From Rhizoctonia solani (lineage: Eukaryota; Basidiomycota; Agaricomycetes; Cantharellales; Ceratobasidiaceae): 64,000 nt of DNA. Location: contig NC_057385.1 of the NCBI RefSeq assembly GCF_016906535.1, positions 3,286,001-3,350,000 on the forward strand, given 5' to 3'. The notes below the pieces were generated by a model, which saw only the letters and a program-made list of their open reading frames with translations, made no database searches and had not been told where the DNA came from. Shown in pieces: positions 1 through 64,000 of this stretch. Position numbers and translations under genes: made by a program. How positions within the stretch are numbered: the stretch's first letter is position 1; each line of letters begins with the position of its first letter.

Positions 1-643
1 GCACCATTGGAACCACTGCTTTCCGCTTCATCCGAGCGCCTCGCGGAATCTCCGTCCACCCCTGTAGCCTTTGTGGGGGAGATGGTCACGGCAGTAACCC
101 TGCCCACGCGGTTCCCAATGCATTCTTCGCTGCAACAACCCCTGGCCACCCCTTCTGGACCGTTCCAATCGACTTTGCCGTTGCCTGGACTTCCAACTGG
201 ACGGCTAAAAAAGCGCAAGACGAAAAACCTGTTGATCCAGGTATGTATTTCCTAATTCGCCCATAATAACTCTGATTCAACATGATCCTCGTAGAATTCG
301 TCACCGGCCCCGTAGCACTGCGATACTCGCTGTTTGTGTACTCTGATCCCACCAACTGGCCCAACTCGGACCCTCCCATATTGTACGCTTGAACAACTCT
401 GCCCCACTTCCCCCGCTTTCCGAATTGCCACCCCGGGTTGCTCCCAACGCTACTGCGCCTCCTATCGCACTACTTCCTCCCGATATTATATACCCTTATT
501 CTTGGGATACCCCTCGCCCTCAACTCGGAAGCGCTGCGACCAAATGCGTCTGCTGGATGAACTGGAGGACATACGATCGAGAAAAGTGCAAGTCTCGCGT
601 TGGAGCTAGATGGGTGATAAATTATTGGAGTCACGGGTGGTAA
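1..643 (+). CDS. Glycosyltransferase family 32-like protein, C-terminal part, frameshifted
   Basis: This is the 3' end of a gene that begins left of the window. The frame read from base 3 contains GHPFW and TGPVALRY, typical of GT32 (OCH1-like, DXD sugar-binding) enzymes. The last exon ends with YPYSW, spaced cysteines and NYWSHGW just before the stop, the usual C-terminal signature of fungal GT32 proteins. A 54 bp intron (241-294, GT...TAG) joins the two parts. After the intron the frame runs into TGA at 390-392, while the C-terminal block is open one frame over. Inserting one base near 385 (tattgta) joins them, and there is no AG between them that could make an intron. Such enzymes usually act in the Golgi lumen on glycans or lipids. 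The catalytic DXD lies outside the window, so the family call rests on the C-terminal half only. Confidence 0.65.
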
Positions 644-1073
644 CTACGATGAGTGGTGTTATCAGGTCGACGTGATATGGTGAGAGGAGAGATATTTTTA
701 GTTCCTTGATATTTTGTGTATATATAGAGTCGCTTTCTCTGCTCTTGCACATTTCTGGCTATGTACGATTATATTTAATTACGAAGACACATAATGCGCA
801 GTAATCCTAGTTCCTTTCAAGCATGTTCCTTAACTGGATGTAAGAAAATGAAGCTGCATCTATTGTCGGCAGCTTTTCAAGTGACTTCTGGCCCAAAGCT
901 GGCATGGATTCAGCTGGCATAATACAGGTTAATAAGAGTGGTATGATTATTCAAACGTTATTGACGTATACATGGGTTTAAATATATCTTCTAGTTGGAT
1001 GTAATTAATCGTTTGACGAAAGAGGTGCATAAAAACAAAATTGAGCTTACAGTCGCCCAGCCGTTCGTGGAAT
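644..1073. other. Intergenic, AT-rich
   Basis: This stretch lies between two genes that converge: the GT32-like gene ends at 643 (+) and the F-box gene ends at 1074 (-). It is AT-rich, with short T and A runs suitable for 3' ends. I see no conserved ORF, repeat or RNA gene. Confidence 0.6.
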
Positions 1074-2392
1074 TCAGGCATCTTCCAACCGGTTCGACGC
1101 AGTCAAACGCCGGCTATAGTGGTCATAGAGATATTCAGTGAAGTCTTCGAGATTACAATGCGTATTGTACCCCCATCGCAAGAATACACCGTCTGCTAAC
1201 TTTGCCATGGTTTTAGCAAAGTCTTCGTCGCTTTGTGTTTCCGGAGAGTCAATCTTCAGCTCCTTCAGCCACCAGTCTATACAGTGTGGCAGGTAGTACG
1301 GAAGTGGGCAAGGGGTCCATTGTGGGAGGGTATCCTCTTCAAAAAACTTGCTACTTTCTGAGGAATAGCCCATATTTCTCGACCAATGAATCTCGGGATG
1401 GGATATCACAACATCTTCAAGTCCAGGAAGTTCGTTTTGTAGCTCTTCGATTTCAGCAAACTGTGCTTCGAGGCTTTGAAACGGGAGCTTCGGTTCGAAT
1501 ACGACAAATAGGGCGACGAGTTCATCATAACAAAGCCCGGATGCAGCGAGCATCGTTGCGACCCAAGTCAACGAGTCATGGATAGGTGCCGAGACTCCCC
1601 TCTCAATCTTTTAGGAAAACACATATGGACAGTGATACCATGGACGCAGCACAGATTGGGATACGCATCGTAGCTCTCTCGAATTAAAACTCCAACATCG
1701 TGTGCGGAGAGATCGAGTATTCCACCCAGCTCAAACCCGCCCTTGGCGAACCCAGGATAGATGTCGGCGTGCATATGCATGTAGGATTCATCACAGCGAC
1801 AAAAGAAAACTATAGGGCGGTTTTGACATAGCTTTCTCAATGAGATATGACCTGGCAGTTCGATCAGAATGGCCAAGTTGGGTAAGAACGTCGGATCGGA
1901 CGCTGCCGAGTCCAATTTGTGCTGGAAATGGACTCCACTTTGAGAATGGAAGTTATGTTCAATTTTGTCATAATCAGTACCATAGATCTGGAGTCTTGTG
2001 AGTGAATTTGTGGCGCTTAATACATGAAGCATTAGGGTAGGTGCGACTCCGAAAATATCTGGCCACGACTCGGACAAAAAAAGTGTGTGACTGAGGCAGA
2101 GGGATTTCGTTCTATCGAGCATGTGCATAGCTTTCTCATTGAGGCAAAGTCTAAGCAACTGTATTGGTGTACTGAGATATATGTCCTTGAATAAGAGCGA
2201 AGTGCAGGATTTGTGAAACCATTTGCTACATAGCACAAGCTTAGCGCGGGTCTCAAATGATGAGAAACATGCCACTAGGTAGAGTATGTCTTCCGGAAGT
2301 CTAGGCACTTGAGCAGATGTAGAAGATAGATGTTGATTCACAAGCTGTTGCATAGATGTTATAGGTTTATCGCAGTTTGAGGGGGATGTCAA
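1074..2392 (-). CDS. F-box protein, copy 1 (single frameshift)
   Basis: Unspliced gene of about 439 codons when one base is restored. Near the N-terminus (residues about 30-75) it has an F-box: LPEDILYLVACFSSFETRAK followed by conserved hydrophobic positions. The rest is a divergent substrate-binding region of the kind common in Agaricomycetes. F-box proteins recruit targets to SCF ubiquitin ligases through Skp1; the target cannot be inferred. The paralogue at 3736-4988 aligns along the full length (shared LCQNRPIVFF, LSAHDVGVLIRESYD and FFEEDTLP blocks). The frame breaks near 1587-1589: upstream reading stops at 1568, while the continuation in the next frame matches the paralogue exactly (TW.xTMLAAS). 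The gap cannot be an intron because only a few bases are involved. Total length plus one base is divisible by three. Confidence 0.8.
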
Positions 2393-3735
2393 GCCTGGCG
2401 GGTACGGTAAACACAGACTGGATTGCCTTGGACGTGCTACTCTTTATTGGTACGCGATGATAAAACAGCTTGCTCCGAACAAAGCCTCTATGAAAGCCTC
2501 TTGGGTTCGCAGGCGCTCGGGAGTACCCGTGGTTCTCCGCCACGCGTACACTCACTGAGCACCATAAAGCCTCAGCCAGCTGGCTTTTATGCCATTTTGG
2601 GATACTAGTATGATTTATCCATCGAACTTAGGTAAAACGCGTGGGTGCTCGAGGAAAGCTGGATAGACGTCCATCCTGAAGGTGTTGCATATGTTTTGCA
2701 GTTCTGTCGCGCTTCAAGATAATATTGAACCTAGCAAGCGCGGTGATGGTAAACTGGCTTCCTTTAGACAGAGCGTGGTCGAGTCGGTACATGAACTAGC
2801 GCACGTGATGGGTTGGATTGCCAGTCGGGATGCCAGGTTGTTATTAATTCATTTGATCGGGCGTGACCACGATCACACGTATTATGTTCATTGTTTTTGC
2901 GCCTAGTATTGAAAGATAAGCTAGTATCACATATGGTGGACCCGAGATCCAATAGGTTACACTGAATCTCTATCAATTTAGAGGTGTTGGGTTGTGAACG
3001 GACGATTTAAATGCAAAAGGTATGCGTCATGTACGACAAAGGTACTCTGAAACTAGCCCCCACCTAAGATAACCTAATTGCATTTTGAGGTACACTAAAT
3101 CCCAGGAAAGAAACGTAAAATAGCGTGTAATACTGAAGAGAAAGTCATGTGGTAGTATCGCCTTATATATGAGGTGGTGCGACGTAGCCGGCGGGACGAC
3201 GGGTTTTCAATATCACGTGGCCGCCGACTCGTCGGTGGTCGCAAACATCGACCACGCCTGGCCGACGGACGATTCGAGCAACGAGCTCATTGTCTTTTCT
3301 CCTGACCCCCATACATGTCACCACGTCTGCCGAGCGCATGTAGCCCACCCGGCCCGTGAGTCGTACTCACGTCTCTGGGGCCCCGGCCTCGGGGTCCCCA
3401 ACCTGCTGGTTACACTCGGCACCGTGGCGACCGGCCTTCTATGTAGACGTGCACGCATACATGAGCAGGTTCCGAGAGCGAGAGCCCCTAGGCCCAGTGT
3501 GAAAATGGGCACGCAACTGGTCAGGTACAGCCATAAATGTACTCGTGAACAAAGGTATACAGTCAATAAAACGAAGGCTAATTTGAGCATGGACCATTAG
3601 GAATGCGATTAATTTATACATAAGTCATAGCCTATCGCTGGGTAAAAAGGTACATACTGACGAGACTAGTACTATATACATTTATATGACATGCGACCAC
3701 CAAAATGTTTCTTTTCTCCAGCCAGCCCCAGGAAA
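2393..3735. other. Intergenic between the F-box paralogues, with a GC-rich patch
   Basis: This holds the upstream region of F-box copy 1 and the downstream region of copy 2. Most of it is AT-rich. A patch at about 3178-3530 is clearly more GC-rich and CpG-rich and carries open frames of 90-143 codons on both strands. None of these shows a recognisable domain and they overlap each other, so I do not call a gene. Confidence 0.5.
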
Positions 3736-4988
3736 TTAATTTCTTTTTGAGCGGTTATAGTACTTGTAGAGGTCATCGATCAATTCTTCGGGGCTACAAA
3801 GTATGTCGGGATCCCATCTTAAGAATACGCCATCCACTAATTTCGCGATGGTTTCAGCGAACTCTTCATCGCTCTGTGTCCCCGGAGATCCGAGCCTCAA
3901 CTCCTTCAGCCACCAGTCTATACAATGAGGTAAGTTAGATGGACAAGGTGTCCACTCTGGGAGGGTATCTTCTTCGAAGAATCTGCTTTCATTCGCGCGG
4001 TCGCTCATGCCTCTTGACCAAGATAACCTGGGATTCGATATAGAGATATCTTTGAGTTTAGGAAAGTCTGCATAGAGCTTTTGGACGTCAGCGAATTGTA
4101 CCTCGACGGTCTGAAACTGGGGCTTCGGCTCGAACGAGACGTGCAAGGAGAAGAGTCGGTTGGAAGGGATTTTGGATGCCGCGAGCATCGTTCTAGTCCA
4201 AGCCAATGGATCAACGACAGGCGCTTGGTTTCCTGACTTGATGGCGGTAGGAAACCGCATGCTGATAATGATGCTCGTTGGACAGTATAATTTGGGAGAT
4301 AAATCATAACTCTCCCGAATTAAAACTCCAACATCGTGCGCGGAGAGGTCGTGAGCTATGTCTAACCCCGGCCCATCCTGATTGACGCTAGGACAAATAT
4401 CAATGTGCATATAGCGAGGGTGATGGTGGTAAAAGAAAACGATGGGACGGTTTTGACAAAGTTTTTCCAGGGAGAGGTGATTCGGGAGCTCGATTATCGT
4501 CGCCAAGTTAGGTAGAAATTTGGGTCGGACGCTGCTAAGCTGAACCGCTGCTGGAATTTAAGACCACTTTGAAAGTAGAAGTCGCCATCGCTTTCATCGA
4601 TTGCGTCGGTGCCGTAGATCTGGAGCCTTGTGAGGGATTTCATAGCTCTCAGGACACAAACGATTAGATCGGGTATTACTTGAAATACCCGCTCCGGCCA
4701 CGAATGAGATGAGAAGAGCCGTCGACCAAGGTAGACGGATTTGGTCCTCTCGAGCATGCGTATCACCTCCCCATTAGCGCAAAGTCTGATTAGCTGGTCT
4801 GGCGTATGAAGGTATATGTCTCTGAGTAGGAGTGGCATGAAGGATTCGTGAAACCATCTGTTACACAGCACAAGCTTGGCGCGAGTCTCAAACGACGAAA
4901 GCTGTGCTATTATGTAGAATATATCATCTGGAAGTCTGGGAGATCGGGGAAAGCTACGTGATATAGGCATGTCAAGATGGCGCTGCAT
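3736..4988 (-). CDS. F-box protein, copy 2 (single frameshift)
   Basis: Tandem paralogue of the F-box gene at 1074-2392, same strand, unspliced, about 417 codons with one base restored. The F-box is LPDDIFYIIAQLSSFETRAK near residue 20. Shared C-terminal blocks include LPHCIDWWLKEL and DGVFLRW. The frame breaks near 4515-4518 after the block SLAASDPNF: read as is, the protein ends four codons later, but inserting one base in the T run gives F-LPNL, exactly as in copy 1. The lesion is at a different place from that of copy 1, so neither was inherited from the duplication. The role is presumably as an SCF substrate adaptor with unknown target. Length plus one base is divisible by three. Confidence 0.8.
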
Positions 4989-6025
4989 ATCGGTTAAAGC
5001 TTTGTCGTACTTGCAGGGACGGTTGGTCTAGTGGGCGTGGTACCTCAAGCTGGTTTGCTTCGAATAGGATACGGTTAAATTGGTGCGTGAACCAGCACAC
5101 GTGGAATATGAATCTTAAAAAAAAGCAAGCTAACATACGTGGCAGCCTAGGTGCCGGCCGTACGTCAGATTGATATATTGGTTTAATAAAATATGACAAT
5201 TGCAACGATGGTACGTCTCAGGTCTGCCTTTTTTGCACTCCGCAATTGATAGGCTAAGTTAGAATTGAAATATCTACAAATAACCTAGTACTCGATATCT
5301 TGCTCTCCAGTTTGCAGTTCGGGAGCATTGAGCTGTGATCAAATAGCTCTAAGATAAAAGACGCCACTTAAGGAAGATGTAGCTTTGAGACTAACCTTCA
5401 TCTGAAATAATCTCGTTAGGTTTTGGAGCACCCTGTTACCCGAAAAAAGGAAATTCCACAAGCTCCAGCATATAATTTAAAAGAAACGCAAATAAGGAAT
5501 GATGTGTATGCTGGAGACAAGAGATTCAGCGATATAACATCGGTTATAGAAGTATAATGGTGGAAAATTACGCATCACTTCTACTTCAGGCACACCTTTT
5601 CCTTCTCCACAGGAACACACGATCAAATAAAAGGCAATATTTTCATTGAGTTGTGACCTCATTTTTCAGATAGGCCAGGTAGATATGCAGCCGCCCAGGG
5701 CTCCACTATGGATGCTGATGCTGAAGACGTGCCTATGAGAGCCGACCAGAAATGATTTATGAATAGGAGCACTGTGAATAAAGCAGAAGAGATTTTCAAT
5801 CTCCATTGATGAGTGCGATTATATCCCCAATTAGCTCTCCGGGTACTAGGAGTAATATTTCACAGTTCATGATCTTGAGCAGGCAAGCAAAGGTGTCAAA
5901 TTATGGTGGTTGTGAAGTGAGTATCATGTGCTTAGTCAGCTGATGAACGGAACGGGTAATGTAACATCTTTTTGCTCACGAAATCATCTAGTCTTTGCGA
6001 TTCGCTCAACCTTCATCAACCCACG
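4989..6025. other. Intergenic / divergent upstream region of F-box copy 2 and TOM40
   Basis: The F-box copy 2 start (4988, -) and the TOM40 start (6026, +) point away from each other, so this 1 kb holds both promoters. It is AT-rich. I see no TATA box at a convincing distance, no repeat and no supported ORF. Confidence 0.55.
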
Positions 6026-7403
6026 ATGGCCTCCACATCGTTTCCCGCCCAGCCCAGCGAAAAGCGCCGACTTTAACTTCTGCTCCCGCACCTCCGGAGA
6101 CAGTAGTTACTTCCAGCCCCCTCGCTGCATTCGCCGCCGCAGCATCCCCGTTCGTCAACACCTATGGTCGATTTGCATCATGGAAGGCGGGCCTCGGGCT
6201 CACAAACCCCGGAACGACAGAAAATATGCAGAAGGAGGTAAAGAGTAAGTGACAATGCTATTTGATTGTATGCACAAGAGAGGATTCTCATCTGATGGTG
6301 ATCTCACAGTGACCCATGCAACCAATCACATCTTCGATGGTGCACGAGCAGATCTCTCCAAGGCTCTCTCGTTCAACCCTGCTTTCCAGGTCACACACTC
6401 TTTCAACCTTGCATCTTATAACAATCCGGCGACTTATAACTTCGGAGCAGTATTCGCAAATGGTGATGTAAGTTGTGTAATTGTAATTTTTTATTATCGA
6501 GCTTACCTTATCGATAAGCTCTTCATGCAAGGGGGCTCAGACCATGATGGAAATGTGACTGGGAGGTTAAACCGAGGCTGGTCTTCCAACAATATCACCA
6601 AGGTCCAAATGCAGGTAATTTAATTTCGCTCCCAGTTTGAATCTATCCCTAATTATACTATTGTATCCCTAGATTGCCAATAATCCCAATGCACAATCCA
6701 TGCTGCAGCTTGAACAGGACTACCAGGGGCAAGACTACTCTTTAAACCTTAAGGCGATTAACCCATCTCCCATCGACGGTACCGGTATCTATGTTGGCTC
6801 ATATCTTCAATCTGTCACCCCTCGCCTCGCTCTCGGGTTTGAGACCGTACACCAACGAGTTGGACCGGGAATGGCTGAGAGCATGACTTCATATCTCCTT
6901 CGCTGGACATCGCCACCTTCTCCTGTATCTTCGTTATCTGCTGCCGCTGGTGCTCCCGCACCCGGTTCTCATGAACCTGGCAAGTGGATTGCTACCGCGC
7001 ACTTGCAAGCACCAGGCATCCTCCAAGCAACTTACTGGCAACGTCTTAGTGAAAAGGTGGATGTCGGCGGATTTACAAATGATCATTGCTCCTGGGAGGA
7101 GAGACGCTATTGCGACGTTGGTGCCAAGTGGGATTTGAGGATGAGTACCATGCGGGCGCAGGTTGATTCTACTGGAAAGGTAGCTGCCTTACTGGAGCAA
7201 CGATTCGCTCCGACCTTTTCTTTCTTGGTTGGAGGGGAAATCGACCACGTAAAGGTAAGTAAACCGCAAAACACGCATCAGCGCAGGGTCTAATTCGAAT
7301 TATACAGAACCAAGCCAAAGTCGGTGTCGGTATTATGCTAGAATCCAGTGCCATGACAGAAGAAATGATGGCTCAGCAACAGCCTCCAAGTATTCCCGTG
7401 TAG
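6026..7403 (+). CDS. TOM40: Mitochondrial import receptor subunit TOM40 (one-base frameshift in exon 1)
   Basis: TOM40 is the beta-barrel channel of the outer-membrane TOM complex through which nearly all nuclear-encoded mitochondrial proteins enter. Five exons: 6026-6244, 6310-6467, 6519-6614, 6673-7254, 7308-7403, all with GT-AG introns of 51-65 bp. Family landmarks are the NPGT-EN-KEVK block at the end of exon 1, FDGARADLSK and FQVTHSFNL in exon 2, and a C-terminal VGVGIMLES strand before an acidic/Q-rich tail. The natural start ATG at 6026 reads 16 codons into TAA. One extra A in the A4 run at 6060-6063 puts it in frame with the conserved body. Exons sum to 1,151 bases, so one more base gives 384 codons (383 residues), normal for fungal Tom40. 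Because TOM40 is essential, a sequence error is more likely than a null allele. It converges on the ABC ATPase gene 223 bp downstream. Confidence 0.92.
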
Positions 7404-7626
7404 ATGGCCCAGCTCGTGGCTAACTACGATCAAAACATTGTGGCGGCCAACTGTTCCGTTATGTACGTATTTAGAAGCCCATTTATTAGGCATGTATAAT
7501 TCATCATTTGGAACTTGAGTTGTCTGTATTAGAGTTGTACCCCCGACCACCACTCCTAGTTAACATATAACTTCTGCATTATAAATCTAGAGTATACACT
7601 AATTGGGCAACTAAGTCCGGTCAAAC

Positions 7627-8586
7627 TCAGGGTGTGCCGTTTTGGTTATGGTATGCACTACTATCGCTTTCCTCAATTCCGTGGCCCGTGACGTTGATCC
7701 ACCGGGTTCCAACCCGTTCACTTTGATCGTGTGAGTGAGTGATCCAGACAATGGCCTTGATAGAAGACGAAGATTTGGGCAGCCCAGTTAGAGTCTTTTC
7801 AACCAGTGCGCTGGTTTCGCTGTCTAACGCGACGTCGGCTCTGAGCCACAGGAATATATAAGATACATCCTCATTTGAGAGCATAGTACGTACCATCTAG
7901 AAGCAATATTTCTGTTCCGCGTAGACCACACGCAATCGCCAACAACACCCTCTGAGCCTCTCCTCCACTCAATGTCGCCCATTCCCGGCTCCAGACATCA
8001 TCGGAGAGTCCCCATTCCTTTGCAATTTGGAAAGGGTCATGGGGTCCCGTTTCAAGTTGCGTCCGATCCTCATCGGGTCGGTGTTCCTGTGACGCAGTTC
8101 CAAAAGTCGAGTTTTGCGGCCTCTCCTTGTGAACAGCACGGGAACTGAATTCATTGATGGTCGTAAGAAAGTGACGAGGAGTTGAAGGAAGCATCGAGGG
8201 GCGCTGAGGAACATAGAGCACTTTGGTGCGGTACGTGGGAATTCCATATTTAGAAGGGGCTCTACAACCGAGGACCGGTCAATAAACAAAGCGAGTTGCA
8301 GGTAATTGATACACGCACTCGCCATGAAAACGAACATCTCCTTTACATACGTTCAGTTGTGCCAACGCTTTCAAAATAGTAGTTTTCCTAAAATGTACTA
8401 CTCGGTAAGCACGCTGGCCAAGAGAATCACCCGCTATTTCAATCACACTTACCCCCCTCCACTTCGACCTTGTAGGACTAAAATGTCCCCTTCGTGGAGG
8501 TCAAAGGATACATCGCTAAATATGGCTGTGTCTTTGTCCTTTAGGACACTTAGATTCCTTGCCGAAAGGAGCGGTTGGTTGGTCAT
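7627..8586 (-). CDS. Small ABC-type ATPase (FetA/YbbL-like single nucleotide-binding domain), frameshifted
   Basis: Stand-alone ABC ATPase of about 261 residues. Four exons on the minus strand: 8453-8586, 8319-8387, 7894-8261, 7627-7840. The Walker A GRSGGGKTT is split by intron 1. A VPQRPS block (Q-loop region), the signature LSGGEAQR, Walker B ILLLD and the H-loop WITHSHD follow in order. The D-loop region is where the break lies: splicing gives D-E-P-T-S and then one base is missing (near 7830) before ALDSET, so the canonical DEPTSALD is split across two frames. Exons total 785 bases; one more gives 262 codons. No transmembrane segments are present, so it would need a separate permease, as in the bacterial FetA/FetB (YbbL/YbbM) type. 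No such partner is visible nearby. Substrate unknown. Confidence 0.8.
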
Positions 8587-8844
8587 GGTGAACAGAAGGT
8601 CTTCGACAGGCCTGGGATGACGTCACGTTGTTGAACAATTTTGTTTGGCGCTGGCATTTGATTTGGTGGTCGTGGCTACGATACCGTATGAGCTTAGCCT
8701 GTTGGCCACGAGGCTCACGCACAACAAGTTTGATCCATGGCCTGAGTTAATACAAGTTATGTGAAGAAAATAAAATTTTACTTTTACAGGATAACCCCAT
8801 ACGTTATTTATTTGGAGGTCGGCGAATGCGCCCTTGTTGGGATT

Positions 8845-9679
8845 TCAATCACGATATCCAACTCCAGGTTTCGAGATGATGTGACGAAGTAAGTACCTTA
8901 GAAGGCCGCCTGCGTATGCACTCTCCCGGGGAAAATATTTTCCAGTAAGTCGAGTATAATCGGCAAGCGTCTCCTCACTTGAAAAGTGAATAACGGGCTG
9001 TTGAGTAACAGGCGTATCAACGAGGTCGACTATATTGACATGCACAGACTTGACCAACTATTAAATTTGGTATAGATATGAATAGATATTACCACACGGG
9101 CTATGACTTGAGCCCGACTCACCTGTCTGCAAGCCTGCAACTCGTTTGGTATATTATCCAGGTTGAGCACCAAGCACAGGCTTTTCCAGGCGGCCAGACT
9201 ATTTGGATCCGTCCCATATATAGCGTTGAACTCTTGAACTAATGCATCTTTAAGACGATCGCGAGCCTCCTTCCGTTCTTCATCATCTTTCTCCCAACCG
9301 AACCAGTCACACATGCGATAGAATTCAGACATGACCGGTTGTGAGTCGTCATACACGAAAGAAGAGTATTTCCTGAAAAACGCTTTCAGGAAAGCTCGCG
9401 GCTGCGAAGATCGAGGCTTCGGCCCCCCGGCTTTGTTTACACGGGTTTTTTCTTTGACCTCGGACCAGCAGCCTTAGGGTTGCTTGAAGCATTCTAAACA
9501 AAGTATAAAAAATATGATCGGAAACAACTACTTTGGATAATACTTACCTTCGGTGGCTGGTGTGAGTATGGACACGACTTTCGACAAGACCCGTGCTTCC
9601 GGAAATGCTCACATGGCTGAGTAGACTGAGCAGATTGAGTTATTTGTGGGGTCGACATCAGTGCGACTGGACGTAGCAT
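8845..9679 (-). CDS. CCCH zinc-finger protein of a fungal-specific family, copy 1 (one-base frameshift)
   Basis: Three exons: 9548-9679, 9123-9493, 8845-9057. A zinc finger lies near the N-terminus with spacing C-x8-C-x3-C-x3-H (ends CPYSH), shorter than the usual x8-x5-x3. The conserved body has EFYRMCDWFGW, the block from FNAIYGTD to LCLVLNL, VNIVDLVDTP and a C-terminal AYAGGLLRYLLRHI. It is paralogous to the gene at 22388-23397 with introns at matching places. Exon 2 breaks at a run of six A (T6 on the + strand, 9446-9451): one more A joins the lysine-rich linker to the conserved body. Exons sum to 716, so one base restores 239 codons. CCCH fingers often bind RNA; the body domain has no function I can name. 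The start could also be the ATG at 9658. Confidence 0.75.
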
Positions 9680-12600
9680 TCATTCGAGGGAATCAGTGGC
9701 AATAAGTCAATGAGTACGGAAGAGTTAGTATCTGGGAATCACAGATGGAGTGACTGATCTCTGGGTTCGAAGACACGTGCCACGCAAACAAGAGGGATTA
9801 GCCACTCGTGCTCACATAAGCAGAGCTATTCACTCTTAGTGCTCTCAATTTGTGGCTATCAGAATGGAGCTTCGCGCTTAGCTCTGGGCGATTATTGGCG
9901 TGAAATGCCAGACACAGTAGCAATGGAATGTATTTTTACAGTTGGTTACTGTGTTTCGTGTATCAGATGAGCTCTGTTGTTCAACTCTCTGGTATTTAGT
10001 GATGTTGCCAGCAATCTGATCATTTTTGGAGCCTTAATTTTAGCTATGTATCGGCAGCTGTTTAAAGTTATGATACTTTGGTACAAAACAAAGTATCTTA
10101 TTTGGTCACTGAGATTACACCTTGAGGCACAACTACATAGCAGCATAAACTAACGATTGTATCAATACAAATGAGATAAGAGCCAAGAAATAAGAGTGCG
10201 ATCAGCTCAACGAGGTAGATATCGACATCCGCCATACCCAAGTAGAGCCATCGTATGTGGTGCATCTCAAAAGCGTAAATCTTGCAGTTACCCACCCATA
10301 TATACACACAGAGACAAAAGTCGTGTCTTATATGCGAAGTGTCAGCAAAATCCGAGCCACTGTCCACATGAGTCCACATGGCCATCCTTCTGTGAGCTAC
10401 CAAGCTGTAGATAATGGATTTCTAAGTGCGGGCGATTGGCGAAGTCCCGACACGATGAGAACTTTTCGGTACCTTTAAGACTCATAGTGATATGTGCTGT
10501 GTGTGAGATTTCGCCTCCCTGACTAGTACTATTCCGTGAGTTCCTCTTTAACCTCTTTGGCTCTTACGTGTTCTTTCCATCTTTTGCCTCATGCGGCCTC
10601 CGTTATTCGACCTTAAATTTATACCTGAGTACTAAAGAATGACGATGTTATGCCCTATCTAGCACTATACAAGGTTAAAATACTGAAAATAAGAATGTGT
10701 ACTTAAGTGGGAATTGAACTGTAATCAAGGCCAATATATGCTAATTTTAAATATCATTTCTCCCTTGGTCTGATTCGTACTGAGGAAAGCATACTGAAGT
10801 CGTAGTTTTTAGGCCAAATTATACTGAAAAAAGATGACTTTTACTGACATACCGATTTTCAAGATCTTATCACACCACAGTGTAGTATGTAAACTATTTT
10901 ATTACCACTAGACTTGATGGAGTTTCATGTATTCTATTTGGACGCTGTCGCGCTGAAAAGGTACATTCAAACCTCGTACTGAAGTTCTTCGGAATAAACG
11001 AACTTATTTCAACGGACACGTTGAGCATGAGTTATTCACTGAAATTCACTCACATACTATATCAGTCTTGTAGCTTTACTATCGCTATATGCAGCACGCA
11101 ACATCTTTCATAATCACGATTCGCATGGACATTGTATCCACGAGAAGAACTCTCCCACACGAGATTACTATTGGCTTCTGATAATACTATTAGTATTGGT
11201 GCATCTAACGGAACATATGCGTGATCTTCGCTCGAAGGAATAACTTACCGCAGCTCGCCGGAGCCACGCAAAGCTAATAAACAGATATGAACGAATCTTC
11301 CGGGTTGCTTTTCAACGAAATTTAATTTTCGCTCACTAAGGTTAACGTCAAGCTATCGCAGCTTCATCTGGAGCACCTGGTCTCTGGGACCAGCAAAATA
11401 CTTCCGGCTTACCCAGTCCAATAAACCGCCAAGCTAAAACAAACGTGTGTCTATTGGGAAAATGCTAAATAGGGAATAGATCAACCCGGCCCAGAACCCA
11501 CTGACCGAAGACAAGAGGACAACATGGTCGCGTTGATCGCACAGACTGGTTCATTTCGGAGAACCCCGACCAAGATCCGCACAAGGGCATTGGTTATACT
11601 GGGCTTGATCGAAACCTCACCATGTGGGCCTTATCTATACGACGGTTTCAGCTGACTCGCTCACTTTGGTGAATGAGCGTGTGTGTAACGAACATCCCTT
11701 GATGACAATGTGCCACAGATGATTCTCAGATGCAAGATTCCTAGTATCCGATGTTGAGTTCGATTCAAATCTAACTTTATTGACGTTGTTCCTTGTAAAT
11801 GAACTATTGTTGCATATGGTCTTGTTGATAAAAGTGGTCAAGCTCTCGGGTAAGACCTCCGATGTCAGAGTCCTAAAATTTATTACCATATAGAATGTCT
11901 TGAGTGGTGTACGCGAGCTCCATTCACATCAACCACGTTTAATGCTCAATATTGAACATTGCAATTGGGAAATATCGGGAATGATGGGCCATGGGTTGGT
12001 TGGTTGAGCATCTCGTAGTGCCAACTTGTTGATATGGCAATGTTGTCGAGGTCACTCAGGAGGTAGCATAGGAGGCCTAGGGGCAACAAGTAACGACAGC
12101 AACGATTGTTCCTTGTACCTTTAATTGGGTGAAATTCCGTATCGAACCCCGTTTCACCGTCAACACACCCTATAGCTCGGATTAATCACGATCGCGATCA
12201 TCACAATCGGTTCACTACACCAACGACCAGACGCTGTATCTAAAGGATACATCCAGGGGCGACTGTAAATCGACGACAACTAGATAATACGATTATTTGT
12301 TTCAGCCCAAATAACTCCCGATATATGTTGAGTTAGCCGCGCGGGAAGATATCACACCCATTTGAACCAATCGGAATCGGTCTCTGGCGATTCGAAGTCG
12401 GGCGCCCCTATGCAGGGCCGACACTCTTTCGAACTTGACAATAGCGTTCGCGTTTCTGAATCGAACCCAGTGACGTATAGTACAGAGACCATGGCTCAGG
12501 TTTGCCTGGCTTGGTCTGGCCCGTAGGTACTAGTATAGGGAGCGGATCGGCTCGGGTGGCGGTACGATTCACGTGAGAAGATTTGTAAATCTGTTTGCCG

Positions 12601-14711
12601 AGTGATATTTCGTTTTCGCGTAGATAGGTCTGACGGGCGTAATTGAATGCTGTAGACTTTGCCAGCAAACATTTTACCGAGGACGCTATAGCTATGTCCT
12701 CCCCTAGACTGTACTACTCTAGCTCGCAGGATGAACTGGCATGAACACCTCACACGACTCACAAATCCCAACTCGTATTCACATGGAAAACGATAAGAAA
12801 AAAAGACTAATCGCGCGATGACTTCCACTTTATCGATATTGCGTTATATCTCAGTTCGTAATTCGGTGCGGGGCAGGGCGGGAGGGCGGACCGGTCTTGT
12901 CAAGTCAGACTTCGATTTGAGTGGGGTCGGAAAGTCGGATGGGGTAGGACGGACTGCGATCGACTGCGTTTCGAATACATGCCTGCGCGATAATTTGTTA
13001 AATTGTGAAAGAATTGGGAACTATGGCCCTCACCCTGAATAGGAGTCTAGCAGAGTCAATCTCAGCTCTTGCAAATCGCCGGGGGTTGCAGAGGTGGAGT
13101 AATTAGCTCATCGGGATACGGGACAACTTTGGCCCGAACTGTGGTGGAGCGAGAGCGGTCTCGTCGCGCCGACGCCAAACTTCTAATTCCAGTCCATGTT
13201 CTCGAGGAACAGAACTCGCGCTGATTTCACGTGAATAATATAAAGGAGGGGATGCTTGAGGTTCTCTCATTTCAGCAACGTCGTTTTGAAATTAACCGTT
13301 CCGATTGCACTGGCTTGTCCGAGGGGGAACAGGTCGAATCTTACTACGCAAGTGAATTCGAATCTTATTGCGAACATTTGTTCTCTTCGGCGGAGAGAGA
13401 TGCATCATCGGTGATTGCGATTGGGAACGTGTGAGAAGCAGGCGTGGTCAACGTGTACGAGCAGGGTTCAGTAGGATGACGAGCGCTGGTGCCAAAATGA
13501 CTATGTCTGGGACGGATATCTATTTGTTCACATTCCAAGAGTCAGTCAGGCGCGGCGAGTCGATGCATAAGTGGCGTCTTGTCACGCGCCTAGGTTTAAG
13601 TGCGCGGCTATGCACAACTATGGCTAATGCGTGAGACTTAGATAGCGAGCACATGGAACTATGCGCATAGAAGGTGTTCTGCAAGCTAGATAGGCAATAG
13701 GGAGGTAATTGGAATGGTTAATAGCCATAGAAGAATCCACTCTGCGCGTGGGTAGGGACGACAAGGAACAATCCCGATGGCTGGGCAGTCAAGCACGAAT
13801 AAGGCAAGTTTGTACTTCTTGAATGTTGATCTAGGAAAGAAGAAGGGTATGCGGAAGTAGCCGTTGTTGGAGAAGAAGCCTGAGTTGGGCCGAACCAGGC
13901 CGGTGTAGGTACAATGGTCGAAGGGATTCATGCGCGATCATAGCAGGACTAAAAGCACTCGCTATACGGCCAGAGTTGAACCGGTGTATGAGCAACGGTG
14001 GCTTTATTATTTGTATGGAGGAAAGATGGCAACAGTCTGACAGATGTCGGAGTTGAGGGGTTGTCTGGCGATCATTGGCAATTCGCGAAGCTGAATGCTG
14101 GCACGTGAGGTTGCACCGACGAATCGGGAGGTGACAGGAACAAGCATGCCAGGCATCGACAAGACCATCAATAGCGAGGGCGACAGTGAGGACAGACCTG
14201 TAGATGGCGGTGACAAGATTAGGAGTTGGGATGACAATGCATCATCCCAGGCGATAGAAGAAACCCGGGGGATTCGCAGGAGTGAGAGATAAGGACCGCA
14301 AGCAAGTGCAAATACAGGCACAGGCCAAACAAAGCCACACTGGAAGGCGTGATGCGGTGATATATGGGCCTCGAGTTCCCCACCCGAGACCGACCTCGAT
14401 TACGCTCCCGCTCCCCCCCGCTTCAAGGACACCGCTTGTGGTACGCGAATCAGAGTTCTGCCAGGTAATACAAGCGTACTGACTATGAGTATTAGATCTC
14501 GCGACCCTTGACAGCCTCCTCTGCCCTCCCAGCGACCGACTCACTCGACCACACTTGCATTTATTGCATTTATCTGTATATTCTTTCCTCGCACACTAGC
14601 CGCCAATCCCCTGGTTTGAGCATTACTTGCTCGCCATACTTCCTACTATCTTCCGCTGCACGAAGCCGAGTCTCTCACCAACTGCGCCACTCTCGTTCTC
14701 CCGTACGAAAA
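9680..14711. other. 5 kb without a recognisable gene
   Basis: The first part (9.7-12.1 kb) is AT-rich with scattered stops. From about 12.1 to 13.5 kb the sequence becomes richer in CpG, especially TCG/CGA, with short open frames on both strands but no domain or intron pattern I can support. A partial repeat of gaatcttattgcgaac-like sequence occurs near 13,335-13,375. The last 300 bases (14.4-14.7 kb) are C/T-rich, as expected of a promoter and leader for the bHLH gene that follows. Confidence 0.45.
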
Positions 14712-16219
14712 ATGACGTTCAACGCCATGCCCCACAGCCCTCAGTCCACTGGCTCTGTCTCTCCCAGTGCTCCCCCTGTCACTCTCCCGCTCTCCATTCC
14801 TGAGACGAAGCGTGAGTCATTCATCAAAAATATTGGAATAATGCTGAATTATATGCAGCCTCTGTGGGATCCCCCGCCTCGAGCGAGTCATCCTCGCTGC
14901 CCACTCCGCTGTCTGCGAGCTTTGCTGGTTCGCTCACTCCCTCTGCCTTTGGCTCGTTCCCTGGTCCCCAATCTGCCGCCGCTGCAGGCGCAGTCCGCCG
15001 CAAGCCCTCTCGTCGCGCCAACACCGCCGAGCGCCGAGCAACTCACAATGCTGTGGAGCGGGCTCGTCGCGAAACCCTCAACTCACGCTTCCTGGTTTGT
15101 ACCGGCCCGTCTTTACCCCGGTCACGTGCTAACTATATGCACAGGATTTGGCAGCGCTTCTTCCTAACCTTGTTTCGGTTCGTCGTCCGTCCAAGTCGGC
15201 CATTGTCAATTCGTCCATTGCCTTGATCCACACCCAGCGCCGGGCGCGAGCCACCGCTGGCCGTGAGCTTCGGAATCTCAAGGCCGAGGCTGACTCGCTC
15301 CGCCGCCAGCTCAACGAGTAAGTTTCTCTCTCGCTTATCATTTGGCCTGATCTTACGTTGGTATAGATGGCGCGAACGAGCCTGTCTCCCTCCCGTCGAA
15401 GAACCCATGCGCAATGCCGAATTCTTGGCGCTTATCGCACTCGAAGAGGAAGATGCCGAAGAAGGCGAGGAGGAACGTGCGGCGTATGCGATGATGGAGA
15501 TGGAGCGTGGCATGGGCGGCGGATACATGCGCGATGGCGACGATGGTGACGACGATGGATTCGGCCCAGACGATGTTCTCGGCCTTGAGTCCACTTCGCC
15601 CCCGCAGCCTCCCGCAGCCCCCACGATGCCCCTCGCTCCCCCCGTCGGCCTCCCAATGCACGGCCACCTGCCGCATCACTTGCGTATGCCCCTTGCTCCC
15701 ATGCATGGATATCCTGGATTCGATCCCTCTGGCTTCGATCCGACCGACGCTGAAAAGCTCGCCGCATGGAACTCGCAGATCTACACCGCTCTCCAGTGGC
15801 AAGCCGCCCAAGCTCAGGCTCACGCCCACGCCCAGGCAGCACTCTTCTCTCCTGGATCCGCACACCACGGCAGCGCCCCTTCCTTTCCCGCCCTCGCATT
15901 TCAGCAGCAACGTGGACTTCTCTCAGCCGGATTCGCCCACCACGCCCCCCAGGGGGACGATGACTCCTCGTCCGTAGCCGGCACTGACCCGTCTTCTCCC
16001 CACCGTCCCTCGTCCAACGCCGGCACTCAGACAAGCTTTGACGAGTTGGCTGCTGCAGCTGCCTTTCAACAAGCTCAGGCTCACCAGACCCGCGCAGGCC
16101 GAAGCGCAAGCCTGAGTTCATTCACCGCTCCTTCAATGCGGAAACACCCTTCGCAGGGCCACGTCCCCCAGGTGGGCGGCGTTGGTGGTCCGTTTGCGCC
16201 CATGGGTCTCTTGATCTAA
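14712..16219 (+). CDS. bHLH transcription factor
   Basis: Four exons (14712-14811, 14859-15094, 15145-15317, 15367-16219) give 453 residues with no frame damage. The N-terminal 80 residues are Ser/Pro/Ala-rich. The basic region follows (RRATHNAVERARR: His, Glu and Arg at the spacing of class B E-box CACGTG binders). Helix 1, a loop with RRPSKSA and helix 2 (ALIHTQRR) continue into a short leucine-containing stretch (ELRNLKAEADSLRRQL), which suggests a bHLH-zipper dimer. The long C-terminal part has an acidic stretch near EEEDAEEGEEE and low-complexity Pro/His/Ala/Gln regions, plausible activation domains. The start is the ATG after a C/T-rich leader. Overlapping long frames on both strands are shadows of the GC-rich coding sequence. 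Nuclear; target genes unknown. Confidence 0.88.
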
Positions 16220-17993
16220 AGCGTAAACGCAAGCTCCTAGTGTACATATTAGCTTCCCTTTTTGGGCCTGGTTGCCGACCACCTCTTTTCCCGCTCTAGT
16301 AATACTTATACCCCCTGCGATTGTTTCCCATACGGACTGGCGTGGCTCCTCCCTATCCTACTTCCCTCTCCTACCTACCCCGCTGACGCTGCTCTCTATG
16401 ATGCGCGTCCACCACTCATCTCCTCCGATCTTCTTGTGCGCCTAGTTGTTGTGCTGTGTATCTTTTACTTGTGTGTCTTGTGTGCTCTCGTATCACTATT
16501 GGTTGTCGCTTCATCGAGTGGGATGCGTTTGAAACTCCAACTGTTCTGTCGCTCCTTATTTCCTTTAATTATTCTACTCGTTTTGAAGTGAAGTCTTTGT
16601 GTGATCCCTTCTCCCTCTCCCTTTCGCCGCCTTCGTGCGACTTGTGAGTTCTCTCGCATCTTCCCGGGCTCACTGACCCTGCACTTCTTCATTATACCCA
16701 ATCTCCTTTTTTTGCGTGCGAATGGCGAAATCGGGCAACACATCTCCTTCCCTCCCACACCAATCCAATCCAATCCAATATCGTAATGCATCCCAAACAT
16801 ACCGGATATAAGACACCATTTCCCGGATATTTATCGGCACCAGGAGTTTGGTTCCGAGCTCGTTTGATCTATGATCAGTCGATGGGATTGGTTTAGATGG
16901 GATAGGACAATCTGATCCAGCGTCCGGATTGGACGTCTGGTCCTCGCACTGGGATAGGTTCCTTCCCAGCTGTGCTAACTTCCGGATTCACGACCTCTGC
17001 GGATTTTCTTCCTCCCTCTCACTTCGGATTGGTCGCCTGGCCCAAAGATAGAACACCCCTTTGGGTTCCAGATGCAGAGCGCTTCTAATTGGGTCGAATA
17101 ACGTAAGTTATCCGACCATCTCCGAGCGCGCGGGAAGATGTTTGGGCGTTGTCGTCGAAACTCGACACATCCTGAAGCCCCAGCCGTCGCATCTACCTGA
17201 ATTAAGAGCCTTGTCGAAACTTGACCATGGGAGCTGTGTCAAGTGATGCGAGTTTGTACGTACATGCCATGCCGGCTTTGGGGAGGGGGTCATGAGAAAT
17301 GGAGACCAAGTGGAATGTAGTATTCTAGTATCCATGACTTGCTCCAACGGCCACATGCTAGACTTTCCATCCAAACACACTGGATCATCATCCTCAAACA
17401 CGTTTTTCTTTTCTTTTCTTTTCTTTTTTTCTTTCCTGGCTCGGACCGCGCGAGCTGAACATCTGATGTGTACCTTGCCACGTCCTATCCATTAATTGAC
17501 TAGCTATCAACCAGGAATAGAAGCGGAAACGGCTTGTCACATTCTACGGACCCATGCCAGTCGGTGGGGTGCCTGCCAGTCCCCGGGTCGGGTTAATAGT
17601 ACCCGCCGAACTTGTCAGGTTCGCGTAGATCACCCTTGCGTCGGTTGGTCAGCGCGGCTGCCGGTGCTCCCCCTCCTGAATCCGGATTGTGTAGTTATTA
17701 TAGTTGATCCAGTGTGTGCTCAACCGAGGTGGTCTGTCTCGACTAGATAATTTTCTGATCCTCGAATGACAGCTCTTGTCGACTCGGTTGCGTCATTGAT
17801 GCCGAACCCACAGTGTCTTACGAAAAAGCTTAATATACGATATGACAAGAGCCCACAAGATTGAAAGAGCGAAACAAAATGAATTAGATATCATATAGCT
17901 ATTAACCCAGGCATTACAGGGGAGAAGTTAGATTAGGAAAATGAGAAACCGTAAAGTCGTCATGGGGTGTTTTGCGAGCTCGTCCCGGCTGAC
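16220..17993. other. 3' UTR and intergenic sequence with a pyrimidine tract
   Basis: The first few hundred bases after the bHLH stop are T/C-rich, as expected of a 3' UTR. A TTTTC-type tract lies at about 17402-17437. The transporter gene on the other strand ends at 17994, so these are converging 3' ends. I see no supported ORF or RNA gene. Confidence 0.5.
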
Positions 17994-19170
17994 TTAGGCG
18001 CTCTGGTTCTTCTTGCTGCCCTTGGTGCAGAGTCCGTGAACTGAGGTCTCCTTGAGGTTTCCGACAGGCAAGAGGCAGTAACTAGTTGAGAATCGGTAAG
18101 TGATGGTCGACACGTAGGATATGGTAGTAGACTCACGCTCCAGCAGAGGCATGTAATTCAGCGGCACCAATGTAGAAGGCGGTGAATGCGGCCAAGCAGC
18201 AGAACACACCGCCGGCCTTGAGGACGGAGACTGCCCAATTATGTCAGTTGAGTGCACTTGCTGTGCTGGGGGGAATGTACATACTCTGGTCCCTGAACTG
18301 GCCAATCATGAGCAAGAGGTATCCCATGCAGACAAAGACGAGCAGAGTCGACATGACGATAGATGCCTTGAAGGTGCCGAAGAAGAAGATAAGCGAGACA
18401 ATGAACCAGACCATGAGCTATGCGGACAGTTAGTTTGTGGCGCTGGAAGAATGAGATGAAAACGTACGAAGATGCCGAGTGCGTCCGAGAGATCGTCGGC
18501 CTTGTCGCCAGAAACGCTTCGAGAATACTGATAGAGTGGTTAGGTAATGGCTAAAGATAGATTTATCGGTGACTTACCCGCTAGGGGGGAAGAGGATGAT
18601 GGCATATGCGATCCAGAAGCCACCGTAGGACGAAAAGACGGTTGCACCGAATGTGTTGCCAACACCAAATTCCCACATGCCGGCCAAGAGTTGCGCAAGA
18701 CCACCAAAGCAGAAAGCCATACCGACGACCATGTTTGGCTAGACGGTGCTCCTTAGAATTTGATTGATTGGATAAGTGGCAAATGAGGACTTACCACCGT
18801 AATGTCACGGACGTTTACATAGTAGAGACCGAGCATCAGAGTAGTGGCCGCGAAACCGAACAGTCCCAGAGGAGCAGGGTTACCAAACTTGCGGTGCTCA
18901 ATCGGGAAAGCAGGCTGTATCGAATCCTAAGTACATGTTTCTTGAACAGGATGTCATTCCACTCACGTGTGTGTCGCGGGTCTCAGTACGAGTGATGGGG
19001 GCCGCAGCCGGAGCAGCACGCTCTTGTTCCTCGATCCTAGTCCTGTCATCGTCGTTGATGGTACGAGCGACAGGTGAACCAGAGGAGGGTCCAGCCTCGG
19101 CGTCACAGTCAACAGGCTCCGGCTTCTTCCAGACAAAAGTGTTCTTCAAGTTCTCGATTGTGTGAGACAT
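17994..19170 (-). CDS. GPR1/FUN34/YaaH family (acetate-type) transporter, one-base frameshift
   Basis: Membrane protein of the acetate/succinate-proton transporter family (yeast Ady2/Ato, Aspergillus AcpA). Seven exons: 18967-19170, 18795-18914, 18578-18738, 18468-18527, 18285-18417, 18137-18230, 17994-18081. After a polar cytoplasmic N-terminus of about 70 residues comes the family signature NPAPLGL at the start of the first membrane segment. Further hydrophobic segments follow, including [29 protein letters not shown] and a C-terminal [15 protein letters not shown]. Exon 4 is broken: the expected SGILEAF continues in frame with SGDKADDL and DALGIF only if one T is added to the T run (A run at 18512-18514 on the + strand). 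Exons total 860; one more base gives 287 codons. It shares a 336 bp divergent promoter region with the methyltransferase gene. Likely role: carboxylate uptake or ammonium-linked export at the plasma membrane. Confidence 0.88.
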
Positions 19171-19506
19171 GGCTTAAGGTCTAGGCGTAAGATAGAACGA
19201 GGAAGCTAGGTTGAAAGGAGCGGTGAGAGACCAGTGGGTATCGACTTCGGTCGTGTCGTTCAGTGCTCTGCGCAGGCCTGTATTTGAGGTATGGTGTCCA
19301 TCCAAGTTACGTTCATACTATAGTGTGAGAAGCAGGCACCACATCAGCCCAAGGCGTTCCTAATGAGCTCGACGGAGCTCTCGACGCTCGAAACATAACA
19401 ATTAAAACGGTAAAGTCGACTAGGATGCACAACCAACGAGAGGTCGGAGCTAACCGCCGGGCGCTAAACCCTGAAGTGAGCCGGTAAAAGAACTCGACCG
19501 CGGTCA
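19171..19506. promoter_or_regulatory. Shared divergent promoter region
   Basis: The 336 bp between the transporter start (19170, -) and the SMYD-type gene start (19507, +) must hold both 5' UTRs and promoters. No TATA box stands out. The arrangement suggests, but does not prove, coupled expression. Confidence 0.5.
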
Positions 19507-21001
19507 ATGGTTCCCACAATCCCCGAAAACGGTGTATTTCAGCTCAAGTCCGACTCGAGAGCACGATCGCGAGCGGTGGCGGCGAGTCCACTAGAGGCCG
19601 GTAATATTGTCCTTGTGGAGACGCCCTTGGCGGTTGCAATCCATCCGACTTACAAAGGTCGTCGGTGTGATGGCTGTTTACGAGAGTTTGACAGCTTGCA
19701 GAAATGTTCTGGATGTGGAGTTTACTGGTACTGTGGAGTAGCGTGTGAGTTGGATAAACGTAGTCCAGATCTACATCAAACTTATTATTGACGTCAGGCC
19801 AGAGCGCGTCATGGAAGAGGCACCACCGACGTCTTTGTGGATTCTCTAAGGCGTATTCATCGACTAGTGCATACAAGGATGCAACAGAAGACACTCAGAC
19901 AGATATATGTTTATTAGCTCATCTGGGAGCAGAACATTTTTACAAATTCAATACATTGGAAGAGGCTCAAACGACTTCGAACCAAACTGTTCAAATCTTT
20001 TGGGATTTGCTAGCGTCGGCGCAACCACACGCCGGACAGAACTTGATATCACCGCTAGACTTTACCTCTTCTGGCGTTCTCTCCTCAGCTGCCGCACGAT
20101 TTGGCAATAATAACTTTGTGATTCACGACGCGCAGCTTGTTCCGTACGCACACGGAGTATTCGCTCTGGCCAGCCGATCATTTAATCACTCTTGTCGACC
20201 AAATGCCGTTGCCATGTTCGAAGAGTCAGAAAAAGGTGTACAAATGGTAGTTAAATTGGTTGAGAACGTGGCTGCTGGTGAAGAGGTACGCGCCCCGCAT
20301 CTCGGAGTATCTTTCGCCCTGAACCCGGCCAGCAGATATGCATCTCGTATACGGATCCCGCAACACCAGATTCTAAGCGCCATGATGCATTGCAACACGC
20401 ATATGGGTTTCTCTGCCGGTGCTCCAGGTGCATCGCTGGTACCTCAGCTGCGCCACGGTCTCTGGGTGATGAATCAATCCTACACAACCAAATAGAAACT
20501 ATTATTCAAGAACAACTGCGAAACAAAGTGCCGAGCCTCGAGACTGTTCGGAGTGCCCTTGCACCTTTCTCACTCGAAGGTGGTTTATTGGAAATTTTGC
20601 CCAAATGGACCGCCGATTTCAGTAAGTACAGTCACGAAGGCCCGTACGATCAGGCACTTCGAGATGGAAATGCGGTTTTCGGTGTGTATGCATTGGCATA
20701 TCCCGGATCACACCCACTTCTCGGCAAGTTTTTGGATCTTGTAGATTTCTTCCCCCGAGTAACAATTAGATTCACAGAATTACATTGCCTTGAGTTGTGC
20801 AAAGTTGCGTGGAACTTGCATATCACGACTGTAGCCCCAGGTAGCACGGATTCTTTGTATGTGAAGCAGGCTTCTGCGATGTATTTGCGGTGGGCAAAGC
20901 AACTCGCCGAGAAGAATTCGGCCGGGTTAGAAGTATCAAGGACGTTGATTTCAGCTGAATACAACACGATGCACCAATGTTTATTAGAGATTTGTACGTA
21001 G
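19507..21001 (+). CDS. SMYD-type protein lysine methyltransferase (SET with inserted MYND finger)
   Basis: Three exons (19507-19744, 19798-20285, 20336-21001) give 463 residues, intact. The N-terminal half of the SET domain starts near residue 10 (FQLKSDSRARSRA). A MYND zinc finger is inserted (CDGC, CSGCGVYWYCGVAC, then H and C), as in SMYD proteins. SET motifs follow: FNHSC (residues about 210-215, cofactor binding) and, after intron 2, ISYTDPA. The post-SET cysteines appear as YGFLCRCSRC. The helical C-terminal region is typical of the family. Exon 1 ends inside a cysteine codon, and splicing at GTGAGT restores VACQSASW. Intron 2 ends CAGCAG, so the acceptor is ambiguous by one codon. SMYD enzymes methylate histones or other proteins; substrate unknown here. 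Confidence 0.87.
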
Positions 21002-22387
21002 GCCTTTCTGCACTATGGTTCTGCTTACTGATATCTGAAGTATAGAATTTCACGTGTATATAACTTGATGACAATCTAGTGATCATCAGCTGACAACTTC
21101 ATTCACGATATCAAGCCTATTTACCCTATTCAGAGCCACCTGTATGCGTGTGTTGACTAGTGTGCAGGTACACAGAGTACTTGAGCAATGATAGGTGTGT
21201 AGATACAGTGTAATGAGTAACCAACAGGAAGGAAGCCGGTGAGATGGAGATTATCCGGGTCTCGTGAACAACGCCAGAGAGGAATCTGGGGCACCAAAAA
21301 CACGAGGGAACCCCGTAGGTATTACGGCCAACCCTGCTTAAACACAGAGAGTAGTTAATAGGACATACAAGCTGATTCTGAGTGTGATGTCTCGGACAAT
21401 ACTAAGGGTGGCACGAGGTATGTGGTGGTGGACCGCCTGAACCCCTAACGTCCAAACTCTTACTCAGAATCCCTGCGGCCTCTGGATCAAGCTATACACC
21501 TGTGATTATAGGTTAGATGTATTGAGGTCATGTTTTAAAAAACTAACATGACCCCTTATTATTTGTGAGCATGTGAGCCGGCGCCACAGCACGCAGAGGC
21601 ATCACATGTGAAATTTGACTGAGGGCGGAGGTCACGTGAGTCGGCTAGACACTATTCCGTACCGCGATCTCGGAATGGTGTACTGAGCGTGAGGATTCAG
21701 ACTATCCTCGCGTTTTTCAGCACCCACCCGCCATCCCTCAATTTCCGCCACATATTTAACGGTTTTATTTACTTAGCACCTATCTTATTAAATATCGATT
21801 CCCATCATATCCATCCATGTGCGGTTCTCTGCCACCCTAGGCCTTCGATCCGGACGGTCGCGGTCTTGGGTGGCCCGCCCAACGCCCCTAGGCCGCCTGC
21901 GGGCGGCCACGAGCTCACCCTATTACACCGCATACAGAACTCGCATAGCATACATGGTGACCGAAGCATAGGTTAAGTGTAAGCACTCAGCTCAAGAAAG
22001 CTCATCGGGTAGATACAAGAAGGAATATTTCATCTGAGTCACCTTGTTCTATCGGCTGTGGCCTGCAGCTGGGCTTGTGCCTATTGGCTATCTAGGTATT
22101 GAATAAGAATAATTTGCCTTAGAAGACGGATATGGTGAAGCTTTAAGGCTCAAATTAGGTATCGATATATATCAGTTAGTTTAATTTCCACTCGTGTGCT
22201 TGCAAGTGTTTATTAGGATTTAGCTTTCCCAAATACGGCCGGCGCAACTCCAGGTAGCAAATCACCTGGCCCTGTGGCACGTGTATTGCGGTACTTAAAT
22301 TGCCACTCAAGCTCTGATCTGGGTGGCTCAATTTCCCCGAACTCTACCTGCCTGTCACTTCGCCGGCTGTTCGAGAGCCTCTTAAAT
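21002..22387. other. Intergenic
   Basis: Between two + strand genes. It includes the 3' end of the methyltransferase gene and the promoter of the second CCCH gene. The only notable patch is GC-rich, around 21840-21910. Short ORFs on both strands show no domain. No RNA gene recognised. Confidence 0.5.
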
Positions 22388-23397
22388 ATGACCGACCGAT
22401 CTTCAAGCAAACGTTTTAGACAGTGTCCCCAATTCGCAAGGTTCGGGAGATGCTCCTATGGATTGAGATGCAAATTTGAGCATGTAGGTCCCACTTACTA
22501 AACCAGACTAGAGATAGATAATTCATGAGCTCATAGGAGATGGCTTATGATGATGATCTCGATGAGACGTTCAAAGTTTTAAGCCTGGACGGAGGACGCA
22601 AGCGACTCGCGCGATGTTCGAATCTATTGGCGATGCTCGGGCATACATCCGTGCCTTCTTCAACAAATACGATGACTTTGATTACGATCCTACCAAACCC
22701 GTAATGGAAGAGTTTTATCGCATGTGCGACCATTATTCTTGGAGTAGTGAGAAGGACAAGAATCGAAGGTACCTTAACAAGGCTCGCGAAAAAGCTGGTG
22801 AAGGTTTCAAGGATGCACTTACACTTCAGTTCAATACCATCTATGGAACCGATGAGAACAGCTTACTTGCTTGGCAGAATCTGTGTATTGTCTTGAATTT
22901 AGGAAACATACCCGAGGAGCTCAATGCTTGCCGCGATGTAAGCTCTTCCTAGTCGATCGCGTCTGACAGAAATCTTACCGCTACTTGAATTCATCGTGCC
23001 ATTAATCATTCAGCTGATTCGCTCGATGTACGTCAACATAGTCGACCTCGTCGATGTTCCCATTACGTTGAGCTTCGTAACGCATTTCAAGTCCGAAATG
23101 GCTCTCAGCAGATATACAAAGTACCACGGAAAATACTTCCCCCTCGAGAATGCATATGCTGGTGGCTTGCTCAAGTTTTTGCTTCGTCGGATTAGGGTAC
23201 CACGGCGAGACGCATGTGACAGTGTACGTGACTTAGATAGCGATAACCAACCAAGCCAAGCCACCGGCCTGCAACGCTGGAGAGGTAGCTCACGAAACTG
23301 GAGTTTGGAATACAAACGTGACAATTGGGTGGCTGATCATGGCGAAATAGAACGGGAGGGTAGTATTATCGGTGTGGTTGAATGGTTCTCCGAATGA
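22388..23397 (+). CDS. CCCH zinc-finger protein of a fungal-specific family, copy 2 (one-base frameshift)
   Basis: Three exons (22388-22483, 22537-22937, 23014-23397). Exon 1 encodes a canonical CCCH finger with spacing C-x8-C-x5-C-x3-H (ending CKFEH). The body matches the paralogue at 8845-9679: EEFYRMCDHYSW, FNTIYGTDEN, VNIVDLVDVP and NAYAGGLLKFLLRRI, with introns at equivalent positions. It has about 50 extra C-terminal residues. Exon 2 is open in one frame through GGRKRLAR and then in the next frame through FESIGDARAYIRAFF; one base inserted near 22613 joins them. Exons sum to 881, so one base gives 294 codons. The exon 2 start (acceptor at 22535-22536) is chosen because it keeps the frame with exon 1. 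Function unknown; possibly RNA binding. Confidence 0.72.
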
Positions 23398-24220
23398 GAT
23401 ATGATACCCATTGAAGATGCGAAGGCATAGCTCTTCATTTGGGTCTGGTATTTTATTGGATCGATTCGGAATCATATTCACACAAGTTGTTCTTGGATCA
23501 TCATCAAGTTAGGTTTTAATAATGTAAGGCTCGGTGAAGTGATGTAGTGTGTGAAACATCGGGTTCCTTATTTAATTTGTGTGATGAACCAAGCCAGCAA
23601 CGTACATTTTACATATACCGGCAGTCGTCACGTCAGGAAAAAGGACTTTGGGCTCCCGTAACCTATGAAGTCTACAGACTCTACAAGAGCTACAAAAGAG
23701 CTCCCACTTCAAGCATAGCTGCACTCCAAAACTCCCAAGCTGAGGCTTCTCTGCAAAATCCACCGGAGCTCGTGATTCCGAAATCCTCGAGAAGCTTCAA
23801 CTAGATACTCATGGTAATCTCATTTATACGTCTTGAGCATTTCGAGCCCACAAGCTCTAGTGGGGGTTTCAGAGCTCGTTAGTGATGGCGAGAGAATCAT
23901 CTTCTAACAGTGCTATAGAATGACAAGGCATGCTGCTTGTACGAAGGTATTATAGCTACTAAACCTGTGTACAATCCTGTCGACTCTCCATACTAACTGT
24001 CTGTGATATATAGATGTACAGCCAATATATATAAAATAACTCGTGATTTCCGGCATACTAAAATCGAACAACTGGATTGTAGTGACGTGCCTTTTAGCTA
24101 GAGTGAGCTAGACACATTCCCACCACCCTAACTTAATATATATTAATATAATCAAATGATATTACTATACATGTGTGTGGGGGGGGGGGGTGCGAGCCCA
24201 AGTAATGTCTTATTCAACAC
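23398..24220. other. Intergenic with a 12-G run
   Basis: Converging 3' ends of the CCCH gene (+) and SDR copy 1 (-). AT-rich overall. A run of twelve G preceded by GT repeats lies at 24179-24190, about 30 bp downstream of the SDR stop. Such a run is polymorphic and error-prone. No ORF supported. Confidence 0.5.
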
Positions 24221-25682
24221 CTAATGGCCCTTTACCTGCTCTTCCAGCCAGTTCCATAGGTTCTCCGCCAGTTGCTCATTATGGCTGTTTACTCCAGCAT
24301 CTCCAATACGAGCCCATGGAATCAGGAACTAGTAATCAAATTTGTTAGCGAACACATAACTCGAAATCCGTACGAATAATGACCTTGCCATTGTGGTCCT
24401 TGCCCTCGGGCATAGTTCCAGACCATAGCTGAGTGAGAGCTCCATAGCTGGCTGGATAGAGAATCAAGCTCTATAGCAATGGGTTAGTATGGTCGGTATG
24501 GTCACACAACAAGACTCGAGGCGCACAAGAATCTTCGAAGCCAGCCATGGCAAATGGCGCAGAAGTTCTGTTTGGAGGTTTCCTGTATAAACACTAATTA
24601 GAAATTTGAAAGCACACATCAACCCTACGCGTACCGGGATTGAGTGAGCTTGAAATGACTCCCTGGTGGGCATAGCGCTTGGCCAACTCGTTCGAAAATA
24701 GTACGTTACCCTATCATAACCACCTCATATTCGGCAAATCTAGAGAAAACTAGAAGTGCTTACCAGCTTACTCTGAGCATATAGGGTATGAGTGCCCAGC
24801 TTCTTGCACGCTGTTATGCTCGATACGCCGGTTCCCAAGGTTTCCCAGACAATCCCCGTCTTGGGTGCAAGATATACCGAAGCGCTCGAAGTGTTGATCA
24901 CTCGCGCATGTCCATCTGAGAGACGATTGTGTCAATATGCATATGAAAGTAGTCAACCTAAACCGACGTGCTTGCGAGTGGTGAGTTCTTGGCAGTATGA
25001 ATCAGGGTAGGGAGAAGTAATATAGTGAAGAAGTAGTGTCCCAGGACGTTCGTCCCGAACTGCAAATCGTAGTCGTCAAATGTTCGCTGCTCTACAGGCG
25101 GTGCCATGACACCGCTTTTTAAACCATCAGCACTTCAGTCCTGGTGTGGATGTTAACACTACTATCTACTCACGCGTTGTTGAACAGCACATGCAGCTCT
25201 TGCTCTTTGCTGTATATACAGGTGTTAAGGGTACTAGCCAGACGAGATATGTATACGAAGCTTGTCCTACCTCTTGAACTCCTCTGCTGCTTTGCGCACC
25301 GAGGCAAGATTACCAAGGTCGAGCTCTAGGAAGACCGGCGTTTTCCCGTTCGTCTCGCTCTTCAGCCATTCGATCGCGTCGTCAGCCCTAGACTTGCTGC
25401 GCGCAGCCAAGTACACTTTGGCGTTTTTATTGAGTAGCGCCTAGAATAATCATTTTAGGGGCGGACGAATATACCGAAGGCTTGCGCAACTTGTAATTAC
25501 CTTGCATGTTTCCTTTCCCAATCCGGCGTTTCCACTATCACGCACTGCATCAGTCGAGGGAAACACATCACATCGTGTGAAACTTGCCCAGTTACAATAA
25601 TAACTTGACCAGTGAGATCAGGAATTTGCTCGACCGAAAACAGAGGCTTGGGAGGAAAAGTTTGAGAGAGATTGCTACCCAT
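24221..25682 (-). CDS. Short-chain dehydrogenase/reductase, tandem copy 1
   Basis: NAD(P)-dependent oxidoreductase of the classical SDR fold, similar to fungal retinol-dehydrogenase-like proteins. Start MGSNLSQ at 25682. The Rossmann motif TGGNAGLG is split by intron 1. Other motifs are NNAG, NVLG in the block before helix 4, INTSS with the catalytic Ser, and the catalytic Y-AQS-K. The gene has at least eight short introns and no frame damage. Two introns use GC donors: intron 1 (donor at 25586-25587) and the intron after the block ending NSPLA (donor 24970-24971). The protein starts Met-Gly with Ser at position 6, a possible N-myristoylation signal. It is paralogous to 27876-29340. Substrate not inferable. 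Confidence 0.86.
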
Positions 25683-25882
25683 GGCGTATAAGAAGTAGTT
25701 GAAAATAATAGCAGAAGCAGGTTGGAGTAGGTCACGGTGGTTATCGACAAGGTACATGTAACCGTGGGTGCTGAAGTTAAACGTTTTAGGCCTACATGTT
25801 CCTGAGCCTTCCTTATTGGGGCAAGACGTCCAATCAATGACACATAACCTACTTAAAATTCGCATGGCCAATAAGCTTTCTT

Positions 25883-26030
25883 AAGCACTAAGGTGGACGA
25901 CAGCGATTGCCCACCACCTAACCCGCGGATGTGCGCTTTTACTTAGCGCCGAGGCGAAAATTCACGATGTATGCGTGTTTTCTTGCTGACTGAAGCGAAT
26001 TTGAACGAAAAACGTGGTAAAGTTGTTTAA
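25883..26030 (+). repeat. Left terminal inverted repeat (about 148 bp)
   Basis: Matches the reverse complement of 26913-27060 along its length, including the perfect shared core CGACAGCGATTGCCCACCAC and the block GCGGATGTGCGCTTTTACTT. Confidence 0.75.
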
Positions 26031-26912
26031 AGGATTGGTGGGAGAGTAAAAATGCTATCTAAATTGTAATTTATTCCTCATACAAAGCCGTGCATCGAAA
26101 ATATGACTGGGTCTCATGCCTTACACGTGACGAGAAACTAACAGTGGTTGCTCGCAAGCACTTGTAATTCTGTCAAGGTGGATTCCTTAGTTCAGCAATG
26201 GACTCTGGGGTTTTGCATCCCTTTGGTGACCAAGGCAATGCCTCCCAGTAAGACAAAACTTAGAAAACAGAGACAGATTGGGTTTGCTCGGGGAGTAGTA
26301 CGTTTAATGAGAAATTCTCTCAATTAATAGTTGGCTGACAGCTATATAGTATCTCAATGCCCATAGGAAAAAGAAAATGTGATGATAAAGTATATAATTG
26401 AAGCGCTTGTTTCAATCCCGATTGATACAATATGAAAGTGTGTCGTTTTATGCTTAATTCTTGGATTAATACTCATTTATCATGATTCCAGGTTTGCTGC
26501 TCGTTCACAGCGTTTTGTTGATGCTTATGCTAGTGGTAACAACGGCGAAAAGGCAATGGAATGGGCAACCAAAGAGTTCCGAAGCCATCGCCAGACACCA
26601 GCTCACACTTTGTACGAGCAGATTGCTCCGGGATATGTGTATACGCAAGATAATGTATCTATTAACTAAAACCTTTACTTATAACTACATTTCGGCAACT
26701 TAAGTTATTCACGCGAGGATAGCAGGAGGACCCCAGAGCCCGTAGATGAGCTAAGGAACCCACCTTGATACAATTGCAAGCGGTCGCGAGTAACAACGGT
26801 TGGTTTCTAAACACGTGTAGACTGTTGGACGCAGTCGTATTTTGGATGCAGAGCCTTAAGTAGTGGGATCGGTGGGGGAGTAAAACTATATACATATACT
26901 TTATCACTAATT

Positions 26913-27060
26913 TTACACAACTTTACCACGTTTTTTGTTCAAATTCGCTCTAGTTGGCGAGAAAATGCGCATTCACCGTGAATTTTTACCTCAGCGCTAA
27001 GTAAAAGCGCACATCCGCGGGTTAGGTGGTGGGCAATCGCTGTCGCCCACCTTAGCGCTT
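26913..27060 (-). repeat. Right terminal inverted repeat (about 148 bp)
   Basis: Inverted partner of 25883-26030. Differences are mostly single-base transitions, so the element is not brand new. Confidence 0.75.
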
Positions 27061-27875
27061 TGATATACGAGCGCCGACGCCGTTGAGTGGTGGTACCGAA
27101 TCTAGCGCTGGCATACGAGGTGATGAAAGCACTAATACGATCTCGTATACATCATGACATGATCTTGCTAGTCGCCACTAGGAAGCATATATTTGAAATT
27201 GTACGGTAGCCAGAATGCAAGCCCCAATCATACCGAGGCACTGTTAAAGCACCAGGCAATTTAAACATGTAATCGCTCAACAGCCCGATTTTTTATGGGT
27301 GGATTGCCCCCTCTCAACAAGGCCTATTTTCCAGTGAACTCTGAATATCAGGTAAGGTAGATAGAGGCCAATCGGGGAGGTGGAACACATAGCCGTGGCC
27401 AATCTGTCAATCAATATCTTTGCATTATAGCTTAGTCGCATACTGTCTGTACACGTATATGTAGTCGTCGGGTCATATATATGTGTCTGAAGGAGTTCAC
27501 AGAACAACTCATTGAATGAGATTCGGTGTCACTGATGTATCGAGTGGGTTGCATATATTGCTATTGGAGAAGTTGCACAACCGTTCTAAATCCTAAGTTC
27601 TATTTTGCTCCAACGATAACATTCAATCCGAATTTCGAATAGTTTTTCGTCGATGTTCCAAAGGTCGATGATAACGGTCGATGTATGGTAACAAAGATAA
27701 ACAGCAAGAATTGATGACTACATAACAGGCGACGCTTAGGTTCAGAACGGTTACGCAACCTCTCTATTATTGGGGATATTAATCTATTGCGTGTGCCTCG
27801 ACAGTCCATGGTAGGGTATTAATATGTATACGTACAAAGAGGGAATACAGAGTCTAACAAAGTTCAACCTTATAT
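27061..27875. other. Intergenic downstream of SDR copy 2
   Basis: AT-rich sequence between the right arm of the inverted-repeat element and the SDR copy 2 stop. Short ORFs on the minus strand show no domain. Nothing else recognised. Confidence 0.5.
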
Positions 27876-29340
27876 TTAATGACCCTTGACGTGCTCCTCC
27901 AGCCAATCCCACAGTTTCTCCGCCAGTTTCTCATCGTGGCTACTCGGCCCGGCATCTCCAATGCGAGCCCATGGAATCAGGAACTAGCGAGGACAGTGTA
28001 AGTGACCGCTTATCTCGAGGCCTGTACAAGTTACTTACCTTTCCGTTATGGCTCTCGCCATCGGGTGTAGTACCAGACCATAGCTGAGTGAGAGCTCCGT
28101 AACTCGCTGGGTAGAACATTAACCCCTGTAGTGGCGGATTAGCATCAGTATGGTACTCTCGTGATGGAACTAAGAATAAGCGTACTAGAATCTTCGAAAC
28201 TAACCACGGTAGATGGCGTTGAAGGTCTGTCTGGAGGTTTCCTACAGCGACTATTAGGGAGGAAAAAGCTAGGGACAATAGGTTCAACTCCACACATACC
28301 AGGATTGAGTGAGCTCGAAATAATTCCCTGATCGGCATAACGTTTGGCCAGCTCATTCGAAAACAGTACATTACCCTATCATAACCATTTCAGATTTGGC
28401 CAGCTTGTAGGTAGTCAATAACACTCACTAGCTTGCTTTGAGCATAGAGCGTGTTGGTGCCTAGCTTCTTGGATGCTGATATGCTCGATGCGTCCGTTCC
28501 TAGCGTTTCCCAGGCAATCCCCGTCTTGGGAGCAAAGTACACTGCACTGCTCGAGGTGTTGATCACTCGTGCATGTCCATCTGAGAGACGATAGTTAGTA
28601 ATCACACACGAGCATTCAAACAAAGCCGACGTACTCGCGAGGGGCGAGTTCTTGGCAGTGTGAATCAGAGTAGGGAGGAGCAAGACAGTGAAGAAGTAAT
28701 GGCCTAGGACGTTTGTCCCGAACTGCAGATCGTAGCCGTCAGATGTTCGTTGCTCCACAGGTGGCATCATAACACCGCTATTTAAGTGATTGATACTTCA
28801 GTCCGGGTATCCGAACACTAATAGTGACATCTACTCACGCGTTGTTGAACAGCACATGCAGCTCCTGCTCTTTGCTGTGTATTCGAGCATCAATGATACC
28901 AATCAATTTGTCTATGTCTGTGGAGCTTAGCCTACCTCTTAAAATCCTCCACCGCTTTGCGCACTGAGGCAAGATTGCCAAGGTCGAGCTCTAAGAAGAT
29001 TGGCGCTTTCCCGTTCGTCTCGCTCTTCAGCCATTCGATAGCGTCGTCAGCCCTAGACTTGCTGCGCGCAGCCAGGTACACTTTGGCGTTCTTATTGAGT
29101 AGCGCCTGGAAAAGTCTGCGTCAGAGAGAAAGTTATATATGAATCACCAAGCGACTTGCCTTGCATGTTTCCTTTCCTACACCAGCATTACCACTACAGA
29201 ATGTTATGTCGGTTAGAACCGCATACTCATTTACTTGCGACGTACCCAGTCACAATGATGACCTGACCGGTGAGATCGGGAATCTGTTCTACCAAGAAGA
29301 GAGACTTGGGAGGGAACGATTGAGAGAGAGCATTGCCCAT
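27876..29340 (-). CDS. Short-chain dehydrogenase/reductase, tandem copy 2
   Basis: Tandem paralogue of the gene at 24221-25682, intact. Start MGNALSQ at 29340. First exons: 29246-29340, 29160-29193, 28936-29105, 28839-28874. The motifs match copy 1: TGGNAGVG across intron 1, NNAG, NVLG, INTSSS and catalytic YAQSK, and the C-terminus is a [13 protein letters not shown] end. Intron 2 uses a GC donor (29158-29159), where copy 1 has GT; introns 1 and 5 have GT where copy 1 has GC. Possible N-myristoylation (Gly2, Ser6). Such SDRs reduce or oxidise carbonyls/alcohols with NAD(P)H; substrate unknown. Keeping both copies intact suggests both are used. Confidence 0.87.
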
Positions 29341-31357
29341 GGTGTACCAGAAATTGTTGAGCACGTTTACTGAAGTAGAAATGAGGACCAAGAGGCACTA
29401 AGATGCTAGAGTAGATGGATTTCCAAGAGGAATAAACAGCTGTAGTTGGATAAAGGATGCCGTTGTCTGGGTCTCAGATTGGTTGTATAACAACCTATTT
29501 ATACTAGCCATGATGATATACAAAAGCAAGGACAAACCAGTGGGCACACGACGCGCAGACAGTTGCGTGTATCAGCCGGGACCAATCTTCCACCTCCACT
29601 GGCCACATCATCTTGGCAGATTCAATCCGGCCTCCGAGTGTTCACTTTTTAGTCATCATGGGAAGGGTCATACGGAAGGTTCAGAAAGAGTGGTCACTCC
29701 CGCTCATTTGCAATTACTAACTTTAGTATTTGCAATTGTTTTGATCTACTCGGCTTCGCAGAGTCATCGCCATTGCCATCGCATTCACGCGATGAAGCTT
29801 ATAACGGGATCCCATTACCGGATGCCTACTTTCTTGAATAAAAATATACTGGCCAACATTCATAATAGTTGATTGTTGTATATCGTAGTGACTACTATAA
29901 CTCTACCACGGGTTTTTGGCTCCAATGTTTCTCATGATTCTCATGACTGACTCTGTTCTGTAAATAGCAGCCTTTGTGAAGTTCTCTAATTGCTTATACC
30001 AATACCAATCTCAGAAGGCCAGTGGCCACGCAGCCATCTTTGTGATCGAGGCGTGGCGGTTGTTGTGAATACACCCCTCCTCGCGCTTAGAGGCGACAGC
30101 TAATATTGAGTCATGTCTGAGTAGTCATAAAACCGCCAGGCATATCAGGAACATTACTAGGTGATTATAGTTAGGCAGTGATAAGTCAGCATATTCGGAG
30201 GCGTCCATACAGTATCTAATGGGTAAAGTAGATTTTAGATACTCTAGGATTGGCCAATCCAGAGCCTATATATCAAGTAGAGCGGCTGTTAGCTTAGAAC
30301 TAAACACCTGTGAGTTCTATGAAGAATAGTTCCGTTTACCCCACGTAACGCGGGTTCTCCAATTGCATATGCCACTATTGGTAATTTGCTAAGCATATAG
30401 TCACGACGACCGAGACTCTTACTAATGCGCAATGTATAACCGACTGGCGCAATCGCTAAGGTAGTTACCTACGTGTATATGAGGATGGCGTTTATGTGCT
30501 GTATCCTGCATCTTTGAATATGCTGCTCATATAAAATTATAAGGATCGGGCTTGACCCACCATGCTAGATACCTATAGTAGACTCTGGGTTGAGTTATTT
30601 AGTTATTTAGCATGATTTATTCCAACAAGCTATACTTCCCATACACCCATAATTCAAAATTTGTATCAATTCCCACCATAATCATGCTGTAAGCTTGAAA
30701 GTTATCTGAAGTGAGGCCTTGGTGACATACCTTGGATTCGTTTCCTACATTGATAATCATGATGAAGTCATTACGCTAGCCCCAATGGCCATTTTGACAA
30801 TAAACATAACAATACAAACCAACCACTACTTTTACCTAAATTGAACAAACTATGGTGATAGTCAAAGTGCTGGACATATAATCGTACGGTCCTCGGGTTG
30901 AAGTACAGCAGGTATGGACGGTGCTACTCGGAGGTGCGTACTATCTGCTGGCACCAGTACCAATGACAAACTACTATCACTTCATGTCATTGTGGTGTAA
31001 CAAAATCTTGAAATTTAGTCTGCCTTCACCATGGGTCAGGCTGAGAGAGGTTTGGTGCCTAAAGTCAGTACATGCATATCGACCTTTAACTCAGCCCCGA
31101 TTCTTGCTCAAATACTCCTGATTATTTTCGGTACTTTAACTTTGTGCGTTGATGGAGAACTATTATAGCACGATATGCCACACATGGGCTCTCAATGAGT
31201 ATAAATACATATATATGTGCTGATCACGCACATACGCGAAGCAACCAATTTAGTGACTCAGTTTAGAAACTTTGTTTGATTGCAGTAAACAAACCGCCAA
31301 TATCAAGTCCAGTACGGTACATAGCATCAATAACCACCTCAATCTTAGGCCGCCTCC
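29341..31357. other. 2 kb intergenic, no gene recognised
   Basis: Upstream region of SDR copy 2 and downstream region of the spherulin-4 gene. AT-rich, with short ORFs only. I see no LTR, long inverted repeat or RNA gene. Confidence 0.45.
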
Positions 31358-32317
31358 CTAAGACGCTGCAGTTTGTACGGCATCAACGAAGTTTGTCCAG
31401 TACGAAGGGAAGCTATCGTATGGGTTTTGCTCGTTTACTTGGACGTCATCGGTAATGTACAAAGCGCCTATCTTGTCGGTTTTGATGATTTGATTAATAG
31501 TGCTCGAAGGGAGGGAAGAGGAACTATCTGTCAAAATAACAGCTTGCTTTGCAGCAGGTGTGGAGGGGCTAATGGTGTACAGGCTGGGGCTATGGGACAT
31601 AATGGTTATGATTCGGGTAGAATGGGTAATTGGCATAAAATACGAACCTGAAGTTATTGTAGTAGTTCTCTACGGTTACAATTTGATCCGCAAAGTTATA
31701 GAATGCGGACGGAGTCCTTATACCTGGGTTGAGAGAAACCTAAAGGCCTTATTAATACCTTTATTGTGATGAATTCGCGTAAATCACGTACAAAAGCATT
31801 TGGGATATGAGACTTGGCATAACTAGTATACCCCGAGTATAGGTTTTGGTATATTGACTCTGGTACGCCTTCCTTAGCTGAAGCCTGGTCATAAAAGATT
31901 CCTGTAGGGCGGTAGGCTGAGCCCCATTGGGCGTATGTCCGAATATCCGCTTCAACTTCACTCGAACGTGTTGCATCAGCAAACCACGTAGGAACGTATC
32001 CCAGGACCTTGGCGTCCGGATTTGCTGCTGGTCTTAGCCTGGGGATACAAGCCTGGTAATTGGCATCAGGCTGAGAATCATTGGGCCCGGGCCCACTGGC
32101 AGGGTTGATGATGAAGTAGAATGGGAGATTAGGGTGTGTTGTCGCACTGTTTCCACCGATGCGTGGGTGTCAATCGTGGTCACAACAGCATAGCGGGTGC
32201 GATGAAACTATGAACTTACGCTGAGATGGCAGGTGCCCAACCTGCACAATTATCCCCAGGATAGATATAGAGAGGAAATATAATTCCAGATGCGAGTGCG
32301 GCTCGAACAAGAATCAT
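31358..32317 (-). CDS. Spherulation-specific family 4 (spherulin-4) protein
   Basis: Four exons: 32220-32317, 31792-32146, 31648-31739, 31358-31589, totalling 777 bases (258 residues), intact. Family landmarks in order: PLYIYPGDNCAGWAP, INPASGPGP, KVLGYVPTWF, IRTYAQWG, TGIFYDQAS, LNPG, and near the C-terminus YITDD and YDSFPSYW. In this family the IFYDE-type acidic motif is thought to be part of a glycoside-hydrolase-like active site; here the residue after D is Q. The N-terminus starts almost directly in the domain with no signal peptide, so an upstream exon may be missing. Spherulin-4 proteins are linked to encystment in Physarum and are often secreted in fungi; the role here is inferred only. 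Confidence 0.8.
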
Positions 32318-33198
32318 CTTTAGTGTAAATACAAGAGCGATGAATATTGGTTAACTGTTCGTTGGGCGCACCTCCTCCCATCTACCAGCTACTTTTATAT
32401 CCCAGAGTATACGTGGAGCATCTGAGCCTCATAAAATAATGCTATGTCAATGTTTTTACCCTCCATGGCGCAACAGGGTCAAAAGCTCCGATATACCCGT
32501 CTGAAGGATCGCCGAGGTTTGCCACTCAATCCATGAATAACGAGTTAAGCAGAGTCACCATTTATGGAATATATACAGTTGTTAGATCCTGAATTCCCCG
32601 TCGGCAATCACTGGCCATCAGATCTTTGTGAAGTTCTTTGATGGATGGCCGATCCGTTAGCTGCAGAAAAGGAACTAGTAGCAGCCATGGATGGCCGCCT
32701 ATATGAATAAAGCCGCAGAGCCTCACAAGGATTCAAATAAGAATTGAAATATTACCATATTCCGGTACATCGTATATTGTCTAGCTTCCAGTCGAATTGA
32801 CTAATACCACTCACCACAACAAGTTGAGAACCGAGTCTGATGCATAGAAAAAGATCATTCTATGCACCGAACAAACCTAGCGAACCAAATGTTCTTTCTT
32901 CCTATTGGAATACAATGATTCGAAAAACTCCCAGGCCTTATATAATTTTATCATTGGAACAATAACAATTCCACCACTCATTTATTATATTCACTTAGTA
33001 GTGCAACACGCTTGTATTGACCCTCTTGGAAGCAGTTATAGGGGCCATTAACGATAGGTAGAGTTACCAATAGCCTCGATGTCGCAGGAGGCAAACTGAG
33101 AATGATATAAATAGCTAGAAGTACAATCAAGTTCACAATCACCGAGGCACTTGTTGCTGATGTCAAGCCCTCATAACAAGGTTTACAATAAAATCTGA
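32318..33198. other. Intergenic
   Basis: Between the spherulin-4 start and the stop of the transcription factor, both on the minus strand. AT-rich; no supported ORF, repeat or RNA. Confidence 0.5.
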
Positions 33199-35629
33199 TC
33201 AATAAAATGTTTGCTGAGCCTTTATAATTTGTAGTTGTTGCAGTTGTAGACCTAAATATGACAATTCAGCAAATTGTTCCGATGGACGCCGCAATACAAC
33301 TCACTTAGTACAGGGTAGGTCTGTACGAGTCTGCCCATACACGTTTCTATCACGGTGAGTTGCTGTTCCTTCTCAAGAGCTTGTGCTGAAAAGCCGCTAC
33401 GTCTCAACCTCGGGATCTCCCTGATCAACACCTCCGCTACGCAGACCCAAGCGATCCCGATAAACATAAGCATATAGCTTAGATCGATATCCGCCACGAT
33501 TGCAGCCGCTAAGACCGTAGCTCGGCAAGCTTCGTTACAACGGGCATAACTAATGCCTCCAAGTGACCCGTCAGGGTTACGGCCATTTGGGTACCGCTGA
33601 GCACCCATAGCAAGCTCAAATTCTGCCAAAGCATTGTGCAGCTGCAGCTGGGAGCAGTATATCGCAGCTGAAACCGCATTTAATCCCCCTCAATCATCCG
33701 TCAGACAGTGAAACTTACTATGGACTAGGATAAGGTAGGCGAGTTCTTCGACGTTACGGCTAAGGCGCACTGGAGGCATGGTCATCATGAATTGGTTTAT
33801 AGCTTGATCACATCTTTCAAAACGAATCCACCACTCTTCTGACCCCTGATGATCTGCGAACAAGATGATTAAGGTCAGGTTGGCTAGATCCTTTTGGCTA
33901 CTTACTTGCTACTCGCTCTATGTCCAATTTTGCTGCCCAAACCATGAGGATATAAGACTTGGCAATTAAGCTTTTCACGTTGTCCCTAGAGACGCTGACA
34001 ACTATAGAACTAGTCTGGGGATCCAACAAGGAATTGACAGAGTAATCGTCGTCAGGCAGAGGTTGGCCCTGTGAAAGTACCGGTTAGTCTAACACGCATA
34101 TGATATCACCGGTAGGAAACACAGTACTCACAGACTCAAAATCGGAGAGCAACCGAGGCCAGACTGTAGTAATGTCATCCTCTAGGGAGACACAGGGTGA
34201 CAATCCATTGAGCGTCGAGCCAGCCAGCTCAGTATCCATACAACTCCTATAAATAAATACCAATATCAATGGTTGGATGTGATATGGACCGAAGTCATCG
34301 CATGACTGACCACCATAGGTTAATCGCCTCCCCAAGTTCTATAGAATCCCTTGGACGCCAACGCGTAACCCCGAAAGGTTGCTTGGAAATTGGTGCCCCA
34401 TACCCGGGATGGAAAATGCGAGAGTTTAATTTATGGAGGCCCAAAGCAACTGCCAATCGAGTCGCATGGGCTGTGTGGACATGGCCTTCGAGCAAGCGAC
34501 CTTTGAAGTAGTAGTATAGGCCAAACATAGACATCGCTCTGTTTGATCGGATAGTTCAGTAAATTATTCCGATGTAATTCGCACATCCTTACTGTACGTG
34601 GTGCAAGGAGTTGTATTTGCCATCCCCACCACTGTGCGCCAGAGTTATGTTCTCTTCGATCGACCATTTTGTACGCTCAAAAAACTCATTTTCCCACATT
34701 TTTAACTCTTGCTCCTGTGCAAAATAACACCCCTATAAAGAATTACAAACGGACTTAACACAAAGCGTAGTTCAAGGCTCACCATGAGCAACATTGAATT
34801 AAGTAACACAGGCGTTAGGGGCTCGGGTGTACCCGGCTGGAGCGCCCTCATGACCCGACCAAGGTGAAGTTCGAATCCGCATTGACTATGCCGCTGGAAG
34901 AATGTATCCAATCTGGAAGCAATCAGTGCCAATCAAAGCTAATTAGATTGTCGTTTAACGCACAGCTTGCTGACAACCTGGGAGGAAGGGTCGGGGCCTG
35001 TCGATTTCGAGTAATCGGGATATATATCCACCATAGAGTAGGCGGAGGACGGTGAAGATGGAGAAACTATAGCAGGAAAGACATCATCGGCAGAACCCAG
35101 TCCTTTTGTAGGTGTAATGGGCGTCCGAGACGTGTCTCTCGATGACCCAGGGCTAGATGACCCTAAAGATAGTCCAGGTGATGTAGTAGAACGAAGAGAC
35201 GATTCGTCCGATGAGTATTCGGACACTGTTGTAGACGAGGAGCTTCGCTGTTCTTCAATCAAACGTATTTGGTTCTCGAGCTCCATGATTCTGTCCTAAA
35301 ACGTACAGGCATTGTCAGTAGGATCCCGCAGGCTATTGAATTCGTTTGAATACCACGAACTTGTAGCAATTGGGTCCTGGTTCGGTAGGTTTCATCCTCG
35401 TACTGGCAATTGCGACTAGCGGAAACGCACTCGTTACATTTCGGTTTGGTCGCATCGCATTTCTGTACAATGCAGAAGTCGGCCATGGATATCGAAGATC
35501 ACGTATGTAACGCCTTTGAAGAATGAATACATACCTGTTTCCGTCTACGGCAAACAAGACAGGCTCCACCCCGGGAAGAATAGGATAATCAACTCCCAGA
35601 GTAGTAATGGGAGCTTGCAATGTGGCCAT
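33199..35629 (-). CDS. Zn(II)2Cys6 fungal transcription factor with fungal-specific regulatory domain (one-base frameshift in exon 1)
   Basis: Exon 1 (35535-35629) begins MATLQAP and contains the first half of the zinc cluster, GGACLVCRRRKQ. Exon 2 gives the second half: KCDATKPKCNECV then NCQYEDE, for a C6 pattern. A coiled-coil-like segment (IMELENQIRLIEEQ) follows, then a Ser/Pro-rich linker. The middle fungal-specific domain includes GLYYYFKGRLLEGHVH, AVALGLHKL and NLWW. The protein ends LQLQQLQIIKAQ. There are at least eight short introns. Exon 1 breaks near 35573-35577: the start frame runs to YPILP and the zinc cluster is one frame over, so one C is missing in CCCGGGG. With it, exon 1 is exactly 32 codons. 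A nuclear DNA-binding regulator, probably recognising CGG half-sites; targets unknown. Confidence 0.83.
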
Positions 35630-37121
35630 AATTTTTATGCTTGAATATGTAAACTTGATCTCTTATTTATTGATTGAAAAGCAACCTGAGCGTAAATGAG
35701 GCAAGAATGTTGGTATTGCGGCAAATGGGGTCCAAAATGGATCAAAGTTGGGAGGTAATAGAGAGTGGATCGAGCTTTAAGTACACACGCGTGCGGAATG
35801 GCGGTGTTGAACCAAAGGATCGCCCCGAGGAGAAAAGAAATCCGCCGAGGGACGAAAGCCTCTCGCTGCGTGTTCCGGATTTTATAATCCGCGCCACCAA
35901 TTAAGCGCTGATCGACGGCGAACTTTCAATCTCGGTTTCTCCAGCCTCCCCAGACGAATATATATCTACGTTGTCGTACGGATGAATAGGCGTCTGATAT
36001 CCACTTGGCTGCATATTATACAGGCTACGTATTGTATAGAACCAGCTCGAACGTGCAACTTGGCAGATATAATACGTGCAGTAGCTAGACCTGAGATGAT
36101 CACTTGACACCTGTGCACGATAACCAGCAAGCACGTATCTGCAAGGCACGAAACCTTTAATGTTTCATATGTAGACAGGAGCCACGCGGATTCGACAGTT
36201 TGTATTGCAGACCGATGTATTCTGTTCAGGCTTGTGCATTGAGTAGCTGTGCTTCATTGGAGTCGAAGATCACCAGCATGGTAGATCGTGGCTCGAGGGA
36301 CGATCGGAATAATGGAAGCGATTTATATGAGCCCTAGTTAATATCCATAGTAGCAGATCACAGCCATGTTCGTACGTAAAATGCATCTACACTTTGAAAC
36401 TACCTCCGTTCTTATGTCTCCGATTGCACTTGGGGTTACAAAAATAATCGGAAAAATCAGGTGAACCGCATAGCGTTTTTTCGACTACTTTTTGTAACCC
36501 CAAGTACATGTATGGTAGGTGCGAGTTTAGCCCTCAGGAAATATTAATCACGGAATAAACTAGGTCCGATAATGTACCATTTCTCCGCTCGTAAGCCACT
36601 AATTCCACGAACACAAGCCACCATGAACCCCAAGACTATTTCATGACTGCATTGAGGTAGCATTATTACATATGCGATATATTCAAGTAATTTGCTCGGG
36701 GAACGGCTACTGGGGAAGCGTTGCCTAACCCACGCATACAGCTACCATGATCTCTAGCATACTTATCGATGGTAAACTACGGTTGTAAATGGTCGTGGCG
36801 GCGTAATAATCCACCGAGTCCAATCGGCTCACTACCTGACTCAACAAACACGAGGATCAGGGCAGATTCTGAGCTACCCCTGCGTTTTCCTTTTTTGTAT
36901 GATTGATGGTCTACGGTCAGGATTCCGCATGCGTTGACGGATTCAACACCCGGTACCCCAGACAACCGTGCTGACAAAGGTTTGTGGCTAGGGTTTCGGG
37001 TGGCTAGTGGAATATAAACTATTCAACAATTAATCCCATCTCCTAGCCTGCTGTGCTTCACTCTCTCCTAGGCATTCTTGAGCTATCCTGCCTTTATCGA
37101 CGTGAATATTTGCCAATCGTT
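35630..37121. other. Intergenic between divergent genes
   Basis: The transcription factor (35629, -) and the methyltransferase (37122, +) point apart, so both promoters lie here. It contains the small foldback at 36428-36505. An 82-codon open frame at 35901-36149 (-) has no domain and is not called. Confidence 0.5.
36428..36505. repeat. 78 bp foldback element with 17 bp perfect inverted ends
   Basis: The left arm ACTTGGGGTTACAAAAA (36428-36444) is the exact reverse complement of the right arm at 36489-36505, with a 44 bp A/T- and C-containing loop. It could be a very small MITE or a structured regulatory hairpin. No target duplication is clear. Confidence 0.6.
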
Positions 37122-38295
37122 ATGTCCTATTCACAAACCTCTGATGATCATACTACCAGCTACAAAGGTAGTTGGTTGAAAGAGGCTTTGAAGGTGCATC
37201 CTGATTGTCAAACCTTCCGTCAACTCTGTACGGTGATTGAAATTGTAAGTATGCGCGGCCATTCTCCCAATACTATAGTACAGTGCTAAGCTCTGAGCAG
37301 CGTCGGTCCATAGCTTCAAATATCCCTGATACAGAGGAGCAGGCCGATGCGGGTGACTGTGTTGGTCAAGTGACTAACGAGGAGCGTGCTCTCAAACTAC
37401 GCCTCAGCCTAGAAGACATGAATTCTATCATCAATTTTATCCACACCCACCGATTCTTAGATATCGGGTGCGTAGCTGTTTCTTTTTGATGAGTCTATTC
37501 AGCTACTAATGATCATGATAGGTGCTGTCCCGGCGGTTACTCAACTCTTGTTATGAACCTGTTCGCCAATGCTACTGGGATGGGCATATCCCTCCCAGAA
37601 TCGGACGGTGGACACGGGTTGGCAATACCCGAAGCTCTGCTCCCCCGACTCAATTTGCAGCTTGACGATCTCACAATGTTTGATCTTACACCGGATTGGT
37701 CCGACAAGCCACCACTATGACCCCGCTTAAACCCATCCCCTTTGATCGAAATACATTCGATTTTGTTATATGCGATGCCCACTATCGCCAACCCCAGCCC
37801 GTAAATGATCCTCGCCCTTGGAACTCGACACGACTTCTTATCCCAACTCTTGCTCGCACTGTATGGAATCCACCCGGGCGGCCGAATCTTTCTAACACTT
37901 CGAAATGTCGAAAACCCTTTGACCGCGCAGATACTCGTGGCTCTCAATCAAATCTCCACGGGCATTCATACCCTGAAATCCCGCACCATTCATAGGCACC
38001 GCCCGAATTTTTATGCCTTGGCGACGGGCATCCAGACAAACAGCTCTCAATATACAAGCCTCGTACACTCGCTGAAGAAACTGTGGTGGACTATGACTTT
38101 TGGCGGGGAGGAGGGCAAGGGAGAGATGTTACTTGGACTGAAAAAGAAATGATCGCCCCATGGGATGACGTGATGAGCGAAGCAGGGTTGGCCCTTATCA
38201 TCAGGTTGGGTAACCCTGTCTGGGGTATACAGTTCAACGCGCTGCTGAGAACTTTGCAAGCTCAAGGGATGGAGGTAGATATCGATCAATTGTAG
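37122..38295 (+). CDS. FtsJ-like methyltransferase (three small frame lesions)
   Basis: Three exons: 37122-37244, 37301-37467 (acceptor could be three bases earlier), 37522-38295. The SAM-binding motif is FLDIGCCPGGYSTLV, split by intron 2, followed by a GISLPESDGGH block. Later conserved parts are DFVICDAHY, RLLI-SQLLLAL, GGRIFLTL, a C-terminal HRHRPNFYA and LKKLWWTMTFGG. This resembles the FtsJ/RrmJ-type Rossmann methyltransferases common in Agaricomycetes. The frame is lost near 37716 (one base), near 37840 (two bases; TCTC would give ISQ) and in the G run at 38119-38121 (one base). Adding four bases to the exon sum (1,064) gives 356 codons. The substrate is probably RNA by family analogy, but not shown. 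Confidence 0.75.
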
Positions 38296-39404
38296 CACTT
38301 GTGTAAGAGTTGACTGTATGCTATTTACAAACGATTATCTATTACGAGAGGTAGTGGCAGCTGATGTGTAGTGAATAGACAAGTGTGTGCGCGTGACCAT
38401 CATCAATAAACTCCTTGGAAGCGGTTGACAGAAATACCAGACCAAAGTGGTGTTGTTAACTAAAGCATGGGAACCAAACCCACAGCTTGTGGTTCACACA
38501 CGTACGCGAACCCCGTCCCCTCCCCGCTCCGAAGCTCAAAGTCGGGGGCTGGGTAAATTGCCCCATGACCATAGTAAACGTCAAACTGGCTGGGAGATAA
38601 GAAACGTGTGCCCAAAGTCCGACTTATTTATAAACTGGACGTCACTTTTACCTATTTTTCGAGTCCGGTTCACATGTGTGATCCTTCGCCTCGGACAATC
38701 CGCTCTCGTGATTCAGTCAGCTGGTATACCGGTCGGCTCCCACTCCAATTGAAAACTTCGCAATCACGAAAGTGTAGAGTGTGCCGGCAATGCGGTGTAC
38801 TGATACACATACGACTTCTCAATATCTCGACTCTAAACTCTCAGGACATTTGATACGAGGAATCCGGTGCCAAGGACAGCCCTGAGATTGGAACTCTCCG
38901 ATTCTGATCTCAGTCCCGCTCATAGGTTTTACAAGTTGGCCTTGTCTGAAATACCAAATGAAGTTCAATACATACAAGTTCAATTGCCATTTTTGGGTTT
39001 ACTTCACATACACAAAATTCCCTATCCTAAGCATACACAAGCACATGCGCGGAAAACAAAGTCAGACAACTCACAACATAAGGATACATGCGCATTGCAA
39101 AAACCATGATCAGAAAACGAAAGAACGGATGGTTAGAGAGACAGTTCAAACGGGGATAGTGGATAAAATACAAAGCAAGAGACAAAAGCGTGGAGTAGCG
39201 GAATGAGATGAAAGAAAAGCGAGAACGAAAATAAAGCATGACGAGGTCCAGCCAAGATAAAAGATGTCATGACGTCGATAGGTACGAGCGAGTCGTATAT
39301 ATGAACGCTCAGTCGGTGGTAAATGACGACAGTAGTGATGTATAGATTAGATTACGTGATCACGTAATCCCCCTATCTGGTGCATGGAGCGTACCGGATA
39401 ATTT
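38296..39404. other. Intergenic, converging 3' ends
   Basis: Between the methyltransferase (+) and the HDPDY-family gene (-). The part from 38.9 to 39.25 kb is A-rich on the + strand. No supported gene or repeat. Confidence 0.5.
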
Positions 39405-40556
39405 CTAAGCTCTTTGATCCACACCGGTACCAGAGCTAGCTGACGTGAATGCTCGGCGTAACTTTCGGCGCCAGCGGAATACGGTAAATCGGATTCGGAG
39501 CGTAAACGATTGCCAATGGCGGCGAACTGAGTATCCACAGGATGGTCTAGATCGAGAGTCAGTATCGTTCGATGACAGTAATGAGACAATACTTACGCCC
39601 ATTCGTCTTGGATGCTCTCATCGTACGACCTCTTGGCAGGTACATAGCCTCGCGCGGTGGAGGAAACACTGCTGCCCTTGGAGCCGGACTTGGACTTTGC
39701 GCGGGTAGCCGCTTTTGTGTAAGATTTGGATAACGAACTCTTGGAGCCAGAAAAGGTTGGTGTCTGAATTGGGGCAGGAGGAGCCGGCGAGGGTGTGGAT
39801 TGTTTGCCCTTGGAACTGGCCAGCGATGAGGATTGATGTTTGTCTAGTGCCGGGGCGGGTACGACCTCCTCCCTCCTCCACTCCTTTTCGTCCCACTCCA
39901 TCCCATCAAAATCGGCATAACCATCCGCCTCCGACTTCTTCTCTTCCTCCTTCTTCCCTTCTTCATATCCCGGTGGACTAGCGCTTGCATGTAACCTCGA
40001 CCATTCAAGAACCGATTCGGCATCCTCATCTACGTCCATACACATCCGGTCTTCTCGGAATCGACCTCGTGGCTAATCGAGTTGGAATAATGCATCTCGA
40101 AATCGGCATATCCTGCAAACGGACTTCCTGTAAACGGGCTCTCCGAACATCCCCCGACGTTTGCGCCACATCGACCGCCACGGGCACTGGTCACACTCCC
40201 TCGACGAGCGGTACATGATCGAGGCGAGGATGGGACAGCAGGGAACATTCGGTAATCGGGATCGTGGGCGATCCCTAATTCATCTACGTAAACTCGAGCC
40301 TGGGTCTGTCCCACACCCGAATAGGCCGGGTCGAGCACGAGCGCACGAGCCTCGGCTACTGAACGAGATCGAGATGACGACGCGGGCGTTGCAATAAAGG
40401 TCGAGCTGTGTGAGAAGGACGTCGTTTGTGAACGGGAGAGGGAGTAGGCAGAGTGTGAGAGTGAGCCTGGGGCCGTGGTGAGAGAACTGCGTCGGGAACT
40501 GTGGGTATAAGACGATGTCGAGGCCGAGCGAGAGGGCCGCGCGCGAGCTCGTTCAT
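39405..40556 (-). CDS. Unnamed conserved fungal protein (HDPDY/WDEKEW/PSCGY family), copy A, frameshifted
   Basis: Two exons: 39597-40556 and 39405-39546. I do not recognise a named family. The protein is Ser/Arg/Pro-rich and probably largely disordered. It shares with 45253-46158 the blocks LDPAYSG, then R-V-(Y/F)-x-D and HDPDY-x-(L/M)-FP, then an acidic stretch, WDEKEW-x-RE-VVP, and a basic C-terminus (PSCGY, RR-x-W, R-RK-RR). The intron lies at the same place and phase just before PSCGY. Two breaks are seen: near 40535, just after the ATG at 40556, and near 40056-40058, before the acidic block. Two added bases bring 1,102 to 368 codons. The basic C-terminus could bind nucleic acid or membranes; this is a guess. 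Confidence 0.6.
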
Positions 40557-43500
40557 TTATATAAGTATTTCTAGTAGCGGAGAATCGCCTGTAGTGCCTC
40601 GACGAAAGCGCTTAGCCGGACGCTGTGACTCCAGGGGAGTCATGGCTAGAGAAGCCATTGGATTGATGACTCGAATTTTTGTATTGATTCGCAGACGGAG
40701 AAAGAACCTCTAGCAAGCGCTAGCAAGCGAGGGGGCGAATTGAAACCAAAGAAAGTAGTACGGGACACCCGGCCACTTATATACAGTGCGTAGCTGAGTT
40801 GAGGTGGGGAATTGCGGAGTAATTTGGGCTCGGACGAAGAAGGTTCCTAATTTACGAACAAAGCTTGTCAGAGGCCTGTCAGAGTCCGTCCAGTGTCGGT
40901 AGAACAAGATTCCCGCGCCAGACGAGGGGACACCGAGCAAGTGCCAACGTAAATGTCAAATGTCGGTATACCGAATTGACCAGTGGTGGGCGTGGGTGAA
41001 CGATATATGCCTCTGGTGCGAGAGTTCTTCGTGTGAATGACTATGGTAGTGAGCCATTGTGTCTTGCGCTTGGTCTCACTCGCCGGGCACATTTGACCAA
41101 AACGCGCACATTTGGCGCATTTGGCTGATGAACCGGTACATCCTGACCTCATAGAACTAGACCTTATCAAATCTATAATACCTCATTGTCAACAACATCT
41201 ACCTTGGTTGAGATGCCTAAATCTCTGTTAATATAGCACGTTTAGTTAGATCGGCGATGGAGGTCAGGGTTAAAAGGCCGGTCGTGGTCAGACTCTGGAG
41301 ACCGGAGATAACCAAACTCATACAAACACCACGGTCTTTTACCACTTATAACGAGCGGACCATGCTTAACCCGCCCAAGCCCATATCTTCCGCATCGTAC
41401 CCAATCAAGCATTATGAGCTACGTCCACGTCTCACTTGTACCTCCGGCTTTGTTCTGCATGATATCCGCACCGGTAGCTATCGGCTGCGTCAAAGCCTAG
41501 TTGGCCGCGTATCGATAATACATGCCAATCATCTGGAACATGCGAGCAAAGGGGGAAAAGCCACAAGGTCTACCAAACTCTAGAAACCACTTACACGAGA
41601 CTCTCGAGCGCCAATCGATTCTCTCTCCCTTTCTCTTTGTTCGTTCGTTCGAGAGACCTCGAGAATAACACGACGCTACATGACTTGCCCAAAACACCGC
41701 ATGTTTTCGATAAATGACTCGGCGTTGTTGTTCTGACCGCACGGCCACATTACGCAAACAACGCGCACCTCCCTGTTCGAATACCTGTTCCACCCAACTA
41801 CCGGCGACTCCCAAACCCCGTCTGCGGATACCACCACCCACCCCTTCCCACCCGGCTGACTACACGCGCTTATCGTCCTCGATAGACTGATTAGACCGAT
41901 AAAGTACTCTGATCATCGTGGGCGGTAACGCTCCCTATTGTTGGGCTGCGATCCCGGAATGATTAGCTCTCTCTCTCGCTCTCTTTAGGATGCAAGAGCA
42001 GAAAAGCACCAGCCATACGGCAAGGTTGAGTATCTTTCCGGCCATCCACTAACCTTGCTTAACAATGCCGTACTCGCCGAGGAGGCTGATTAAGAAACGC
42101 TACTGGGTCCCCGGTTGAGCTCAGGCCGCGGGAAAGTGGACTTGGGCGAGGGGGTACAGCCACCGCTCATCCCAGCACAGTCTTGCCACCACGCTATTCT
42201 ATCTTAGCCACACCATCACAGTGCGGCGGCGGACTGATAAACTTTACATAAAAAAATCACTCACCCTATTCATGTTTCCTTTTCTGTAAGTACATACAAC
42301 GTGTGCTTTTTGTTTTGTTTTTGTCCTTCCGAGACCCTTTCTTTGTGGTACGATTCAAAATAAATTCGAGGTCTTTTTAAAAAAAGCGGAATGTCAGTTC
42401 CAGAATGCGCTTAACTAATCGAAACTGGGGGGGGCCTGTTTGAGGGTTCCCCGCTAGATCGACAACGTTTCAGCGTCAAAAAAGAGGTCGGCAAGCGCAT
42501 CAAAGAGGGGAGGGTTTATAATTATACTACCAGGGATACAGGGATATATGCATTCGACCGAGGGTCCCGCTTCCCCTCCAAATTGGGGGAAGGTCCGTCG
42601 CTCAGTTTAGGAAGGCGCATGTGTGTGCCTGGGGCTTGCACCGCCTCGTCCCGGCGCAAGCACGTGTCGGTTATGAGTAGCTATAGGTTATGTAAAATAT
42701 TTGTCACAATGCGAGATATATAAAAATGGGATTTTATTTATTTTTTCTGATTGTATTGTGTTCGATACGGCCCGGACTCGGATGTGGCGCTAGCGATCGA
42801 TATACCGAGGCCTCGAGGGAATAAAAAAAAGCTCACTCCTATCAGTATTCAGACAATACAATACCACGCACTGTATCCTAATCAATGTTCCACCGTGAAT
42901 ATATTCAGCTGACCTATTATTATGATTACGACCTCCCCCGAAACCAGTGCGGGACAAAACAAAAAACAGCCCAAGGGCCGTAAAATCACAAGACCTCGAA
43001 CAATGACGCATTGACTCACGTATGCACAACGTAGTCCCAGTCCCGGGGGGCTGATCATGAGGTCCAAGACAGACAATGACATCAACACGCATCGTATTGT
43101 TAGATTAGACTACTAAGCTATACGAATGCAATCCGCTTTTTTACTCGGCTCGGGACCGCAAAAGATGAGTTTCTGCACGGCTCCTCGGAGTCCGACAAAA
43201 AAGTTCGATGAGAGGGGAAGAGATCGGGAGATGCATGTGCGTGCGTAAAGAGATACGTAGACCCAGGGGGAGCTTGCGTATGCACGCATATCGTTCAATC
43301 ATCGTTATCATCCATCGTCCCATGTGCACTAATTTGTTCTGTTCGCTGCGGGTCTGCGGTTGCAAAACGGGGAGGGTATGATACTCCCATGCCCAGTTGA
43401 CCTGATCACGATTCATGAGCGCAGTCGATTATTGTCCTCGATCTTAGTGTGCTGTACTGTGCGACTTTCCTCTTACGGACCTCTGTTGGAATTGAGCTTT

Positions 43501-45252
43501 GTGTGCCCGCGGGCTTTGCGGCTTCCCCTACACGGTCCGAATCCGGACTCGGACACTCGGGCTCGGTCGACAGAATCCGCGCCCAAGTTTCTCTCACGCC
43601 GTCCGCTGAAATATTCGATAACCGATTACGCCGTTGCTTTTCTGTGTGTATATGTCTCTGTCTGACTTGATTGACCGAGCTCAGTTCGTGAGTGACTAAG
43701 AATAACCTCGACGGCTCGAGTAATCCGATCAAACGAATGTGGATATAAAAGAGTTTTATACGTGTTGCGCGCGCGCGTCACTAAAAAGGGAAGGGGAGGA
43801 AGGGGAACAAGTAGGATCAATGACGAGAATAGCGATGACGCAATTCGTATGTCGTATTTACGCGCGATATCGATATAGACAAGAAAAAATAAAATGATTT
43901 GAAACGATCACAACGGGGAGATAAGTTTTACATCTTCTAAACATGATCGACAGCATTACACAATACAGCATACATGGTAGTCATAGATACCTAAACGAAC
44001 ACAGCCTGCGTGATTCATGTCGATCCATATGGTAACTGCCAATCGCATATAGTTTTATATCTTGAACACGTTGGTGTTGAGCCGGAATCATGTTGCGTAG
44101 CACATTAATCGCATCACATGTACATACACTAATCGCATCACATGGTATTGTGCGCCGCACATTCATTCAGTCCACACCCACGAACCTGCGCATTCATACC
44201 ACGCACCCATTCCCACTCACTCGCCTCGAAACCCAGCTCCCATCCAAAGCCCTATACCGATCCCCTCACCACGCACGATTAAGCTCTCCAAGTCCACCTC
44301 CCGATTGCCCCCTATACGATATACGATATGCGATACACCCAAACCCCGATGCGAAGAGATTTCACACTCCTACTCCTACTCTTACCCGATGCACGATTCG
44401 GTACGGGATCATCATCGTCCAAGCACGATAGATTGAAATTCCTTTTTACATACAAACTGATATATCAGCCTCGTCCTCGATGGGAAACCCGATGAGACAA
44501 GTAGGCAAGTAGGATAAGAGTAAAGTTTCATCACCACGCTCCTGGGATGAAATTGCACTCGAGGGGTGTTGGTTTGGGTTTTACGAAATCAGAGGTAGAG
44601 AGGGAGGAGAGGGCTTTGATAGACGTGCAAGGTCGCCTGTGTTTTGGTTGTATAGAGTTGCCATATGGAGTGCGTTATACGTTACTCTTAGGACTTGGGG
44701 ACTAAGGAGTTGATACCCGGCCGTATAGCCGTGACAAATTGGTCGGAGAAACTCGTGGCATGGTTCATTATGTGTCTGGTTCGTAGGATGATGATGAATG
44801 CGAAAATTTTAGGGGGGTAGGGGGTGTGTGAATGCTCGGGTGTAGTACAGTCAGCGACAAGTCAAAAATCACCCGTTGGAAATCAAAGTATCACACAATA
44901 AAGATGGAGTAATCGTATCAGTTTATTCATTCAATTGATCCAACGTGACAATCATAAGTGAGAAACCATTCAACAGGACACAACACAAAAACAACGAAAG
45001 ATCCAGGCAAATGCGGTGCGCATAGATAGAACGAATCCTAGAGAAAGAAAAGAGTCGCACTACATATAAAATAAAGCACATAAGGCTTATATTGGATTGA
45101 CTGTTTGTTATGGCCGGACGGCATATAGGGTTGGCTCATATTAGTCGGCCAGGGCTCCGGCATGGCGGAGCGAGGGGGGGTTGGAAAGTCGAGGGCGTCT
45201 AGAACGGGTCGGCTGAGGTCGGGTGGAAAGCGTGGTGGTGGTTGGGATATGG
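40557..45252. other. 4.7 kb without a recognisable gene between the HDPDY-family paralogues
   Basis: Contains the promoter of copy A (next to 40557) and the 3' UTR of copy B (about 44.9-45.25 kb). Several 60-115 codon frames overlap on both strands without any domain. Small features: a TTCG repeat near 41640-41650, A/T-rich stretches near 42.25-42.4 kb and 42.7-42.75 kb, and a direct repeat of AATCGCATCACAT near 44105-44142. Nothing here supports a protein or RNA gene. Confidence 0.45.
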
Positions 45253-46158
45253 CTATGTACCGACCGAGACGACACGACGGGCCTTGCGAGCGATGCGGTG
45301 GGCAGAGAGACGGGTGTGCAATGCGAATGTGGCCCATTGGCGACGGAGAACGTATCCGCACGAAGGACTGGAGAGCAAGGCGTGAGCAAACAAGCTACGT
45401 TTGTTATTATGAGGATCAACGTACGTCTCATCGGTGGTGTCCATGGTATCCTGCCTCACGAGCTGGACAGAGCTGTGCCTGGCTGGCGACTCGCATTCTG
45501 GCTCGTCAAAGGAGGGAATGGGGTGGATGGGGGGTGTGGTTGGGACATAGACGCGGGTCCGCCTTGGACTTGCGGCGCTTCTGGGCTGGGGGACTACGAC
45601 CTCGCGGGTCCACTCCTTCTCGTCCCACTCGTCGTCGCCAAACAGGGAAAGCGGGTTGGGTGGGGGCGAGGGTGTGCAAGCGCTGGACCCAGAGGAAGTA
45701 AAGGGCGAGGCAGCGCGCTCACGTGTCCAGGCGATGATCGAGGCAGCGTCGTCGTCCTCCTCGGGAGTAGAGAGGTCGTCTTGGCTGGGGACACGGCGGA
45801 AGAAGCCAGAGGAGGCGGTGTGGCGGTGGCGGGAGGGTGCGGGATAGATGGTGGGGAAGAGCTGGTAGTCGGGGTCATGCTCGTCTCCGTTGGGGTCGAT
45901 GAACACTCGGGAAGAGTAGTTGTCGCGTGCTCGGCCAGAGTAGGCAGGGTCGAGCACCCGGGCCACAATATCTGCCCGTACTTCGGCAGACAGCTGCTGA
46001 GAGCGTCTCCGTGGCTTGGAGCTGGTTGAGCTCCGGTGGTGGTGGGGAGTGCGGTAGTAAGGCGAGTACACCATGTCGTCGTCACTATCCTCGACCGCAG
46101 TATCGAACAGGCGGGGAGAGGCGGGCTTGAGCAGCTTAGCACTGAGGTGTGGGGTCAT
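45253..46158 (-). CDS. Unnamed conserved fungal protein (HDPDY/WDEKEW/PSCGY family), copy B
   Basis: Two exons (45425-46158 and 45253-45367, intron 45368-45424) give 282 residues with no damage. Without splicing the frame is also open, but removing the 57 bp intron places PSCGY directly after DET, matching copy A. Conserved blocks in order: VRADIVARVLDPAYSG, the RVF-D-HDPDY-LFP block, an acidic EEDDDAAS with an IIAWTRER helix, WDEKEWTREVVVP, and the C-terminal CGYVLRRQWATFALHTRL ending in RKARR. No signal peptide or membrane segment. Probably a disordered protein with short conserved motifs. It diverges from the TFIIIC subunit gene across 683 bp. Function unknown. Confidence 0.68.
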   Translation of the reverse strand: MTPHLSAKLLKPASPRLFDTAVEDSDDDMVYSPYYRTPHHHRSSTSSKPRRRSQQLSAEVRADIVARVLDPAYSGRARDNYSSRVFIDPNGDEHDPDYQLFPTIYPAPSRHRHTASSGFFRRVPSQDDLSTPEEDDDAASIIAWTRERAASPFTSSGSSACTPSPPPNPLSLFGDDEWDEKEWTREVVVPQPRSAASPRRTRVYVPTTPPIHPIPSFDEPECESPARHSSVQLVRQDTMDTTDETYVDPHNNKRSLFAHALLSSPSCGYVLRRQWATFALHTRLSAHRIARKARRVVSVGT

Positions 46159-46841
46159 CCTTCAACTCGCTCTATTTGTACTCGCTCGGGATGAAAGTGC
46201 AGATAAAGACTAAACAATTCGCCTCGAGGCTGGTCGCTCGACTGGAGAAGGGGGATTGCAGGGGCCATCCCGCACATTATATCCAAACGGCCACCTTCCG
46301 ACTATGATGGCCCGAGTCAGATTCTGTCAGATGCGTCAGCCCAACTCGGCCACCCAAGCGCCGATCTTCGCTTTTCCGCTTTTTTCCACACCGCTTTTTT
46401 CCGCGCTTACACACGGCCTCATCTTCCGCGCGGACTTCGGCCTCCCACCGTCTATGCTGCTACTATTCTTGTGTATCGCCGTTCCGACTGTCCGCAGCCC
46501 TCCGTGTCCATACATACGTCAAGACTTACTGTCTCCCAGCTGCGCAAAGCCCACAGTCCACAGTCAACGATGGCTGTGCACCCCATTTGTCCGCCCTGGG
46601 CACGCTCGCTCCTCGTGCGGTGATCTCTCACAGAACTTGCCTGTTCTGTCATTGTTGCCTATTTCGGTCGTCCTCGGATAGTGTGCCACCCCCTGCCCCG
46701 CGCTGACCAACCCTCATTCAGTTCGTCGTCGATACACTGACCAAGCACACTGTCCCACCCCATAAACGCCGGCCTCCACCCGCCCCCGGCACCGAGCACC
46801 GGAACACGTGACACCTGCTGACTCATATACACTCTCCAACC
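46159..46841. promoter_or_regulatory. Divergent promoter region of HDPDY copy B and the TFIIIC subunit
   Basis: C/T-rich 683 bp between two start codons that point apart. No TATA box at a typical distance. Open frames inside are uncharacteristic and not called. Confidence 0.45.
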
Positions 46842-48314
46842 ATGTCCTCGTTGCTCACAGGTTTGACTCGCTCATCATCCCACCCAATGATCGATGGCGA
46901 ACTCGAGGAAGAAGAGGTGCGTGACTCGTCATCTTTCTAGATTAGAGTCGGCTCTTGGGCGAGGCCATCCACTCGAATGTTCCTCGCTTTTGACTCTCTC
47001 GGCAAATCTTGCACACTCTCTCATCCTTTTGCCCGATTTAATCCCAGTGACTGACCGAGCGAGTTTTCCAGACGCATTACATGACACTCGATATAGCCGG
47101 TATCGATCCCAGTCTGCTTTCCAACTGTTCTCCGATCCGGTTGGCGGTGCGTTGCCCCATACGCCCAGTTTATCTATCGCTGGTATTCACATCCAGGACA
47201 CCCACCCATCTTACTACCCAAATGAATCCGCCCGCTATGCGCGCATACGATCGCGCCTCGGGCTCCTGAATCGCCCGATGACTCGGAAATCTTACGATCA
47301 TGCACACTCTGGGTGGATTCGTAATCCCCATGCATTCACTTGGTTTGCGCCTATGACTACATGTATCCCCCGCGCCACATTCCGTGTATCTGTATCCCCC
47401 GCGCGTATCTCCTTCCTCGGTGGATAATGACCGTGCCTTGGGCCTTGGCGCCTTTCTGGTGGAAACCTCGGCGTTACGCTCTTTTGATGCGATGCCGTTG
47501 TGTAATGATGCGGTGCATATAACCTCGCGACGCCTCTGGTACCACTCGTGCCGCTCGGTGGTGCCATACATGCCCTGGCGCTTACTACACAAATCACACC
47601 ATGGGTGCCATGCCGCCTGGAATAAATTGATTTTGGCGCCTGGGACAAATGCACATTCGGCGGATTCGCTCCGGGCCTTGGGCGGGTGGATTCCTTTCCA
47701 CTCATGGGATAATGCTTTCCTCGGATTTTGGGGCGACACGCCTGTTGACTGTACCCCCCTCAAACCCATCCGAATCGAACCCAACGTAACCTATTGGGGC
47801 TGAACGGGGGTGTGCCCACTCGTTACTTGCGACTCGCGCACGCATTTACACCCACGAATTGGATTTCAAAAAATACATATACACACTAGGGCCTAGAAAC
47901 GTCTGCCCCGTTCCTGCAGCTTGGAGACTTGGTATTTCAAGGTATTCATACCGAGACGCTTGGGACGGAATTGGTATTGGATGACGTAGGAGGCAAGTGA
48001 ATCCCCCCCTCCCTCCTCACTCCCACATATCCCCCCCCTTGTCTCCTTTGTTCAAGATCTGGACTTGAACCTTGTACCTCTGTGTAGTGATTGCGCAGTC
48101 CGGACACAAGGTGCTCTTCAATCCCGTGCAGCTCATCCCCAAATCAGAGCCCAACACCGGGGCTGCGACCGAGGTCGAGGCCGAGACCCCATCCGGATCA
48201 CATGATCTAGACACCCCAAGCGGTGGCAGTGCACCTCGACCAACGGGGCGGGGTCGTGGTCGTGGTCGGGCCAGAGGCAGCAGGGCTCGCGGCAAGAAAC
48301 GTGTCCAAGAGTGA
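46842..48314 (+). CDS. TFIIIC subunit with triple-barrel domain (Sfc7/GTF3C6-like), one-base frameshift
   Basis: Four exons: 46842-46916, 47072-47146, 47890-47996, 48057-48314. The triple-barrel fold of TFIIIC tau55/Sfc7/GTF3C6 is seen as an acidic N-terminus, then YMTLDIAG, SNCSPIRLA, GLETSAPFLQLGDLVFQG, LGTELVLDD, and the last strand block LYLCVVIAQSGHKVLFNPV. A Gly/Arg-rich tail (GRGRGRGRARG) and lysines end the protein. TFIIIC recruits RNA polymerase III to tRNA and other genes through the A and B boxes. In exon 4 a base is missing at GAAC (48068-48069); restoring it gives 516 bases, 171 residues. Intron 2 is 743 bp, more than ten times the usual length here. It converges on RPN6 with 192 bp between stops. 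Confidence 0.78.
47384..47803 (+). other. Open frame inside the long TFIIIC intron (uncertain)
   Basis: A 139-codon frame lies wholly within intron 2 of the TFIIIC subunit gene, on the same strand, and a 204-codon frame lies antisense at 47170-47784. Neither has a domain I recognise. Composition is similar to coding DNA, with no low-complexity stretch. It may be a nested gene, a retained exon or chance. Confidence 0.2.
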
Positions 48315-48506
48315 AACTTTTTTAACACGTTCACACTCTCCTAGAGTTAAGATTTTGTATTTGGCCTGATCGTCAAGGACAGAACAAGCGCGGGGAGATC
48401 ATTTCAAGTAGTAGCGAGTGGTTATGACTATATTAGGTAGCATATAGCTAAAACGTGGGAGTGTGTGACTAGATATGGGAGTCCCTTGTTTCCTCCTTTA
48501 TCGAAT

Positions 48507-50708
48507 CTAGGCGATTTTGACCGACTGCGTGGAGGGTGAGATAAGGATTGAGTAATGATAAGGGGCTTACTTTGGCGTAAAGAGACTGAACCACCTTGCC
48601 GACCTGTTCAATCGTTTGAATCGCCGCATCGTACGTCTCCTGTTTCGTTTCATCGTCCGAAACAAATCCGAAACGATCCATGCGTCGCGTGGCAATCATT
48701 TACCCACACAATCATAAGCCCCCGTTTAATAATACAGACACAGCACAAGGGTCAAAACCGCCGCCCAAGTCCGTTAGTCAAGCCGAAGAGAACGAGTCGA
48801 ATAAATTAAGGAACTTACGTCCACGACCGGTTCATCAAACACGACCAGCCAGCCGTTTCCTTGGTCGAGCACGCCGTAAAAGACCTTGTCGAGGATCATC
48901 TGGCTCAGCTTCTTTTCGACCGTCGCGCGCGACTGGCCGACGCCTTGCGCAATGTGTTCCAGCTGGACGCACGCGTACGGCTCGATGAGTCGGAGCAGGT
49001 TTTGCTCGAGGAGGGTGTCGTACAGCGCCGCGAGGTGCGAGCGGATGGTCGGGTCCAATGAGAGTTCTGTTCCGTCGGTGTGGGGCGCATATGTAAAGGG
49101 TGCAATCCATGTGTTCCGCGCAAGAAAAGCGAACGAAGCGGTACACGAGTTTTTTTTTTAAACACCCGCGGGATTCATATCCATATCCAGTCGAAATGAA
49201 CCCCCAGAAAAAAAAACGCCACAAAAAATCAAAAATAAATAATCAGACGGCGAAGATCATTACGGGACGTACCCTGTTTATAGTCCCTGAGCGCGGCCTC
49301 GAATTCGGCCAAATTCCGGTTTTGGTGTGCGAGCGCGACGGCGCGCATGGATTCTACGTCTCGGAGTTGGGCGAATTTAAGGGCGAGCTTGATGGAGAGA
49401 AGAGAGGTCACGTCTTCTGGCTGTCTCCGTCGTTTAGATTTGATTTGTGTGGATCATCATTCAAAGTTGCCGAGCCGAGCCGAAGATAAGGGCGTAGAAA
49501 AAAAAAAGGTAAAATAAGTCATAAAGATGTAAGTGTGTGACTAAGCGAATACGTACAAGATTCAGCATGATTTTGCATAAGAGCATGTACTTGAGTGCCG
49601 TCAACGCCTTGGGGTCATCCCGACTGGACAGGTTCTCGAACGTCTCGAAAAAGTAAGAGTAACTGGATTAACGTGGGAATGGGAGAAATAAGGTTATTTC
49701 AGCCAGGTGGTGATTAGCTCCAATCTCGAGTTCGCCCCCATCAATCAAGGGTTAACTTACGCAGTCTTGTAGTCTTTATCTTCGGCATGTAAGATTCCAC
49801 TCTGTAGGTCAAGTTGGGCTTGAAGGTGGGGCGGGCAGTAAATTGCGTTTGCGGCGGCGCGTGCAGACGTCAGTGCGGCCTAGATCATTGTGTTAGTTCA
49901 GAGCTAGAGTTTGGTATAGGTGCACTGTACCTTGGACTTGGGCATGTTCCCGATTCCTCGGAAGACCCGACTCTCGAGTAGGTGCACTTCGGCAAGCACG
50001 AGTTTATCGTCAAGTCGTCGGAGCTCGGTAAGAAGCGACTCGATGAGTGCGAGCGCTGGTCTGTACAGTTCGGTTACATGCGAGGCTGCAGGCATACGAT
50101 TGGAGTACTTACCGGTACTTCTCACCATCGAGGTAAACACCCACCAACCGTGCTTCCAAGTTCTGCCTCAAGAACACCCGACGTTCAGCCCGCGCCCAAG
50201 CAATGTTCTCGCTCAAGACATTCGTAAGCACCGATCCACCCCCCGGAATCGCGGCAAGATTATCGATCAGCGTTCGGACTGCACAATTATGATTAATACA
50301 TGAATTCTGGCAAGGATGGAATGAATTTACTGAGTTTCGCAGTCTTGGCTTTGGCAGTGGAGGACATGAATGCCCGCGAGGTTGTTACGAGTTCTGCGAG
50401 TCCCTGTGCATTGCTACAAGGTGGATCAGGCCGTATGCGCATAGTGAGGCGATGATCGTATGCTTACTTGCTATCCTGGTATAATTGGCCGAGTTTCACA
50501 AGCGCGGATTCCTGGTGGCGTAGCTGGTCGTCGTTGGCTGCATAGGCGCTCTCCCAGGTCAAACCAATGTATTGATTCGGGCTATATTGTACTTACCGGC
50601 TTTGCCCTCTAATAGCGACTTGTAGACCTGCTCAGCCTGTTGAGGGTTAGACTTTACTAGCTTGTCAGCCTCAGTAATTTTAGCTTCCATAGCTTCGCTC
50701 GAGCTCAT
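48507..50708 (-). CDS. RPN6: 26S proteasome regulatory subunit RPN6 (PSMD11)
   Basis: RPN6 is a lid subunit that clamps the lid to the 20S core and ATPase ring. Eleven exons on the minus strand, intact. The N-terminal helical repeats begin [16 protein letters not shown]. Later blocks are [57 protein letters not shown], and [24 protein letters not shown]. The PCI domain near the C-terminus has [20 protein letters not shown] and a [19 protein letters not shown] block, almost universal in Rpn6. The last two short exons end YAKSVKIA. The start is the ATG at 50708 because the family N-terminus begins there; an overlapping upstream frame ends on it. Introns are about 45-90 bp, except about 150 bp before the second-last exon. 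Expression is probably constitutive. Confidence 0.92.
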
Positions 50709-50929
50709 TTCGTTCGTGATCTTGGGTGGTGGGGTATGGGTAAGGTGATCGGCGGCGCGTGCAAGCCAGGCGAAGCGCTGACGCGTCTTCCATTTCCAAC
50801 AGGCTCGAGTCTCGGCGCTTGAATGTCAGGCTGTCCACTACCAATTTGGCAGGTGCGCAGTTTCTTACGACAGTAGCAACCAACGTTTCGTGGCTGGATG
50901 ATCTGTGGCTGACTGCCCTGCTGCGACAT
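50705..50929 (-). promoter_or_regulatory. Upstream ORF overlapping the RPN6 start codon
   Basis: A 74-codon frame (starting MSQQGSQPQ) lies directly upstream of RPN6 and ends at a TGA that overlaps the RPN6 ATG in ATGA (positions 50708-50705). If transcribed as leader it could allow termination-reinitiation control. Its peptide shows no domain. It could instead lie upstream of the transcript. Confidence 0.4.
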
Positions 50930-53055
50930 TTTTTAGTTTGTATTTTTAGCGATCTGGATAAGGCTGTTCAATTCTTTCCACTATGGAATTCGTCAGGCCT
51001 ATTTATATGAATTTTGAGCGATTTTCTGTGCGCCACTCGTGGTCTGGGCTCGTTGTCAGTCTTGGACGACGGGTGTACTGGCGGGGCGGTCCTCGTGGAC
51101 TTGGCAGTCTACTCATCTCCGGTCCCAGTTTGGACGCGCTTTTGTTCATTGGAATGAGTAATATATGATGATGTACTGATACTAAAATTCGTCATCTGCA
51201 CCGCAATTCACACGTCGCTCGTTCATCTGGCACGAGTAGATAGACTATGGTGCCCAACCTCTGCTTTTGGATCGGGCCATTTTTGGAATATCACCGGGGC
51301 GCAGTGACCCGGCGCTGCACTGTTAGTCAAACTCTGCTCAATACAGGTACAAGAGAAAAAACCTAAATTGCAGAACCTTGGAGCAAGTCTCATATGTACT
51401 GGTATTACTAAGGCCAAGAGGCGATGTTTTGTCACATCAATTACGCAGAAACGTCTGGATGGTCTAATCCCGAATCTCTTTCCCTTCTAGATCACCTTTC
51501 AACTTGGCTGGTTGTTGAATGAACTCCGATACCGCCTTTGGATGCGCCCACATCTACTCTACGCTATCAACATGGCCTATTCCCTGAGCTGCTAGCGCTC
51601 TTTAAGAGACACCCGATAAAGTAATATGTCACATGACAAAAGCTGATCTTCAGGAGGCCAGCACAAGCATCCTGACCAAGTCGGAAGAAACATGATTATA
51701 ATTTCTCCGCTTTGTATGCTGCCAGCAGGACTCTCGAGGGACCGTAGTCGCCCGGCCAGCACATCATTGGTGATCCGTTTTCATATGGGTCTGAGCACAC
51801 CACCATGAAGCGGTCTTCTTTTTAATAATTATTTTCTGCCATTCGTGGTTTGTTACCTACTTCCCAATGTCCCCGTCATTCCGGGTAATCGTATGGATAT
51901 CCGGAGATTCGTTTTCCCGGTCTTCTGCAACATATAACTCATATCGCTTATTTAGGCCAATATTCCATTATGATACTGTAGGCGGAATAGGTCGGGATGA
52001 ATGAAGTCGGTAGGTATATGAAATATACCTAACCGAATGCTAATAAGCTTCGAAGTGTGCTACACGCGATATCACCTATTGGTCGGTCGGTCTGTAATAC
52101 GTAGCAATGAGGGCAACTGGCAACTAGCCACTACGCAATACAATACAAGACGCCAAGGATTCAACATAACATAACATATCCATTCAAACAGGAAATTTGG
52201 ACTAGCCTCAGCCCGGCCAACGATAGTTGAGATAGAATTACTGCCATTCTTCCTGTCGGTTTTCTAGAACGATTGCACACGGAGGAGCCGGTATATTTCG
52301 TGCTTCGAACCTTTGGCATTTACAGGAATGGGTATGCTGAGGAAGTAGGCGGAGGTTACTTCATTTCAACAACGTCAGATTTGATAAATGCAAAGTCACG
52401 ATCGGGCCCTGTTGTCAATCCTGGATCCGCATATAGTCCGATATTTCAGGCTTCGGGGCAATCCATATTATGAAATTAGTATAGTCAGCTGGAGGATGGT
52501 AATACGCGTATATATTGAAAACAATGCTACCATATGTACAACAGGGAGCTCTTTTAACTCACTCTCCTTACGCTGAGTTTTGCAGCTTACTAACGAGCCC
52601 TCTGGTGCCACAAATTATTTTTAAGCATTCTTCTGGTACAAGACCGGCAGAATTTGCAGTTCCTTTGGGTGAGCCATAGGAAATTATGATGCTTCCGATC
52701 GTCTTCTGACTTTCTATCAGTCAATGTACGCGTGTATTTGACCTTGGATCGCTTCTTAATTTTTTGTCCCCGTCTGGAGACCGCCAAGTTACAAGCTGAT
52801 AACGATATAGCAACCTTGTCCTCAGCGTATGTTCTGGCCCTGACCGAACGACTAAAATGTTTCAAACGCTTCCCTTCATCAGTACCTCGGCAGAATTGGC
52901 TCCCCCTCGTACGCGGAACCATGTGCTTAGATCCATTGCAACTGTAAGCTGCAAATAGCCGTCCGGTCGTGACACGACCAACCCAACCGCTCCTAGGATA
53001 AAGGCCAGCATTCTAAACGCTTAGACCGCACCACCAGTTCACCCTCTTTTCCACC
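50930..53055. other. Intergenic; promoter of tyrosinase copy 1
   Basis: No gene recognised. The last 700 bp resemble the region upstream of tyrosinase copy 2: shared strings such as GCATATAGTCCGATATT (52428 and about 61746), TATGTTCTGGCCC and CAGTACCTCG. This shows that the duplicated unit included upstream DNA. Confidence 0.55.
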
Positions 53056-54985
53056 ATGAAGTTCGCCAGTATTTTGAGCCTTTCTTCTATTATTGCCCTC
53101 GCCGCTGCGGCCAAACCGGTCCAGAAATGCTCCAAGCTCGAGGTGCGAAAGGAATGGCGCACTTTCAGCAAGGCCGAGCGGAAGGCATGGATTGGCGCTG
53201 TCAATGTAAGGATTTTGACCTATGGTGATGGTCTTCACATTTACTGACCTGGTCCATTGGGCAGTGCTTGAACAAAAAGCCTCGTACTGGCAAGCTCCGG
53301 CTCCCGGTTGATACTGACAGTTATTCCGAAGCCAAGTTCCATGTGAGTAACGCGCCGCTCTCGAGTACACAATTGCTCATGTACTTGTGATAGATCGCCC
53401 CCCTTAATGAGAGCTCGACTTACTATGACGACTTGGTCTACATGTAAGTCTATGAGATCCTGTCTCTGGTTCGCAATGGCTGATTTAATTGGGTTCATGT
53501 AGACACATGAACCTCAACCGTACGAACAATCCACTAGCTGAGATAACATAAATTAACACGACAGCCTTTGATAGCCATTATTCATTGGACTGGCCTATTC
53601 CTCCCGTGGCACCGGTAAGTGCCTAAATCCATCTCCTACGACTTGGGCTCTCACTTGTACTGCGCAGTGCTTACCTGCACGAATGGACTAACATCATTCG
53701 GAAGGAGTGCGGCTATAACGGTGTGGTACCATGTGAGTGCTTTTCATTTCACTTGAGATTTCGCCCCCGAGTTGACATGCCACTCTAGATTGGGGTATGT
53801 AATATGATCACAAAAAGGCATTTCAAGTTGCTAATTTCCAACCTCTTTGCTCAATCAGCATGGGAGAAAGGTGAGCAGGCACTTGTTCGCTAATTACATC
53901 AGAACTTACAGAACTCTCGCTAGATTCCGGTGATTTCTTGGCAAGCCCGATTTGGGACAATGATAAAGAATCTGGACTCGGAGGATTTAGCGACGATGCT
54001 AGCGAGTGAGTGATTCGACGCAATTACAACCTGGGCATAGGCTAATTTGTGGCTCCAATGTAGCGACTATACCCTCCATACTGGAGCATTTGATATCGAG
54101 ATTGCGTATCCTGTGTGAGTAAACTTTGAGATCCTGCTTTGCATGTTACTCAAAGAATCATAGCCCCCACAAGCTTCGTCGCCATCTCCTCCCCTTCCCT
54201 TGGGGTGGTGCCAACGCAAATATCTCGGCAACCTCGACTTTCACGCCTGCCGAAATCCAAAAGCTTCTAAATCAACCTACGGGCAACTTCACGCTGTTCC
54301 AGGGTTATTTCGAGAAAACTGTTGGCATGCATAGTGCTATTCATGTCATGATGGGAGGGTAAGTACAGTACGCTATTCAAATAAAGAAGAAACAAAGTGT
54401 GACCACGACGGCCCCGGTTTTCAGTGACATGGGCACACTTTGCCCTGCAGGATCTGAGGGAACTATCTACTGCCCCGTACAGAGAACTGCTACTTTCTCT
54501 GCAAACGAAGTAAGCACCGTATTCTCATTGACATTTTTTGCATCTTTATTGATTATATGCACCCTGTGTAGCCAATGTTCCATCTTCACCATGGCGTAAG
54601 TGATTCGTCTGCTACTCTTAAATAGCTGCAAGTTATTGAAGCGATAAATTAAGAATGTTGACCGTCTCTGGTGGCTCTGGCAAGAGAAGAGCTCTGCAAA
54701 CAAGTACGCTTTCCATGGTGGCTCGATTCAGGTACAGTGTCCTTCGAACAACTTCATAGCCGTTTTGTTGACAATTTAACTGTAGAATACCTCTTCCTTG
54801 AACGAATTCCCTAACGGTCAAGCCCCGTGGTTAAATAAGACTGCTGTTCTTCCCGGCGGTGGTGAGTAATCATGATGGGAACTCTTGTTATGCACTAATT
54901 ATTGTTTGTAGGATTGTGGCCCGATTACACCGTTGAGCAGACTTTCGACACTCGCAGCTGGCCTTGGTGCTACGTCTATGAGTAA
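53056..54985 (+). CDS. Secreted tyrosinase-domain protein, copy 1 (16 exons, two microexons)
   Basis: Type-3 copper protein of 360 residues with an N-terminal signal peptide (hydrophobic 20 residues ending AAAA). The mature part starts with CSKLEVRKEWRTF. CuA ligands are expected in HMNLN, IIHWTG and FLPWHR; CuB in MHSAIHVMMGG and FHLHHG followed by NVDRLWWLWQ. Conserved YW-W-E and LGGFSDD lie between. Sixteen exons sum to 1,083 bases with no damage. They include a 17 bp exon (53503-53519), a 6 bp exon (53789-53794, ATTGGG), a 12 bp exon (53859-53870) and a 24 bp exon (54572-54595). No C-terminal lid domain is present, so it is a short secreted form. Such enzymes oxidise phenols to quinones (melanin, defence, lignin-related compounds); activity not shown. 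Confidence 0.9.
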
Positions 54986-56094
54986 AAGTGGATTGATACC
55001 TTCTGTAATTACTGGTAGGAAAAAGCAAAACAGAGTCTATGTTTTTTTTGGAAAGATCTATGCAGATTTGAGCCTTGTAGTTACTAGTTCACAAAAGATT
55101 CACCGAAATTCCAAAATAATGGTCGTGGCTCCCACCCAAAAAAGGAATTAAGCAGGAGAAAGTATAGAATGCGTCATCTGTGGCCCACGAAACAGCAGGT
55201 ACAATGGGCTAACAGAGCCCCTTAGTCAGGGGTAACAGTCAGGGGAACCAGGCCCGTAAGATCACTTTGATTGATTCTAGGAGATAGAATTTTGGAAATT
55301 GGTGAAAAAAATCATACGTGCCCGTCATCCAAGCTCAGACGGTCTGGTAGAGTAGTTGGTAGTTTTCTTCTAACAATCTGGACAGCGCTTTCGCAGGTTT
55401 TTTTCCAATTATTCATAGTACGTTTCCCGTGGCACGGCTTGCTTTGTCAGAACAAGGCATGCGTACTTCAAGTGATAAATATGGGCTTGGTGCCATCAGC
55501 AAACGCTCTTGGGCTCCCGCGATTTGCGGGAACAACTCCTCCCCTCCCTCCCGCTCTCCTCCCAATGAGAGGTGCTTCCGTAGCTCGGGAGCTCCGGAGG
55601 CTTTCACATATTTGATGACACTGAGCTGGCAGCTTTAGAATCTATAAATACTCCAAGTTAATAAACTGTACGATGTGGTCCAGACGTTGCAAATCGCAGC
55701 GAGGACTCATACGTCGAAAGTCCAGACGAGCTACCATCGGTAGGTCTCCGTATCGGGCTTAGTATTGCCTGAAGCACCCTACCCACGCGTTGCACATCTA
55801 CACGCCAGTAATCACACACAAGTCGCTGACGCCCATCAGGTCAAATCACAAAACAATAGGTCAGTTCGATTGTCAATAGTCTGTTTCGCTGAGCGCTATA
55901 GCGTGCGTGCTAACTTCCCAATAAATTTTGACGTCACCATACTTCAAATAGTACACTCAGAGTAGCACTTAGCATATAAGAAAGAGCTCGCTGATTGCCC
56001 TAGGCCGCATTATCAGCACCTCTCATAATCTCTTACAGAATAAGGCAGTTTATTGTCCCCAGCTCTTTAGTTCTCCTTTTTTCGTTAAGCTGCT
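54986..56094. other. Intergenic downstream of tyrosinase copy 1
   Basis: AT-rich near the tyrosinase 3' end, then mixed. Open frames of 60-114 codons at about 55.3-55.6 kb on both strands show no domain. A likely promoter for a small gene lies near 55.97-56.09 kb. Confidence 0.45.
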
Positions 56095-56234
56095 ATGTCT
56101 AACAAAAAGAAGTAAGCTTCCCTGGATGCGGCCAATGAGTGATTGTGTACTACCAGTCGAGTTTATCGATGCCTCCTGACACCTATTCAGTGCAGGCCTC
56201 GAGTAGTTCGAAGGTATGATCATACATCATGCGT
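56095..56234 (+). pseudogene. Possible 5' exons of a small gene interrupted by the copia element (uncertain)
   Basis: An ATG at 56095 (MSNKK) is followed by a plausible GT-AG intron (about 56112-56156), an exon rich in Ser codons, and a GT donor at about 56214. The copia target site lies in the putative next intron. Sequence after the 3' LTR continues with an AG and an open frame with GFVIGCCLCWF. I cannot fix the frame across the junction, so this is only a candidate. Confidence 0.25.
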
Positions 56235-56239
56235 TTATC

Positions 56240-56519
56240 TGTTGAAATATCAGTCTCACGGAACCGTACATGTAATCCTTACGCATATATTTACTTACGT
56301 TTGGATGTACGAGTATAAATGTGTTCTTTATCGATTCTCGTGTACCTCAGTTCACTACCATATAGTAGAGCTGAGGTACGTATCATATCTTTCTATTCTG
56401 TTCATGTATGCTTATAATCCTGTAGATACAATATCGTTTAGGTACAGTATACACAAGAGTCCACTACCATATAGTAGAGCTGAGATACAATATCGTTTAG
56501 CTCTACGTGTCTTTCAACA
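56240..56519 (+). repeat. 5' LTR (280 bp)
   Basis: Differs from the 3' LTR at one base by eye: CCACTACC here (first C at 56461) against TCACTACC in the 3' LTR. Each LTR contains an internal direct repeat of CACTACCATATAGTAGAGCT and of GATACAATATCGTTTA. Confidence 0.93.
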
Positions 56520-56531
56520 GGTTATGAGCCC
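56520..56531 (+). other. Primer-binding site for initiator tRNA-Met (anticodon region)
   Basis: GGTTATGAGCCC directly follows the 5' LTR and is complementary to GGGCUCAUAACC of the initiator tRNA-Met anticodon arm. This is the half-tRNA priming mode known for Drosophila copia and yeast Ty5. The Gag start codon (56524-56526) lies inside it. Confidence 0.75.
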
Positions 56532-59500
56532 CGCCGCACCTGACACTAAACCCAACGAAGAGACCAAACTCGACGAACAAATATATTATACTATGTCAAA
56601 CGAGAACACATATCTCAATAAAAAGACCTACGAAATTCCGTTGCTCAAGGACGATGGATCCAACTACACAGCATGGAAATTCAGGCAGACAACGGTCCTT
56701 CGCATGCGAAAGTTACTCAGCATCGCTACGGGAGCTGAACCAGCACCAGTCGCACTTACCAGCGAAGAAGCAAAAGACAGCATCAAAGTGTCCCAACAGG
56801 CCGAAAAAATGGCGAAATGGAAGCAGCGGGACAACGAGGCATTCTCGCAAATCACCCTCAATATGGAGGATGGTGTCATGAACAACATCGTCGACACAAC
56901 ATTGGCAAACAAAGCCTGGACGCGGATTATCAAGCGCTGGGAAGGCAAGGGCATGCAATCGCTGTCCTTCCTATACCAACAATTAATGAGCACAAAAATT
57001 GAGGAAGAAGAGGACCTTACCACCGGGTTCAATTCGATAAAATCAACAGTCTCAAAAATCAAGACACTTGGAGAGTCCATCAGCAATTTCCTACTTGCTC
57101 AGATAATCATGAATGCGCTCCCACCATCCTATGCAATTGTCAGCACCGTCATCCAGACATCTATGCAGCAGGCAGCCATCACATCCGATGCCGTATGCAA
57201 AGCCGCGTTACGAGAGGAAGAACGTCGGCAAAAAGGTGGAGGGATTACTGCAATGTTTGCGCAATCGTCAAAGGGCAAATCTATGACGAGAAAATCAGCA
57301 AGGAACAACCCAAAAGGGAAGAAGAAGGACTTAGGTCCCCCTTGCGCCAACTGCTCAAAGCCCGGTCACACCAAGCAGGAATGCTGGGCAAAAGGCGGTG
57401 GAGCCAAAGGCACTGGTCCCCGGCAGAGACGGCAGAACTCAAAGCAGTTGAAGGACAAGTCCAATGAGTCCCAAGCCAACACATCAAAAGGCAACTCCGC
57501 TAAGGTTGCCGTAACGGATAAATCAGGCAATTCCTCCGTAGGCCCCAAGATATATGCGCTCACCGTATCGGACAAATTGTCACATAACGAGAATGCCTGG
57601 CTACTTGATTTGGGTGCATCAAGACACATGACGCCAAATTGGCATTGGTTCTACACCTACCAGACGCTAACACCACCGATCCAAATTTGAGTGGGCAATG
57701 GGAACTTGATCCCTGCGATTGGCGTTGGCCAAGTTCATGTAACGTTATACAACCATCACGGCGTCAAAACTCCTGCGTTCATGAAGTCCGTGCTACACGT
57801 ACCCAAATTAAATGCAAACTTAATGTCGGTCAAAGAACTCACCCAAGGAGGCACCGATGTGCTCTTCCGTAAATCATTTGGCGCAATTCTTGTAGGCAAC
57901 CAAGGCAACGGGCCTGAAATAGGCTTTGCTAAAGAAACATCTGGTCAGCTATACAAAGTTAAATGCATTGTAAAACATACCGAGGTCAACACATACACGG
58001 CTATTGTTGAGTCCAAAAGCATCAACAACAGGGACAATATTGATGCAGGCAAATTTGTTGCATATGCCGCCGGGAAAATTGCACACGCAGACCTCAAGAC
58101 CTGGCACAGACGATTGGGTCATGTCAGCTACAAGTACGTTCTTGACATGTTTTGGAACGGCTCAGTACGCGGAATGGACATTGTAGGAAAGCGCTCACCT
58201 CCACAATCTCCATGCAAACCTTGCCTCAAAGGCAAACATGCACGCGCACCATTTGTTCCATCACAATCCACCTCGTCCTCAGTCCTTCAACTTATGCATA
58301 GCAATCTCCATGGCCCAGCTGCAGTCCAAGGGATTGGCGGGATTTGATTCTTTGCGATAACAATTGACGATAAGTTGCGCAAAATTTTTGTGCACCTACT
58401 AAAGTCAAAGGACAAATACCCAGCCCAATTTAAAGAGCTCAAAGCGTCAGTTGAAAACCTTACAGGTAATAAAATCAAAGTTTTGCGCACCAATGGAGGA
58501 GGCAAATACACCTCAAACGCCTTTGAAGACTGGCTACGCAGCGAGGGAATTGAACACCAAAAGACCAAGGCAAACTCGTCAAAAAGTAATGCCGTAGCCA
58601 AGCGCGCAATAAGGACGTTAAACAACTCCAAACAATGTATGCGCGCCAATGCCGACTTACCGGACAAATTCTGGGGCTACGCCATACTCCACGCGGCGTA
58701 CATATCAAACGTTACCCCAAAGACCTCTCTAAATGGTTGAACGCCCAAAGAGGTATTTTCAGGCCAAACTCCCGATGTAGCTTGACTTTGTATTTTTGGC
58801 TGCACGGCATGGGCAAGAATACCCGATAATAAGCGTACTAAGCTACAACATTGGTCGATGAAATGCACGTACCTGGGCTTTGCACCAAATCAAAAGGCGC
58901 ATTTACTTGTTCAACAAGAAACCGGAAAGATCCTAACCTCCCAAGACGTCGTATTTGATGAAGGAATTGGAAATTGTCATCGGGTAATACTAGAAACCTA
59001 CGAGGACAACTGTCATAAACAGAGGAAAATAGAACTAGCCGGAATTGAACCAGCTTGACCACTAAGCCATAGAGCCCTATTATTCCTCTGCTGACAACCC
59101 ATGATTACACCTGCTACCCCCCAAATTTGGGCTTGGGCCAGCATGCAACCACTTGTACTGGTCATGTGACCGTGTCCAGGACAACGACTCTAGCGCTGAA
59201 AACAAGCCAAAATCCAACGCTCACAACTCTAACGCCAAAAACAAACCAAAGCCCGAGACTCACGACTCAAATGCCAAAACCAAACCAATGGAAAATCCAC
59301 CGGCAGCAGAGCCGGTAACATTTTGACGCTTGACTCAACCCTCAAAACCTCCTCAACGGTACAGGGCAAATGTGGGCGCTGAAGATGCATGGTTAACGCA
59401 TATAAACGCAATGGTAGAGGCATTTAACACTGCTCTAGCTGCTCCCCCAACAACCTTTGCCAAGGCGATGTCCTGCGTAGATGCTCAAATGTGGATGGGC

Positions 59501-60976
59501 GCTATGAACAAGGAGTACAACTCAATTACTAAGCACGGTGTGGGAAGACAAGTTGAGCAACCTATTGGAAGAAATGTGGTCGAATGCAAATGGGTTTTTG
59601 GGTACAAGATAGGTCCAAACGGCAAAATCCTACGGTATAAAGTCAGACTGGTTGCGAAAGGATACTCTCAGCGTCCAGGTATCGATTTTGAAGATACGTC
59701 CTCACCCGTTGCAAATTCCGACTCCACGCGTACACTCCTGGCCAAAGGTACGAGCGAAGATTACGACATAATTCAGCTCGATATCAAGACTGCCTTCTTA
59801 CATGGCACAATCGAGGAGGAGATATACATGGAGCAGCCCGAAGGCTTTGAGGACGATCCCGTGAAATACGTTTGGCGGCTCGAGAAGGCACTATACGGCC
59901 TCAAGCAAGCAGCGCGAGCATTTTATTCTCGACTACGCGAAGTTCTCGAACAGATCGGGTTTACCCGATGCGACTCCGACCACGCCGTCTTTCATAGGCG
60001 AAATAAAAATAACATCGCATTTATTGTAGCTCACGTAGACGACATGCTATTAATCGGCAAACCTCGTACCTTTCTCGAGGAAATCAAGTCCGAAATGGCG
60101 AAAGTTTTCGAACTTGTCGATCTAGGAGAGCCGAAGATGTTCGTCGGAGTGTCGATTCATCGAGATCGCGATGCCGGAACCCTCAAAATATCGCAAGAAC
60201 GATACATCGAAGAAGTCCTAAAAAGATTCGATATGAACGATTGTAAGCCGAGCGACACGCCTATGGCCGAATCGCCGAATCTACCGAAACTCGACTCACC
60301 GACTGTCGACCGAGCCCTATACCAGCGCGGCATTGGTTCGCTGATGTATGCTATGGTACAAACACGGCCCGACATCGCATATGCGACCGGCCTGTTGGCC
60401 CAGCACTCCGCAAACCCAGGGCACGAGCACCGGAATGCATTCAAGCGTACTCTGCGGTATTTAAAGGGCACAAAGGACCTCGGTATAGTTTACAAGAAGT
60501 CGAAAGGATCGGAACTCACCGGTTACGTCGATGCCGATTACGCAGGCGATCCGAACACCAGTCGATCGACTACCGGGTGGACTTTCATGATAGGCGGGGC
60601 GAGTATCGCATGGTCATCGAGAAAACAGCCGACGATCTCGCTATCGAGTACGGAGGCCGAATACGTTGCTGCCGCAAGTGCTACACGCGAGCTAATTTGG
60701 CTTCGCCAATTCTTATCAGAACTCGATTTACTCCCCGAAGGGCCGACAACTTTACTTACCGATAATCAATCGAGTATGGCTCTTGCGAAGAATCCGATCA
60801 ATCACCAGAACACAAAGCATATCCGAATTAAACACCATTTTATTCGTGAGATGATCGAATTGAAGGAAGTCGACTTACAATACATCCCGACCAACGAGCA
60901 GGTGGCCGATATACTTACTAAGCCGCTCGGAAGAACCAAGTTCCCCGGCTTTGTTGCTGATATGGGCATGTCTTAA
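56524..60976 (+). pseudogene. Copia Gag-Pol, defective
   Basis: Gag has a CX2CX4HX4C zinc knuckle (CANCSKPGHTKQEC). The protease motif expected as D-S-G is D-L-G (57607-57615). TGA codons interrupt the frame at 57688, 58345, 58738 and 58783. In the integrase the three catalytic acidic residues are replaced: HSN at 58303, N at 58492 and K at 58600. The last two are 36 codons apart, the D35E spacing. The next part is displaced by an insertion around 59.02-59.33 kb. The reverse transcriptase and RNase H (59330-60976) form one open frame with VDDMLL, the QLDIKTAFLHG block, a TGYVDADYAGD RNase H start, and the typical ADILTKPLGR end. The stops fit CGA to TGA changes. Confidence 0.9.
59020..59090 (-). 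ncRNA. tRNA-like fold lacking an anticodon arm, inside the copia element
   Basis: On the minus strand, a D-arm-like hairpin (GCTTAGTGGTCAAGC, with the A box TGGCTTAGTGG) is followed at once by a T-arm-like hairpin (GCTGGTTCAATTCCGGC, B box GGTTCAATTCC). The two overlap by two bases. Flanking CAGAGGAATAATAG and CTATTTTCCTCTG pair as an extended outer stem. There is no anticodon or variable region. It is probably a tRNA-derived (SINE-like) remnant. Transcription is not shown. Confidence 0.45.
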
Positions 60977-61000
60977 TTTTCCTTTCGTCTCCGTTATCCT

Positions 61001-61009
61001 GAGTGGGCG
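61001..61009 (+). other. Polypurine tract of the copia element
   Basis: GAGTGGGCG lies directly before the 3' LTR, where second-strand priming starts. It is a weak tract with one T and one C, but the position is right. Confidence 0.6.
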
Positions 61010-61289
61010 TGTTGAAATATCAGTCTCACGGAACCGTACATGTAATCCTTACGCATATATTTACTTACGTTTGGATGTACGAGTATAAATGTGTTCTTTA
61101 TCGATTCTCGTGTACCTCAGTTCACTACCATATAGTAGAGCTGAGGTACGTATCATATCTTTCTATTCTGTTCATGTATGCTTATAATCCTGTAGATACA
61201 ATATCGTTTAGGTACAGTATACACAAGAGTTCACTACCATATAGTAGAGCTGAGATACAATATCGTTTAGCTCTACGTGTCTTTCAACA
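61010..61289 (+). repeat. 3' LTR (280 bp)
   Basis: Same length and ends as the 5' LTR with one base difference by eye, followed by the target duplication TTATC. Confidence 0.93.
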
Positions 61290-61294
61290 TTATC

Positions 61295-62317
61295 TTCTTT
61301 ACTACGAGCACGGTGATCAATATAGAGGTTTACTACTCTACTTTCTCGTTCCGAGTGCAAAACACACGGTACAAGGGGGCGTCTACAGGTTTTGTGATCG
61401 GATGTTGTCTATGCTGGTTTGAAATACCGGCTATGATACTCATTAGAGCTCTTGGTACAAAGTGACGTATCTATGTGAACGCAATATTCCCCTCCGCCTT
61501 TTGAGTAACAATAGTTGCGATGGGTCGCACTTCCCGTCCGTTTATCAGAACTTGGACACAGAAGGTGAGAGACAATGAATAATATTTCTTCCAGTTTACA
61601 GTATCAGCATGTGCATGCATAGCTGTACTCATCGGCAGAGGTTAGTTCACCTCGGCTATGTCAAATTGAACGGGTCAGAAGAATTGCGGTCTTCAACCCT
61701 ATAGGCCCCCGCTTAATCACATAATGGTGATATGTTCCTGCGTTCGCATATAGTCCGATATTCCAAGCTTCCTGTGATTAACCTGGTGATATCATCAAAA
61801 ATTGAGATAGTTACAGGTCAGGGGTAAACATAGAACTACATTTGCATTACAGAGTGAACACAACAGTAAGCCTCTTAGCTCACTTTGATTATGCTGATTA
61901 CAGAGCTTACCAACCACCCAAGAAATGTATTACATACAACTGTAAATCATTTCACCGGCTAATCCCCTCGAGTAACCGTATTTTACATCAGAGTTGGCTG
62001 CTGAGTGCTTCTCGAATCTTGGACCAACCGAGATAGCTGAGTTGCAACGCGATTATCCTGTAATAATACTGTGTTCATGTGCAATGTATGTTCTGGCCCC
62101 TATAAGAATGTTCAATGTTTCAAATGATTCCTCCCGTCAGTACCTCGAAGCAGAATTAGCTCTCCCAAATACAGAATATCGCGGATATGGATTACCTTGA
62201 TGCCGAAACTCTTAGAATGTCGATAAATCTTGAGACTATAAAAACAGCAGCCCTGCGCACTCCAAACTACATCACTCGTCTTCCATTCATATCTGTTCAT
62301 ACTACTCTCCTACCATC
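61295..62317. other. Region upstream of tyrosinase copy 2
   Basis: Begins with the continuation of the interrupted small gene candidate (open to about 61465). From about 61.7 kb it is similar to the upstream DNA of tyrosinase copy 1. No other gene recognised. Confidence 0.5.
62237..62244 (+). promoter_or_regulatory. TATA box of tyrosinase copy 2
   Basis: TATAAAAA lies 74 bp before the start ATG at 62318. The corresponding upstream site of copy 1 reads GATAAAGG, so the two copies differ in core promoter. Confidence 0.5.
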
Positions 62318-64000
62318 ATGAAGATCGCTACTGCATTCCATCTTTCTGCCTTGGTTGCCTTTGTCGCCGCTGCTGAGCAGGCTCAGACATGCTCCTCGCT
62401 CGAAGTGCGCAGGGAATGGCGTTCGTTCAGCAGGGCAGAGCGCAAAGCCTGGATTGACTCAGTCAATGTGAGAAACAGTGCTTTTATCTTTTGCGCTTGC
62501 TTACATCGACTAATACCATCTTAGTGCCTCAACAAACTCCCCAGCAATGGCAAGATTAACCCTCCTATCGACACTGAGAGGCTTGAGTTCACCTACCACG
62601 TTAGTAGACAGCTATAGCCGAATACTTATTGACCATTGGACCCCCCCTGTAGATTGCGCCATTCAACGCAAGTGGTACTTACTATGACGACCTGGGTTTA
62701 TGCGTAAGTAATCGATCTCGCTTATTAGGCTCGGAGTAGTGTTCTAACTTGCAGGGATTTTCAGTCACATGAATTTGAATCGTACGTTGAATTTTGGCTC
62801 CAAGAGCACCCCACTAACTCCCCAAACAGCGGTAATTCACCATACGGACTTTTCCTACCATGGCACCGGTATGTGATGTTCATCTTTGAATTCTGTTATT
62901 TTCGATAGATCTCATTTTTTTCTGGTGATCTAGTGCATACACACAAGAATGACCAACGCGCTCCGCTCAGAGTGTGGTTATAAAGGCGTTGTACCTTGTA
63001 AGCTTATTCCTTTGATACCGTGCCCCAGGAGCTCACGTAACATTCCGGCAGATTGGGGTAAGGATTCATATTTAAACGATTGAAAAGGTCTGCAAGTACT
63101 TACTTCCAAATATTTATCTAAATGCATGGGAGAAAGGTCAGAGTTTGCAGGTACTACCGGTCACTTACTTGATTACTGATTATCATTCAAATAAATTAGA
63201 TTCAGAAGACTTTCTTGGAAGTGAAATCTGGGACACTGATTCTGAATCAGGGCTGGGAGGGTTCAGCGATAATGAAGAAGGTGAGTATTTTCCACCAATC
63301 AAGCTACTGGTCCACTGAATGTATGGACACGCAGTGACTACACTCTCCATACTGGCGCTTTGAAAATCGATCTCTCGTATCCCACGTACGTATTCTGCCG
63401 AGTCTAACGGGACCTATCCACTCATTGAGCCTTCACAGCCCGCACAAGCTGCGTCGCCACTACTACCTCAACCTTGGAGAAACTCCAACTTGACGGCTGT
63501 ATCCACTTTCACGCCAGCAGAAGTTCAAAAGCTACTTGCCATAGCCGATGGTAACTTTACCCAGTTCCAAGGATATTTGGAAGCGACCACCGGTATGCAT
63601 GCTGCCATTCATCTACGATGGGAGGGTATGTAGTACAATACCATCTATACTCGTGAATCTTAGAGAGTACTTGTTTTGATTGTTTTTAGGGATATGGGAA
63701 ACGTTGCCCAGCAGGAACCGAGGGCAGTATTTACTGTCCTTCCGGCAACCCTACGTTCTCTGCTAGCGAGGTGAGGGTTTCGGCTCTCAAACTTGGCCTA
63801 TTCTAATTATACTCACAACCGTCACTTCACACAGCCAATGTTCCACTTGCATCACGCGGTAATTAACACCTCAAATTGATCTATAAATGACTACTGATTA
63901 ATAGTTCTAATTGACACAGAACGTAGACCGCCTGTGGTGGTTATGGCAAGAAAAGAACTCGGTCAACAAGTATGCGTTCCACGGTGGATCCGTTCAGGTA
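62318..64000 (+). pseudogene. Tyrosinase-domain protein, copy 2, multiply frameshifted and cut by the window end
   Basis: Paralogue of the gene at 53056-54985 with the same exon pattern, including a 17 bp exon (62765-62781) and the 6 bp ATTGGG exon (63052-63057). A signal peptide is present (MKIATAFHLSALVAFVAAA). Compared with copy 1 there is an extra G at 62694-62696. Single bases appear to be lost near 62847 (before the FLPWHR motif), 62950, 63476, 63613 and 63703, and the phase is wrong at the intron near 63335. The acceptor before the 12 bp exon (63125-63136) reads TG instead of AG. The last visible exon has NVDRLWWLWQ. This density of damage suggests a real pseudogene, although read errors may contribute. 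Confidence 0.75.

Follow-up and report, generated by a model that had tools for sequence, protein, structure and literature searches.

Among the closest described systems, ascomycete RIP is CpA-biased, changes C to T on both strands, hits transposon copies heavily and generates stop codons. A TpCpG-biased RIP-like mutation is known from the Pucciniomycotina (Microbotryum; Hood 2005 and Horns 2012, cited in Hane 2014), while the available text of Hane 2014 states that Agaricomycetes are expected to show CpG, not TpCpG. The same text describes, for Rhizoctonia solani AG8, a CpG hypermutation between nuclei, with about 40% CpG among the C/T changes, which affect genes as well as repeats. In Podospora, the LTR family crapaud is RIP-hit and contains recombinants, and the accessible part of that study discusses gene conversion, ectopic recombination and template switching (PMC10787394).

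The copia element analyzed here resembles each of these systems in part. As in ascomycete RIP, C-to-T changes occur on both strands, transposon copies are heavily hit, and stops result from the hits, but the target is TCG/CGA, and the ends and LTRs are spared in moderately hit copies. The trinucleotide is the one given for the Pucciniomycotina in the text cited above, whereas the host is an Agaricomycete. The species complex, the C-to-T direction and the CpG dinucleotide are shared with AG8 as described in the available text of Hane 2014; here, in contrast, copia copies are compared, and changes strongly favor TCG (0.66 per site, against 0.07–0.20 at other CpG). With crapaud the element shares membership in a hit LTR family with recombinants; however, in crapaud it is the LTRs that recombine, and RIP targets those of full copies (PMC10787394, in the part available), whereas here LTRs often escape damage and the junction lies in RT. 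Our literature searches for template switching combined with RIP, or for mosaic RIP-hit elements, found no such report, only partial matches on broader topics.

Results

The focal copy is a copia LTR element at positions 56240–61289 of the window, that is, the whole 64-kb stretch of R. solani XN (AG1-IA) that was analyzed. It is flanked on both sides by the 5-bp duplication TTATC (56235–56239 and 61290–61294). The two 280-nt LTRs (56240–56519 and 61010–61289, both on the + strand) differ, as originally predicted, at one base (279/280 identical), and all 11 CpG and 5 TCG-class sites of the 3' LTR are kept in the 5' LTR. The adjoining GGTTATGAGCCCCGCCGC (56520–56537, + strand), presumed to match initiator tRNA-Met over the 5' half of the tRNA, is the probable primer-binding site; its first 14 bases also adjoin the end repeat in L022, an open relative. 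A single frame on the + strand (56524–57690) comprises gag (PF14223, E 1.1e-34) and the protease start and ends with a TGA at 57688. The gag frame continues through beta-barrel, pre-integrase, integrase and SH3-like domains (57691–59008, + strand), with TGA codons at 58345, 58738 and 58783. The four in-frame stops announced for the front half are thus present, every one at a TCGA-derived site, and so are the announced losses of catalytic residues: compared with L022, the presumed protease motif DSG is changed to DLG, and the integrase shows the changes D>N, D>N and E>K at positions to which we likewise ascribe catalytic roles. No Pfam protease match was found in the frame of the focal copy. 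Matches above the cut-offs were gag_2 (Retrotran_gag_2), gag_pre-integrs, SH3 and RVT_2; rve scored 25.9 bits, below its cut-off of 32.6, and Pol_BBD, with a cut-off of 27, reached 26.8 in one piece but 36.1 in the following one.

Behind this frame lies a nested repeat of about 175 nt (about 59009–59186), which none of the four other family copies has at this position. Elsewhere in the genome it occurs nearly full-length in at least 50 places, with 98–100% identity; it has no Rfam match at E 1. The back half is, as had been stated, one open frame with RT (59327–60976, + strand; PF07727, E 3.6e-66), in which LDIKTAF and HVDDM are present; Pfam gave no RNase H match in this frame, and RNase H is presumably included, judging from its position and motifs. 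Copia gag, integrase and RVT_2, the integrase preceding RT, the two LTRs and the short target duplication place the element in Ty1/copia (Pseudoviridae), with which it shares the order gag_2, pre-integrase, rve, RVT_2, the 5-bp duplication and the TG...CA LTR ends. Unlike typical members, it contains the nested short repeat and a front half that is non-functional through TCG-directed changes; having lost protease and integrase residues and an open frame, the focal copy is not autonomous.

Four other long copies of the family are present in R. solani XN (C9, C13, C11 and C1). C13 and C11 are one duplicated 6.87-kb segment including the flanks, which rules out that they are two insertions. Three insertions have distinct target duplications (TTATC, GATAG and GAATA); C1 lacks the 5' end, and its target duplication is not readable. 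The protease loss and the two integrase aspartate losses are common to all five copies, so that several separate insertions carry the same inactivating changes; the lineage was therefore broken before it spread. Independent hits at the same catalytic residues are unlikely, given the strand test of the shared damage. With L022 as outgroup, TCG-type damage common to all copies concentrates between 57.24 and 59.0 kb: same-strand hits in all copies were found at 8 of 12 TCGA sites in this region, compared to 0 of 11 in the back half (p = 0.001), and TCG or CGA was damaged in all copies at 24/45 vs. 7/33 sites (p = 0.005), while other CpG sites did not differ (7/32 vs. 9/29). By the same test, 5 of 25 TCG triplets of the back half are also damaged in all copies, which counts against shared damage in the front only. 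With L021 as second outgroup, which is itself partly hit, the TCGA contrast was weaker (2/7 vs. 0/7), and TCG or CGA was damaged in all copies at 18/29 vs. 3/21 sites. The shared catalytic losses and the concentrated shared TCG damage indicate that part of the damage predates the focal insertion, and the focal lineage probably moved in trans, as the original prediction had suggested. The genome contains related open elements, one of them with a 1425-aa frame and with end repeats of 280 nt that are identical to each other.

The copies of the focal family differ almost exclusively by C:G>T:A, chiefly at TCG/CGA. When sites were ascertained on C9, private hits in the front of the focal copy affected 34 of 58 TCG-class sites but only 3 of 79 other CpG sites. 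The rates per site were 0.664 for TCG, 0.200 for CCG, 0.144 for ACG and 0.067 for GCG, compared to 0.016–0.131 in CA contexts; these are rough values, pooled over 48 overlapping pairs that involve 26 of 31 loci, with site availability counted in one copy per pair. The comparisons show that copia elements of this genome have undergone TCG-directed C-to-T mutation on both strands. C-to-T changes on both strands of repeats, as in RIP, were found among the copia copies, as was the excess of TCG over other CpG of the TpCpG RIP-like type, but neither the CpA bias of ascomycete RIP nor damage to the whole repeat, given that nine moderately hit copies have spared ends. The TCG bias departs from the expectation for this fungus in the available published text.

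The original prediction described TCG/CGA as rare in the front of the focal copy and dense in the back, and the counts agree (18 in 57700–59100 vs. 113 in 59700–61000). The boundary, which it had left at 59.1–59.7 kb, could be refined to 59.65 kb by a change-point analysis of inferred TCG-class sites (LLR 41.2 vs. a maximum of 9.1 in 1000 permutations; best position 59653–59655, support interval 59653–59683). On the left, 48 of 110 sites are kept (47/109 without site 59185, which lies inside the nested repeat), and on the right 90 of 92, both fractions being inflated because a CG in the focal copy itself makes a site countable: inferred sites require CG in some copy or opposite-strand products, so that sites hit alike in all copies are hidden and the copy that keeps most is favored. 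This bias is addressed by the outgroup comparison and by ascertainment on C9 alone, in which the 34/58 hits, all within 56553–59653, face 0/57 behind 59,654 (p = 1e-13). In a ranking of raw TCG/TTG steps across 37 copia copies, C1 came first (LLR 77), the focal copy second (64) and the next copy at 22. The focal boundary is thus real and sharp, and so strong a step occurs only in the focal copy and C1. These 37 copies comprise 31 loci, selected from 58 genomic RVT_2 matches by a same-strand gag match at most about 4.4 kb upstream, and six further elements, C11 being omitted as identical to C13. It is doubtful that C1 is a second case of the same mosaic: its steps (59474–59536 for non-TCG CpG, 59623–59854 for TCG) lie at the edge of a CpG-poor stretch, with 11 CpG in 1.5 kb of the left flank and 48 in 1.0 kb of the right flank.

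At sites that do not depend on the mutator, C9 is the copy nearest to both focal halves (3 and 1 differences). States found in the focal copy only occur in the front at 57465, 57754, 58279 and 59523, and 15 back sites are kept in the focal copy alone. Inheritance of the private front hits from C13 or C1 was rejected, since strand agreement at C9-ascertained TCGA sites is no better than chance (4 same and 2 opposite with C13, 3 and 2 with C1); a 9/9 agreement of the focal front with C1 was biased by site picking and was dropped. C13 and C1 have 9 back-half hits on the same strand and 1 on the opposite strand (p = 0.02), which is only suggestive of sharing in one among many pairs.

Step and end-profile tests were applied to the 16 copies of other copia families for which a close relative with fewer hits could serve as reference. 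Nine of them, from five families, are moderately hit (overall retention 0.3–0.9); their outer 300 nt at both ends keep 108 of 116 TCG-class sites, whereas retention is 0.41–0.52 in bins farther than 1.2 kb from an end. The sparing is lessened once the seven strongly hit copies (0.16–0.25 kept) are included: in all 16 copies, retention is 70/102 and 71/93 in the outer 300 nt and 175/534 and 165/508 in the zone beyond 2 kb. The relatives of the focal copy suggest that this fungus has a TCG-directed mutation process from which element ends are spared. Steps above the maximum of 100 permutations were present in nine of the 16 copies (for example, 70/209 then 29/31 in L041, 26/26 then 96/173 in L035, and 77/182 then 17/17 in L046) and absent in seven. 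These nine lie about 0.3–0.9 kb from the end of the reference element, the focal step at 1.64 kb. The zone from 300 to 1600 nt from the 3' end keeps 232 of 449 sites in the nine hit copies; the focal back half is far cleaner (90/92, p = 2e-20; 57/57 when ascertained on C9, p = 2e-15), and end-sparing as seen in other families thus leaves the clean RT half unexplained. None of 24 copy pairs of the other families significantly shared strand choice at TCGA sites (213 same and 169 opposite, summed over overlapping pairs). In 4 of the 24 pairs, hit sites overlapped beyond chance (Fisher p < 0.01), an excess that may be due in part to shared end-sparing; the simplest reading is that these hits arose independently. 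Spared ends and unshared strand choice mean that clean LTRs also accompany damage in place, and near-identical LTRs therefore do not date TCG damage in this genome. The earlier claim that the damage is older than the insertion thus holds for part of the damage, and it stands on the losses and TCG damage shared by all copies, not on the near-identical LTRs from which it had been drawn.

Discussion

The reading that we favor, with a probability of about 0.45, is that the focal copy is a young, non-autonomous insertion in which a hit front and the clean back half and LTRs of sister copies meet at about 59,654. The ancestor shared by the family copies was very probably already TCG-hit across protease and integrase, with a clean RT half. 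C1 and no fewer than three insertions that differ in target duplication descend from it, these insertions having presumably used the proteins of intact relatives in trans. The focal copy then gained private TCG hits, confined to 56.55–59.65 kb. Most likely, the front would stem from a hit sister and the back half and LTRs from a clean one. The two would have been joined before or after insertion, whether through RT switching templates inside a single particle or through recombination at the DNA level, in which a hit copy or allele exchanged with a clean one. Template switching between a damaged and a healthy RNA had been proposed originally; the sharp step agrees with it, whereas the different sister copy for each half that it had been expected to leave was not found, C9 being nearest in both, an outcome named beforehand as refuting, and first-look searches of the assembly, in which counts are lower bounds, found no further close copy as parent of either half. 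C9 would, however, also be nearest to both halves if the switch had been between sisters that hardly differ. Further points against a joining are that the private front hits share strands with C13 and C1 only at chance level, and that tracts in other families also end abruptly, though closer to the element end.

A realistic competitor, to which we give less credence, is that the insertion was hit after landing by a tract that stopped at 59,654, the RT half and the LTRs being an unusually long spared 3' end; this would require no recombination. The steps in nine of the 16 copies of other families, their unshared strand choice and the common nearest sister of both focal halves all fit such a tract; however, those steps are nearer to the end, a step of this size recurs among the 37 copies only in C1, and a first-look genome search revealed no close, truncated copy ending near 59,654 that could set such an edge by homology. 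An improbable explanation is a haplotype switch or collapse in the assembly, with nuclei carrying a hit and a clean version and the consensus changing at 59,654. A false join is conceivable because the XN isolate is multinucleate and highly heterozygous, its value of 2.56 being the highest among the assemblies in the table available from the assembly paper, and all 15 short gaps of C9 fall to the left of about 58.9 kb, suggesting uneven polishing of repeats. Yet some focal states on both sides occur in no other copy, which argues against simple cross-mapping and makes cross-copy polishing unlikely as the sole cause, and a collapsed consensus would be expected to mix site by site more often than to change once.

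Two further mechanisms have next to no probability. A cytidine deaminase that edits the single-stranded cDNA while it is being reverse-transcribed would match the TC context, which is typical of some of these enzymes, but such editing is ruled out by the balance of the private hits between the strands (CGA-only 19/32, TCG-only 9/18, p = 0.56). That coding constraint or codon bias alone enriches the back half in TCG, a preferred codon of Rhizoctonia according to the published text available, was another refuting outcome named beforehand. It is excluded by the silent TCG-class sites of the focal back half, 26 of 27 of which are intact, and is also refuted by L022, in which no step reaches significance (0.75 then 0.62; LLR 3.8, permutation P 0.08), and by C13, with 4% TCG throughout and a similar number of TTG/CAA.

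In a wider picture, which we regard as rather unlikely, a TCG mutator of repeats would break copia elements in an Agaricomycete and spare their LTRs and ends, and a lineage with broken protease and integrase would go on spreading in trans and renew its RT half by recombining with clean sisters. Under such a cycle, the spared ends would keep broken copies transcribable and packageable, and the junction at 59,654 would be a frozen instance.

TCG-directed hypermutation with spared ends thus occurs in copia elements of R. solani AG1-IA, a fungus for which the available published text expected CpG, not TpCpG, and it makes near-identical LTRs unreliable for dating such damage in this genome. The focal copy is a natural record of the fate of a retrotransposon after genome defence broke it: the shared catalytic losses indicate that the broken lineage still spread, and the step raises the question of whether broken and clean RNAs get re-joined.

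The focal element and its family

The copia element at 56240–61289 carries two 280-nt LTRs and is flanked by TTATC on both sides. Domains of the copia order were found with Pfam, namely gag, beta-barrel, pre-integrase, integrase core (below the Pfam cut-off in the focal copy), SH3-like and RVT_2; the putative protease and RNase H were assigned from their motifs and by comparison with relatives. Several features of the original prediction were recovered: the LTRs differ at one base in 280 nt, the front contains four in-frame stops (all TGA), and the RT half is a single open frame. The predicted contrast in TCG/CGA density was right in kind, with 18 triplets in 57.7–59.1 kb vs 113 in 59.7–61.0 kb.

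Searches of the genome assembly (40,703,773 bases, 16 contigs) revealed four further long copies of the family, named by contig C9, C13, C11 and C1, as well as single LTRs, including one that is identical to the focal 3' LTR apart from three missing bases. The target site duplications are GATAG for C9 and GAATA for C13, C11 is a duplicate of C13 including its flanks (6,871 nt, 99.93%), and C1 lacks the 5' end. The copies differ almost wholly by C:G>T:A; other differences between the focal copy and C9, C13 and C1 number 3 of 136, 9 of 273 and 16 of 284, respectively.

The C13/C11 segment, present on two contigs with five differing gap bases over 6.87 kb, has its copia element within a Gypsy remnant whose matched pieces contain no CpG (flanks of L010/L011). 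Another copia pair, L028 (C7:2222471-2228247) and L029 (C10:2041529-2047302), shows 99.93% identity and zero substitutions across 5.78 kb, which suggests that here, too, a segment was duplicated, either between chromosomes or in the assembly. The front of C9 (L009, matching window positions 56290–58870) has 15 short gaps of 1–4 nt, one of them of 30, and none beyond about 58.9 kb, a pattern that looks like uneven assembly polishing.

Within the focal element, a repeat of about 175 nt (59009–59186) occurs in nearly identical form at 50 or more places in the genome, its copies often being paired about 260 nt apart. It is possibly a SINE. Its minus strand carries a tRNA-like B box (GGTTCAATTCC), and a comparison with Rfam gave no match.

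A damage step inside the focal element

Ancestral CpG sites were defined by a CG kept in some copy or by opposite-strand products among the copies (n=368). At the inferred sites of the TCG class (CpG within TCG or CGA), the focal copy kept 48 of 110 up to 59653 (47 of 109 without one site inside the nested repeat) and 90 of 92 from 59655. Because any CG retained by the focal copy adds a site to the count, the sites kept in C9 provide the fairer ascertainment, and of these 34/58 were hit in the front and 0/57 in the back. Among 37 copia copies, the step of the focal copy (LLR 64) ranks after C1 (77) and before a third copy (22). The damage mosaic of the focal copy is real and unusual.

C1 is a special case among the stepped copies. 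Around a point at about 59.7 kb, it kept 0/97 TCG-class sites on the left and 44/90 on the right. A single CpG-poor stretch runs through its left flank and front, the right flank is normal, and the TCG step does not fall at the same place as the step for other CpG. Near its CpG-content change point (L012, 4040–5065), C1 contains two inserts, about 596 nt and about 161 nt long, the shorter of which spans TGTTG to CAACA and resembles a single LTR. C13 is hit along its whole length. In the inferred-site profile of C9, the step does not exceed permutation (LLR 6.4 vs 9.2), and only the first 0.9 kb is cleaner, although the raw TCG share increases from 0.23 to 0.49.

Selection or coding constraint was rejected as the cause, since 26/27 silent TCG-class sites in the focal back half are intact (C9, 20/27; C1, 9/27; C13, 1/27), and no significant step is present in L022, a related open element.

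Shared and private damage

Compared with L022, in which the motifs are intact, protease DSG>DLG and two integrase D>N changes are common to all copies, and integrase E>K occurs in every copy except C9, in agreement with the predicted loss of catalytic residues. With L022 as outgroup, TCG triplets were damaged in every copy at 28/37 positions in 57.24–59.0 kb vs 5/25 in the back, and TCGA sites carried a same-strand hit in every copy in 8/12 vs 0/11 cases; other CpG sites lacked such a contrast (7/32 vs 9/29). The second outgroup, L021, itself partly hit, gave 2/7 vs 0/7 for TCGA and 18/29 vs 3/21 for TCG or CGA. Because of the shared catalytic losses and these outgroup contrasts, the common ancestor very probably carried damage in protease and integrase from the start, with a clean RT. 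This damaged ancestor would still have given rise to C1 and to three or more insertions that differ in their target duplications, so that the lineage would have moved in trans. Open copia frames of 1425–1712 aa are present in other families of the genome.

The claim that the damage is older than the insertion thus holds for the ancestral protease and integrase hits; the focal front also has private hits, which the LTRs do not date. These private hits show no association with C9 hits (odds ratio 0.9), and their strand agreement with C13 or C1 is not beyond chance.

TCG-directed mutation

Pooled, rough rates of change per site, from 48 overlapping pairs among 26 of 31 copia loci, were 0.66 for TCG (with CGA), 0.20 for CCG, 0.14 for ACG, 0.13 for TCA and 0.07 for GCG, all others being below 0.05. 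Both strands of the focal copy are equally hit; therefore, the change affected genomic DNA, not cDNA. Hane et al. (2014; PMC4014442), the only source on TpCpG in Rhizoctonia that our literature search found, expected R. solani, being an Agaricomycete, to show a bias towards CpG and not towards TpCpG.

A Gypsy element in L013 (C3:2965867-2975866; 4808–8554, minus strand) has long open frames with 0–2.7 TCG/CGA per kb and ordinary ACG, CCG and GCG densities of 11–25 per kb. An RVT_1 search of the genome gave 788 candidates, and 142 of the best 150 by score have no stop inside the match. Judging by the TCG/CGA content of the one L013 element, Gypsy elements here perhaps escape the mutator through loss of its target.

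Origin of the mosaic

The near-identical LTRs had been taken to imply that the damage predates insertion. This does not follow, because moderately damaged copies commonly have clean LTRs: in nine such copies from five other families, 0.90 (5') and 0.96 (3') of the sites were kept in the outer 300 nt, 0.70 and 0.74 in the next 300 nt, and 0.41–0.52 in bins more than 1.2 kb from either end. In L035, another copia locus, the LTRs are identical although the element is hit. Strand agreement at TCGA between copies is about one half (213 same, 169 opposite in 24 overlapping pairs, none significant), for which damage in place is the simplest reading, although hit sites overlap above chance in 4/24 pairs. 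A tract of damage that stopped in place is the second most likely explanation for the focal copy as well: in 9/16 copies tested, a step exceeds the permutation maximum of the copy. However, each of these steps lies about 0.3–0.9 kb from an element end, and end-sparing in the other families falls short of the 1.64 kb seen in the focal copy; from 300 to 1600 nt from the 3' end, 232/449 sites were kept in the nine copies vs 90/92 in the focal back (57/57 when ascertained by C9).

We tentatively favor, at roughly 45%, a junction between a hit front and a clean back, formed by template switching or DNA recombination. Relatedness of the halves was assessed by counting differences at sites where the mutator cannot be the cause. 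The front differs from C9, C13 and C1 by 3, 13 and 29, the back by 1, 4 and 19, so that, among the copies present in the assembly, C9 is nearest in both halves and the predicted separate sister for each half did not appear; a shared nearest copy is the outcome that the original prediction had named as refuting it. This comparison has little power, because a switch between near-identical hit and clean sisters gives the same picture. An assembly switch between nuclei is an unlikely source of the mosaic.

Recombinants have been described before in RIP-hit families, crapaud being an example (PMC10787394). The newer part is the TCG context, together with the spared element ends, in R. solani.
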